From NCBI GenBank assembly GCA_000467715.1, contig AJFK01000016.1:1-64000 (forward strand): a stretch of DNA of 64,000 nucleotides, given 5' to 3'. Source of the DNA: Hysterium pulicare CBS 123377. Its lineage: Eukaryota; Ascomycota; Dothideomycetes; Hysteriales; Hysteriaceae. The first letter of the stretch is position 1, and each line of letters opens with the position of its first letter. Under the pieces are notes generated by a model. It was not told where the DNA came from. It saw nothing but the letters and a program-made list of their open reading frames with translations, and did not search any database. A program made the translations under genes and the position numbers. Positions 1 through 64,000 of the stretch are shown here, one piece after another.

Positions 1-541
1 AATAAATAATTAATTAATTAATTAATTAATCTATTATTTATTTACTTATTTATCTATTATTTATTTACTTATTCATCTATTCTAATGTTAACTCTCTTTT
101 CTTGCAAAGTAAAACGGACTAGAATTGCTAAAGGGTTGTTAATTTAGATTAGTATGCGCACACACCGACTGCATACTAATCGTTAGACGAGTTTCGCCCT
201 GATTCCAATTTTTTTTAGCACGGATTTAAATCACAGTGACACTACAGTATTAAACGTCGAGAGAATGATGGTAAAACTGTGCTCAGTTAATGTTATAACT
301 CAATGATCCATGTTCGATAAGTACATAGGACAGAAGAACGGGTCTGATATCTGTAGTTGCGTTAGCGTCACTATACAAAAACCGCTGGTGCACCCTTTTA
401 AGTCGTTTTGTACAAATGTTGTCAAGTTAAGTTAGTGTTGGAGACTGCAAAACAAAGTCACCGTTTATGGATAAGACTCGCATCAAGATTATTATGCAAT
501 TAATTCGCGAATATCAATGAACGCGCCCATACCTCCTCCAT
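1..541. repeat. AT-rich leader with tetranucleotide-like simple repeats
   Basis: The first ~90 bases are low-complexity runs of TTAA and TTTA/TTAC-type units (for example attaattaattaattaa). The rest to 541 is AT-leaning with no open frame or recognisable signal. It lies downstream of the stop of the gene at 542-2631, so part of it may be that gene's 3' UTR. I see no transposon ends. Confidence 0.6.
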
Positions 542-2631
542 TTATAGTCTACCCCAACCAAAAAACTTCTTTCCAGTCCAAGTCACTACAGCCCATTGAC
601 AAAACCAAATGCTCAAATCAATCGCTAGCTCAGCTACTCCACACATAGCGATTCTACTTGCAAAAAGCCCAACTGACTGCCAGGATCTTAGCTGAGACAG
701 ACCACCTCCGGCGCCAAAGAGGGAAGGACACAATGGCAACCTTCCGTGTGCAGCGTCTGGATTAGCAGCCAGGAATTGCGAGGCAATAATTCTAAGGCTT
801 ATGACCCGGAGCGGCAAAGAAACCCATTTCACGATGTGGCTCTTGATTATCGCGCCCAACATCTGTCCTGGTTCCAAAGAGAGTTGTGAAACGCGGTGAT
901 AAGTACGTTGTGAAGCCCCATCATCGGATTTAGGCAAATGCGAAGGTTCGTAGTGCGGCGCAGGGGTCGCACCAGGTCCATCCGTTGGTGTAGGCGTATG
1001 TATCATGTTTGGAAGCCGTACTTCGAGCTCCACAACTCCTTCTGTTGTGTCGCGGGACGTTATTCGAACAGTAGGATCCAGCATATTTTGACTCGCTTCA
1101 GACGCCGAATGGGATACTGGGGAGATGGGTGCGATGGGGTCATTCATAAGCATCGGTGGCCCATTCTGGTTTAACCCTGAGAGGTCTACTGCCGTTGATA
1201 TTGGTTGTACCTCTGGGTAAGATACGGGAAGTTCAAGGGTGTTCAGGTCTGTAATTTGTTGCCCATCTATTTGGATTGTTTGGTACTGCCACCTTTCAGA
1301 AACCCCCTGTACCCGACTTACTTGTCCTGCGGATACGAATTTGTCACTGGGACGTAAGGAAGTAATTCCCCACCCAAGAAAGCTCATCACTCTGTTCACT
1401 GCACTCTTGAGTATAGGCGGGGTTTTGTTTCGAAGGCCGAGCATTGCGGCAGCCCGCCGCTTAATACCATCATCGGGGCCAACAATGTCTGGGTTGTCCG
1501 GCTGGATGGTGCTAGACTGTATGGCTTCATAAACCGTAGCGTAAACTAATCGTTCAATGAATTGTTCTAAGCAGACAAAAATGACAGGCGAACCCAGGAG
1601 AGAGTTTGTCACTTCAACCAGGGTGTAACCAGTCAGTATCGATGTTATAGGAATGCCTTGGATAGGTGATTGTGTTGCAAATGGTACGAATGCTCTGAGA
1701 TGAGGAAAGAAAGGCCTTGCTGGGATCAGGTGCAACCTCTGCAGGATGCCATGGTGAAACAAAGGGTAGAAAATGACTTCGATAGTAAATCGAAAACTGA
1801 TCATTGTCAGTGGTACAATACATGACAAGTGGACGATATTGGACCAACCACTGATTGATCAAGTTCCTCCATTTCTGATATGTTTTGATTGTCCTTCGAG
1901 ATGAATGCATCCATAGCAGGATGCGATCAATTGGCCGAAATGATAAAGTGGTATAAACTGATGCCTGAACTGTGAAAGTGCAGAGGAAGTGAGCGGGGAA
2001 CCCGGCAAAGAAAAAGGTCGCGCTATTCGATGATTGGTATTCGGAAGCGATCAATTGGACTAATTGCAAATTTTCGCCAGAATGGAATGTCTTTCCCGGC
2101 GCGTAAGCGGATTATTGACGTGAGTAGCTTGAAAGCTTACCAATATGCGATCCCTAAGACATCCAATCCACCAACCGCAGGCATATTCGGATATGGTAAA
2201 GAGCAGAGCCACCACATTCCCCACAGTGTCTTCCGTCTCGAGCTTATCTAGCTTGTCGACTGTTTGATCGATATGTTGCAGCTGCTCGGATGACGGTGAT
2301 GGCTTCCTGTCGACAATCTCAACGACGCCAATTGCAGCGAGAACATCATTCTGAGCTTCTCTCAACGTCCGCCCGAGCTCACGAGAGCGAGGATTCACGG
2401 GGTGCCCCCGTTCGTCGTAGGCTTGTGCATAGCCCGTATTTGCCAACTGCTGAGTTGGGGCATGCCGTGCTTGTTCGCGAGCAGCATCAAGACCTTCTGG
2501 AGGCGATGCGGCGATCTGATCCAGAGTCTCGAACGCGGAGCGACCCTATAGACGTAAGGGCATGCCAGGCGTGGATTTAGGGGACTTGGACGTACAAAAG
2601 CCAGACGGGTCAAGTAGCCTTGCCGACCCAT
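542..2631 (-). CDS. conserved fungal membrane protein of unknown function, spliced
   Basis: Product not recognised by name. Exon 1 (2631-2596) encodes MGRQGYLTRLAF. A 50-bp intron (2595-2546, gtacgt...ctatag) joins in phase to exon 2 (2545-2141, 135 codons), which is polar and then has a hydrophobic stretch near ISEYACGWWIGC. A good donor (gtaagc) follows at 2140. The last exon is open from about 1852 to the stop at 542 and encodes about 430 residues, with hydrophobic segments early (VIFYPLFHHGIL), a polar Pro/Ser/Thr-rich middle and a hydrophobic C-terminus (LAIDLSIWFCQWAVVTW). The exon or exons between 2140 and 1852 are unresolved: acceptors occur at 2060 and about 1852, but neither alone gives a phase-consistent join. 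Start choice rests on the intact ATG and the clean first intron. It diverges from UTP13 across a 300-bp shared promoter region. Confidence 0.7.
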
Positions 2632-2930
2632 TCAGAGTAGATATTTGCGAAGACGCATCAGAACCTCACTTGACAAGATGCACTGTTGACACCGCACCAC
2701 GCCAATCGTAGAGGGCAGCTGCCATCCTATATGCGGCGTCGTTGAGAGTGGAAGCTCCGGCCTGACGCTAGGACGCGCCTAGGACCGAGCTTCTGTCCAA
2801 AAAATAATTAGAAAATAGCTTATCGATAAGAGGCAACTTGGACCGTAACAGAATACCGAAAAGCAAGACCGGACAACCTCTTACGAAGACGCTTGTCTGA
2901 TGTTGCATCATAACAACCTGTACACGAACA

Positions 2931-5767
2931 ATGGCGCAAAGGACGAACGTGAAGACCACCTACGCCATCAGCAGAGCTCTTCAACCAATCTACAGTGGCG
3001 GCAGCGTCGCACTAAGCGGCAATGGACGCATCCTTGCGACCTGCCTCGGTGAGGATGCGCTCCTGACCGACATCACCGCCGGAGAGGAGCTTTCGAGAGT
3101 GGAAGGGGTTCGTCTTCTGTCGGGCGACTTTCCGAGAGCAAATAGACTGACGCACAAGACAGGATGGAGAAGTCATCACTGCTCTAGCTTGCAAGTTCTG
3201 GAATCATTCGTTGCGATGGATTTTCTCAGCTGACATGATTAGTGACTCCCTCTGGCTCCCATCTGATCGTATGCTCAAGGTCGCTCTCGATGCGCATCTA
3301 CTCCCTGGAAATAGTCCCAACAGGAGGAGATGCCATAAGCCCTACCCTGCTTCGAACTCTGAGGCCGTATACCTCACCAGTCGTTAGTTTGGCTGTTGAT
3401 AGCACAAGCTCCCTTCTAGCTACTGGTGGCGCTGACGGCATCGTAAAAGTCTGGGACATACAGGGAGGGTATACCACCCATACCTTCCACGGCCACGGCG
3501 GCGTTATTTCTGCTTTGCACTTCTTTCAGGTGAAAAGTTCGCCTCAGAACCTCCTTTCGGGCACAAATAGCAAGTCCAGGAAAACAGGAAGGAAAACAAT
3601 AGAGTTGCCTGAGTTACATAATGCTGATGACAGCAGTCTCGAATTCCGATTGGCTTCGGGCGCGGAAGATGGTAAAATACGGATCTGGAACTTGCACAAA
3701 AGCATACGTATAGCTATCCTTGACTCGCACGTCTCGGTGGTGCGTGCATTGGATTTTTCCCTAAACGAGAATGCGTTGGTCTCGGGAAGCAGGGACAAGA
3801 CCGTGATAGTATGGGACGCGAGGACATGGAAAGTCCGAAGAACCATTCCGGCTCTAGAGAGTGTCGAAAGCGCTGGCTTCGTTACTAATGGAGCATTTGT
3901 ATACACCGGTGGAGAACGTGGCCGAGTGCGATTATGGGTGGTTGCTGAAGGGAGGGAATTGACACGGGACCAAGCGACGGGGTTGGAGACGGAGAGCATT
4001 GTCGACGTAATATACCACCGAAGTCTTCCATATCTGCTATCTGTCCATGCAGATCAAACCCTTACTCTACACTCATTGGCTTCCCAACCATCGGTGGAAG
4101 GTATAGATCCACTCCCAATCATCAGGCGAATCTCCGGTACCTATGACGAAGTAATTGATCTTGCGTATATTGGACGGGAAAGAGACCTACTTGCCTTGGC
4201 GACGAATTCAGAAGACATCCGAATTATATCCTTGCACTTGCCGAAAATAGCAAAGGTACAGGACTCAGTTGGAGGAAAATACTTCGGTGCAGACATAGCT
4301 TTCCTTAAGGGGCATGAAGACATCATCATCTGTTTAGACGTTGACTGGTCAGGGCATTGGCTAGCCACAGGGGCTAAAGATAATACAGCGCGACTCTGGC
4401 GATTGGATCCGGAAGAGGAGTCCTACAGATGTGTTGCGATTCTGACTGGTCATGCGGAATCGCTAGGTGCGATCGCACTTCCCCACTCGCCACCTCCGTC
4501 GAGCTCTCCTGCCTTTACTGAACCGTTATCTTACCCTCCTCACTTTCTCGTAACCGGCTCTCAGGATAGGACGATTAAACGGTGGGACATTTCAGCTGTA
4601 GCAAGAGGAACCGGTACAGCATTGCGAGCGACTTATACTCGGAAAGCCCACGACAAAGATATCAATGCACTTGATATCGACGATAGCTCTACCTTGTTCG
4701 CTTCGGCGTCCCAAGATCGCACAGTCAAGATATATTCCGCAGCAGCTGGGGAAACCCAAGGTGTTCTTAGAGGCCACCGTCGGGGCGTTTGGACCGTCAA
4801 GTTTGCACCCAGAGATATCCAACCTATACCCGGAACTACCAGCAAGGGATTTGTGGCAACAGGAAGCGGCGATAAGACTATAAAGATATGGAGCCTGGCT
4901 GATTACAGCTGCCTCCTGACTCTGGAGGGCCATACGAACAGCATTCTAAAACTAGCATGGATGCCGACTCGTCCTCTCGACGCCCGCGACAAGCGAGGAG
5001 CTCAACTAGCTTCTGCGGGCGGTGATGGTCTTGTCAGAATCTGGGATACTGCCAATGGCGAAGCGATGTGTACCTTAGACAACCATACAGACCGTGTATG
5101 GGCGTTGACTGTGCATCCGAAGACAAATACCCTTGTTTCCGGTGGTGGGGACAGCATTGTCACTTTCTGGGAAGATACAACCAGTGCTACTTTAGAAGCG
5201 GCAACAAGTGCTGAAACGGAGCGTGTAGAGCAGGACCAGCGGTTGCAGAACTTTGCCTATGCAGGTAACTACCGAGAGGCAATCACGCTTGCTTTGCAGA
5301 TGAACCAGCCCGGAAGACTATTTGCACTCTTCAAAGCCGTGGTAGAATGTGAGCCCCAGGACGAAGGGAGCATGTCAGGACTGAAAGCTGTTGATGAGGT
5401 ATTGTTGCACCTGGCGGACAACCAACTGTTCGCTTTAATCTTGAGATTACGTGACTGGAACACAAATGCAAGGACGTCGGTGGTGGCGCAGAAGATCCTT
5501 TGGACGATTCTGAATTCGTACTCTGCATCACGACTAGCGAACCTGAGACCTATTGGCAGGGCAGGAGTTAAAGAAACCCCTAGAGACGTATTGGATGCTT
5601 TGAAAGCGTACTCGGAGAGACATTATCGTCGAATAGAAGAACTTACGGATGGAAGTTATCTTCTGGACTTCACTTTGAGGGAAATGGACGAGAGTGCAGG
5701 GAGTGAAGCGATCATCAACGGAACGTCGATACTTGCTCCAGACAGAGATCTTGCAATAGTGCAATAG
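2931..5767 (+). CDS. UTP13: UTP13, WD40 subunit of the U3 snoRNP / SSU processome
   Basis: WD-repeat subunit of the UTP-B module, needed in the nucleolus for early cleavages of pre-rRNA toward 18S rRNA. Model: join(2931..3107,3163..3190,3243..5767), 909 aa, close to the usual size. Tandem WD repeats fill roughly residues 20-690 (for example ATGGADGIVKVWD, VSGSRDKTVIVWD, ASASQDRTVKIYS, ATGSGDKTIKIWS). They are followed by a helical UTP13 C-terminal domain (LADNQLFALILRLRDW, VVAQKILWTILNSY). The two short introns restore the N-terminal blades. Intron 1 (3108-3162) is gttcgt..ag with a CTGAC branch. Intron 2 (3191-3242) has a GC donor, gcaagt, and ends ..attag after a CTGAC branch. The 28-nt exon between them encodes DGEVITALA. 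Divergent from the gene at 542-2631. No breaks in the reading frame. Confidence 0.93.
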
Positions 5768-5875
5768 CTAAATTTACTAATATCTAGACGACATCAAAGG
5801 TTCAGCATTCGATTACCTTCGTTGTGTTGACGTTGATCCGGCTCCATTTTCGCCCATTGACTGTGCATTTCAAAA

Positions 5876-6700
5876 TTACATTGGCCAGTATACATGACAA
5901 AAGTACCCGAATAGTAATGGTTTCCAGTTTTCATAGGTCTTGTTTCGCCAGAAGAATAGATGCTCCAGGAACTTTTGCATTTTCTTCTGGACACTTGGAA
6001 ACGGTGTTCGGCCCGACAGCAATAGAAGAAATGGAATGAAGAACAGGGTCTCCAACGCATGCCAATCCAATACTACATAGTAGCGGAAATCTCCGCGCCA
6101 GAACAGCCTCTTCCGTCCGTTCCTTTGGATATTGTCCAACTTCTTCTGCTGTCTTTTCCACAATGACTTTCATATAGTTCTGTGACAGATTATTAAAGAA
6201 CACAATGGCACTATGCGTTCTCGAAGTATACTCTATTGGTATGATTTCAAGCCACCCTAGGGGTCTGTTTCCTCATCCCTTACTAAGAAATCAAAATTCA
6301 AATGTCCAGTAACCTCTTTCCCAATTCCCTCGCTAAGCGCTTCGTAACTCTTGTTCATTACGTGAAAGTCCTCATGGTAGGTATGCAAAACATAAACAAC
6401 CCCATAGAGACCGATAGAAACTCAATCTACCGGAGCAATAGATCGTGGCATGACGCCCAGACGTTGATTTGTGAAGATCGCCTCTAGAGCCGTCTACGTA
6501 CTCGACGACATGCAGATATCACTTTGGATCCGGCCAAGATGCCGTAACCAACTAGGCGACATTATAGTTCCACCACGAATTTGACAACTTTGGACTAGAT
6601 AAGAAATCGCCCATATATCGTGGCTAGCCCGTCTATGTTGCTTTGTAGAAAATGGGGCAGCTATGTTTCCCGTCACGACTTAGCTCTCGTTGATGTCATT
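5876..6700 (-). pseudogene. decayed ATP-grasp ligase, mycosporine-type
   Basis: Minus-strand remnant. One frame reads, with in-frame stops, the segment TGHLNFDFLVRDEETDP, then WLEIIPIEYTSRTHSAIVFF and NNLSQNYMKVIVEKTAEEV. This matches the 'GHLSFDFL...YPIECNPRTHTAVV' core of ATP-grasp enzymes of the carbamoyl-phosphate-synthase-like class seen in fungal and metazoan mycosporine pathways. The C-terminal end continues in another frame (RYYVVLDWHALETLF, FLEHLFFWRNKTYENW, CHVYWPM), so at least one frameshift and about two premature stops are present. The conserved ECNPRTHT is changed to EYTSRTHS. The N-terminal boundary is not resolved and the 5' limit given is approximate. It is divergent from the cyclase relic at 6945-8604, as expected for a two-gene cluster. 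Family recognition is from memory of motifs. Confidence 0.7.
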
Positions 6701-6944
6701 GGAGAATACCAGAGAAAGCCCAGCTGAGATACATTGTAGTCGGAGAGTAGTTGAGGTGACTTTGGTCCAATTTGACATTCGTGACTTAATTTCTCTGGGG
6801 CCAGTGCTAACCTTCGAGACAAAAGCCACCTGTAGGTCATGAGTGTAGGTATTTAGGTGTCCAGTGCCCGACTTGTCCACCACCTCCATCTCTAATTTTA
6901 TATTCCCATTCATTTGGCGGATTAGAGCTGCTTTTACAACCACC

Positions 6945-8604
6945 ATTCGGATATTGAAGCTTCCGTTGCTAAGACGAATCCAGCTTCTATGTTGAAGAAT
7001 GGGAGAAGATCGAGTACGGTTTTCCTTTTTTCCACGGTGTGTTCGACTTTAAGAATGTATAGTGAGTAGCATCTTATGCAAGATGGGATCGTTTCCTTGC
7101 TATCATGGACCTGAACATTTGCAACCTCTATGGCGAAAAAAAAATGCAGCAGTACTTCAAACAATCACAACTTAGAGCTCAAAACTCACCAAACAATGAT
7201 TGGACAACAAGCAAAGTCGATTGGCGCATTTTTGAGCGTTGTGGATTCGATGAATGAGTTCGGCGTAATTAGAAAGGTATGATTTTCTTTGGGATCCAGA
7301 CTCGAAATGCCGTAAGTACTTTGAGGAATTTGTCAAAGATCAAACCCAATGTCCGAACGTATGCCAACATCAAATAGGTCCATGTAGCAACTTATCCTAG
7401 GTGTCGGTGGTGGATTAGTTACAGATGTTCTCAGGTAATAACGTACCACTGATCCATGCCAAAGATATCTTAAAGGCACTCTGGCCTAGGATACAATCGG
7501 ATGATCCAACCCGGAATAGAAAACCAATCTCTTTATCACAGGTTTGGTTAAGAAGCATATCGAAGATAACAAACAACGTTCGGATCCCCACCACGGTTAT
7601 CGGCCTAATCGATGCCAGTGTTAGTATCAAGATCGCTGCGAATTATGGTGACTACGAAAACCGCCTGGGTGTGTATCGTGCACCGATGTATACATTCCTG
7701 GGGTTTGTATTTCTCGGAACGCTGCCGGAAGCAAAAGTCAGAATTTCGAGCAGCGCCCATTTAGAAACGTTTGATTTGCTGGACGAGTACTGTATACGGT
7801 TGATCCAGACAGGTTCTGGTCGAGTGGATATTGCACCGGAAGGTTCGCAGAGCTGTGAATGAAATCAGTCGATCATGCATCTACGAGATGCTTGTATTTG
7901 GAGACGCTGAGTCTACATGAGATGGGGTTGGATAGAGTTATTGCTTATGGACGTACATAAGTCGTATCGTATTGAGGTTAGGGCTCCGCAGTCAACTCTT
8001 GTAAAGGTGGTCACCACTTCATGGACTCGTGCCACAGGTACTGCCTCGCAGCGGGCATGCAATATCAATCGACATGGCCTATTCTGTGACCTTTGGCAAC
8101 GTGCGAGGCCTGCTGTTAAGTGACGTTAAAGTTGTTTTCGAGAACTGGTCTCTCGATGGACCATGCTCAATTCGACGAAGAGATCTTGGACAAGATGAAA
8201 GACGGAAATTAAGCGCTGTTGTTCCCAATCTGTTGGGAAGCTGTACGTTGTTGGATGATGTGTCTATGGGGCTATATGTACGCGGCATTGCGACGACAGA
8301 AAGAAATCATGAAGCAGTATCCACGCCACGGAGAAGGTGTCGAGACTTTTGTAGACTCGAGTGACATCGGATACACGTTGAATGACGCACTGGTCGAAGC
8401 TCTGGATAGAGAAGTTAATGGGCACACGAGTGGCGTTGTCATCGGCGCGAGTGATACCAAAGAACTTGGTCGGATGGTTTCACAAGTAACGTCTCAAACG
8501 CTATTTCCCTTGCCTCGGGGCCTAAGGGTGTTGATGGGCTGCAGAAGCCTGTGAATCATGGCTTCCAGAATGGATTCAGTTATCCCAATGGCCATCACAA
8601 TTGA
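6945..8604 (+). pseudogene. decayed sugar-phosphate cyclase (DDG/EEV-synthase-like, dehydroquinate-synthase fold)
   Basis: Plus-strand remnant of a 2-demethyl-4-deoxygadusol / 2-epi-5-epi-valiolone synthase-type enzyme, which cyclises sedoheptulose 7-phosphate. Segments in family order: WEKIEYGFPFFHGVFDF (about 6990), ARWDRFLAIMDLN and NLYGEKKMQQYF (about 7090), VVDSMNEFGVIRK (about 7240), GVGGGLVTDVL (about 7400), RIPTTVIGLIDASVSIK (about 7580), LETLSLHEMGLDRVIAYG (about 7900), GHAISIDMAYS (about 8050), then ALRRQKEIMKQYPRHGEG (about 8285) and a C-terminal tail ending near 8604. It is broken: two adjacent stops follow GVFDFKNV, several frame changes occur between 7420 and 8300, and the conserved segment expected after LPEAKVR (NGFAEL in the family) is missing. 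The HTW of the metal site reads RT-stop. A short intron may lie at about 7280-7398. It cannot encode an active enzyme. Confidence 0.82.
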
Positions 8605-10105
8605 GATGGTATTATGCTAATGTGATGACTCGAAAGTGCGATAGTAATAAAGAGTGAAAACAACACAACAAGCTGTCATGGCATTATTAGGAAAGTACCT
8701 TTGGAAAATACTAGTGGGAAGCTTGACTCGCCAATATTTTTGGACCCCTCGATACATACTGCTGTGAATTCTGGGAGATGAGCTGGCGCATGTTGTAAAC
8801 TTCTCTGGTCGATAGTTAGTCGCTGCTTTTTGGAAGCTTTTGTTGGGCTCGTTGAGGGGGATCCGAAAAGTCAATGGATTCTTGTCCAAGTGCACCCAAA
8901 TAACGCGCGATGGATGGATACTCCCGATCGAGCTATTTATTGCACTTTGCAGTGAATGACCTCGAGATTGCGCCTGTGACAGGACATGGCTGGGCGGTGA
9001 TTTGCGAGACCCAAACGATTGGCTTTCAAGGCATCCCATCACCAACCAACATTAACATTCATTATTTGCGAAACCAACATGTGGCGCCAGGGTGCAGTGC
9101 AGACTGCGCGACGACCGGATGGCAGCCTTCCCACGAGGGTCTCTGTTACTCGAGGCGTTTTGACTAGGCCATGGCACAATATAATCTCCGAGCACACGGT
9201 GGAGAGAACGTTGGGCCTGCAACCACGATTTTCAAATGTTCACGACTCACCACACCTGCGATGCTTTTATGGCTGGCAAGCGGGCGGGGGCGTTCGGTTT
9301 GCTGCTCAGGTCAGGGCCCGCGTGTATGAGACAACAAGGTGGCGACAGCAAGAACATGGTCTCTGGGGTCGAGCTACTATAGCAGGTGTACGATGTATAG
9401 GAAAAGTGGTCAGATATAGCGAGGGTGTCAGGTACATGTACATGATATGGAATGTGAGCTTCTAAGTTCTGGAAAAGGGGAACTGATAGACGATCTGCAG
9501 GTGCGTCGCCCGATGCAGCTGGCTCTATCGTTTTGGGAAAACGCAGTGTGAAAGATCCAATGGCATCTCCTTCTCCCGCGCCCATCGCACCCAGAAATTG
9601 GTCGTCCGCGAAGGAGCCCGTGTTGCGAGAACAACAAAATCCCTTAAACACATCCCCAATCCCCAACCCCAATCTCAGCCCCGTCGTCTTGCCTTTCTTA
9701 TGTCTCTTGTCGTTGAGGCTGCCGCAGTCTCTTCATAGTTCCTTCCCCCCAACCGAACTGAACCCAATTGGAATAACTGTAACTCTTCCTGACCCGCACT
9801 GCTAGCTTCTGTCCTATCACGGGGCACGTCATCCTCCGGCTTGAAGAAACCGTGGACGTGCGCTTGAACCCTGCATGTGCATCTGCGTCCGTTCTCGCAA
9901 GGAACCTCCCCGTCCCTTTGACACCACGCCGAGTTCTCCAAGACGCTTTTGGAACGCCGCATTACACCAGCGACCTTTTGCCCTTCGCCATCAGATATGA
10001 ATGCCTTAAGGTAGACTTCGACTACACCAGGGATATATGGACATTTTCTGACGGCTTAGACGCTGGATGTACTAATTAGACAATCGGGAAAAGCATTCAC
10101 TCGTA
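8605..10105. other. non-coding stretch, probably including the kinesin promoter and leader
   Basis: No frame with family similarity or splice logic was found. A TATA-like aataaatag occurs on the minus strand near 8940, but the short frame downstream closes quickly. From about 9650 the plus strand is C-rich and looks like a leader for the kinesin gene starting at 10106. I see no methyltransferase remnant beside the cyclase relic. Confidence 0.5.
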
Positions 10106-13085
10106 ATGGCGACTACCACCTTGCCGCGACCTTCACGACCCTCACTACCAGCGCTTAATCCTCCCACCGGCCCTCTACCCTCGCTACCAGTACCAAAATC
10201 TCGCAATAACAACAGTTCAGGAAGCCCAACAACCACCCAAGCGAGTCGAGTGTCCTCAGCATCTTTACTACCTTCGCTCACGCAACCACGCGCCGTTTCC
10301 TCTTCGGCTCTTCCTCAACGTCCTCAGCAGAAGACTCACTCGACATCCGCATCGAATGTCCCCACTCTTAGCACGAAGGATGCACCAACCGCACTTCCAG
10401 GGAAGACTCTGCGCAAGACTATCAGCATTGGTGCGTTCCCTCAGCCTCCGAAACATGTAGGGCGGACAACAAGTCACCCGCCCAGTCCTCTGTCCGCAAG
10501 CTCGATACCCGGTAGTGCCTCCGTTGGACAACGGCTATCCGCTGGAGCTAAAACCACACCGTCTCGCGACAGCAGTCTCCGAAGCGGGCCTAGGATCTCA
10601 GGTCGCGGACTTTCAATGAAGTCCCCACTGACTCCTCCAAGTCTCCTGAATGGAAGCGCGGAGACCATTCACGTCTCCAATACCGGTCACCTCAGCCTCC
10701 CCTCCCCTCCCCAAAGTAGGACATCTTCGGCGCAGGGCTCGTACGCGACAAGTGCGACTACGTTCGAAGATATCGGCGAAGAAGAGCAGAGAGGGCGCTT
10801 GGACAAATGCGCTGAAGACGAGAAGCAATCCACGCATAAAGACGGCAAAGGCAATGTTCTTGTCAGCGTGCGTGTCCGGCCTGATGCCGGAGCCAGTGAT
10901 GGTCGACAAGAGTTGGAATGGGACGTGAACGGAAAACGCGCACTTGTGGCATATAAAGGGAAGGAGGGCGGCGAATATCACTATGGTGGGCTCCACAACA
11001 GGATGCACGCGGATCGATTAGGTGCTGACCACATATAATCTAGATAATGTATTTGATACACAAGACACTAATGCCAGAGTATACGACGCAGCTGCTAAGC
11101 GACTGGTACGGAGGGTGATGGAAGGATATCACGGCACCGTTTTCGCTTATGGCATGACCGGGACGGGTAAAACTTACTCCATGCAAGGAACCGCCACAAA
11201 GCCAGGAGTAATTCCACTAGCGATCACCGACATATTCTCATTCATCAGGGAGACGCCCCATCGAGAGTTTCTACTACGGGTCAGTTACCTAGAAATATAC
11301 AACGAGAAGATTCACGATTTGTTGGCGACTCCAGTTGCTGCTGGTATCAATGGCCAGCCTGGACAACAGGAGGAGATCAAGCTGAGGGAGGATAGTAAAC
11401 GAGGAGTTTATGCAACCCCGTTGAAAGAAGAGATCGTCCAGAGCCCAACTCAACTTCTACGAGTCATTGCTCGGGGCGATGCGGCGAGACGAGTCGCGGG
11501 TACTCAGTACAACGCGCGCAGTTCAAGGAGTCATGCCGTAGTTCAGATCGTAGTCGAAAGCCGAGAACGAGCACCTGGGGGTGCAGCCAGTCTCAAAGAG
11601 ACCAAACGCTCCGCCATCGTTCCCGGAGGGGTGCGTGTCTCGACCCTCAGTTTGATCGATCTGGCTGGATCGGAAAAGGCTGCTGAAAATAAGGAGAGAC
11701 GAACTGAAGGTTCTCATATCAATAAGAGTCTGCTAACGCTTGGTACTGTTATTGCTCGCTTATCTAGTGATAAAGATAAGTTCGGATCGGAGAAGGACAA
11801 GTCTGGAGGGCCGAATAAGGACAAGCATTTGCCATACAGAGACAGTAAGCTCACTCGTCTGCTGCAACCAGCCCTATCCGGCAATTCGCTCGTTAGTATC
11901 CTTTGTACGATTCAAATCGGATCAACTGGAAGCGTTGCTGCAGCGCACAGTCATACGGGAGAAACACTCAACACGTTAAAGTTTGCGTCGAGAGCGAAGA
12001 ACAACATTGTCAGCCATGCAAAGAAGGCCGAGGAAGCCATGGGCTCTGGTGCAGATGCTGGACTTCTTGATCGATATCGGAGAGAAATCGAGAATTTGAA
12101 GAAGCAACTCGAAGACCAGAAGACGGCCAAGGATACCACTAAGGAGGAGGAGAAAGATGCGGAAGAAGAGAAGGCACGCGAATTGGAGGCTGAGCAGCGG
12201 CATGAGGAGCAGATGCTTGAGATGCAGTTGGCTAGAACAGCACTAAAGGAGCGAATAGAGCATCTGAATCGCCTGATTCTGAGTTCCAAGTCTCTAGGAG
12301 TCAACACCAATAGGTCCGTGTCAGCTATGAGCCTGCAGAATCGGGGGTCTGTTTTGAGCAATGGGGATTTCCAACCCGTTTCTGCACGCTCCTCAGCGAG
12401 CCAGGTAAATCTTGAAGTCCCCGGTGTGCATAGCTCCCTGCCAGCTGGAGAACTGGGATCAGAGGACAACGACTCGCTCGGTGAAAATGGCGACGGGACG
12501 GCTAGTCAGACGGCTCAAATTCAGGCTCTGCAATCTGACCTTGCAGACAAGAACCGGTACATTGGTACTCTTGAAAGGAGACTGCTTCAAGCAAGACGAT
12601 CTAGCCATTCTCGCATCTCAATGAGTCTCTCGTACAAGATGGCAGGTGACGAGGAAGGAGCGCAATTCAACCGGCTGGAAGGTGTTATCAGGGAAAGGGA
12701 CGATGAGATTTCTAGCCTCCGTGCTCGGCTTGATGACCAAGAAAGAATGATTGCCGTACTGCAGGCTACAGTTAAGAAGAAGACGACTGTTAGCACATCG
12801 GTGGGACCGTCTGGGAGCCGAAGGGCGTCACATCAGCGCAGTGAGAGCAGCAACGGCAGCTTGAAGTCCAAGGACGCCCCCATCAGTCCAGTCGCACTAC
12901 TCTCGCCAACATCACAGAAGTCGGGAAAGGGATTTGAGGATGGCGATGAGATGACGCGAATGCTGGACGAGATGATCTCCGAACGCGTCGACTCGTCAGA
13001 GCGGGTAGATGCAGGACATGTGGTCAAGGTGTCACGGGGGAGCAGCCTGCGGATGGTGAGCGAAGAAGTAAGGGCTGAGTTATGA
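10106..13085 (+). CDS. kipA: kinesin-7-like motor, Kip2/Tea2/KipA type
   Basis: Plus-end-directed microtubule motor; Kip2/Tea2/KipA kinesins carry polarity factors to microtubule plus ends in fungi. Model: join(10106..10985,11044..13085), 973 aa. Residues 1-245 are a Pro/Ser/Thr-rich, basic extension typical of this fungal group. The motor starts near residue 250 (NVLVSVRVRP). It has the P-loop GMTGTGKT near 330, switch I NARSSRSH near 449 and switch II LIDLAGSE near 497, so all nucleotide-binding motifs are intact. Coiled coil runs from about 634 (LDRYRREIENLKKQLEDQK), with a second segment near 800 and a Ser-rich tail. The intron (10986-11043, gtgggc..tag, CTGAC branch) splits the Asp codon of YHYDNVFD and its removal restores the motif. 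The kinesin assignment is certain; the kipA symbol is inferred from the N-terminal extension and motor style. Confidence 0.88.
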
Positions 13086-14099
13086 TCAACAAGGGCTTTT
13101 GTGGGGCAGGCAAGGTGAGGAGTTCGGCGTTGTGAGCAGTTCGCATTCAAGCAGCGACTATCACCATCATGTTCAACATGTGTCCATGGGTATGGCGTTT
13201 GGGAAGGTGGATTTGATGGACACAGTGTCCTTTTTGCCGCGAGGTTTCTTCTTGATACCCCGTCTTCTATTGCTTGTTTTAACCAGTCATTATATTGTTT
13301 ATTGAGGACGGCGGGCGCAAAGCCAGTCAAAGTGTACGGATTAATTGAGGATGTCTATGGCTATGTAGGGTATGGCAGTGCGCAGTGCACGTCAGAATTT
13401 TATATTGGGATGGGCGTGAGTAATACAACGAAGTAGGCGTGAAGTGTAGCATGTTGAGTGGGGAGGGGCGTTGAGGCTCTCGGCAGCGACGGAATGGGCA
13501 AGGCAGATCCGACTTGTTGCTGGGGTTGGCTGGCGCCACTCTGATGACACGCTATGTTTCAGGTGCCGGCGTATGGGAGACGATGAGACAGCGCATGTAT
13601 GCAGACGTGCCCTTGGGCAATCATCTCATGCATTTCGAGACAAGACACCGCCTACCTAACCAGTCCAGCCAGTCCAGCCAGTCTCGTCGTCACTGTCAGC
13701 ATGTCTGCTGCCCGCTGCTGCCCCGTTCCCCACGGCTCCGCCCTCCTTCATCCATCCTGCCATACCGGGGGATTCCTCTTCCTCGACCTCTTCTCTCCCT
13801 CTGCCTCACCCCCCGTCCCACTATTGCTCCTTGATGGAGGCTGCTTTTCGTTTGTTTGATCCCATGAAACTATGCCCTCGAAACCAACCTACTCAATGAT
13901 CTCTACTTTCCTTTTCTGACTCTCCTTCACTCTTGTTCCGGCTGTCTACTGATGAAAGCCTTTTCACAACCCAGTCATTTTATTCTGTTGCACCTGCAGG
14001 CCAAGGTGCTATAATTTTCTTCCGCCTTTGTCGACGACTGGTCATCGATTGCGCACTTCACTCCATTGGATCTTCAAGCCCGCCGAGATCAAGATCGAT
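13086..14099. other. kinesin 3' region and promoter/leader of the next gene
   Basis: No supported gene. A short direct repeat of ccagtccag units lies at about 13660-13685. From about 13690 to 14099 the plus strand is CT-rich (ccttcatccatcctg, tctctccctctgcc), as is common upstream of fungal transcription starts. Confidence 0.55.
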
Positions 14100-16006
14100 A
14101 TGATCGTGAACGCTTCACACCACGCCAAAACAATGCATGCTCGACGGAATCCAAACCTGTCGGTTTCTTCGGCGGCGTATACACAACTTACACCCACAGC
14201 TCTTGCTTCCGCGACGTTCCTGTCCCCGCGGACTCCCGCTCATCGTGGCCTGCTATCACCCTCTCCTCCATTGTCCCCCAGCCTTCCCTCTCTAGTCCCT
14301 CGCCATGGCAAGAAGCCCTCTGCCTCAACCCATACACGTATGGTGAAACGACTCCTAGTAGCTTTTTGCGGCGTCACTGTTTTGGTTTGGCTAGTCATCC
14401 GTCACCTGTACACAAATCCCGTATACCGCTCAGCAATGGATGCCACTGAAGGTGGAGATTCAGAATATGAGATGGTGGGGGACAGTTTACTTCCACAGGA
14501 TCCTTCAGCGGTCATTGTCACCGACAACAAGGGCAATTCCAAATGGACTGTTTCAATCCCAGCAAGCTACGACTTCCCTTTGCAACCCGCACAGTATCGC
14601 GAAATTTGTTCACAGTCAATGGAAATGTCGAAACGTCTACGTGAAGAAGCGAACGCCAATTCAATAACAAAGCGTATGCTAGGCTACTATACAAAAGACA
14701 AATATTTTTTGGACGTCCAGGATGCCGAGGACCAAGGGTTGCTTCCTCAATCACAGCCACACAGTACACCTGATGCCCTGGTAGATGGCGAGGGGGTGAT
14801 TGATAACAACCTTGGCCAGGATGGAATGATGGTCTGTGACAAGAGTCTGACTTACGTTATGGAGACTTCAGATGCTGGCTTTGGGAAGACGTTACTGGGG
14901 CTGTGGATGTCTCATGGACTGGCTATGAAGGAAGGCCGTGCATTCTTCGTCGATGATACAAGATGGTTCGTTCACTCCTTGATTTTCTCTAAACATTTCT
15001 CGTGCTTTTCTGATATATTCGTAGGCCTTATGGCAAGTATACAACTTACTTTACACCACCACCATCCGCTGGCTGTCTTCCTCCACCAAAGTCCCAAATT
15101 CTGCCGTGTCCACACACCGCACGCCACTTGGTCGTATCCGCCGCCACGACATCCTCGACGTTTGGCCATGCTTTCACTGAAGAATTTGAAGATCCGCGAA
15201 AGATGGAAGTCCAAAGACAGCACAATATTTTCGCTCTTCTTCGTACAGGCTACGAAGCACTGTTTAAACTTAACCCCGATGACGCTAAGTACGTGAGGGG
15301 GCGCACCGAATCGCTTTATCGTCCTATCCACGAGGCTGGTGGCATGAGCATCGGCATGCATGTCCGCCGTGGCGATCGTCATCCTTTTGAATTCCAGTAC
15401 TCAAGAGACTATCTTCCCTTAGACCGTTACGTGGAGACTGCGCGAGACGTCTTTTTGGCGCGCTTCGAGAACGCAACGAAGTCAAGACGGCCCAAGGATA
15501 AATCTCGAAGCGCTGGAAACGAAGCTCGACACACTGCCTCAAAACTTATCCTAGCCTCGGATGATCCCGACGTTTATGGTGACCCAGAGATGGGCCAAAC
15601 AATCCGTGCCCAGGATCGAATTATCCTGGCATCGAAGAAGACCCTTGAGGCTGCACAGCCCAAGAAGAATCCTTATATCGATGAGATTTCGGGCTGGGAA
15701 GGTGGTTTCTTCCGAGATGTATTTTGGTCGCTTGGTCAACCGACTACAAACGCCAATGGCAATGCCGAACTGAACAAAGCCGGCGCGAAAGACATTCCAG
15801 AACAAGCCATGCGCTTGAGGGAGTTGGTCGGTAGGGCGTACATGCTGGACCTGGCCGTTCTGGGCAAGGCCGATGCTGTCGTCTGTACGGTCAGCAGTGT
15901 TGGTTGCAGGATCCTAGCTGTCATGATAGGCTGGGAAGATGGGATTGATGGAGGAAACTGGAAGAACGTGGATGGAGATTTCGATTGGAGGGGAATCCAA
16001 TGGTAA
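14100..16006 (+). CDS. type II membrane glycosyltransferase, fucosyltransferase-like
   Basis: Likely Golgi enzyme. Model: join(14100..14965,15025..16006), 615 aa. The N-terminal ~80 residues are cytosolic and Ser/Pro-rich. One membrane anchor follows at about residues 84-103 (LLVAFCGVTVLVWLVIRHLY), preceded by MVKR, giving type II topology. The luminal part has TSDAGFGKTLLGLWMSHGLA and then HVRRGDRHPF near residue 400. The HVRRGD-type motif is the GDP-binding signature of alpha-1,6- and O-fucosyltransferases. Later ADAVVCTVSSVGCRILAVM resembles the conserved Ser-Ser donor-site segment of those enzymes. The intron 14966-15024 (gttcgt..gtag) splits a Trp codon and gives DTRWPYGKYTTYF. In-frame ATGs also occur at 14133 and 14340; 14100 is the first after an upstream non-ATG stretch. 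The acceptor glycan is unknown. Confidence 0.82.
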
Positions 16007-16458
16007 AGCACAAGCTGGCCTGAAAATTGGATGCTATGTGGTCCGAGTCCACACATGTTATCTGGAAAAGTCATGCACCGACCTCTCATCTAAAGAGTAT
16101 GTATAAAGGGGTATGAGTAAGGAGGTTCTGACTGTGTTGAATTGTAGGAGTCAGTATACCCGGGGTTGTTCTTATATTCTTGACCGAGGACCCACATTTG
16201 TATGTAAGTTACAATAGGCGGCGTTGAGCGGGTTCCCCTATAGCATTGCTGGCGTTTATGCATATAGCATTCAAGGGAATTCAATACATCCCTCCTGAAG
16301 TAGAGGAGGTGAGATGGCAAATTCAGAAATTCTAAGTCTGCCTGATTGTTTTACTTATGATGTTCTGAAATCATTGGGTATCATTTGGGAGCTCACACCC
16401 ATGGTGTAGTACACGGTGTTAATGATCAAATTCTCTTCAAGCACATGTGTTCGCGACA
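16007..16458. other. convergent 3' intergenic region
   Basis: Lies between the stops of two convergent genes (16006 plus, 16459 minus). It is moderately AT-rich and no coding frame or repeat stands out, so it is probably the two 3' UTRs. Confidence 0.6.
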
Positions 16459-17265
16459 TCAAACGAAACACCCTACGACAGCTCCTATGGTAACCCATGC
16501 CCATCCCCTCGAGAGCAAGTCTGGTCTTACTAACGATGCAGCAGAACAATCAGCTCCCTGCGGGCACTTATCTCCTCCCTGACCCTTCACCTGACTCTGC
16601 ACATTGTCCTTGAACTGGCCAATCACGTTCCCAGGCGGATAATATTCACAAACGACGTACCAGCCGGGCGCACTCCCATCGCCCTTATCCGTACAATTCG
16701 TTCTTGAGCAGCCGACTGTAGTAGTCGACTTCCAGACCAACTGCGTGAAGTGGCCCGTCTTTTCCGAGAATTTGGCGGCCTCGAAATCGTAACCTTCGCG
16801 CTCATTACCCCAGGCCTCGATCGACGTGGTGGCATTGGGGTAGCCAGAGGCGAGGTTTTCGCCTGATAGCCCGCCCTGGTTACATGTTAGTGCGATGTGT
16901 TTGGGTGCTGTGAGGGAAGGTTGGGTAAGCTAGATTATAAGAACAGTCCTGTGCCAGTGTCCTAGATTGCCGAATGAGTGAAAGCGAATACATACTGAGT
17001 GCTTGAACATACATCCATCACCCCATTTCTCCGCGTAGGACGTGAGCGCGTCATTCCAGGTAAGCGCTGTGGCATTGTGTTGGGAACGGTAGGTGTTTGT
17101 GCCGTTAAGGACTGCAGTTTTAAACTTCTTGGAGTCGGTATACTCCGCGGAAGTAGATATGGGCATCGCGACTGTCACTGTGACTGTGCTGGTGGAGACT
17201 GCCTGGATGAGGAAGAGAAGACAAAGGAGTAGCGATGAGAGGTTGAGGAAGTGAGCGCTGTTCAT
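16459..17265 (-). CDS. secreted CAP/SCP/PR-1-like protein, probably GPI-anchored
   Basis: Cysteine-rich secretory (CAP superfamily) protein, related to yeast Pry proteins that bind sterols and lipids outside the cell. Model: complement(join(16459..16875,16996..17265)), 228 aa. Residues 1-26 form a signal peptide (NLSSLLLCLLFLIQAVSTS). The CAP domain runs from about 48 to 190 with NTYRSQHNATALTWNDAL, GENLA, the signature-like GHFTQLVWKST and WYVVCEYYPPGN. The C-terminus is hydrophobic (RGWAWVTIGAVVGCFV) after a polar region, fitting a GPI-attachment signal. The 120-bp intron (gtatgt..aaccag) is phase 0, joins KHS to GGLSGENLA and contains a CTAAC branch. The conserved CAP His of GHFTQLVW is present. 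Substrate not predictable. Confidence 0.88.
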
Positions 17266-18834
17266 CGTCGTGGGGGATTAAACAAGAAGCGACTAGAGGG
17301 AGAACTGGAGCTGGAAGCAGAAACCCTATGCATGAACATGAAAAAGAGAGACGAGGCTATTGGCTTCGAAGAATGAATTGCATTGCGTATATGCCTCCAG
17401 AGTCAAAGGAGGAATTCTGCGTCACAGACAGTTAGTCATTGCACATCTTATAAACGGGGCCCCGCCAGCAGTGGGAGTGGCCCTGACAAAGGCACTCGGA
17501 GTCAAGGGCCTTGTTTCGCTCATTGATGGCCAGCCACGACTGTTGAAGCTGCCGGATCTGTAGAGGACGGGCGCTTCCTGTGACGTATTTGGTCTTGGCT
17601 TTCGTTTATTTGGTCGCCCAGACGAAAGTAGGTAAGTAAGCAGTTCAGCTCTCCCTGACATTGGCTGAAGTCTGTTTGCATAAACAGAGGCACAATCGTT
17701 CATCCGAATAGCGCGGCTTAAATTCAATCCACAGCTTCGATATCGTTGATGTATGGACCGAATTAGCCACCACTAGCGCCATCATTATGCTGTGCCGATA
17801 TTGTTATATTGCAATCTTCCCATTGAGAATTGAGACCAAACAACTTTAAATCACAAAAAAGCAATGCCTCTCCTCATTGTCGCGTATCTCATCTTAAGTC
17901 ATCATCCCACCCGGCCATGCATCACAACACGTCTCCCCTCTGGAACAACCCCATCAAGTCCTCCAAACAATTACTATAACGCCAACAAAGCAACACGAAT
18001 AAACTCCAATCAAACCGTCCACGCTGATTTCAACCCTGACGACGATGTATTCCTAAAATGCGACGCTCCATGGTATCTGGACTTTTCGAGGGTATCAAAA
18101 GCGACTCCAGCTCAGATCCAAACAAGGAGCAACCCCTGCCAAGCCATCCGCTGAAAAAGTCCCAGCCTTTTTTGAAAGAAAAGAATAATGGAGAAGAGGT
18201 GAACATGTTCCTTCTAGACTTAAAGGAAGACAAAAATAGAGGAACAAGTATACACCCGAATATAGGATCCTTGAAGACGTATACGCAGGCTCTCCGACAC
18301 CACTTCGAATGTACTGACATGTTGAAAATTGTAATCAACCCAAGTCAGCCCATCAAGAAAGGGTATTGGCGCAACAGTCTATGAAGAGAAACATGAACAT
18401 AACCGCTAAAAGAGCAAAGATGAACGGTCTAAAGGGAAAAAAACCACTACTCTGAACCCCCGAGGCACGAAAGACCCGCGAAAATCACGGGAGAAAAACC
18501 ATGCCTCCTGAAAGCCATCCCAACCGCTTCAGAGCGTCGTTGTTAAAGACGAGGGGAAAACAACAAGCGCGATCAACGACAACCAAAGATTTTCGGAGGA
18601 AACAAGACCGCAAGAGATAAAAAGAGAAAAGCCACCATATGCAAGTGTGGAAGTATCGAAAAGAATCATGAGATGCCGCCCAAGCACGGTTTACCTCCCA
18701 GTCATTCAATAGCCCACACCTGTCATATTGGGAAGTGGAGACTATCTCTTCAATCTCGACGTGAGCAGGTAAATTCCCTTTACAGTCTGGATTACTCCAT
18801 CACATCTCGACCGTCATCAACGACGATTGTGTTT
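17266..18834. other. long intergenic stretch without a supported gene
   Basis: About 1.57 kb between the divergent side of the CAP gene and the 3' end of the ULD_2 gene. Open frames here (for example plus 17864-18154) lack splice logic, domains or homology I recognise. The 18150-18620 part is A-rich with many aaaag runs. Confidence 0.5.
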
Positions 18835-21289
18835 TCACATAACGACGCACCCGCCCTCCGCGCTTGCGTTGGAGGGCGCCAAAGCAGTCGGGCTAATGCT
18901 CTCAGGTTTTTTTACCCCTTTTAAAGACTGACTACGACTCGCGCCACCAGCCGTCCATCTCAAAAATGGCGATACCGGCTGTTTCTTCTCTCGCTTATGT
19001 CGACCGTTCTCCACAACCACCATTCCTGGATGACCATGAGGCGGAGGCGGAGGCGGAGGCGGCGGTGGTGGCCCATTTAACACGACAATTTCTGGTCCAC
19101 CTGGCGGTGGGGGCGGAGGTGGAGGAGGGGGTGGGGGTGGTCCACCCATTGGCGGGCCATGGCCATGGGGAATGATCTTTTTACTCTTCTTGCCGCTGCC
19201 CTTGGATGGTCTGGGCCCGTTGACAATAACCATGTGAGGATCGAGCATAGACGGCGGGAACGGCATATCCTTAGGCGGCTCGGGAGGAGGTGGCGGCGGC
19301 GGTTCGGGCATTGGCCACATATGCATTGTGATGGCCCAGTCCGGCTGCACCATCGTCTCCCAGACTTGGGGAAGAATGATTTCGCCATCAGGCCCGACAA
19401 GGTCGTAGTGGCCTTCGTGAACGTGAGGTCCAATGACGTCGACGTGGAGGAAGGCTTGCTTGATCAGTTCTTCCATTCCCTGTCAACAAAAGTCAGTCTC
19501 GTTCGGAGTGTTTGGTTCTTGTTGCTTCACATACCTTCCAGGTTTTACACAGGTGCCAAGGGAAACTAAATTTGCGCCCAACGGCATCCTTGAACTTGAT
19601 TGGGGGTTTCTTCTCTTCTGGTTTCGGTTTCATTTTGGCAGCCTCCTCTTCGGCGGCTTTCTTTCCCTTCTCCAATTCTTCTGCTGCGGCTTTGGCCTCC
19701 GCCATAGCCTTCTCATGAGCAGCCTTGGTCTCCTCGGCCTCCTTGGCGGCCTTTGCTTCCGCTTCTTCCCTAGCTTTTTTGGCAGCCTCAAGTAATTTCG
19801 CAGCAGCTTCCGCGGCCGCCTTCTTCTCGGCGGCTTCTTTGGCAGCTTTAGCATCAAGCTCAGCTTTTTCTGCTTTGCGAGCTGCATCGGCGGCTGCCTC
19901 CCGCTTAAGCTGTTCATCTTTTTGGGCTAGGATAAGCTTCTCAAGCTTCGCCAACTTGTCTTCATCCCCCTTCTTTTTCGTCTCGGCGGCTTTTATTGCA
20001 GCTTCTTCCGCAGCTCGCCTCTTCTCCGAATCTTTCTTGATTCGCGCTTCTTGTTGCTCCAACAGAAGCTGTTCTAATTTCGAAAACCGCGAATCTTCCG
20101 CCTTCTTCTCTTCCACCTCCTGTTTGTTCAAGAGAAGTTTCTCCAATTTCGCGAGAGTGTCATCCTCCTTCTTCGAATCGATGAAGATTGGTGGCGGAGG
20201 TGGCGGAGGGGGCGGAGGTGGAGGCGGAGGTGGCATTGCCTCAGGAGCAGGCGTCGACTTCTTTGGAGGAGGGGGCGTGGGGGTGTGAGCGGGAGGCTGC
20301 TGATATCCGTAGTACATCGGATGCATTCCATAAGGCGGAGCACCATAAGGGTAATAGCCACCAGGATTGTAAGGCATCATATCCGCCCCAGGGGGACCTG
20401 GTGGCATTGAGTTCCTGTGAGGACGACCGGGTCGACCGTGAGCCTCAGCACCGAAGTAACCACCTGGGCCGCCTCTTTCATGAGGAGAGAATGGGTTTCC
20501 ACCAGGGCCTCCTGGGGGTGCAAAAGGATTCTGGGAGTACCCGTATGGATCCGGACTAGCAAAAGGTACCAATTGATTACCGGGTGGCATCCCTCCTGTG
20601 AATGGATTGAAATGTGCTGGTGGAGCAGAGATCACACTCGCTGCGTATCCGCTCGGAGGTGGTTGCGGTTGCGGAATGTGGCCCCATTGCGAGCCTGGAT
20701 GAGCCGCATTTCCACCCCTTGAGCCGTAGCCCGGGTAATCATCCGGAAGTCCCTCCAGACTGTCGGAATGTACTGATATTGGCCTTCGCCTCCTTGTAGT
20801 TCCTCGATGACCACTGGCTGCAGGTGCTTCGCGTACAGGCACACGGTGGGACGATTTGCGTCTGGCCGGGGCTGGCCTTGGGGCTGGAGGTGGTACACCT
20901 CTGTGCTTGGCTGCTCGTGGCCTTGAGGCAGAGTCCGATGGTTCGATATCGTCTTCTTCGATGTAATCGCTCACTCTGTCCCAATCTGCGTCTTCTTCTT
21001 CTTCTGAAAAACCTTCTTGGCTTCCACTAGATACTTGAATTCCAGATGAATCCTCCTCGTCCGAGATCGAAATTTGCTCAGAGCCGGTCGAGTGGGAAAT
21101 TGTAATGTTGCGACTAGCAGAGAGTAAAACGTTAGTTTTGCCTTCCATTGTGGATGTGATGGTGCAGCTTGAAGGGGCGCTGGCATAGGAACAAGTGGAA
21201 GCAGCGCGACGGCGAGGACGCGAAAGCGATCGCCCAGAAGCAGAAAAAAGAACGCGACGCTGAGGAAGGGTGCTGATCACTAACGGCAT
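18835..21289 (-). CDS. large proline-rich, coiled-coil protein with ULD_2 ubiquitin-like domain and C-terminal CaaX box
   Basis: Fungal protein of unknown role. Model: complement(join(18835..19479,19535..21289)), 799 aa; intron 19480-19534 is gtatgt..gacag, phase 0. Layout: Ser/acidic N-terminus (SISDEEDSSG, SEEEEDADWD), a Gly/Pro/Tyr-rich part, a proline run at about residues 345-365, then a charged Ala/Lys/Glu coiled coil (about 378-546) with repeats of LAKLEKLLL type. The ULD_2 domain follows and is split by the intron (FKDAVGRKFSFPWHLCKTW, then GMEELIKQAFLHVDV, PQVWETMVQPDWAITMHMW). Two further polyproline tracts precede the C-terminus. The protein ends GGCVVM, a canonical CaaX with Met at the last position, which favours farnesylation. 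This suggests membrane attachment, possibly of an actin- or profilin-contacting scaffold; that role is inference. An internal Met near residue 48 is an alternative start. Confidence 0.85.
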
Positions 21290-23222
21290 GGAAGTGGACT
21301 CTAGGAATTACCGCTTGAGACCCTTCTTCCAGAGAAGGGTCTGCACAGTAAACCTTGGATGATGAGTTGATGTAGACTCGATGTTCCTAACCAGTTTGCG
21401 CCCAAAATAATTGGAATTTCCAGGGGGCGCGCAATCGACAGTTGACTAGTCGCACGGCAGTAGATATGTCGAGAGGTGTTTGTAAACAGCAAGGTCGCCG
21501 GGGGCGATGCAGCTGCACGAGCGGGGAGTGAGAGTAGTGGGAGGACAGGTATTTGAAGAGTCGCGGGAAAAAGGGGAGGGGAATCAAGGCAGAATGGTAG
21601 GGCTGACGCTGATTCGACGGCAGGGCGAGGTTTGGCGTCTCGAAAGAATTGGCCTGAAGCAACGCGAGTGTTCACCCGCTGGCCTGCGCGCTCGGCCGTC
21701 GCTGATGTGTAATGTGTGTAGTGTATGAGAAGAGCGTTGGCGAGGAGGGGAGGTTCCAAGGTTTGGTCTGGAGTTACGGCTAAAGCTGAGAGCGGCCTTG
21801 TCGTTTTCGGGCTCCGACGATGCCTGGCGCTACCGAGTATAAATACTGGACGTGGCCCAGCCGGATGTGGAGCTTCAGAAGAAGACGGCAATCGATAAGG
21901 CACCAGCCTGAGGTGCTAGCGAAGACGCCGAAGAAGCGGAGGATAAAAAGACAGAAAGAACGGGAAACAAGAGGCAAAAGCAGGGTGATGCAGCCTTGTT
22001 GTAAAGCTGCGTGGAATGACGAAGGCGATCGCTGCGAGTGTGTCGCAGATTGGCTGTTGCTGTAGGCCAACCCTTGAAACTCCTGCGGTGGGGGGTCACA
22101 CCAGAGCGCGATGATGCTATTCCTCGATCTGAGGTGAATGAGATGCTCGAGGCCGATGCCGGGAGTGCAAATTCGACTCTGATGTGCTGGGGTTTGTTGA
22201 TGTTTGGGGGCTGATGTTGTTTTTGTTGTGGAGCAGATCTGAGGCCAGACAACGGCCAGGACAGAGTCAACAATGGAGAAGTGTGGAATGCAACTCGCTT
22301 CAGGGCCTGCGTCTCACTCTTCGAATCAGGAATCGATGCGTAGTTCTTTTTCCTGGGTCGAACATAGTCTGATTTGGCCGAATGATCTGGAAGCAAATTA
22401 CTTTCGAATAGGCCGGAGAAGCGCAGCGTCAATCCAAGGACATGAAATTCGAAGAGCCAATTTGTTCTAATCCTTTTAATTCCTTTCTCTCTCCTCGTCT
22501 CTATTTATTTTCTGCCAAAAAAAAATCCAGGGCGAACTTCCGAAGTCAGAGTCATTCACTCAGCCTATTTTGGGACTTGTCGTCGTGGTTGGGCTCCTCG
22601 CTCAACTACGTGTCAAGCTGTAAATGCCCACCTTTGCGGCAAGAGGCTCCACATCCGCCAACACCAACCCAATATCTACCATACATTCTTCTTTCACTTC
22701 ATTTAGAATGCCAGCTAAGGTACGCCTTGGGAGCCTCGATAGGACCAAGGCTCATGCAGCCCAACCTTCGTTGCCCAATATCAACCCGTCTTCCTGGCGG
22801 ACTGGCTGCGAGCCTTTGTTAGTGTTGATGACGGGAGTACCCGCTTAGTCGACGAGAAACACGTGTGTACCGAAGATTCAGTGGTGGTGTACTGGAATGT
22901 TCGCCGGGGTTGCTAATGCAATAAGTCTAAAGGGGTACAGCTCATTAATCCGCTATCCTGGGCCGGGCCTCACCAGTGAAGAGTGGAGCAAGGTTCTTAG
23001 AATCATGACTATTAGACCTGACCGGAAATTTAAGCCTGCATCAAGTTCTTAGGAGGTATTCATATGTTGAGACAATCGATTTCTCAGTCAATACTGCCAC
23101 GTGACTACGTCCTACGCCCCGAAGACACCTGGAAAATCCAGGCTCAAAAACTGTTTGGACTTCTCTGGGACATGGCTCTCGGAAGCGTTCAAGCTGATGT
23201 TCTCTACATCATCGCGACACCG
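21290..23222. other. intergenic region, likely ULD_2 gene promoter plus non-coding DNA
   Basis: Several frames of 70-200 codons are open on both strands, but none shows domains, signal peptides, consistent splice sites or family resemblance. The stretch next to 21290 is GC-rich and probably carries the promoter and 5' UTR of the minus-strand ULD_2 gene. I see nothing else definable. Confidence 0.5.
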
Positions 23223-23512
23223 TCAAAATATTTGGCGGTCCAGCCTCTCCTTGTGGTTTGGATTGTCAATCAGCGTGACAAGTTCTTTACAAAGCATATT
23301 GAATTCTTCACGCACTTTATACTGTTTCGCCAAGGTAAAGAGTTCGTCGGGGTTTGTCGTGAGCCCGTCAAATTCCATCTTGGAAATGTTGATTTTGCCT
23401 CTAGGCATAGAGGCAATATGGAGATGCAACTTGTTAATAGACTGGCGTGGCACAGGTGTAGCCTCAGACCACATTTTCCGACTTGAAAGGAATGGGCCTA
23501 AGACACTTTACA
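23223..23512 (-). pseudogene. relic of the SANT/NLR-like family, copy B (C-terminal domain fragment)
   Basis: Minus-strand fragment whose translation runs parallel to the C-terminal domain of the broken gene at 40735-42809. Here VLGPFLSSRKMWSEA, VPRQSINKLHLHIASMPRG and FDGLTTNPDELFTLAKQYK. There VLGPDLSSIHPWSKA, APRESLDRLFLHLMSVPEG and IDGLTTSQQNLVSLAKRFQ. Similarity fades past LAK. A stop lies just upstream of VLGP and another after RLDRQIF, so it is a fragment with no start. It is probably an old duplicate. Confidence 0.65.
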
Positions 23513-24539
23513 ACTCTATGGAAAAGAGGAATAGCGCAAAAGGAGCAAATTTCCACTTTCAGAGCCGTCTGAGATTGAACCTTTTACTTCCATTATCAAA
23601 TGCTCTACCAGCATCGCCAAACTCTAGACTAATAGCTCAACACCTTTCCTCTTACACCTTTCAATAACTGAAGGCTTGCTTTGACAGATTGCACATGCAG
23701 CCATGCCTCCACGACGCAGGCGCTACCGCCTCCCACTCCATTATCCGCTTTTTATATGGAGTTTTCAGAGGTATCCGTCTCGCTTTCGGCGTTACTTCTG
23801 CTTCGCTCACTATTGACCGTTCCCACTCACTTCTCCTCTATCTCGTGGACTCTCACTTTCATCTGTCTTTGATGTACGTATATTCAGCCAAGTTAGGCGC
23901 CGCGACCGGTGAACGCATTCGAAGTCATCTTGCGGACATCCCTGAGGCCAGACTTCTCACCGACCTCACGTACAACCCGTAAGGAAGTCACGCGGCGTTG
24001 TGAACAGAAGAATATCGAGCATACCGATATTCGATCAAGAAGCTGCTTGAGCAGCTTGCCGCAGATTATGCACAGCGCCTTGTAATCTCAACTCCCTGCT
24101 CTCGTTCTACTGCAGCTAATCAATCGAACAGCCCAACAATGCGTCAAACCCACCCCCTTTCCCCAACCAAAGACCCACGGATTCTACCCAGAGATCAGCT
24201 ATTGTCACCCAGGGACCTATTAAAGCGACGTCCAACCCAATCGTTGATCCAACTGCCAGAGTTCTATGGGAAATGGGCTTCAAGATTTCGTAAGCTATAC
24301 GGGCATTCAAGGAAACAAGCGGGTAGACCAATGGAATCATACCAAGAGAAACGCCAACATATCGAGTCAAGTACTAGTTCATTCCGGCTCTGCGTGGTAA
24401 TAGCCGCCTTAAATTGCCATTCCGGATTCCAAAGAGGAGAGTCTTGAGAGTCTTCTTCATGTTGATCAGATTGTTTGCGGTGGCGCCTTGGCTTTTGCTG
24501 AAACTGGCTCAACTTTCTCTTCCAGACATTAATCGTCTC

Positions 24540-24800
24540 CTAGGAAGTAAGTAAGTTGCCAACTGCGTTATCTGGCTGAGATGACGCACGCATTTCGTCG
24601 ATAGTGAAGATGCCATAAGCTAATGCTGCTGATCGTGATCCATGGAAGCATTCAATGAGTGGAGCGCCTGGATTGACAAGCTGACGCAACCCAGCGAGAA
24701 GTACAAGAGTATTCCGGGTTGAAGGAAAATCTTGTCTCACCTTCGCCAGACTTTCCATATTAGTAGTCCACCTGTCTAAGCGAGTGTAACACTGTCATTT
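24540..24800 (-). pseudogene. relic of the SANT/NLR-like family, copy C (C-terminal domain fragment)
   Basis: Minus-strand fragment related to the same domain. WTTNMESLAKVRQDF, LRQLVNPGAPLIECFHGSR and ALAYGIFTIDEMRASSQ align with GLTTSQQNLVSLAKRF, FTQIVDPSAALVRSFHGSK and AVAYGTFTLDELVAPQ in the gene at 40735-42809. Upstream of TTN the frame contains stops, but pieces such as RGDSIHKIDPLCPS still track the family. It overlaps the same domain segment as copy B, so the two are separate copies and not halves of one gene. Minus-strand sequence up to about 25080 may hold further decayed parts. Confidence 0.65.
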
Positions 24801-25821
24801 GCTTGGACACAGTGGATCAATTTTGTGAATACTGTCGCCGCGTGGCGGAATTCATGGCGATTATGTCAAGGTGTCCTACTAGGGACATCATCAAAGAAGA
24901 TCCCCTTGCTGTTGTCCCCAGCAGTTGGTATATCCACTCCAAAATCCTGGTAGACTGCTTGTGTAGAATACAGCATTTGCTCGAATGCTCCCGTCACTAC
25001 CCTTCAGTGTACCTTTGGCGTTCCGACTGAGTCGGAACACCGTCGGTCCGTAATAATATGAGGCTCTCATATCAATCAAGGCGGTGACTTGTTGTAGATC
25101 TCCACCCTTTAGTAATCGTCTTTTCGCCAGTTCGGTTTTGGCATTTCATATCAAAGGCATTGATGGCATGAAGCTGGTTGCAAGGGTGCCCGGCAGTATG
25201 GTTTCTGCACGATCTCAAAGGCCATCATCCACATCTCATTTAATTTGTTTTGTCGATTTACTCGCCGCAATAGCAAGGCCGAAGGCTTCTGCAGATGACG
25301 GTAGTTGGAAGGTAAATGAGGGCATTTCTGTAGCGAAAGTGGATGACTCGATAGCGCACGTAGATCGATAGGAAGGTTGTTGATTCATGGCTGATGGACC
25401 CATATGAGACGCAATTAAATTGAAACCAGTTGACCCTTCAGCAACACCCAATGCAAGTAAACTTCTCCCGGGTACATGGTAAAGCTTTAAGACCTTTGCT
25501 GGCTCTCTTGTAGAGAGGTCGCTTAGGTGAAGGTAGAGTTGAAAGTATGAGAGAAAATACAGGCTTTTGCGCTCTCAAAATGTCGTCTCGGGTTGAAGTA
25601 AGAGTTGAAAATTTGAGAAGCCGTTAGGTTCTTGTATTCTGGATACAATCTCAGGACAGTCGCACGAAATACTTGCAAGATTTATGATGGAATTCGACTG
25701 GAAGTCCCCATAGACTATCTCTACGTTTGTATTAATGAATAAAAGTTATGTTATAAACAATATGGCAGGGGCGTAGAACGAATGGCTCATTGTAGGACTT
25801 GATGAACTCGAGACCTGCAAA
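24801..25821. other. gene-poor tail beyond STT4, possible further relic sequence
   Basis: Minus-strand frames near 24890-25080 (for example GSDGSIRANAVFYTQAVYQDF across a frame break) loosely resemble the part of the SANT/NLR-like gene before its LGP motif. The support is weak. The rest, including 25450-25800, holds no recognisable feature besides the STT4 3' UTR. Confidence 0.35.
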
Positions 25822-28800
25822 TCAATACGGAATTCCGTTGGTCAGCAACTGGAATTGATCGTACTGTTTGGTCGTGTAGCTACCATGACTCTTGCGGATC
25901 AAATCTCGCATAAAATCAGAAGCTTCCTTTTCGGTCTTCGCCAAGACGAATCTCTCTCTAAAGTGTTGGATTGTCTCGGGTTTAAAGCACGGAAGCCCAC
26001 TATCCAGCATGACCATCACAACATGAGCAAGGTGCTCACAATGCTGACGCGACGCTAGGAATGCTTTAATGCATAGCTCTTCAAACCATCGGTAAGGTTG
26101 CGAATTCGTGGATCCGCCCATCACCGCAACCATCTCAGCCGTGAGCTTGAACGGTGCTCTCTCGAACTTGATACCGCCTGGTGCAATATCGAAGCAGAAT
26201 CCGAAGTCGATATGAAGGATATGCCCGGCATCATCTATCATGATATTTCCATTGTGACGATCTTTGAACTGAAGGAGGTAAGAAATGACACTGTATGCTG
26301 CCATGCTTTTTACAAAGTTATTCCTCGCTTCCTGGAAGCGAATCGATTCTTCGCCGCCGTATTTGGAAACAAAGTAGTCGTATAAGCCGTTGACAGCCTC
26401 GCGACCAAGCATATCACGAGATATGGAGTTCGGCAAAACATCGATGACGCCACAACCGGGTGCAGTGGCAGTGACACGGTAAGGATACACATAAACATCG
26501 AGTCCGACATTGTTGAATATGCCACGGAATGCTGCGATCATTTGAAGAGCAAGCACATCCTGACGACAGTCGTCACCAACCTTGAAGATTGCTGATTGCC
26601 ATACCTCGTAGGTATTCTCATGCCTAGTTGACACGCTAACCTCCGTTGAATCCTCTTCTGCGTTGTCCAGTTCTGACTTTGTCTTTCTGATACGGAAAGT
26701 CGCCATATATGGAGCTTTGGCGTGACTCTGCAGAGGTTTCCCGGATTTCCTGTCAATGCCTATTACGACACCTTCGGGATTGCTAGGCAAATAAACGCCG
26801 ACCTCAACCTTGATGTTGCGCAGCTCTTCTTCGATTTTCTGTTTCTTTTCTGGTTTGGGGCTCTTTATGAACGGTTTGAGTTTGCCAGATATACTCGTGA
26901 CCTCGGCGAAGAAAGAAAACTCGCGCTCGTAGAAAATGCGATCGCTTTTAGCAAAACTTGAGACTAAACTTTCCATGACCTTGTCTAGCGTAGGTTTGAC
27001 GGGATCAGGCTACGTAAAAGTGTCAGAAATTAAGAGGGAATTTTTGCAGATTGGGACGACTTACAATTTGAGAGTCTTCGTCTTTATACGCGTTCGCCTT
27101 CATGTTCCAAATGATCTGGTGGGCAAAGAGTTGGGAAAACTTCGCTGTTTCAACGATGTATCTCTCTACATATCCGAGCACATCATAACGGAGTGTTTGG
27201 ACGATCTGTGGAACATAGAAAAATGTGACATCAACAGAGTGGCTTTCCAGTGCTCTCATAGCATACTGGATAACGAACGGATGGTTTCCATAAGCTGGAA
27301 GGAAGTATGTCACAGCCGTGATAGGGTTGACAGGAGCCCAATAAAGTAAATACTATTTTTATTAGCAAGGTCACATAATCTGTTCGACTACATACCTGAA
27401 GCTGGAAATTGACGTCGTTGGGCAGGGCGTTACCCAGAAGTATCTCGAGCGCATCTGGCTGGTTGAGCACCCTGTGAGGGAAATTACGTATCAAGAACCG
27501 TATTTCGGTATTGAGTCTTTGTGATTGAAAACGCTCCGCAAGGTGAATAGCTAAAGACGGATTTTCTGCCCATGCCGTTTTAAGAAACCCAGTCACGGCA
27601 TTCTAACAAAGTTAGTAAATGCTCGCGAAGAATGACGGGAACTTACTTCTGCCAGTGTTTTGCTATGCTGTCCAGATGTGAAGTGATGTTTTTTGTCGTA
27701 GTCGAGCGGGAACAACCAAACCATCAATCGAGTCTGTTCACTGCCTAGGAGTAGTGAAAAGAGATCTTGCTTTTCTTTTAAAGACTTCATAGAGCCCACT
27801 GCTTTAGACCCGATACTTGCAATGACTTGTAAATAGGACTGTATATCAGATAAAACGTGAGTCTCCGCCTTGATTTGCAACCGATTGCCACCGAAAGACC
27901 ACCTAACACGATTAGTAAATGTCGTAAAATCTAAAGGCGAAGTACATGCCTAGGGGCGTTGGCGAACCACGCGAGTCCAGCAGATAGAATTCGGTCCTTC
28001 AACCTCCACCTCGCGGAATCTGATAAGCTTGTACAATGACGCACCATCCTCAGACCAAGCAGAATGATGTGAAAGTGAGCCTCACGGGCAAGAGGATGAG
28101 CAGCGCTAGTGCTCATTGCGTCCAGAGTTATATGCATTAGCCGGTTGTAGACTTGTTCGACGTCAGGGTTACCGAGACGGGTTGCATTGAAGTGGCTCGA
28201 AAGAAATTGTAAAAGTCGAAAATGTGGCGCTATGAGATTATATATCTGCTGCTGCCGCTTCATGGTCACTTCTTTTTCTGAAGGGGCAAATTCTTGTTTA
28301 ACGTAGAACGGATTCGCATTTCTGCCCGGCGTTAGACAAACGATCAGAAGGCAAAAGACAGGACGTACCTGAGCACAGGGCTGAACAGACCCCGTCTTTT
28401 TCGTACAGAGGATTCCCAGCATTCTGCTATAGTGACGAAAATTCTGGCTTCCATACGAGGATTTTCTTTTATGACACTCATCCAAAGAGAGATGCCAAGC
28501 TTAATGGATTGTTTCGTGAAGACCGCAAAAGGAATCCCAACCAGGTGATGAACGATGGCTGTTTGGTCATCTTTGACTCTGCATAACAGTGCAGCTGCTC
28601 GCCGCAAAATGTCACGTAATTCCGCAATAGAAACCTGCTTATGGCTCAAAGTCCGGCTTTCAAGATCTGTTAATAATTTGGTAGCATCTTCAATATTCCG
28701 ATACAGAACTGAACTTCTCCGCCGTAAAGGATCGGCTGTCAAAGTTAGTGAAAAGGAATCGAACAGATGGGCGAAGATCTGACGGACCACTATTTCCGAA

Positions 28801-31800
28801 TCTCAACCACTCTTCCTCTTGGTCATTCAATCCGTCAATAAATCGATACTCCTGTCGCGTAGTATACTGCGCGATAAAGTCAGATGCAGTATTTACGTTC
28901 AGGCTAGGCTGGCGTTCGATGGCGCCTTTCGACTATTAGCTATGTGTCACTGATAAACCAAAGAGTCTTTCTGAAGCTTACCAAGACGCTGATCGGTTGA
29001 GGGAATAACGGATCCCATCTCAAGTGCGAATGAACGACCGAGTGAAACATGTCCGTAAGCTCCTTCGTCGTCATATTCGGATAGGTACGTCTGGTAATCC
29101 ATTAGTGGGGGCAATTGTGGAATATTGATCACTAACCTGGAGTAAGCCTTTGATGTCAAGCGGGGCCATGTCCAAGGCCTGTAGCACCCAGCCCCTAGCT
29201 CGCTTGTGGAAGCTCGTTAATGTTAAGTGGCGAAAGCTGTAATCATCGGAGAGCTCCACGGCTACATCCTCCCGAGAAGACACAAATGTAGACGTCCATT
29301 CGTATTCATCTGTCTCTGACTCAAGACAGCTGGACCACATTATTGACAGTAGCTCCAATAGGGCGAAAAGGGCCGATTTTTGGCACAATGTTGATGGCAC
29401 TTCTCGAATGATAATATCGGCACAAGCAATAGCAACTTCTTGGACCCTGCCAATCCGATGACAGCACCCTGCGAAAATAGTGGCGAGTTGCTGAGCAAGA
29501 TAGGGAGTTGAGAAGGAATGCATGCTGCCGGAGAGGGTCTTTGAGATATACGTCCCTACTGCTGCCGTTGCGATAGCAGACATACAAGTTCCCATGGCAC
29601 CAGTTCGAAGCTTTGGGTCCAAGAAATAAGCTAGCGCTTTCGTACAGTCGCCGGAGCTCGCCCGAAGTTTCTCAACAAGGTAGGCTGTGTTTACGAAGAC
29701 AACCTCCGAGTAACTGAGGGACTTGATCTCCGATTCGCACGATGGTAGGGCCTTCATCAGATGTTTCTTTTGATCCACAGTGCGCTCGGGACTCTTGCCA
29801 CGCCTGAGCACCGTATTCAACTCCACATCACTCTCAACTTGAGCTGCCCGCTCTTCTGCAATTAGAGGCTGGCTAAAGTGTGCGAGCTCTCGAAGCTCAT
29901 TGGAGTATTTTTTGCCCAGCTCTGATGTAAGATTGAACCCATGTACGACCATATTGAACCATGCATCACGTTGCAGGCTAATGATACTGTCCTGATTTCT
30001 CCATTGATCGGCCGCAGGAGCATTCTTTGAAACCAGGATAGCTAACGGGGAAAGTAACTGAGCAATTTCTTGAGCGGCCAGTTCAGCATCTGGGAGAAGA
30101 CTGTTTGCACTTTCGTGGGCATCCCCTTTGGACACAATAGTATCGAAAAGGTGGATAAGATACATTTCAAAGGCCGGAGAGCCAAGCTGGATATCGTTCG
30201 ACAGATGTTGCCTCGCTTTCAAGACCTAAAAGGGAAGTTAATATATATCTCTATCGACTTATCTCCTTACGTACCGCTTCAAGAGTAGCCATATCATCTT
30301 TGACAAGTGCGTCATGACTCAGCCGCACGTAGAGCTTAAGCAGAGAACGCAACTCGCTAGATCCGCTGTAGATCCCAAGAATTGCAGAGTGGATGATGAT
30401 TTTTGCGTCTACGACGCGGCTCACCCTTCCAATCTTCTGAATCAGCATTGAGAGTGCCAGGGCTGTAATCTTCTCGTCTTTACAGCTCCTGGCAATTGAT
30501 ACTATTGTCTGAATGACAGTTGCGTAAACATGGGACGGCTCCTCCACGTCACTGGGTGTCAGAGAAATGGCGCTTCCGGTAGTCTGATGACTGTATACAC
30601 CAGTATGTCGATGGGCCTTCGAGCTGCCATTTGGCAAAGGCGATCCATTTGTGACCCTCTCTGGGACAGAGCCGGCGCTGATAATGTTGCCTAAGCTGTA
30701 CAAAGTCGTAATAATTGCATCCTGGGGAAGCAGTCTGAGCACATATGCAAGGGAATCGGCTGCAATTGTTGCTGTGTCACTATCAAATCCACCTTGAACA
30801 ATGACTCTTGGCATGGACCGGCTGAGATTCGAAGCAAGCGAAGAAGATAGGAGTGCAAGAACAGACATGCATTTCAGCACCGTGGATGCCAGGACGCCGT
30901 CCGCTATCTGTACTGGATCATTGAGAGTGCCATCCAGCCAGGCCATAAGGATATCCGAGTCGGCAACCTCCTCGTCATATACTGCGCAACAGAGAAACGT
31001 CGTGAGTACTTTCGCTTTCACCGCGGAAGCTAGCCGTTGTTGCCATGCGGACCCAACCCGCTGAAGATAATCGAGATTATTTTCTAATCGCTCCATCTCA
31101 TCAATGGCTATATGGGTTAGCCCTTCTTGAAGCGCGTCCTCAGGTGGATGCTTTGCGATTTCGTTCTTCAGTTGAGAAGAGCGAAGATATGCAAGTATAG
31201 AGCCTTGCGAGCTCTGATCCGGCGGTCCAACAAGCAATGATGCGAAAGCCACCACCAGTTTCATTAGGGCATCTTCGAGTATCATAGCCCCCAGTGGGCG
31301 ATGTATCGCTGCGTAATGCTTTGTATAATACTTCCACTCCTTCAGAGCATGATGCGAAGAGCGGCTATTACGAACAACGGAGAGCGCGGCCTCGAACGCG
31401 ACCATAAAGTTCTCGGTGAGCGCTCCCCGGATAGCTTGAACCAGTTGTAGCTTTTCGTAGGGGTCCCAGAAATTGGCGTTTTTGGCTGCAGAGTCTAAGA
31501 AGCCTAGAAGAGAAAGACTTAATGTCATGACTCTCGCCAGTTCACCATCTGCTGCATATTCAATGTGATCATCATCGTCAAAATGATCCGCAGACAATAT
31601 CCTTGCAGAGGCTGACCATCCCTCGACGTAGTCCTCCAGAGTAGCAGCGACTTTAGATCGCAGTTGTGCATGATTCAGTCCAATTGACAGAATTGCGAAG
31701 GTGAGATTCCCTGTAAGAGCTTCCCAGGGCGACGGTTCGAAATCATGTAGCCCAGGAGATGACGAGATTACTTGGGTCAGCGATTCTGGAAGGTAGGGAG

Positions 31801-32243
31801 AGAGTTGATTTAGAAGCTGTTCGGCGGTATTCACCGTTTGCACGTAGGGTGCAGCTTTGCAGAGGGCGAGAAGGACTTCTAACTCATGGAACCGCTAAGT
31901 CCAATTAGCATTCTAGACTCGGAGCGGAGACTGTCCAGAGCGATGTGGGAAGGGTGATTTAGTTGGATGTATTGTCTTAACCTGCCTACTCACCATTTGC
32001 ACATGTGCAGCGGTGGATTTTCTCCCTGTATTGCCATTTGTGGGGCTGTTGGTAGCACTACGAATCGAAGGACATCTTTTACATAACTTCACGAGATCGG
32101 ACTGTGCTGTCGGTTTCGGGGGTGAGGTCGCGGAGAGTACCGCGAGCTTCTCGAGGGCATTGCGTCGAATTCTACAAAGTCTAAAGTCAACGAATGATAG
32201 AGTAATGAGTGTCTTGAGTCGAGCTGAGTACTCACGTCCTCAT
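25822..32243 (-). CDS. STT4: phosphatidylinositol 4-kinase III alpha, Stt4
   Basis: Makes PI4P at the plasma membrane from phosphatidylinositol and ATP; essential for cell wall, actin and PI(4,5)P2 supply. Twelve exons on the minus strand: 32243-32236, 32171-31994, 31894-30275, 30225-29137, 29090-28982, 28925-28788, 28735-28369, 28321-27950, 27902-27647, 27602-27396, 27352-27065, 27009-25822. They sum to 5820 nt = 1939 aa, close to yeast Stt4 (1900). The N-terminus reads MRTIRRNALEKLA. The C-terminal kinase domain has GDDCRQDVLALQM near residue 1684, the catalytic loop KDRHNGNIMID near 1793 and HIDFGF near 1812, all intact. It ends LLTNGIPY. The first exon is only 8 nt. Intron 8 (27949-27903) is GC-AG (gcatgt..gttag, ACTAAT branch). 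Intron 6 (28787-28736) is open in one frame and could be mistaken for coding sequence. Confidence 0.95.
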
Positions 32244-32551
32244 TGTCACTAATGGGTAATGTAGGTGTTCGTAACAACAAATATACAGAGACTTAACAAC
32301 TATCATAAAAGGCTCGGTGACGAAATTGGCCGACAAGCTTCAAAGCTTGGCATTGTACGTTTACGTAAGCCCGACACTTCTCAGCCGTCAACATTGCATC
32401 TACAGGAGATGAGGCCTCTAGCAATAAGCCAAACTACCATTATTGTCTTAGCTGTTTGTAACCATAATGCCTCCAAACCTAACCCCGCATTCTCCAAGAC
32501 GCCAAAATGCAGCCTAACCAGAACTGATCATCAAATAATAGTACACTAACG

Positions 32552-35116
32552 TCAATCGCCCCCAGCACTTAGATCAGCACTGAAATCTCTCCGGATTGTC
32601 AATTCCTCAAAGTTTTGCTCGTTGTTTATCACTAACCCCTTCTCATTGGCCAGATGAAGCAAGCAGATGAAACAGTAAGATGTAGAAATGTCCGCCATTG
32701 CCTGCTTAGGATAGACTGATTGTAGATTGTTCATCACTTGGGTGAACTTTAGTGATCCATCCGGTGCTTTTGGCACTACTGTTGCTGGTATTTTCGAAGG
32801 TGTCTGTTCCGGTTCCTATGGATGATCAGCCATGATGCATTCTTTCTTGGAATTTCTTATTCACCTTTTCAAAACCGATGCCCCGCCATAACTCCTCCTT
32901 CAATCTCCGGACGTCAACTTTCTTAGCAACCCGTGCATACTGCACATACTCAGGCCGTAGTCTTCGACTCTGCGTGACAAGCTGAGTGCCAAAAGCACCT
33001 TCCTGGATACCTCCGAGAGCGGTATCAATGCCTACCATTGGTCCCTCCGCCCCTTCGAGCGGCGGCGAGAAATGGTCGCGAGCATCTGCGAAGTCATCTT
33101 CATCATCATCCAGACCACCACCTGGAAGCCCAAGGCCATCATCTTGGAAGAAATCCGCATCATAATGTCCCTGAGGCAACTCTTCCTCATTGGCTACATC
33201 CGGCGAAGTATTCTCTTTCTTTGCCCAGTACGCCTCATCGACCTCGCCTTCTGCAATTTCGTCTAGTCGTGGTGCTGCTGCCTGTGCATTTATGCCTGCT
33301 TTGCGGGAGCCCATTCGAGCTTTTGGTTTCAGGAATAGTCTTAAGAGCTGCCTTGAATTGAAATGCTTGTCATCTGGGAGCAGATTCCTGGTCTTCGATA
33401 TCCACTGCGCCTTTGGTAGAGATATCGTAGAGTTCGCGGCTGCTGGGGTGTATAGTGCGTCGGCGACTGCCTGTGTCATTGAACTACTGAAGTCAATTTC
33501 AAAAGGTTCCTTTTCCTTTCGTTTTGTCGTCGATGTAGCTGCCTTCGTAATATCCTTGATCCTTCTGATGCGCCAGTGTTCTGGTCCTGCCCAATTCTTC
33601 TGTAATGCTTGATCGAAATACGATAGAATGTTCTCTTGATTGTCTCCTTGGGCGTGGGACAAGGATACCCCGTACTTCGGATTGGCGTTGTCGAACGTCC
33701 CAACTTCCCCAGGTTGTCCATCTCCTTCTTCACCTGCGTTTTCCATTGTGACCGTATGGACGCGCATTTGAGGATCCAGAGCTGCTTCTTTGGCCCAAGC
33801 TTCTCCGCCTTCGCCGAATCCTGTCTCAGGAGGGAGGTCAAACCCGCCCAAGCCAGCATCGTCATCGTCATCGAAACCCATAGCATTGTCATCGTCGATG
33901 AAAACACCGGACTGATCTCCTTCCTCTTCGTCCTTGCCTTCCTGCCTCCAGTCTTCCGGTGCCTTGAGGAAAGGCAAATCTAACGATCCAGTGGCATCGC
34001 CGAGGTCCAGATTTTTGAGTGACGGACAGATATCCTGCTCGTCAAGCCGCGCAAGGTCAGGGAAATATTTAGAGGCGAGATTGGAGATATCTATCTCGAT
34101 GTCCTCAGCATCTTCAGATATCTTAGCTTCTTTGTTCTCAGTCTCTTCGAATTTCAAGCTTTCGCGTCTTTCTTCTGCCGAGGCGTCCTGTGCATCATCG
34201 CTGCTATCGAAGACAATCCTGCCCTTGGAGTCGATGGCTAGGTGGTTTAACAGTAAGCCTTTCGCACCGCCCTCGTCAAAGTCCGCCGAGGCTTTCTTGA
34301 ACAGTGGATCGACCGAGAACTCCAATTCCATCTTCTTCAATTGCAACTGCGCAAACGAAGCAACAAGGGTGGCTTCTGACGACCTTTGAGCTCTCTTCTT
34401 CCGCTTCTTAGACCCATCTTCGCCCTCCTCATCATCATCCCCCTCCCCATTGCCGTCTATATCGGCAGCTTCGCCTCTTCGTTTCTTATTCCCACTGTCA
34501 GCAAGACCACTGAGCAATTTTCCGGTTTCTGTTGCGACACTGTCTACTCGGCTCGTATAGATTTTGACGCATCCATCTAATGTACAAGACGCTCGTTGAA
34601 AGTTAACTCCATCACCCTCCTTCAGCAGAGACATGTCGTGAAAATAATCGATGAGAGCGAAATTCCACGAGTTCGTTGCATTGATTTTCTATTATTCCAT
34701 TAGTATGGAGATACTCTCACGTCATTGGGCCAGAATCATCACATTATCTGTGGCCATCTTCATCCATTCTTCAAAATTTGCCAGAATCGGAACGCGCTTC
34801 ATAGGAGTCACGGCACTACCGCCAACACGCATCCCATTGTCAAGCGCATTCTGATTGTCCGGTGTCATAGGGCTCCCGGCGGCAAGCGACACTCTCCTTC
34901 GGACAGGCGTTGCCGCTGCTTTTATGGAATTCAATTGGGCTTCATGGAGAGCCTGTCTAGAGTGCAGGCGATTGGCCTTCTCCTGGCGGTCGTCGTTCAG
35001 AGGGATTCTGGCTTGCTATTAGTTTGCGCTCGTGTAGAGGACCGTAACAACTCTGACTTTATGGGTGTTTTAAGCGGGGTCGCCGCGACACTGTATCTTT
35101 CTCGTGCGCGCGGCAT
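32552..35116 (-). CDS. BRN1: condensin subunit Brn1/CAP-H (kleisin, barren)
   Basis: Kleisin subunit that bridges the Smc2/Smc4 heads and carries the HEAT subunits of condensin; it acts in mitotic chromosome compaction. Model: complement(join(32552..32815,32865..34688,34743..35007,35052..35116)), 805 aa. N-terminal conserved block: IPLNDDRQEKANR, ANFEEWMKMATDNKINATNSW, FALIDYFHDMSLL. The middle is acidic with the DE-rich and Phe-rich motifs typical of barren proteins. The C-terminal winged-helix block is MADISTSYCFICLLHLANEK. The second intron removes a false continuation (NVMILAQ). The first intron (35051-35008, 44 bp, gttgtt..gccag, ACTAAT branch) is the least certain junction but gives KTPIKSE-IPLNDD in frame. 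The same strand as STT4; its stop lies 308 bp upstream of the STT4 start, and that gap holds nothing else recognisable. Confidence 0.93.
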
Positions 35117-35666
35117 GGTGTTAAAGTTGTTGTGTGGTGTCGAAGGACGTTGCGAAAATGTAGGTAAAGATGCGTGGTGGATTCACCTCCAGTGCTGTGG
35201 GTAGGTAACTAGGCGCGACATTATTTACAAACACTCAGCCCTGGCAGGTGGACCGTGCACGTAGCTAAAGTACGTGACATTACATGACTAAGCAGAGCCT
35301 CTTCTGGACAGCTTTCCGGCATATTGCTTCTAAGTATGTCTTCTCCTGACTGCGAGCGCGGGAATTGATGAGCGATTTGAATACCGGCGACCATGCTCTT
35401 ACTTTTTGCGCAGAATACAGATAATTGGTGCGCGCCACATTTCGAGTCGTATCACGGGAGGCACCGCCACACCGTCACACTATCCCGAAACCTTGGTTTG
35501 ACATGTCGGGACTTACGACATCCTTCGGAGCTCTCGTAAATACCTACCTACGCACCTTTTGGTATCATTTTATCCAAGCCCTGCTAACTGAATAACTGTC
35601 ATTCTTTCACGGATACCAAGAGCTCCTCAATTCGGCGCGGTTGTGCTTGAAGATGACTAGAACGCG
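35117..35666. promoter_or_regulatory. divergent promoter region between BRN1 and the exchanger gene
   Basis: 550 bp separating two start codons that point away from each other. No coding frame is supported. No single strong TATA box is visible; caccgccacaccgtcac and similar C-rich tracts lie around 35460. Shared bidirectional control is inferred from position only. Confidence 0.45.
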
Positions 35667-38600
35667 ATGATTGCGACTTCGACACATAGACTTGCTGTCC
35701 CGCGCTTTCGCAAACGATCCAAGTACTCAGTTCGACCCTTTCTCGCCACGATCGCTGTGGTACTCGCTCTCGCTCTTATAAGCCTGTCTTTTGCAAAAGC
35801 CGATTGGACTCTCACCAGATCAAATCATGGCTCTATACGGCGAAGAAGCGCATTGTCGCTCTTCTCATCGGACAATGATGAAGTAAATGGCAACCATCCT
35901 CAACGATTTAATCACGGCACTAACTGAGATTTCTCCTCGTAGTGCGCACTTGTGCATCGTGCAACCGACCAATGCGCTTTCGTAAAGGCAAATTGCATCG
36001 ACGAAGAAGCCGGCATCTTCTCCTACCTCGGATTATACTATTGCCGTTTGCCACATCTTAAACCAGTCGCGTTCATTATAATAGTGCTGTGGCTTGGACT
36101 CCTATTCAGTACAATCGGCATAGCTGCAAGTGACTTCTTTTGCGTCAATCTCAGCACCATTTCCACCTTGTTGGGCATGAGCGAGAGTATGGCTGGCGTC
36201 ACATTCTTGGCTTTTGGGAATGGAAGTCCGGACGTGTTCTCGACATTTGCTGCGATGAGTTCAAACTCTGGTAGTCTTGCAGTTGGAGAGTTAATGGGTG
36301 CTGCTGGTTTCATCACCGCAGTGGTCGCAGGGTCTATGGCGCTAGTTCGCCCATTCAAAGTCGCTCGGAAGAGCTTTGTAAGGGATGTAGGCTTTTTCAT
36401 AGTCGCTGCAAGCTTCAGCTTGGTCTTTCTGTGGGATGGGAAACTATATGTTTGGGAATGTGCGACTATGGTCGGGTTCTACATATTCTACGTAATATTT
36501 GTCATGGCCTGGCATTGGTGGCTTGGTAGGAGACGACGACATCGGCAGCGAACAGCCACCATGAGAAGCCACTACATCTTGCCCGGCGGGGATGAGGAAG
36601 AAATTCAGCAAGAGTACCATGACGATGACGACGGTCACAGTGGTGGTAGCCGTACCCCATTGAGAGGCATATCTACGGACGATTTCACCAACTTAGAACG
36701 TGCTGGAGAGCGAGACTTGTCAGACGATGATATTAACGAGGATGATTTGGTTCGGGAGAGATGGCTTGGAGAGTTAAGCAGCAATATGCGTTTGAGCCGA
36801 CCCCGAATGGGGGAACGACGCAATACACAAACACCAATCCGCCCAAGTCTCGTTGGAGCTTTGGAGTTTCGAGCCGTCCTATCCTCTCTAAAGAAATCCC
36901 GAAATATCCAGTCTATTCCGATAAACTTGCGACGATACTCAGATGATCCCACTTTCACTACGGCTCAACAACAAGATTTACTCTCCACGGCATCGGACCC
37001 GGCATCTAGACCCCCGTACGATGTACGATCAAGAGCGTCCGATCAATTTCTCTCGGTGACTAGGCCAAATACAGATGTGGTTAAGCGCATGGGCAATCGT
37101 GCCAGGGCTGTCTCTGCGAACGATGTAGATTCAACCCGCTTTGATCCCGGTATGTTGGAGCAAAGAGTCGCTCCCAGTGTCGACCTTCTAGGCCCGATGC
37201 CGGAAGAACAAGAGGCTAGTGGAAGTTTACCATCTGTTCCACCTCCTTCATCTCCCAGCCTTCCCATATCGCCTACTGGCTCGGAACAAGGTTCCAGGAC
37301 AACCACTCCGGCCACATCGAAAGCGAGAGCATCATCCTCGGATAGGCTGGCTCCTCCCGCCCTTGGGATTTCTAGCATGCAATCTGGCCGGCAAGGAAGA
37401 TCCGGTCCAAGTCCGTCATCTTCTCCAAGATTGCATCCTTCTCCGAGTCAATCCAGTCCGCGAGCCTACCCTAAAATCAACATTCCGACTTCTCCTCTAA
37501 GTCCGTTCCCCGCATACTCCGATCTTCCACCCTCAGCACACGGTTCCTCTACAATACCTAGTCTACGATTGCCCTCCCCGAGTGCTTCCCCAGAGTCCAT
37601 GTATCATCGTGAACATTTTGTCGAGTCCGAAGAAGAAGCGAAGCCATTGAAGTGGTGGCCGTACACGTTCTTACCCAGCCCGCGAGTTTTGGTTTCCACA
37701 TTGTTCCCAACACTGTACAGTTGGCACGATAAAAACATATGGGAGAAGATTCTAGGCGTGATTGCTGCTCCCAGCGTCTTTTTGCTGACAATCACATTAC
37801 CCGTCGTGGAGACACAGAGAAATGAGGACGACAGCATCTCCCCAAACGTAACACTGCCTGCGCCGGTGACTCCTTTCAACAGCAGTAATGTTCAACAGCT
37901 TCCAACAAGCATCACACTATCCGAGCCGGAAGCCCTGACGTTAGAAGATCAAGTGCTTTTTGCTGAAGAAAGTCAGGGCTCCAATTCTGGGAATACATAT
38001 TTTGCAAATAATACGGATTCGGCCGCTAGGATCCTTTCAACAGATCATAAGCAGGGAAGCCAACATGAATCAGTGCCTCTGTTCTCTCCTGCTCACGGTG
38101 GTCTTTTGCAGTCTCCGGAACAACTGCCCCATGACCACGATTCAGTGCCCGCCCCCAAAGAGTGGAATCGCTGGCTAGTAATTGTCCAAGCTTTCACAGC
38201 ACCCTTCTTCGTCGTGCTCGTTGTATGGGCAAACACTCATATTGATTCACCTCGCGCTCTGGTAAAACTAACCTTGTATTCTCTTATCTTTTCTCTCGTC
38301 ATGCTGGCTCTCCTTCTGACAACAACAACCCCTTCGCGTCCGCCGAAGTGGCATGTTCTTTTGTCGTTGCTAGGGTTCGTCGTGAGTATCTCATGGATCT
38401 CCTCGATTGCGAACGAGGTCGTGGGAGTGATTAAATGGGTTGGAGTAGTTTTGAACATGAGCGAGAGTATCCTTGGATTGACCATGTGAGTATTAGCTCA
38501 ACGAGTTGGAGTCGCAACAGTGGCTGATAAAATTGGACCAGACTAGCTTTAGGAAATTCTTTAGGGTAAGAAAGTCCTTCCCCATCATGGCTGCCGCCAT

Positions 38601-39005
38601 CATTTATTGACAAATCTCACTAGGGATTTTGTTGCGGACGTTACTGTTGCTCGTTTGGGATATCCGGTTATGGCACTCTCCGCGTGCTTTGGGGGCCCAA
38701 TGCTCAACATTCTCCTCGGGATAGGTGTTAGTGGGGCCTACTTAACGATTAAGAAAGGGAGACATCATCAAGAGAAGCATCCAGATCGTCCACTCAAATT
38801 TTCGCCCTACCATGTCGAAATCAGTACGACTTTATTGATCAGTGGAGTGCAACTGCTTCTAACTTTGATTGGCCTTTTGATTGTTGTTCCATTGAGAAAG
38901 TGGAGGATGGATAAGGTCATAGCTGTAGGAATGATTGTTTTGTGGATCATATCCACCGCGGCGAATGTCATTGTCGAGATCACCGGCATAGGGAATACTC
39001 GGTAA
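35667..39005 (+). CDS. Na+/Ca2+-exchanger-family membrane antiporter (NCLX/YDL206W-like)
   Basis: Cation/Ca2+ exchanger superfamily, probably of an internal membrane. Model: join(35667..35882,35943..38485,38542..38565,38624..39005), 1054 aa. An N-terminal hydrophobic segment (FLATIAVVLALALISLSFA) is a signal anchor or peptide. The alpha-1 repeat sits near residue 150-180 (SMAGVTFLAFGNGSPDVFST) and the alpha-2 repeat near 905-950 (SESILGLTILALGNSLGDF, VADVTVARLGYPVMA, CFGGPMLN). Between them is a cytosolic loop of several hundred residues rich in Ser/Pro. The acidic residues of GNGSPD and GNSLGD, which bind the ion, are present. Exon 3 is a 24-nt micro-exon coding the heart of alpha-2. Introns are gtaaat..cgtag, gtgagt..accag and gtaaga..actag. 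Transported ion and organelle are inferred from the family. Confidence 0.9.
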
Positions 39006-39160
39006 TAGACCAGCTTGATTTTTCTCCCCGTTCGCCGAAATTGTGCTCAAGCTCCGATCTCCATTTGATGCATACGCCACAATGCGGGCGCCGTGGTAGG
39101 TCAGCTAGAATTTATATGACAATAGAGTCCAGAGCTTTTCTTAATCTTTAATAGTCAACT
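39006..39160. other. exchanger 3' region
   Basis: Short, unremarkable sequence between the exchanger stop and the AT-rich block. Confidence 0.4.
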
Positions 39161-39415
39161 TGAATAATAGCTACATAAACTAAAGCTAAATTGTCTTTTA
39201 TTTAATTACTACATTTAAAAGCTAAGTTAATATTATAATTTTAACTTTATTATTTATTGAATTTTTTATTATTATCTTTATTAATATTTTAAGTTAAATT
39301 AAAATTTATTTTTCTTCTTTATTTTTATTTCTAGCTATGATTGTTTAGCTATATTTTTTTAATAGTATAATAACTTTTTTTAAAGAATTTACTTTTACGC
39401 AAATACATGCTCATA
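39161..39415. repeat. strongly AT-rich block, RIP-like
   Basis: About 250 bp built almost entirely of A and T with TA-rich words (ttaatattataattttaac, tttattattatctttatt). It contrasts sharply with the sequence on both sides and is not a tandem repeat. In filamentous ascomycetes such blocks are often old repeats eroded by repeat-induced point mutation. No element ends are visible, so the parent cannot be named. Confidence 0.6.
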
Positions 39416-39915
39416 ATCTCCATAATGCGGTTATTTCTAACGCCGCTCAACACCCAATGCTCACCATTCTGGATGCCTTACACTCAGAATCATTTCTCCG
39501 CGTAATGGCATGTCATTGACATTTACGCATGATGTTGCTTTCGGACGCCATCGAAAATACTTGGTTTTCTGAGGAGGCGGCATCGCTGAAAATAGCCTGT
39601 AGTCGATATATACTTCACTTAGCGCCGCCGATGTCGTGCAATCCCTGACGAATAATATACTGTTGTCCATTCACGTTCTTGGATTTCGGATCGGTCCGCT
39701 TAAATGCTCCCATGGACCTGCCTAGAAGAGTAGTGATGAGCTAGGTACCATGATGACTTCCTCAAACCTAGAGAGCAAAAGTATCATCGTCCTTGATGTT
39801 AATAGGTTTACTAACTTCTTCTTCAATATGGACAACATCTGCCCATAACGTATAAATACGAGGGTGATCTCACTATTTCTACCCGCAAGTGCTATCAAAA
39901 AAGAGTGCTGCGAAG

Positions 39916-40536
39916 ATGCGCTTTTACGAATTCTTGTCCTCTGCCGTTCTTTTCGCGGCAGCGGTCGCGAAGCCCACAGTGTACCTCATCCGTCATGGAG
40001 AGAAACCTGCCGATGGGAATGGACTGAGCGCTCAAGGCGTGCAACGAGCTCAATGCCTGCGCAATGTATTCGGAGCCAATTCAAGTTACAGCATCGGCCA
40101 TATCATAGCTCAGACACCTAAAAGCGGTAAGTGTATGGCCCATTACAGTCGCATGACTGTGGCTAACAAGTTCAAGACGGTTCACGGCAAAGACCCCTGG
40201 ATACCGTTGAGCCACTTGCTCAAGACCTCGGTCTCACGGTTAATACATCCTGCGATCGAGATAATCAGGACTGTGTTGCAGACGTGGTGGAGAGTTATTC
40301 TGGCTCGGGAAATATCCTCATCTGTTGGGAACATGATGCGTTGCATGACATCGTCAAAGCCCTGGGAGATAAAAAGGCTCCTAACTATCCTGACAACAGG
40401 TAAGTTGATTGTGTCCCACTTCTGTTTGAGGAAGATACTGATAGGTGAAAGCTTTAATCTGATTTGGACGGATCCGTCTCCATATTCAACGATCGCCTCG
40501 ACAACGTCTGAGAATTGCCCTGGGCTCGATAGCTGA
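39916..40536 (+). CDS. small secreted histidine-phosphatase-superfamily protein
   Basis: Phosphoglycerate-mutase-like fold. Model: join(39916..40126,40177..40399,40452..40536), 172 aa. Signal peptide residues 1-18 (MRFYEFLSSAVLFAAAVA) precede KPTVYLIRHGEKP, holding the catalytic RHG motif. The second active-site His lies in NILICWEHDALHDIV. Further conserved stretches are GLSAQGVQRAQCLR, HIIAQTPKSDGSRQRP and the end NLIWTDPSPYSTI...CPGLDS. Four of its Cys could pair in the secretory pathway. Both introns (gtaagt..ttcaag; gtaagt..gtgaaag) restore these motifs and the exon sum is 519 nt. The upstream extension in the same frame has no ATG, so 39916 is the start. The substrate is unknown; secreted members of this fungal group are mostly uncharacterised. 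Confidence 0.87.
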   Translation: MRFYEFLSSAVLFAAAVAKPTVYLIRHGEKPADGNGLSAQGVQRAQCLRNVFGANSSYSIGHIIAQTPKSGKCMAHYSRMTVANKFKTVHGKDPWIPLSHLLKTSVSRLIHPAIEIIRTVLQTWWRVILAREISSSVGNMMRCMTSSKPWEIKRLLTILTTGKLIVSHFCLRKILIGESFNLIWTDPSPYSTIASTTSENCPGLDS

Positions 40537-40734
40537 GGCCAGAGCTTTTGACAGGGGCTGTAATCTTCTGCAACAAGAGGTGTGTAATCAGTCAGCACAG
40601 CTTGCTGTTTTCGAGCGAAAGAAGCTGGTTTGGTTGTTCAGTATTCTCCTACATCACCCTCACTTTCTCCTTTGTTCTTGCTTTCTCCGTTACCTTCACT
40701 TCCTCCATTGCTCTCACATACATGCCATTAAATA

Positions 40735-42809
40735 TGGCAGAACCTGTAAAAAAGAAAGACTTCAAGCATGCCTTTATAATGACCTTAGCGATAGAATAAA
40801 AGCCCGAATTCAGCCCGAATTCCAAGTCCTCTCGAAAAGAGCTGAATGCTGCTTGTAGAGTGAGAAACCTGGATTGGCATGGCACCAACGATGCCGTCCT
40901 GCAGCGTCTGTCGGAGAATGAAGAGAACAAGAAGTTGCCGCTACGTAAACGCCAGATAGCTGGAAGCACGACGTCTCTGGTGTGTACTATCTTTCTAGGC
41001 ATGCAGGTGGCAGCCAGCTAACATTCTAAGAACACTGATGCTGAGAACCTTGAGCAACCGCGAGCGACGTTCCCCAACAAGACATTGCCAACTAAAAGCC
41101 AGTCCAGCGTTATCGATTTCATTGCCTCATTTCCTCGCAAAGCTACGCTGGCAGCGAGCAACGCTGATCTCGGCCCTCCTCCCTCCCTGCTCTCACCACT
41201 GGCGGAGAGCAATGCTGATCTCGGCGCTCCTCCATCCTTGCTCTCACCACTGGCGGAGAGCAACGCTGATGGAAAGAACAAAACTGGGAGTTGGTCTAAG
41301 TCAGAAAAGGCTATTATGGCGGAAGTTATGGAGTTCAATAATAACATACCATGGGTTGAAGTTGGTGAGGAGGTCAGAGCAGAGCTGAAAAGAAAGCTGA
41401 GCCGGGAACTACGTCGGATAGGCGAACGATGGAGTAGCTAGTTAAAACTTCTTGGGGTCGTTTAGGGTAGATTCTCTGACGAGGATATCGTTAGTCTACG
41501 GAAGATCATGGCTGAGAACGCCTATAAAGACTGGGTACAGCTGGGCAAAGATGTGACAGCTCAGCTTCTAGTAACGTTCAACAGGACAGCTGAGTGCCTT
41601 CGTAAGAGGTGGGGCCGAGAGCTCCTGGAGCTGGATCCAACGATTGTGTATGGTAGCTGGTCCAAAGACGAGATAGAGCTACTCCGGACAGCCATTGTGG
41701 AAGCAGATCACCAAGTTTTCGGCAAGGCTCCGGAAGCTGTTGTCGGAAAGCTACTATCAGATCTACCACAGCGCTCACGCGATGCGATATCCAAGAAATG
41801 GAGATGGGAACTGGAGAGTAATCTTGGTGAGCGGGGCGAAAAGAGTATATGGTCTATCTCGGCGACCTTTTTGGTGTTTGATATGGTACGCAAGTCCAAC
41901 GAAGAACAACCAAGCGATGGTATCGTGGAAGAACTGGCCACCAGGATGCAGTATTCTAAAGTCGCTGTCAAGCGTCTGTGGAGGGGATTGTATCTATACG
42001 GGCTTTTTCCACCATGTCAGCACGAAGGCATCACGAGGTGGCCGGAGGCTGCAGTCGTCAGTCACGAGACCGTCACGGCCAAGGAACGACTATTCAACGG
42101 GAGTGACGGGCTTCCACACATGCAATCGCTCCAAACCGCCTATACCATTACCGTCTGTCAATGTTCCCGGAGGATAGATGGAGCCACATACGATGGCGGG
42201 CTCAACTCCATCATCCAAAATGCAGTCCGTTGTACTGGTTGGTTCCTGGAGGATATTGATATGCTGGTTTCGGAGACTATTGAAGACAGGGTGCATGTTC
42301 TAGGGCCTGACCTAAGCAGTATTCACCCTTGGTCAAAGGCCTGGAGAGCTCCACGAGAGTCCCTTGACAGGCTTTTTCTCCATCTAATGTCGGTCCCGGA
42401 AGGCGTCAACATACACCTACTCGTCATGGGCATAGACGGGCTAACGACTAGCCAACAGAACCTAGTCTCTCTGGCTAAGAGATTCCAGTTTAAGAATGTC
42501 AAGATCTTTATTACCTTTGTCGCAAGCTTTACTCAGATTGTGGACCCTTCGGCAGCCCTTGTACGCTCATTTCACGGCTCAAAGCAAAACGCGGTCGCCT
42601 ATGGAACATTCACGCTGGACGAGCTAGTAGCTCCGCAGCACCAGGGGCATATCGTTGAGTTGTACAGGGTCTTTGATGAATCAACAAGTGGAAGCTTGGG
42701 CATAGAAAGGGCTCATGCAGCCTCCCGATCCTTACATATTGTCGGAATGAGATTTCCAGAGAGGCTCTCTTCTGGAAGATCCGACTCCATGAATGTCGCT
42801 CCTGCATGA
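40735..42809 (+). pseudogene. broken gene: three SANT/Myb-like repeats joined to an NLR-like C-terminal domain
   Basis: One frame from ATG 40735 to the stop at 42809, interrupted by a likely 51-bp intron (40979-41029, gtgtgt..ctaag, CTAAC branch) and by three in-frame stops: TAA 40797-40799, TAG 41439-41441, TAG 41463-41465. Two of the three are one C-to-T change from Gln codons. Layout: Lys-rich N-terminus; a 17-residue tandem repeat (41156-41270); SANT 1 (GSWSKSEKAIMAEV to LRRIGERW, 41282-41435); SANT 2 (GRFSDEDIVSLRKIM to CLRKRWGREL, 41466-41632); SANT 3 (GSWSKDEIELLRTAI to ISKKWRWELE, 41653-41820). Then come about 330 residues including PWSKAWRAPRESLDRLFLHL, IHLLVMGIDGLTT and KNVKIFITFV. 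This last part resembles the Walker-B region of fungal NACHT proteins (W..L...L, +FIDGLDE, NVKI), but no P-loop is visible. From 41466 on the frame is intact for 448 codons, so a shorter product is possible. Confidence 0.6.
41156..41270 (+). repeat. 51-bp tandem repeat, 2.25 copies
   Basis: Units start at 41156, 41207 and 41258 (each begins gagcaaYgctgat) and are spaced exactly 51 bp, keeping the frame. Each unit encodes the 17 residues SNADLG(P/A)PPSLLSPLAE. The third copy is cut after SNAD. Copies differ by only a few bases, so the expansion is recent relative to the stops in the host gene. Confidence 0.9.
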
Positions 42810-43197
42810 TCCGGGAATCTAAACTGTACTCAATGAACGAACACATTGAGTTATATCATCAGAATCTCCTGGCGTAACTGCATCTGCAATGTATCTATAT
42901 GGAATTGTCTGGAATGGAATGTCAGATAATAGTGTCGGGCGGTTTTGTGGTCTGGTAGTGGGCATTCCAGATTTATCTTTACGGAAAATCCATCCAACAG
43001 GTGGCATAAAGTCAACGTGATTTTCCAAGCCAGAGTTCTTGACTGGCGCCACAACCACCAGCCACACCTCGGCCAGAAAAGCCCAAAAGCTCCGGGCCGA
43101 ATCCCTGCATCTTGAACTTTTCCGTAGATCGTGAAAATCGTCCAAAACACAACACACCGCGTTCTTTGCTCACTTTACACTAGACCCTGTCGACAGA
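42810..43197. other. intergenic region upstream of RRP17
   Basis: A minus-strand frame (43157-42819, 112 codons) is open but has no domain or splice support and lies in the RRP17 promoter. Otherwise nothing recognisable. Confidence 0.4.
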
Positions 43198-43940
43198 ATG
43201 CCACCACCTGCCAAGCGGCGCAAGACCACGGGCGCGGTCGCCGAAATCACGTTTGACTCCACCGCCCGTGAAGAGTATCTGACAGGATTTCACAAACGCA
43301 AACAAGCGAGAATAAAGTATGCACAGGAGGAAGCGGCTAAGAAAGAAAAGGAAGAAAAATTGAGATTTAGGAGAGAGGTGCGTTAACTTCCCCTTAGCCG
43401 ACAACAGAGTTGCGGCGGATCGGGGCGCGAAAAATGCTGATGGGTTTATAGTTACGACAGCAACGGAAAGAGGATCTGGAGAAGCACGTTGAGGAGGTGA
43501 ATATGCTTTTGAAGAAGGCGAATGAGGAATTGGGCGAGGTGGGAAGGGAAACGGATGATAACGCCGCCGGAAGCAACAGCGAAGGTGAAGACAACGAGTG
43601 GGAAGGCTTCACGCAAGAGCAGGAAGACGACATAGACCGCGAGGAGGAATACATCGACGAGGACAAATATACTACAGTTACTGTTGAGACGGTCAATATA
43701 TCCAAAGCCGGGTTTAGCAAGGTTGGGGAGGACGGCGCGGAAGAGAGCGTGAAGAATGGGGAAGGTCGTGAAGGAGGCGGAGAAGACAAGAAGCGGGCAT
43801 GGACGAAGGAGAGACCGAAGAGTAATAAGCCAAAGAAGAAAAAGAAGAAGTTTAGGTATGAGAGTAAGGGCGAGAGGAAAGTTACAAGGTTGAAGGAAAG
43901 GCAAAAAAATAGGGCACAGGCTCAGGCTCGGAAAGGATGA
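43198..43940 (+). CDS. RRP17: ribosomal RNA processing protein 17 (Nop25 family)
   Basis: Nucleolar 5'-3' exonuclease-type factor for 60S pre-rRNA processing in yeast. Model: join(43198..43377,43452..43940), 222 aa. The N-terminal conserved block reads KRRKTTGAVAEITFDSTARE, EYLTGFHKRKQARIKYAQE, then KKEKEEKLRFRRE joined across the 74-bp intron (gtgcgt..tatag) to LRQQRKEDLEKHVEEVNMLL. The acidic middle (NEWEGFTQEQEDDIDREEEY) and Lys/Arg-rich end (KPKKKKKKFRYESKGERK) fit the family and serve nucleolar targeting. Length matches fungal homologues. Start is the first ATG of the conserved block. Confidence 0.93.
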
Positions 43941-44220
43941 TATGCCCGGAAATAGTCAATGTGATACCCATGACTTCGATTTAGTTACCAGTGCAAGTAT
44001 CTCCTAAACAACGGGCTAACAAGGCACAATCGCCAGGAAGGACCTGTATCTCATTTAGAGAGAGACAAAACTACCAAGAGTGTATTGTAGGGCTCAACGA
44101 AAAGCCTTCAGAGGAAAGCAACCACAAGAACATTATGCAGGGAATTTCCACCATATCCACGCCCAAGAATCCATGCCATGCTTCAACATCATCTATCCCA
44201 CACCGCCCAAGACAAGGGAA

Positions 44221-44962
44221 CTAGATATTGCCAATCTCGACCACGAATTCGTCAAGTTCCTTCTTGGTTGCGGCGTACTTGTTTGCCATCTCCTCGTACT
44301 TGGTTTCCCACTGGTCTCGAGATGCCTCTAGAGCTTGTACTTTGCGTTCGAAATGGCCGGCTTTGACGTCCGTTTGACGGAGTCTGTTGATTGACACATT
44401 AGTCAAACTGCTCTCTTAACAGTTTAAGGAGATGGTCGACAGGTTCGTATAGTAAATATGCATGTTCGTTTCGGAAGTGCAGGGGAGGGTGAGAAAGACG
44501 CACTTCTCATTCAACTCGCGAATAGTCCTGTCAGACTCCTCAGCCTCCTCCTCAAGCAACTGGACTTTTCGCTGCATGCTCTCCGCCTGACTGCTGGCTT
44601 GGGTGCCCGTCTCGGCGTTGACCTTGTGCTCCTTGACTAACGCTTCGAGTTTCTCGACTTCGGCCTCGAGCACCTGGTTCTTGTGTGACAGCGAGGTTAC
44701 CTCCTGCTCTTTTTGCATCGTCTCCGTCTCCAGTGTTTTCACTTTGGCTTTGTACTCGTCGGCTTTGGCTGCAGACTCGTCGGCCTCGATGCGGAGGGCA
44801 GCCATACGCTAATATAAGGACACATGTTAGCGACCACTCTGGAAAACTGCGTTGTTGCCACTTCGTTGTTGACTTTGGGATCTTCTGGAGACTCCGGATG
44901 CCCGTGTTGAAGGGTTTGGAGGGGTAGTTTCAGGGTAATCTCACCGCTTTGATTTGATCCAT
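44221..44962 (-). CDS. TPM1: tropomyosin
   Basis: Coiled-coil dimer that winds along actin cables and the contractile ring and controls formin and myosin V activity. Model: complement(join(44221..44383,44504..44808,44945..44962)), 161 aa, the same length as fission yeast Cdc8 and yeast Tpm2. Exon 1 has only 18 nt (MDQIKA) and joins RMAALRIEADESAAKADEY. The whole protein is heptad-repeat coiled coil with no proline, ending KYAATKKELDEFVVEIGNI. The introns are 136 bp (gtgaga..attag) and 120 bp (gtgcgt..caacag). The second splits a Lys codon and gives LNEK-LRQTDVKAGHFERK. No truncation. Divergent from the gene at 45291 across about 330 bp. Confidence 0.95.
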
Positions 44963-45290
44963 GGCGTATTGTATGTGTGGGAGGTTGTAGAGGGGTTTGG
45001 TGTAGAGGATGGAACTTGAAAAGAGGACAAATATATAGCAAAGCGTAGGTTTAGGGGCTGTTGTTGGTGGAGCTTGGGTTGTGTCTGGTTATTGGCGTGT
45101 CACAAGATGATAATGCGGGCTCCTTCCCCTGTTCCTGCGGCGCCGGCACGGAAAAATAGGTCGGAGGGGTCTGTTTACTGTCGTCGTGGGAACGGGTGCA
45201 AACAATGCAACCACCCAACCGCCTACACTTCGACATCACTCGCTCCGGCAAACTCCACTTCTCAAACCACCATCAATGTAACAGCAAAAC
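44963..45290. promoter_or_regulatory. divergent promoter between tropomyosin and an unknown gene
   Basis: About 330 bp between opposite start codons. Contains an A/T-rich aaatatatagcaaag at about 45028 and CA-rich sequence (caaccacccaaccgcctac) before 45291. Bidirectional use is inferred from spacing only. Confidence 0.45.
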
Positions 45291-46823
45291 ATGGAATTTC
45301 TCGCGGCGAATGATCAGGAGAACCTCGTGCACGCTTTTCAGGCCGGTGCAGCTGGGAAACACGGGGTTAAAGCTTTTGGATCCAAAACACCGGCAAACAA
45401 AGCTCCTAAGACACCCTTCAAAGTTCCGCTCAACGACGAAAATGCACCGCTTAGGGCCGGCAAGTCGGTGCTCAAGACAAACGGAAAGGGGAATCAGGAT
45501 CTATTGGCAGGTGGGAAGAAAGGGGGGGATCTGGATCAGAATGCGTTCGTTACGCCAGCGGGTATGCAGAGAACACTGGACACTTTTGTTGAAGGCACAC
45601 TAGCTGATGTACGAATTATAGGACCTCGTAATCGAGCTCCCCTGGGCATGAAGACGACCAATGCCAAAGCCAAGGCCTTCCAAACACCTGCGCCTCTCAC
45701 AGCTTCGGCGAAGACGCAGAAGAAGACAAGCCCGCGTCTTCGTCGTCCAAAAGTCAAAGTACATCAAGCGGAGCCGGTCCAGGATGAAGTGCAGGGGGAA
45801 GAGCGAGAGATTGAGTATATGCCTCCCAGAGGTATACGTGAGTTCTCGTGGTCCCAAAATGATGTATATGATGACTAATATATTATAGCTCTCCCGGATG
45901 AACCAGAAGACTGGCCATCGGATATGAAGTACCCCATGTTCGAAGGCAAGAACATGACTCGTGGAATCACTCAAACCTATTTCAACCCCATCGGTGATGA
46001 TGGTCTCTCCCTCTACGAACGGGAAGACATGATAGCAGATGCCAAAGGCAAGAAGGAACTGGACGAGACCCTGGAAAAAGCTATCGAGGAAAGCATGGTG
46101 GAGGTAGAGCGTGAGGCCTTTGAAGGGCTTGGTCTTAGACCAAAGAAGACTAAGGCGAAGTCTGGACTTGTCAAGAAGGATACAGCACCATCAACCCTCA
46201 AGTCCCGATCCGCCGCTGTAGCTCTCTCGCCAACCTCAAAGCCAAGCTATGCCGCTCCAACAGCTGCAACCAAATCTAAGGCTCCATCGAGCCTAATATT
46301 GAGCAAAAAGACCAAAGCAACAGCACCAATCAACCCTTCTGCTGCTCGCCATGCCGCCGCAAGCACTGCATCTCGCAGCACACTCGGCTACTCGCAAGGT
46401 CGTTCCGCTTCGACGTCTCTTCGCAAACCTCTCTCAAATCTGACTAAAAGCACCGCTCCAACCTCCACATCCAAGAAGCCAACCTCAACCGCATCTTTCA
46501 AACCAACTGTGGAGCCACACAAACGCACAATAAGCCAGCCGGCAACTTCTAGCCTCACAAATGCAAGTACTGAATCTACTTGGGGTAGCTTCTCCCGCTC
46601 CAGCTCAGGTGCTACTCTCACACCCTTGTTTTACTCGAAAGAAGATCTGATGTACGAGGCGGAGGAGGAACTCATCCGGGAGATGAGGCTGAAACAGCTT
46701 CAGGACGATGGTGATGACGATGAAGTTGACTCGTGGATGAGTAGTTTTGCAGGAGGACAGGCGGGATTGAAGTTCGAGGATGAGTATGATGGGTTTCAAT
46801 TGACGCTACCGGAGGGATTGTAA
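45291..46823 (+). CDS. conserved fungal protein, unknown; possible cell-cycle regulator
   Basis: Not firmly recognised. Model: join(45291..45831,45889..46823), 491 aa; intron gtatac..tatag with a GACTAAT branch, splitting an Ala codon to give MPPRALPDEPEDWP. The N-terminus has SKTPANKAPKTPFKVPLNDE and an RTLD motif (MQRTLDTFVEG). A central block reads PSDMKYPMFEGKNMTRGITQ. A long Ser/Thr/Pro/Lys-rich disordered region follows. The C-terminal part is acidic (DDGDDDEVDSWMSSF, FEDEYDGFQLTLPEGL). Basic disordered N-terminal half with destruction-box-like RxxL motifs and an acidic C-terminus is the general layout of securins (Pds1/Cut2). That is only a hypothesis; a clear KEN box is absent. Confidence 0.75.
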
Positions 46824-47745
46824 TGACCTAGAGGTACCGATGCCTTGGTAAGGTGTATTTCAGAGCATGGCTGGTGGAGCCTTTCATTAGGTTTGGAGTT
46901 TTGGAGGGACAGGCTTGGGATCCTTGGTTATCTTTTTAGGTCGATTCATCGGTTTTGCCCTGTCGTTCTGCCTGGCGGGCACTACGGTCGATACGTAGAA
47001 GCCTCGTGGGCTTGCTGATTATTCTGTATGATTACTTTAATACAAAAATCCAACAAGTGTACACTATATTCTAAGTTGATCAGAAATCAAATGGAGTGAC
47101 TTGATTTGATGTAAGTGGGTTCGATTCGAATCGATTCAATTGATAGTGACGTAAAATGCCACACGATGATAATCAACCTCCACCACCAAGAAAGACTTCC
47201 GTGCGCACCCATCCCTTTCTTATCCCATTATACCATTTTCCTGACCCTAGAACTCCATCGCTTCATACCGCGACTTACGGATGAATAGCCGTGTAATGAA
47301 TCAAACATGCCTATACCAAATATGATAAAATCGACCGCCTAAACGTCAATAGCTCGTGCCAGGATATCCGGCGTGGTTCGAGGAGGGCGCTTTTTCATTC
47401 GTGTTCCGAAATCATCCGAAAACATGGAAAGAAGAAAACGGCTCTCAACCCAGACACCGGAATCACCCAGACATAGCCACGAGGAGAAGAAAGCCTAAAG
47501 GGGGACAAACTTGAGCCGAGATGAGGGGGTGTGAGACGCCGTCGAACTCCATGAATCGCCATGCTGCTGAGAAAAAGGATGAAATAATTGAAAAGCAAAC
47601 GGCAATGCAGAATGCGTCGCAACAAGGCAAGAGAGCGTGGGGGTTCTAAAGCGAGCGCAGACAACGAGGCAGTGCCCCAGGGGATGCCTTTTTGCCCTCG
47701 GCTGACGCCCTCAACCGCCCTTTGCCCATTTTGCCCGATACTGAC
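46824..47745. other. convergent intergenic region
   Basis: About 920 bp between two convergent stops. No supported frame, RNA or repeat. A short near-palindromic run (gattcgaatcgattcaattg, about 47125) stands out slightly but nothing else does. Confidence 0.5.
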
Positions 47746-48944
47746 TCATTCATCCTGGGCGTAAAGATTTTGATTGAGAATCTTGTTCATGGTGAACATG
47801 TGTACGCGATCCTGCTTGAAGACTGCGCGCATAGCCTCGTCGCACCGAATCTGGCGCTTGTCGCTCGGGTCTTGAAGATCTCGTTCTTTAACGTATTCCC
47901 AAATTTTTTTGACAGTCTGAGGACGTGAGAGCTATATAACATTAGAAAAAGAACGTAAATATGGTCTACCAAGAAGTGAGGTATGCTTCGAGCTCTATGC
48001 CGCATAGAAGTGCAGGATGGTCTGAGGACAAAATGCCGGAAGTACAAATCAAGACTTACAGTGGTCTCGCCTAATAGTTCCGATAAGGCGGGTGACAGTA
48101 TCATAGGTTTCTGCATAGGAATGATTAGCTTTACTTTGAATACTCCATCGATATTTGGCAGGATGCAAGCATACATGAAAGCCTCCATTTCGTTTAACTT
48201 CCTTCTTCTCCGCCCCACTTCCTGACTCGAGATCGCTATCATCATCTGACTTGATCTTCTTCGCGCTCTTCTTCTTGACTTTTTCCTTCTTCTTTGGTGC
48301 CGGTGCTCGCTTCCTAGTATTCCCACCACCTCTCGTAGATCTCGCAGTCCTCGCGTTCTCTTCTGCCTGAAGCCGGGCAGCAAAAGCTGCATCATCATCC
48401 TCAATTGACTTGTTGTTCTTTTTGTGCTTCTTCTTTGGCGGAGACGGCTCCACTTCCGAGAGTTCTGACTCCTCTTCTTCCATCTTTGCTCGCTTCTGGG
48501 GCGAAGATTGCGCCGAAGCGCTGCCACCTTCGGACGAGTCTCGGGTAGCGTCAGATTTGACGCCGTTTGTAGTATTGGTGTGGGCGGTTGGGGCGGGTTC
48601 AGGAGGATCGACTGCAGATTTTGAGCTGGATTCGTTGTTGTATTTATCAAAGCGCGCCATGATGAGTGCTGTGACTTGGTCCTAAAATTGATATTAGAAA
48701 CCCTTAATTGGAAGGCGGAAGTATTTTGCGAATACCTTTTGCGGTGTTATGTCATAGTCTACCTGCTCTTGAAGGCCTTTCCGTATGCGTTTGGCGGAGA
48801 CAGTCTGCAGATCGCTGGCAGCTAGGATGCTATCTATAATGGCAGAATAGGAGGCTTCGACCTCTGGCGGGAGGGCTAGAGAATCAATGGTTAGAGCGTG
48901 AGTATTTCAGAAGGTTGAAGAGCATACTTACTGGTCACGGTCAT
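47746..48944 (-). CDS. DEK_C/SWIB-domain protein (Uaf30/Spp27/Tri1-like)
   Basis: Chromatin or Pol I-related factor; yeast Uaf30 and fission yeast Spp27 act in the upstream activating factor for rDNA, and Tri1 shares the layout. Model: complement(join(47746..47931,48060..48110,48175..48681,48736..48875,48932..48944)), 298 aa. Exon 1 has 13 nt (MTVT). The DEK C-terminal domain covers about residues 5-58 (LPPEVEASYSAIIDSILAAS, SAKRIRKGLQEQVDYDI). A Ser/Glu/Lys-rich linker follows (PKKKHKKNN, KKEKVKKKSAKKIK). The SWIB/MDM2 domain covers about 220-296 (KPMILSPALSELLGETTLSR, PQTVKKIWEYVKERDLQD, DEAMRAVFKQDRVHMFTMNK). A 51-nt exon carries the first SWIB residues. All five junctions keep frame. Uaf30 versus Tri1 cannot be settled here. 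Confidence 0.92.
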
Positions 48945-49693
48945 GGTGGCAGGCATTCAGACGCTCGTGGGCGGGAAAGGAAAAGAGATGGGAAATAGAT
49001 GCAAATATTTGTCGAAATCAATCGTTTAGGCTATTCCAGCAAGCAAACGGCTTTCCCCCCCGCCGCGCAAGCTGCACCTGAATGGCAAAGCAGATCGACA
49101 ATGGAGAGACGTTGACGGTTGACCCTAAAACGGAAGTGGAATATGCGGGAAGAGCGTGGGGTAGTTGATCGGGGGTATTGGCGGGGTGGGGGCGTACAGA
49201 GCAGTGCAAGATGTATAAGTTGCTCGATGTAGATTATGGTCCCTGCAAGAGGAGGGAGGTGCGAGATAGCGAGATGTGTTTGGGTTGAAGCAGGTGAAGA
49301 TGTGAAAGATGCAGTAGTAACTGAGTGACGCTACGGGCGCAGAGCCGACGCGGTGGCTGGGGACGGCATAAATGAATGACCAGCAGCAGCAGCTATCCAC
49401 ATACGTATGCAGACAATCTTCACATTATTAAATTCTTTCAGGCTTGCATATGCAGAATCAGATACAAACACAACAGTCTCGGAGCATTCCAAACAATTGA
49501 TATCTAGATGTGATGCTCCAAGACCCTACTAGTCCACGCCAAATGACACATGAACCACAGGTGAGCACTTTGCGTGGATGCAGTGAGCCAACACCACGCA
49601 ACGCCGCCAACTGCCATTGTTCTTGGTGTTGAAGCATAGCAAGTCTATGTCACACAGATATTTCGCTTGGAGCAGTGAGTGGCCGGAATTCCT
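48945..49693. other. intergenic region between DEK_C/SWIB gene and RCY1 3' end
   Basis: About 750 bp with no supported gene: promoter side of the SWIB gene (to about 49200) and 3' flank of RCY1. Confidence 0.5.
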
Positions 49694-52568
49694 TCACATG
49701 ACGGCGCAACCAAAGCCGTACATCTGCTTTTCCACTTCTCGCTTGACGCTGAACCAGTCAGCCCTGCGTTCTGCAAACTCGTAAACTTCTTCAGCCCTAA
49801 ATATTCCATAGTATTTATCTGAGTCAGCAATGATGGTCGCGATCTCCTTTGCGTGATCCGGTGCAATAAGATAGATCTGCGAGAGCTCGCGCAATGCACT
49901 GAAATATTGCGTTAAGGACTTGTTTCGAAGGGTCATGATGTATGCATTGTAGGCATTCATGTCGCTAAAAGGAGTTAGCGATGAATGGATGAAATGCAAC
50001 GTTTCACGTCAAGTGCCTACCTGATCAGCTTGATGGCGCCGTCGACACTGATCCGCTGGCGTTTGAGGTGCTTGCACAGCGCAGTGAAGAGGCGCAACCC
50101 GACTTCTTGGTTGAAGACGTCTAACGTGTTCTTGTCTGTGCTACCAACCAGCATACTGGTGTGCGACGAAACGATATCCACTATCTTCTTCGCCGTATGA
50201 CTGGGTCCAATATCGAATAACCGTACTACGCCATCGGCACCAGCAGTGGGGTTGAAGTCGGTAGGCAATTGGGTCGTGGCGCACAGGTATTCGACCTCGT
50301 CCATTAATACATCAAGTCCCTTATTTAAACCTGCTGCAACACGCTCGTCTAACATCTGCTCGAACCGCTTCTTTTCTTTGGCTGCTGGGCTGAGAAAGTC
50401 GTCTCGGTCTGTAAGTTTTGGTGCTACCAGCTCTTGAAGATAGAAGACATCCACCATCTGCTGGATCAGATCACCGACGTTGACCAATTCCAGAAATGCT
50501 ACCAGTGGCGCCACACCTTGCTTGCTATGGTCGCCCACTTCCCTAGGGTTATACACAGATAGATGGGAAACCGCTTTATCAAAGCCCGGTCTGATATGAC
50601 GATTTCCAAGGACCTGCAAGAGGCTGATGAAAACGTTCTCACATTGCTCCTTTGCCTCTTCTCCAGACTGGCCTCCCAGCCTAACGAGTCTTGCTGCCCG
50701 CTCCAAGCTCGATTTGGCGGTGTGAATTAGGTTCAAGGCGACCTCGATGCTAAACAGGGAACGGATGCCTTCTAGACGCGAGTTCATAATTGCAGCCTTC
50801 GCTGCAAGCTCTGTGTTGGGTGCCTCTGGTCTAGGGGATATTGACCGTTCAGCTGGGGTGGGTGTCGAGGATCTTGAGGGAGGTTCGAGAGTCTCGCCAT
50901 TGGTTGTAGTAGCAGTAGCAATTGCAGCAGGTTTGCTGGCGCCAAAAGGAGTTGGTATTGTCGGGAGAACATTGACGGGCATCATAACCACTTTCTTGAA
51001 AGAAGTCAGGAAATCTCTCTTCACAGCCTGTCTATTGACGTTTGCCATGAAGAACGACTCCGTCGATTGCTCTTCATCAGACAGCCTCTTCTTCCACGCA
51101 TCAACTTCAGCTGCAGATTTTCGCTTGAAGAAGTCAAGCTCTTCTTGCAAATAAAGGTCTACGTGGGGCTCAAAACATCGCGATATGACTCGGATGACTT
51201 CTCCTTGAAAGTTCGGCTTCGATCCTTTGGTAGGTTGGAGGGAATGAGCAAGTTGGAGTCCTTGTTCGAAGACCCCGGACACAGCTTTGAGATATACCTC
51301 TATACTCACCTCATGAGCTTCATCGAAAAGCGATGTAACATACTCCGAGATAATATCCTCTCCAATGCGATCTATAAAGGGGAAGAAAACGTCAATGGAA
51401 GAAGGAAAAACCCGATCGATGACCGATCCCTCTTCCTCCAATGAAGTTGCTAGACCCTTGAAAAAGTCGTGCGAAGGCTGAAGAGAGATGTAGCCAGAAG
51501 CGGCATTTCGCAGACAGTCTCTTGGATTGCCCAACTTCTCTTTATCCAGCATTAACGGATGGTTGTGAATGAATGTATCAATTCCGGCAGCGCCACCATT
51601 TAGTGCAACCAGAACGTGAGCATATCGTTTCATACGGCCATCTAAGTCTTTAGACTCATATCCCTGCTCGAATTCTCGGAGCACTGCATTCTCGAAGATC
51701 CCCATCATTGTGTCAAGCCTCTCTTCCCTTTGCTTCCGTCCTTGAGCAAAATCGCTCTTGGAGAAAATTTTGAGTTGTGCTAGCATCTGCGCCTGGTGCT
51801 CGGGGTCGCGATATGTTCGGAATAGTACAGGATCTGTATGAGACCTTGATCTTGCAAGATCAAAATAGTAGGGTGCCAAGGCCCTATATACCTTGCCATA
51901 TTCTTGTCTTGCCATTCCTCTAATTGAGCGAACTCTCGACAGTACTTTCAAAGCCATGTTTGGTTCAATAGAGTGCGTTTGACTTTGTGCAGTTGGGCTA
52001 GATGGGGATAAAGACATAGCATCGAAACCTCTGTCTAAAGTCGAGGCCCGTGGTCTTGATGTACGCTCCCGTGGTTTTCGTCGGTTTTCTTCCTCTAGGC
52101 CAGCGTCGAAGAGAGTAACACTTTGTTTTCGCTCACCATCACCACCTGAAGCTTTACCATTTACACTGCCATTGCTGCCTACCCCAGCTCTCCAGGCTTG
52201 CTCTGCCTCCTTCGCTCTCTGATCTTCCATTTTCCTCCTCATGGACTCTTCAAATCTCTGCCGTGCTTCTGCTTCATTCCAACAACCCATACTATTCAGC
52301 CTCTGGACCCATCGAGTATCATCATATACCATCTCCTGCATTCGTTTACAGGTCCGGGCAAATCTAAACATGTCAGGAACAGGTAGGTAGTCGAGGATCG
52401 TGGCGATCATTTCTGCAGCAGTTAGTATCATGCAATATAGCTTAAATGACACGGTGTACCTGCTGGAAGCACTGGCTTCGAGTCCACGATTTGCGTGGAT
52501 CGTAGAGAAGCCAAGACGTGCTGTCGTGTGTGCTCGCCACTAATGGCGGCTCTTTTGAAAGACGACAT
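49694..52568 (-). CDS. RCY1: F-box / Sec10-like endosomal recycling protein Rcy1 (Pof6)
   Basis: F-box protein that with Skp1 directs recycling of plasma-membrane proteins such as v-SNAREs from endosomes. Model: complement(join(49694..49964,50021..52412,52460..52568)), 923 aa. The F-box is near the N-terminus (SKPVLPAEMIATILDYLPVP, DMFRFARTCKRMQEMVYDD) and is split by the first intron (gtacac..ctgcag). The long remainder is an exocyst Sec10-like helical domain (LKIFSKSDFAQGRKQREERL, RDCLRNAASGYISLQPS, YLQEELDFFKRKSAAEVDAW, KRQRISVDGAIKLISDMNAY). The protein ends YGFGCAVM, a CaaX box, as in yeast Rcy1, where prenylation is needed for membrane binding. The 56-bp second intron splits the Ser codon of SDMNAY. 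No breaks. Confidence 0.94.
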
Positions 52569-53099
52569 CGTTGAAGGCCAGTGTGGTGGAGTGATAGATG
52601 GAATGGAAATTCTATGACATATTCAAAAGGCGTTTCTTCATTGCTAATGACGTTGTGAAGGGCAAATAATGCCAATGGGCGGGTAATGAATGTTTGAGGT
52701 GGACGGTGAACGATGCAAGTTTTAGCGAGGAGTAAGCTCAGGTCCATTTATGATACTGACTTCCAGTTACAGTATATGATCAAGACCGTAAGACAAAAAA
52801 TCTCAAAGTTGATCAATTCTCTTAGATCTGTTACATCTATTTGAAGCTGTTTCCACTACCTATGACAAGATTCATCATATGCAATGCAGAACGAAAGTTA
52901 AAAAACGTGAACACATAATCACCAACAGTCCATAGAAGTCCCCACAGTTCGAACTACGAATAAACAGTGGGAACATCTCATCATATTAATTGAAGTACAG
53001 CTATTATTCAAAAGTAGAGGCTATTCCAATATGCATAAATAAAGCTTGGTCAACTCTTGAGGCCTGATTATTCCCAGACTATCTTGGCTTTGCATCATT
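52569..53099. other. intergenic, AT-leaning
   Basis: RCY1 promoter side plus the 3' flank of the CFEM gene. No frame or RNA recognised. Confidence 0.5.
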
Positions 53100-53738
53100 C
53101 TACAGGACTGCCAGCAGACCTGCGACCGCGATTCCTAATCCAATGCCTGAATCTACATTGTGTACAGCTACATTTGTTGTAGCAGCAGCAGCTGTCGCCG
53201 AACTAGCGCTGGTGACTGACGAGATTCCCGAAGAGATTCCAGAAGAGACTGCTGAAGCGGCCGATAGAGCAGACGACGACCCAGAAGCAGCCGGGTTAGC
53301 TGAAGGGGCGCTTGTAGCTGAAGCGGTCGAGGAACAGGAGGCGACGGAGGGAACCTGGATGCCTTTCGTTTTGCATAGATTTATGGCAAATTGGATGATT
53401 GCTGCAACACAAAATCATCAATTGAATGTAAGCTATAGTGCTTCGTGATACTCACTGTTCTGGTCCGTAGCACTGCAATTTGTGGCAACACAGCAAGAAA
53501 GATCGCTGATAAGATTCTGGTTTGCACAGATGCACTCGACATCGAGGAGCTTGCAGCCGCCGAAGTTATTGCCAACGCATTGTTGCTGCAAAATTCAATT
53601 AGAATCGTGGAGCATATTTCCAGAACAGCTTCAGAAGAGCACGGCAGCACTTACACCGCATTTCGGAAGTTGATCGGTACTTTGTGCAAGAGCAAAAGAG
53701 CTCAGTGTCGCAAAGAGTGCGATTAAGGAGAAGCGCAT
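53100..53738 (-). CDS. CFEM-domain, GPI-anchored cell-surface protein
   Basis: Small secreted Cys-rich fungal surface protein; CFEM proteins bind haem, take part in adhesion or act as effectors. Model: complement(join(53100..53401,53456..53585,53655..53738)), 171 aa; short exons hide it from single-frame scans. Signal peptide: MRFSLIALFATLSSFALA. The CFEM domain is spread over three exons: LPKCGQQCVGNNFGGCKLLD, VECICANQNLISDLSCCVAT, NCSATDQNTIIQFAINLC. The cysteines and the Asp before CxC fit the CFEM pattern. A Ser/Ala-rich stalk follows, and the C-terminus is hydrophobic (SGIGLGIAVAGLLAVL), a GPI signal. Introns: 53654-53586 (gtaagt..ttgcag) and 53455-53402 (gtgagt..ttgcag). Exons sum to 516 nt. 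The Asp preceding the CxC suggests haem-ligand capacity, by family knowledge. Confidence 0.9.
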
Positions 53739-55817
53739 TGTTTGTGAGACTTAGGGAGGCACAACTGACAAGATCTTGGATGTACAGTAATGGTGAGAAC
53801 AGGACGTTGGTACAGTTCCTACAAAACACTGCGATAGAGTCGTGAACTGGGTAATTAGAGAAGAGTCCTGAGCGATGAGCGGAAGGGATTGCAGGTAGAT
53901 CTAGGTGAGTTTCCAGACCACTTTAGAACGGCATCTCAGAAGCGCTAATTGGAGATACCGAGGAGTTGGCTGAATTGGACCTGTCTCGAAGAGATGGATG
54001 CAGGTGCATGCGACGAACAACAATTGGCATGTACAGCACATCTCTATGGATGGAACTTGGATATTAGATTCCGGGTTCAGCATCTGGATTGGCTTACGAA
54101 TTGCCAACAGCCCGTAAGTTTTTCTCCACATGTCGATCCCCGTCCCACTCACGAGCCACTCTTAGTCCATGACAATTTAATCGAGGCAGAGGGAATACGG
54201 GAGTCACGAAAAGAATATCATGCTTCCCGTGTGTCCTTGCACACTTTTACCAGATTTGAATTGTTTGTATTGTTTCAGAGCAGCCTTGCGAACCATCAAG
54301 CTCTCTTACTTCAACTCCAAATCTTTGGATTTCTCGGAAAGCAAGGAGATGTGTATTGCTGTGTATTAAGCTGCGTATTAAACTGCGGAGATCACTAGAA
54401 TCTCAGTCGGCCATCCCCACAAAACGCACGCTGCAAGGCGTGGACATTTGGGCATCTGGGCCTAGAGCAACTTTATTCCGACGTAGGTACTCCGAGTATT
54501 TGGTCGACTTCTCGGCTTCTGTCGTTGCTGGCAAATGCGTTCCCATTCATCCACTCAAATGCTGTCAGAGGAGCTTAAAGTATGGAGGCGACATGGATGG
54601 CAGCCACCTTGATGATGCATTCAAGGCTTCCTTTGCCCAGAAACAGTCGCCGCTATCCTCACTACAAGGATAGCAAAATCCCTCAAAGCTGAGAGCTTGT
54701 CAAGCCGTATGATCCTTCTATGTTCTCCAGACTCCATCCTGTAGCCTCGACATTTCCAAACACAAGAAATCCCGCGCAAAAGGCAGATTGACTGCGAACA
54801 CGCGTCTTTTGATAGTGTCAATAGACCGCCTGATGGGGGTCTGCCAGGTGTATCTCAGGGCGCACACCGAATTTTGCCTCGCCCGGATCCCGCGGTCGAT
54901 CAAGGCGAGAGGGCGCCGAAGGCCTCGCTGTGAATACAGCGCGGATAACACGTCCAGTGCGCTCGAAGTTGGCTGTGTAGCTGGTGAGTCACTTTCGCGG
55001 TCAGACAACAAAGCCGCCATCAACGACGGTAGGGCCTCTGAAACTGTAGCCGTATGTTGGGCGCGAACGGTTCCTGCATAGAAGCCGATGGGCCCGACGC
55101 ACGCAAGTGCCCACGCCTTGCTTTTGGAACCAAAAGCCAACTCTTGCTGACTAGTGGGACCACTATCGTGGTGGGCGAGGGGACCCAAATCGCTGGGAAT
55201 ACAGGCCTATAACCCAAGAAACTCACCTACCACCAAGTTTCAATCATCTACGTGCAGTCGGAGCCTCAAGGCTCTCCACTCGAGACACAGTCCCACTAAG
55301 ATTATAGCCGTGCACTCCGTTTCACATCTGGTTCTATGTGCACCTGCTACGGATCTTCATTTGAAGAACATAACCCTAGAGTTCCCGCTAACGCCGGGGT
55401 CGGGCGAACTCAGTTCGGTGGATGAACGAGCTGCGAACGTGCCATGCGCATGGAAGGCAACCAGAATATTCTAGTACCCGAGGCGTCAAGCAAGGACTGA
55501 TCTCAGCTTACTGGACGTGACGCCGGCGTGTCTTCACGATGTCTCTTTTGATGCAACCGGATCTCAGCCAATCAAATCTGAGGCAAGCATGCATTACCCG
55601 ATTAGGACGCAATATTACCCCCACTCTTTCAACAAACCTAACCACCTTCTCGTCAGTCCCTGAGTCCTTCAGATGTCCTGGAGGAGGCATTTGTGTGGGA
55701 TCCCAAAAGTGAAGCAATTTACCGGATACGTGTAGGGCGTGAGGCTCTTCTTGCCCTGCGCTGACATTTTGCTCTCTCTACGTGTTTATGTGATCCGTAG
55801 AATCTCCAGCTAGCACA
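53739..55817. other. 2 kb without a supported gene
   Basis: Frames up to about 155 codons are open on both strands around 54720-55190, where GC content is high, but they shadow one another and show no domain, splice or signal logic. A GC-rich stretch at 54830-54960 could fold, but I cannot match it to a known RNA. Nothing else stands out. Confidence 0.45.
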
Positions 55818-55823
55818 TATAAA
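55818..55823 (+). promoter_or_regulatory. TATA box
   Basis: TATAAA in the context cacatataaatggag, about 235 bp before the ATG at 56054. It is one of three strong TATA boxes in this otherwise empty region. Confidence 0.45.
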
Positions 55824-56053
55824 TGGAGTGCTGTCCATAGTTCTGTTTCAAACTATCCCATATAACAAAGATCTTCTAAAGCCCCGCGCTATCATAACTA
55901 TATCCTATAACCTTACTCGTCACTAGTCTGCCAAAGTATTACTGCCTTCAGCGCCGCATAATAACATCGTTGATATCCAAACCCTACATTTGTTTCAATA
56001 GAAAGCAGCATCTTATTGCTGCATATTTCATATCAAAAGCCCACTCTTTCATC

Positions 56054-56373
56054 ATGGCACCGAAGACTTCTACAGAAGATAATCCGAGGGATCCAAGTGG
56101 GTACTGAGATGGCCTGCAATGTTAGTAGATTCTTACTGCCATGGATCAAAAACATAGAAATATTAACGCAAGTCTAGTCCATCTAAACAACTTTCATTCA
56201 GAACGTTATCGTCGAATACTCCAAAGCACCTCGCCAACTTCGTGCTTTATACGTTTGGTCTTATTACGAGCCGATTTATGGCAGCTCATCTACTCCAGCT
56301 CTTTTCTTCATTCAATTCTTCCGTTCCGCCGTACTCTTTTCCAATTCATCCAGCTTCAAATGCCCTCAGAGCA
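56054..56373 (+). CDS. candidate small spliced gene, low confidence
   Basis: ATG 56054 opens MAPKTSTEDNPRDPSG; a donor gtactg follows at 56101. Splicing to tcattcag (acceptor about 56198) would continue in frame as GTLSSNTPKHLANFVLYTFG and stop near 56373, giving about 75 residues with a hydrophobic middle. The other frames of exon 2 are also open, so coding bias cannot decide. Support is the upstream TATA box, the intact start context and the phase match. No family recognised; it may not be real. Confidence 0.22.
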
Positions 56374-57341
56374 GCGACTTGACACCAAGGTTCACTAAAG
56401 GATTGACTAAATACGAAGTTGCGCTTACCCAAGCCAGCGAGAGGAGATAAGATAAGATCTTGCGAACAAAACAATTTTTCCAGCCGTCAAGAGATGAACC
56501 TCTTGGGCAGGTTTATTGGCTCAACATAACAGTGGCCGCTTTCGATTGTGTCACTCGCTGTAGAGGGTGGTGGCAGTGCCGCCAACACATCTTCAGAAGA
56601 GGGCTGCGGTGATTTCTCCGGTCAAACGTGGGAGTCAAACCAGCAAAACACAGCTCGACAACATGGATGACCTGCTCATACACCAATGGCGATGCGACGT
56701 CCCTGCATGGTACAAACACCAAACATATGGGCCGAATACTGCTACGAAGATGACGGCCTTGGGAGTCGCCTCGGTGTCTGCCCGAGGGGTGCTCAGGGTG
56801 CTGCGCCCACCGCTGGAGCTGTGCCACAACAAGTCCATATCACGAGCTTCAGGCACCGAAATCCAACCACCACTCAAAATCCACAACGTTCAATGCTGCT
56901 GCCTTGAAGAGCCTCAATAAAGCCTCAGGCGATTGGAAAAACAGCCAAGTGTGGCTCTGCTCGCCCTGTCTACATTATCATCTGCCCTCAGAACACGGTA
57001 AACCTCTCTGTTCACCGCAGCCAAATGGTGAACTGCGAGCGAACGCTACAGCAATGGCTGCCGGCTTGGCATCACCGCGGCCAATCTGGTCGCCTGGATT
57101 GGCCGAGCTAACCCCTGTTTGGTTTTCTTGCGGGAGGTTCTGGGTGAATACAGTTCAACGAGCCTCCGCTTTCCAGCACTGAAACACCGCAACTCCTAGC
57201 CTTGAAGAAGGCGACAGATTATTCACATCGTAAGCTAGCTGGCTTTGCAACATGTTAACAGTGGCGCTACCCTGCCCGGCCCACTGTTGTAGGCCTCTTG
57301 CCTTCCATATACATTATCGACATTGCCCTCCCCATACACCC

Positions 57342-57347
57342 TATAAA
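57342..57347 (+). promoter_or_regulatory. TATA box
   Basis: TATAAA in ccctataaatcaattcaa, about 160 bp before the short reading frame at 57508. Confidence 0.5.
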
Positions 57348-57507
57348 TCAATTCAACCCACAGAACGATATATGAACTCGCAACCCCAAGTACCCCCACT
57401 GTCTTATCCTTTAATCAAGAAGTCCTCTTACTCCGAAGTTTCTAACCCGCACAAATCGTAACACCCTATCACCACAAGCCACAATCACCACGGTCAATTA
57501 TCATATC

Positions 57508-57651
57508 ATGACCACTCGACTCGAGAGAGCTCCAGCCATGTCCTCATCAGATCCTCAACCGCGTGATGGCGGCGCTCCCGCTAAGGTCATATCTATATCT
57601 TCGCTCTCCTACGCCCTCAGGGACGACCCTCAACCCCGAGATGGTGGTTAA
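57508..57651 (+). CDS. candidate 47-residue peptide with duplicated DPQPRDGG motif
   Basis: A short intact frame, ATG to TAA, encoding 47 residues. The octapeptide DPQPRDGG occurs twice (residues 15-22 and 40-47), the second being the exact C-terminus. The two copies differ at several synonymous sites (gatcctcaaccgcgtgatgg against gaccctcaaccccgagatgg), which suggests selection on the protein rather than a fresh DNA repeat. A TATA box lies 160 bp upstream. No signal peptide and no family recognised. Confidence 0.45.
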   Translation: MTTRLERAPAMSSSDPQPRDGGAPAKVISISSLSYALRDDPQPRDGG

Positions 57652-58777
57652 CAGGACCTGCTACTTTCAGTATGTTGCCGTAAATGATACCCTTTCAGCC
57701 TCAAGTTAACATGTTCAAGGTTCTTCCACTTCGAACAAAAGTGGATGTGCTTTTGACATAGTCATGTCAAAAGCAACCTGTGTGACGATCTCCGAAGCAT
57801 ACTAGCCAGCTTCAGTGCTTCATACGTTGTACAACTCTGCGATATAATCTTGCATCTCTCGTCGGAGTTTCTTGTAACATCTTACCTACGACGCTCGCTT
57901 CTTCATCAATGCTTACTCGACCGAGCATTTCGATTAATTTGCGACTATTCGGCATAAATCCAGTATTAAGGACGGTTTTCAGTTATGGGTGGTACGATAG
58001 AACATGATCGGCGTTGGAGATAGACGGCGATTCGGATCAGGACTTTGAATTTTGGCGGCCTCGGATAGGCTGGTGGGCTTTTTGTATTCTAATGGGTTAT
58101 TGCATAGCGCGGGGTTCAAGAGGGTATAGAAACCCATCACTAGATTTAGACGGAGGCGTTCGTGGTCTGAATTTTGTAGTGTTATTGGTAGTTGTACAAC
58201 AGATGAGGTCGTTAAAAAAGGGCGAAGGATGTTTCGCATGATGGCGGGGTATGAAAGGATTCTTGTTAGATAGAGATGCCCGGCGGGGAGAAATTGCGTG
58301 ACTCGTGTATTTAGACGAATCTCGTTGATCGTTTCCGCGGGTGTCTTCAAATCCAAAATCCTTCAACATCTTCACCCACTCACTCACAAGAGACTTCTTC
58401 GATTCTGTCGTGCCGCAAAATGAACCACGTCAACGTCGACCTTCACATACCAAACTCCCCGTGCTGACCAGGTAAGATGGTGTGCTCGGACACGTTGCTC
58501 ATCATCGCAAGGCCCCGAACGCTGGCACGACGGTTCCAAGACGGAGCGAGCAGCCAACCTTACCTAATGAATATCCCAAAGCAAGCTTAGTCGCGACCCT
58601 GCCATGCAATTTGAGAGGACTTTGGGGCCGGCACTCTGGGCATACGACTGCGATTGAAGACTTTTGTGCCAGTTTTCTGGTCATGCCTAACCGCAAGGTA
58701 TTCCCCGTGACACCTTCTGTAATTTTCTGTCCCGCCGCCGATGCGGTGAGGCTAAGTCGATTTATGCGTTGGTAAGG
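57652..58777. other. non-coding, no supported gene
   Basis: A minus-strand frame at 58387-57979 reads in two overlapping frames (WVKMLKDFGFEDTRG, NLVMGFYTLLNPALC) and might be a decayed gene, but no family is recognised. Otherwise nothing. Confidence 0.4.
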
Positions 58778-58784
58778 TATATAT
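58778..58784 (+). promoter_or_regulatory. TATA box of the DUF3602 gene
   Basis: TATATAT in ggtatatatgtagtagg, about 165 bp upstream of the start codon at 58948. The distance fits a fungal core promoter. Confidence 0.5.
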
Positions 58785-58947
58785 GTAGTAGGTCTGTTTG
58801 TGGTCGCACTTTCGTAGACCAAAACTCTCCACTTGCTTCCACACGGTCTGCAAGCCTCGTCTACTCATCATACACCTGCTTGGTTTCAGCTCGAGATTTC
58901 AAGACAACTGCATCTTCTTGCGCGAGCTTCATTGGAAACACATAACC

Positions 58948-59515
58948 ATGAGCCCCCGCACATCTAGTGAGGGACTTGGTTCCTCTAACAGGACTATGTC
59001 TCACGGACGAGGCGGCGCAGGTAAGACTACTATCTTCCAGTTTTTGAGATGGTCGCAAAGCCACAGGAGCCCGATGAGGTGGTAAAAGGATGGGCCTATA
59101 TTTTCAGACGATCGTCACCTGAAAGACTAGCCAATATAGTAGTATTGACCCAACCATGGTAGGCAATATTGGAAAGGCACGCCGAGAAAGCTTTACCAAC
59201 CCCGAGGATCTCATCACGCCTACCCTCAAAGCGGATCACTACACGACAGGCCGCGGCGGCACAGGCAACATGGCGAAGAACGACCCAAACCATCCAGAAC
59301 TTGCCCGCGCAGCTCAGGATGTCGAAGCACCGCAGCACCCTGACAACGAAGGGCCCCATCACTTTGGTCGCGGTGGCGCTGCCAACATTGCTAAGCCAAA
59401 CGGGGAGTCTAAGCTTGCGAAGGATGGCCAAAGAAGTTCGCAAGAGCAGCAGAGGGACAAGGGGCTTGTGGATAAAGGCAAGGAGTTCCTAGGCAAGCTT
59501 GGAGCTAAGAAATGA
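58948..59515 (+). CDS. DUF3602 protein (Par32-like, GRGG repeats)
   Basis: Model: join(58948..59020,59163..59515), 141 aa. Three repeats of the family core are present: SHGRGGAGNIGKARRES, TTGRGGTGNMAKNDP and HFGRGGAANIAKPNGES. The intron (142 bp, gtaaga..ggtag) splits the Gly codon of the first repeat. The C-terminus is Lys/Gly-rich (GKEFLGKLGAKK). The protein is hydrophilic and likely disordered. Yeast Par32 of this family is phosphorylated after rapamycin and inhibits ammonium transporters; whether this paralogue does so is unknown. Confidence 0.88.
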
Positions 59516-60260
59516 GGGTATACTTGCGCAGTACTGGTTCTATGCTTTTATCTTTCATCTAATATCTTGATACCTTGGGAATTAGTTTCTACGGCAAATT
59601 GGAGTCTATGACAGGCCCGGTTTTGAAGGTTATTTGCAGGATTCCAGCGTATCATAATTGTTCCACGAACCTTGGAATATAATGTAACAAACGGCTTCTT
59701 CTCGTCCTCACGGAAAGAGCCTTGTACCTTTGGCTTAGTGAGAACCTCTTACACTAACTATACTTTTTTCCGTGCAAAGTACATGAAGCCATGAAACCGT
59801 GATCGGTATATTCAAAACGAGGGCGTAAAACTTATTCTATCCACCCGCTTTGTTGTAATTTATGCATTAAACTTGTGGTGCCACCCTCAAGTGATAATGG
59901 TGAACCTCCACACCGAAAATGATGACGGTCAAGCCACTCCCCAGCCACACATACCCATGCAGGACATAGGCCAGCTGAGTTTGCCAGCTCGACCTTTTCA
60001 CCCACCCGCTCCGTCCTTTAGCTCTTTCAGCCTTGCATTGCCTTTCCCTTATTTTTCAGCAACATCATGTACCCGCAGAAAACAAATCTCTCGCTTTGAA
60101 GGTGGATTGCCGGCATTTTCAAAGAGTCTCTTCGCCCTCACCAACCTTTCGAAGATCAAGACATACTACCCGTAATCGTTCCACGAATCATAAGCCAATC
60201 GCAAAAAAACGGAGCAACAGCCGCAACTTCCAACGATCTCCTTCATACGACAGCCCGAAA
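59516..60260. other. intergenic: DUF3602 3' flank and leader of the next gene
   Basis: No supported gene. The last 100 bases before 60261 are A/C-rich (caatcgcaaaaaaacggagc), like a fungal 5' leader. Confidence 0.5.
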
Positions 60261-60875
60261 ATGTGTCTCGTCAAAGTCAAAGAGGAAGAGGATGTGGTGG
60301 TACCTTATCGCGTCGTCCGGAACCGCTCACCCTCACCTCGTCGGCGCGCTTCTCACCAGCGAGTCTCCCGCACCGAAATTATTCGAGAGTCGCGCCCACA
60401 ATCCTCGAGCTACGTTTCTGTACCTGCTGCAAAACCTCCACTACAGATACCAGCACCGCAGCCTGTTCCGGTATTTGTCCAGCCGCCGCCTCCACCTCCC
60501 GCCCCACCATCGCCTCGCAGACCCCATGTCGTAGAGGTCAGCCCTAGAAGCAGTGTTACGAGCCACAGTCCAAGTCGTCACAGCCCAAGTCGCAGCGACT
60601 ATGTAGTTCATGAACGCGAGTACAGGAGGGAGAGAAGGGACTATTCTCCTGCGAGGTCGTCTGCTTACGGCGACCACTCGCCGCGGTATGAGACCTTCAG
60701 GTACGTGGAGCCAGCGCCGGAGGAGAGATACGAGCGCTACGCCCGTAGAGAAAGGAGCAGGAGTCGCGACAGCAGGGGATATGGGCATGATCCCAGAGGA
60801 AGCTATCGTGAGACGAGGGAACGGGTGGTCATTGTCGATGATGACGGTAGGAGAAGGAGAGAGTATCGCCGGTAG
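60261..60875 (+). CDS. conserved fungal RS/proline-rich protein, unknown function
   Basis: Single-exon frame of 204 residues starting MCLVKVKEEEDVVVPYRVV. The frame is also open upstream but that part lacks an ATG in good context, and MCLVKV is the usual start of this group as I recall it. A proline tract near residue 80 (VFVQPPPPPPAPPSPRRP) is followed by Ser/Arg- and Arg/Tyr-rich sequence (SHSPSRHSPSRSDYVV, RRERSRSRDSRGYGHD) and the end VVIVDDDGRRRREYRR. It is disordered and basic. RS dipeptides could suggest RNA-related roles, but no domain supports that. Confidence 0.72.
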   Translation: MCLVKVKEEEDVVVPYRVVRNRSPSPRRRASHQRVSRTEIIRESRPQSSSYVSVPAAKPPLQIPAPQPVPVFVQPPPPPPAPPSPRRPHVVEVSPRSSVTSHSPSRHSPSRSDYVVHEREYRRERRDYSPARSSAYGDHSPRYETFRYVEPAPEERYERYARRERSRSRDSRGYGHDPRGSYRETRERVVIVDDDGRRRREYRR

Positions 60876-61440
60876 TCAACCAGCCGACCGGTAAACCCTC
60901 AAATGAAGGGCTGGGTCACTCAATTCGAGCTGTTAAGATATCTCTTACTCTTCAACAGGCTCCATTGGCGTGCTCTTTAGTGTAAAAGCGACGGCAGGCC
61001 CTTCTCTTCTTTGTGATGGATGCTATTGGCGGGGCATGGAGGGGGTTCAAAATTTCCTTACGACGACGGCACGAATGGCTTGACGACTTCATATGAATGC
61101 TTCTTTGACACACAGCTTTGAGCGAGTTTGAATGGTTTTCTGGCCTTACCTACAGTGCAGAGTTCTCTGAACTCTGAAAATAGAACTACTTCAGCCTTAC
61201 CAATAGGCGCCCACCCCGTCCGGCTGACTCGCGTGCCATGGAAATATGAGCGATGATCACTTGCTTGAAATGACACACTGACCAACGACCAAACCTCACG
61301 GCGACATTATTATGAGCTTACTTGTGCGACGTCCAATAACACTTTCCCCCAACGCCAAATTCCGTACGGTGGCTTACTGCAAAGTCGGATATGCCTAATT
61401 CAAGTGCCCAACTTCACAACTCATTTCTCCCACAAAGACA
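60876..61440. other. intergenic: promoter side of the synaptojanin-like gene
   Basis: 565 bp with no supported frame. The sequence just before 61441 is C/A-rich leader-like (caacttcacaactcatttc). Confidence 0.5.
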
Positions 61441-64000
61441 ATGTCTATCCGAGTCTTGATCAAAGACTATCCACACCGTGCCATAGCCCTCGCGACCCCA
61501 ACCCACGTCCTCGTTCTTCGCCATAGTCCTACCTCTACCGAGCAGAATGGATCACATAATGCTTCTCAGACATCGCTCTCCAGCAACAGCGCCGGAGTGG
61601 CTCGCTGCATGGTGGAGTTCTCAGCTGTGGAACAGGTGGACTTGAGCGAACATAGATCGATGCAGATGACCAGTGTTCACGGCACATTGGGTCTCATAAC
61701 TGTCAACGGTGACATTTTCCTTGTTGTGGTTAGTGGAGCTTCGAAGGTAGCGACCGTAAGGCCTGGCGAGACAGTGCAAAGGATACTTTCTGTGGCATTC
61801 TGTACGTATACTGCGCTGCCTAGGCAGTCATACCCTACTTGCAAGGATCGGAAACTGATTGTTTGGAAGACTGTTTAAACAATTCTAATTACGACCATAT
61901 GCTAAACGACGAAATCAATCCTTACCCTACGGATACTATAGATGACGAGGGATACGAAATGGGCTTCGGGAAAGGCAAGGGAGAATCTCCACTAGAGCAT
62001 CCATGTATGGCTTTAAAGAAGCTCCTGAGTAGTGGCACGTTTTATTATACTTCAGACTTCGATTTAACTCGACGATTGCAAGAGAGGTTCGTGAGACAGA
62101 GTTTCTGAGATATACGTCCTATGATCATCTCTGACTCTTCTGTTAAGGTCTTCGGATGCTGCTACCGTTGCTATTGACAGCTTGGATGCCGGCTTTCTTT
62201 GGAATTCTTACATGATCCAACCCCTGGTCGATTTCAGATCTCGACTCTCTCAACATGAAAAAGACGCACTGGATGCTTCGAAAATTCTAACCTCCGCAAT
62301 CCGCGGGTTTGCTCTTACAATTACAATTCCTTCTTCCTCGGCGCCAATCCGCACCTCCAGTTCCGGTTTGCCATCTTCAATGACCTTGATTTCTCGATTA
62401 TCTTGCAGAAGAGCGGGGACCAGGTTCAACTCACGCGGTATTGATGATGACGGCAATGTTGCGAACTACGTAGAAACTGAAACGACATTTTGGTCGCCTT
62501 CAGGCGTCTGCTTCTCATATGCGCAAGTTCGAGGGAGCGTTCCCATTTTCTGGGAACAGGCGACTGGGCTGCTTCCCGGTCAACAGAAGATAACAATAAC
62601 AAGGTCACCCGAAGCAACACAGCCAGCCTTCGACAAGCATTTTGAAAATCTCGAATTGGACTACGGTGCAGTTCACGTAGTCAATCTTCTCAGCAACGAA
62701 AAGCCTGGAGAACTTGAACTAATAAACCGGTATCGATATCACATCAACCATAGTCCTTTGAATAATGTTCACGAGAAAGAGGAGTCTGCAAAAGAGCACG
62801 AGCTTCTTAAGCTGACGGACTTCGACTTCCATGTGGAGACTCGGGGGCCGGGTGGTTACGAAATGGCAAGCATGATATCCCGATGGATTCAGGATTCAGC
62901 AGACGGATTCGCATATTACCTCTTGGAAGAGGCAGAAGACGCCCCTAATTCTAGACAGTATGGAAATGATCGTATTCGCCGACCTGTGACGATCCTTCAA
63001 CAGGAGGGCGTCTTCAGAACAAATTGTCTCGATTGCTTAGATCGAACCAACTTAGTCCAAACCATCATCAGCAAGATGGCGCTCGAGGCTTTCCTAGGCC
63101 ACAGAGGCTTGAGGGCCAATTCTGATTTTTGGATGAGGCACTCCAGCATGTGGGCTGATAACGGAGATGCGTTGTCACGCATATACGCAGGCACGGGGGC
63201 CTTAAAGTCTTCTTTCACAAGACATGGAAAAATGTCTTTCGCTGGAGCGTTAGCCGATGCTCGGAAAAGTGCTACTCGAATGTACATCAATAATTTTGCC
63301 GACAAAGGACGACAAAACACGATTGATATGCTTTTGGGCCGCTTGATGGGACAAATTCCTGTTCATCTCTACGATCCGATAAATGACTACGTGGTCACCG
63401 AATTGGCTAAAAGGTCTGCAGAATTTACTGAGAACGAAATAATCCACATACTAGTCGGAACATTCAATCTGAACGGTAAGACGCACGGAATTAAGGAAGA
63501 CTTATCATCATGGCTCTGTCCGGGAGTAGATACATCTCAGCAATGCCCCGAAATTGTCGCTGTTGGGTTTCAAGAAATCGTAGAGCTTAGTCCTCAGCAG
63601 ATTATGTCAACAGATCCTGCTCGAAGGCAGGCGTGGGAAACTGCGGTCAAAAGGACTTTGAATGAGAACGCCGAGAGGCACGGAAAGGAGGAATATGTTC
63701 TGCTAAGAGGAGGACAGCTTGTCGGCGCCTCGCTCTCTATCTTCGTTCGAGCCAGCATCCTGAAACTTATCAAGAACGTAGAGGGCAGCCTGAAGAAGGT
63801 AAGACAACTAAGATCATCCTTGATTGTTTTAGGTTTAATTCTATATTCAGACTGGCATGTCTGGCATGGCAGGAAACAAAGGAGCAGTAGCCATTCGCAT
63901 GGAGTATGCCAATACGTCCATATGCTTTGTTACGGCTCATCTTGCGGCAGGGTTCGCAAACTACGAGGAGCGCAATCGGGACTACAAAACTATCAGTCAT
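61441..64000 (+). CDS. synaptojanin-like phosphoinositide phosphatase (Sac1 + 5-phosphatase), 3' end outside window
   Basis: Removes phosphates from PI(4,5)P2 and PI4P; homologue of yeast Inp51/52/53, in endocytosis and actin control. Partial model: join(61441..61801,61870..62086,62148..63798,63851..>64000), 793 residues so far. The N-terminal Sac1 domain reads MSIRVLIKDYPHRAIALATP and has the catalytic CX5R motif in NCLDCLDRTNLVQ near residue 484, with Cys, Asp and Arg intact. The 5-phosphatase domain starts near residue 625 (ILVGTFNLNGK), continues FQEIVELSPQQI and reaches MAGNKGAVAIR and FVTAHLAAG at the window edge. Three introns (gtacgt..ggaag, gttcgt..ttaag, gtaaga..ttcag) all preserve motifs and frame. 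Which Inp member it is depends on the missing proline-rich tail. Confidence 0.93.

Follow-up and report, generated by a model that had tools for sequence, protein, structure and literature searches.

Probable remains of a decayed fungal mycosporine cluster in the interval from UTP13 to a kinesin gene

Between the genes for UTP13 and a kinesin lie, on opposite strands, the remnants of a sugar-phosphate cyclase (plus strand) and of an ATP-grasp ligase (minus strand), both broken, as an earlier note on this DNA had described them. Taken as a whole, the locus is best explained as what decay has left of a fungal mycosporine cluster; we consider this reading very probable and propose a deletion step within it. 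In the pathway, sedoheptulose 7-phosphate is converted to desmethyl-4-deoxygadusol by DDGS and further to 4-deoxygadusol by an O-methyltransferase, and an ATP-grasp ligase then forms a mycosporine by attaching an amino acid or an amino alcohol (PMC4426668, PMC10057719). The living cyclase, O-methyltransferase and ligase of the present locus would together have made such a mycosporine, a UV-screening compound, and the remnant would make no product now.

Sequence sets and profiles

The window, i.e., the whole stretch of DNA analysed, is 64 kb long. Queries were neighbouring genes on a plasmid of Nostoc sp. HK-01 (L001), which we read as MysA, MysB, MysC and MysD; the record labels them 3-dehydroquinate synthase, O-methyltransferase family protein, hypothetical protein and D-alanine--D-alanine ligase domain-containing protein. 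Profiles were built from 80 of 165 related genome loci together with L001. These 81 loci yielded 73 MysA, 73 MysB, 81 MysC and 47 MysD sequences, with identical sequences removed before alignment. The MysA set includes members at 38-39% identity; these are probably L053 and L068, which score lowest among the 73 members (44 and 76 bits). A broader ATP-grasp profile combined every seventh MysC with 8 ATP-grasps from 16 other plasmid records.

Results and discussion

Two histories of the decay are weighed here. We tentatively favor, at somewhat short of even confidence, that the locus records the loss of mycosporine synthesis in a Pezizomycotina lineage, in place and by one internal deletion. This would have taken the shared promoter region along with the O-methyltransferase and the front end of the ligase, after which the stumps drifted. 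If this is true, relatives syntenic for UTP13 and the kinesin should show all stages from living cluster to empty site, and the loss would be datable. Clearly less probable, although the strongest competitor, is that the copy that died here was redundant or transposed and that an intact cluster elsewhere still supplies the organism with mycosporines, so that the lineage lost nothing. The searches for further cyclase and ligase copies covered the 64-kb window only, which leaves room for an intact copy; they found no second one in its remaining part, a result that says little about the genome. Against a redundant copy speaks that the locus is free of the RIP signature of duplication. The remnant itself would be real under either history.

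Both RIP indices are in fact ordinary for the window: TpA/ApT is 0.71 (window tiles 0.53-0.87) and (CpA+TpG)/(ApC+GpT) is 1.17 (tiles 1.09-1.48). RIP is therefore discarded as the cause of decay, which is attributed to drift. Under loss in place, the remainder would have drifted without selection or RIP. Repeats of at least 20 bases within 5700-10200 amount to one direct and one inverted pair, both imperfect.

Cyclase remnant

The existence of the cyclase remnant is confirmed. It extends over 6947..8365 on the plus strand and covers profile positions 7-408 of 414, being nearly full-length. An open piece at 7419-7862 (plus strand) matches Pfam DHQ_synthase (PF01761) with an E value of 2e-8, above the family cut-off. 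Against the PDB, the same piece finds 5tpr as its best match (E 1.2e-18), with 4p53 (1.3e-8) and also the DHQSs ranking behind it. We take 5tpr, which carries the database label 3-dehydroquinate synthase, to be the DDGS of Anabaena. The structure 4p53 is that of ValA, an EEVS (PMC4426668).

Searches with the Nostoc MysA protein (tblastn) return collinear pieces across 6976-8365, with E values of 2.9e-24 for the 7569-8365 group and 1.1e-13 for the 6976-7276 group. Nine of the 15 window frames reported by the MysA profile fall within 6973-8551 and in the correct order, eight of them at E of 0.014 or below and one (7388-7435) at 0.22; the six frames outside this region all have E values of 0.15 or worse. 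Frame-tolerant alignment to the MysA profile scores 288, compared with a maximum of 22.9 among 30 dinucleotide shuffles, and the residue of the MysA consensus is present at 164 of the 383 aligned positions. The last cyclase frame stays open beyond the alignment, over 8366..8551 on the plus strand (open frame 8213-8554), and this continuation is possibly a C-terminal extension of the fungal cyclase.

Scores of related enzymes along the remnant separate DDGS from the remainder of the superfamily. The summed tblastn bits reach 249 for Nostoc DDGS (~207 minus one overlapping piece), whereas AroB collects 43 and three proteins that carry the annotation sedoheptulose 7-phosphate cyclase collect 84, 54 and 51. 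The ranking is the same for the best single pieces, with 82 bits for Nostoc DDGS, 58, 54 and 51 for the other sedoheptulose 7-phosphate cyclases and 43 for AroB. An EEVS or DHQS identity is rejected on these lower sums together with the PDB ranking. The authors of the Phaffia study used a 30-residue stretch to separate fungal DDGS from DHQS (PMC10057719). This signature has 24 positions at which Phaffia and Nostoc share the residue, and 20 of them are retained in the remnant. Judged from these comparisons, the cyclase remnant descends from the DDGS family.

The same evidence leaves little probability for the pair stemming from another cyclase pathway (EEVS-type cyclitol or gadusol) or from an unrelated ATP-grasp pathway. 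Such an origin would be in line with a cyclase superfamily that is shared among pathways, with the occurrence of ATP-grasp ligases in many of them and with the shortness of the ligase signal. It has to contend, however, with summed bits for DDGS that are about 2.5 to 3 times those of the best other sedoheptulose 7-phosphate cyclase, and with the diagnostic stretch LET..LHE..LDRVIA.G.TWSP, which the remnant retains. The mycosporine-type pair proposed by the earlier note is upheld in its components, a DDGS-type cyclase and a MysC-type ligase; its close head-to-head order is probably not the ancestral arrangement.

Decay of the cyclase

The cyclase alignment contains nine frame changes, two in-frame stops and three intron-sized inserts of 111, 108 and 50 bases. 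All nine frame changes are shifts of 1-2 bases, and the two stops are adjacent to each other inside an ungapped aligned stretch. When long inserts are forbidden, the alignment score falls to 205, with 10 frame changes. Across 48 columns at which the MysA consensus and five cyclases, drawn from three kinds, show no variation, the remnant keeps 30, has changed 14 and has lost 4 by deletion. The lost columns include a Glu in the deleted stretch and two His that have been substituted, presumably the metal-binding positions of DHQS. The remnant thus lacks a working active site with three presumed metal ligands and is no longer an enzyme. A figure legend in PMC4426668 also mentions three metal-ligand positions, with the residues unnamed in that passage. 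With four changes at the 24 signature positions and 14 of the 44 aligned invariant columns changed, one can only say that the copy has drifted for a while, with no date attached.

The intron-sized length of the three inserts, along with the 14 exons of Phaffia DDGS (PMC10057719), would fit living, intron-rich genes in which the breaks are introns. We give this reading hardly any credence, however, as splicing is unable to rescue a cyclase with shifts of 1-2 bases and with stops in ungapped alignment, and the three presumed metal-ligand positions are lost as well. The 50-base insert at 7958-8007 interrupts the conserved GxT/WSP stretch, and its donor-like end looks damaged by eye. This suggests a fungal intron-bearing gene in which splicing has also failed.

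Equally negligible is a sequencing or assembly error that fakes breaks in living genes: one frame change does lie near an A-run (about 7136-7144), but the flanking genes keep frames open for 842 and 687 codons, which argues against error, and the ~1.4 kb of cyclase combines its nine frame changes with stops and with substituted invariant columns.

Ligase remnant

The ligase is represented by its C-terminal part only, at 5808..6316 on the minus strand, corresponding to MysC profile positions 325-463. Its core (6316-6180), which corresponds to the IECNPRTHSA stretch of MysC, is interrupted as aligned by a single stop and a single frame change, and its tail (5986-5808) is collinear with the core, on the same strand and in the right order. 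The frame-tolerant alignment of 6316-5808 to the MysC profile scores 34.8, against a maximum of 26.1 in 60 shuffles. Among 170 tiles of the window, the three best are overlapping minus-strand tiles at this place (34.8, 29.6 and 26.4), with the next at 25.2. Core and tail each beat 100 of 100 shuffles: the core scores 25.6, where its shuffles reach 19.2 at most, and the tail 26.4, where they reach 19.0.

Other settings and searches return less. Only the tail aligns to the MysC profile (26.4) once long inserts are disallowed, and under laxer costs one of 60 shuffles matched the score of the ligase. The broader ATP-grasp profile places this site first by a narrow margin, 28.2 versus 26.9 elsewhere in the window. 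Single-frame searches stay below significance (HMM E 0.37), a Pfam search of the minus-strand pieces gives no ATP-grasp match, and MysC finds no PDB match at E 0.01. Weaker Pfam names for pieces of the locus, such as NAMPT_N (0.026) and PepSY_TM (0.051), are under their cut-offs. The translated search against the cyclase and MysC families that had been proposed earlier accordingly ranks DDGS best for the cyclase and leaves a modest MysC signal (tblastn E 0.40).

We assign 5808..6316 to a MysC-type ligase remnant, with a modest signal much weaker than that of the cyclase. Chance is unlikely to account for it because the two collinear parts adjoin the DDGS remnant. The extent first claimed for the pair holds roughly at its outer limits; the recognisable ligase ends at 6316 and not at ~7048, and the cyclase occupies 6947-8365.

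Missing parts and the inferred deletion

The remnants are separated by 630 bases (6317..6946, no strand assigned), which contain no MysC front and no accepted MysB match and which we regard as the presumed deletion site. A search for the ligase front (MysC profile positions 1-330) in 6310-7000 detected none: its score is reached by 85 of 100 shuffles, or by 81 of 100 when long inserts are disallowed. For the O-methyltransferase, the MysB profile likewise yields no convincing match near the pair, in agreement with the earlier note. In 5770-6950, its score is reached by 45 of 100 shuffles on the minus strand and by 2 of 100 on the plus strand; in 8366-10104, by 67 of 100 on the plus strand and 6 of 100 on the minus strand. 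The plus-strand match in 5770-6950 (19.8) is not accepted, being stitched across two long jumps. As no O-methyltransferase was detected, the locus is classed as the remains of a cluster and not as a cluster. MysD gave nothing in the window by either tblastn or profile.

The best place for the MysB profile in the window is 44915-44796 on the minus strand (24.5, against a maximum of 22.0 in 100 shuffles). We take this match as chance, since it overlaps the beginning of a coiled-coil gene and is in a different frame from that gene. Minus-strand frames at 44224-44929 read by eye as a coiled-coil protein, which to us looks like tropomyosin.

The 324 missing ligase codons would need ~972 bases, more than the 630-base gap offers, and sequence therefore seems to have been removed. 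In the Phaffia rhodozyma MYC cluster, the gene order is DDGS<- OMT-> ATPG-> (PMC10057719). Mirrored, this order, which comes from one basidiomycete paper, suggests an ancestral arrangement ATPG<- OMT<- DDGS->. It would place the O-methyltransferase and the ligase front as neighbours in the gap, and one deletion would explain the loss of both. The introns and extensions expected for a living relative are drawn from the same paper. Hence we infer that a single internal deletion removed the O-methyltransferase together with the front of the ligase.

Comparison with known clusters

The present locus resembles the Phaffia MYC cluster in most of the DDGS signature, in an ATP-grasp ligase facing the opposite way and in the likely presence of introns (PMC10057719). 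In contrast to the broken pair described here, for which O-methyltransferase and ligase front were not found, the Phaffia cluster is complete and was reported as functional by knock-out and yeast expression (PMC10057719). Phaffia is furthermore a basidiomycete, whereas the present locus belongs to a Pezizomycotina-like genome. Phaffia rhodozyma CBS 6938 is likewise without a working cluster at its known place (PMC5103461); its authors report having detected no evidence of the cluster there, whereas here decayed pieces stay in place.

With the cyanobacterial mysA-mysB-mysC genes of Nostoc sp. HK-01, the locus shares a cyclase remnant matched nearly end to end by MysA and a ligase matched by MysC. 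The Nostoc genes are, however, co-directional and intact, and the present locus is without a detected mysB. Within ascomycete literature, homologues of an NRPS-like mycosporine-like cluster are described for most Hypoxylaceae genomes (PMC8403587), and Ascochyta fabae is named as a mycosporine producer (PMC10057719). Among the papers listed by literature searches, with most subscription journals outside their coverage, none announced a fungal mycosporine cluster in decay.

What we describe is a real, dead and partial mycosporine cluster, ordinary in kind (pseudogenised biosynthetic clusters are known) and useful as a marker. Such relics are to be expected for a pathway of patchy distribution, and this one is well enough preserved to hint at the way in which the cluster broke down. 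Its position between two conserved genes offers a fixed address at which relatives can be compared to test gain, loss and timing. The relic also serves as a warning that a match to a DHQ-synthase-like domain in a fungal genome need not equal a working sunscreen pathway.

Flanking genes and the remaining window

Both flanks are intact, and the location first reported for the pair, between UTP13 and the kinesin, stands. The main exon of UTP13 (3239..5767, plus strand) has 842 open codons and serves as a control of sequence quality. Its best solved structure is 5oql (865 bits), far ahead of 7suk and 5wyj (412 bits each); we assume the first to be from Chaetomium and the other two from yeast. The kinesin gene (10106..13085, plus strand) has long open frames, in which we placed the start codon and the intron by eye, and a kinesin motor domain is found in 11022-13085 (E 1.4e-91). 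The ~1.5 kb that lead from the cyclase remnant to the kinesin gene (8605-10105), presumably promoter and leader of the latter, show no convincing MysB or MysC match.

A search of viral contigs for close relatives found none. Further conserved eukaryotic genes in the window encode Sec10, a condensin subunit, a PI kinase, a Na/Ca exchanger and a Sac domain. Together with the UTP13 match and the kinesin motor, they make the DNA look like that of a Pezizomycotina fungus. Minus-strand frames of 215 and 604 codons at 18838-21307 carry proline runs and Ala/Glu/Lys repeats.
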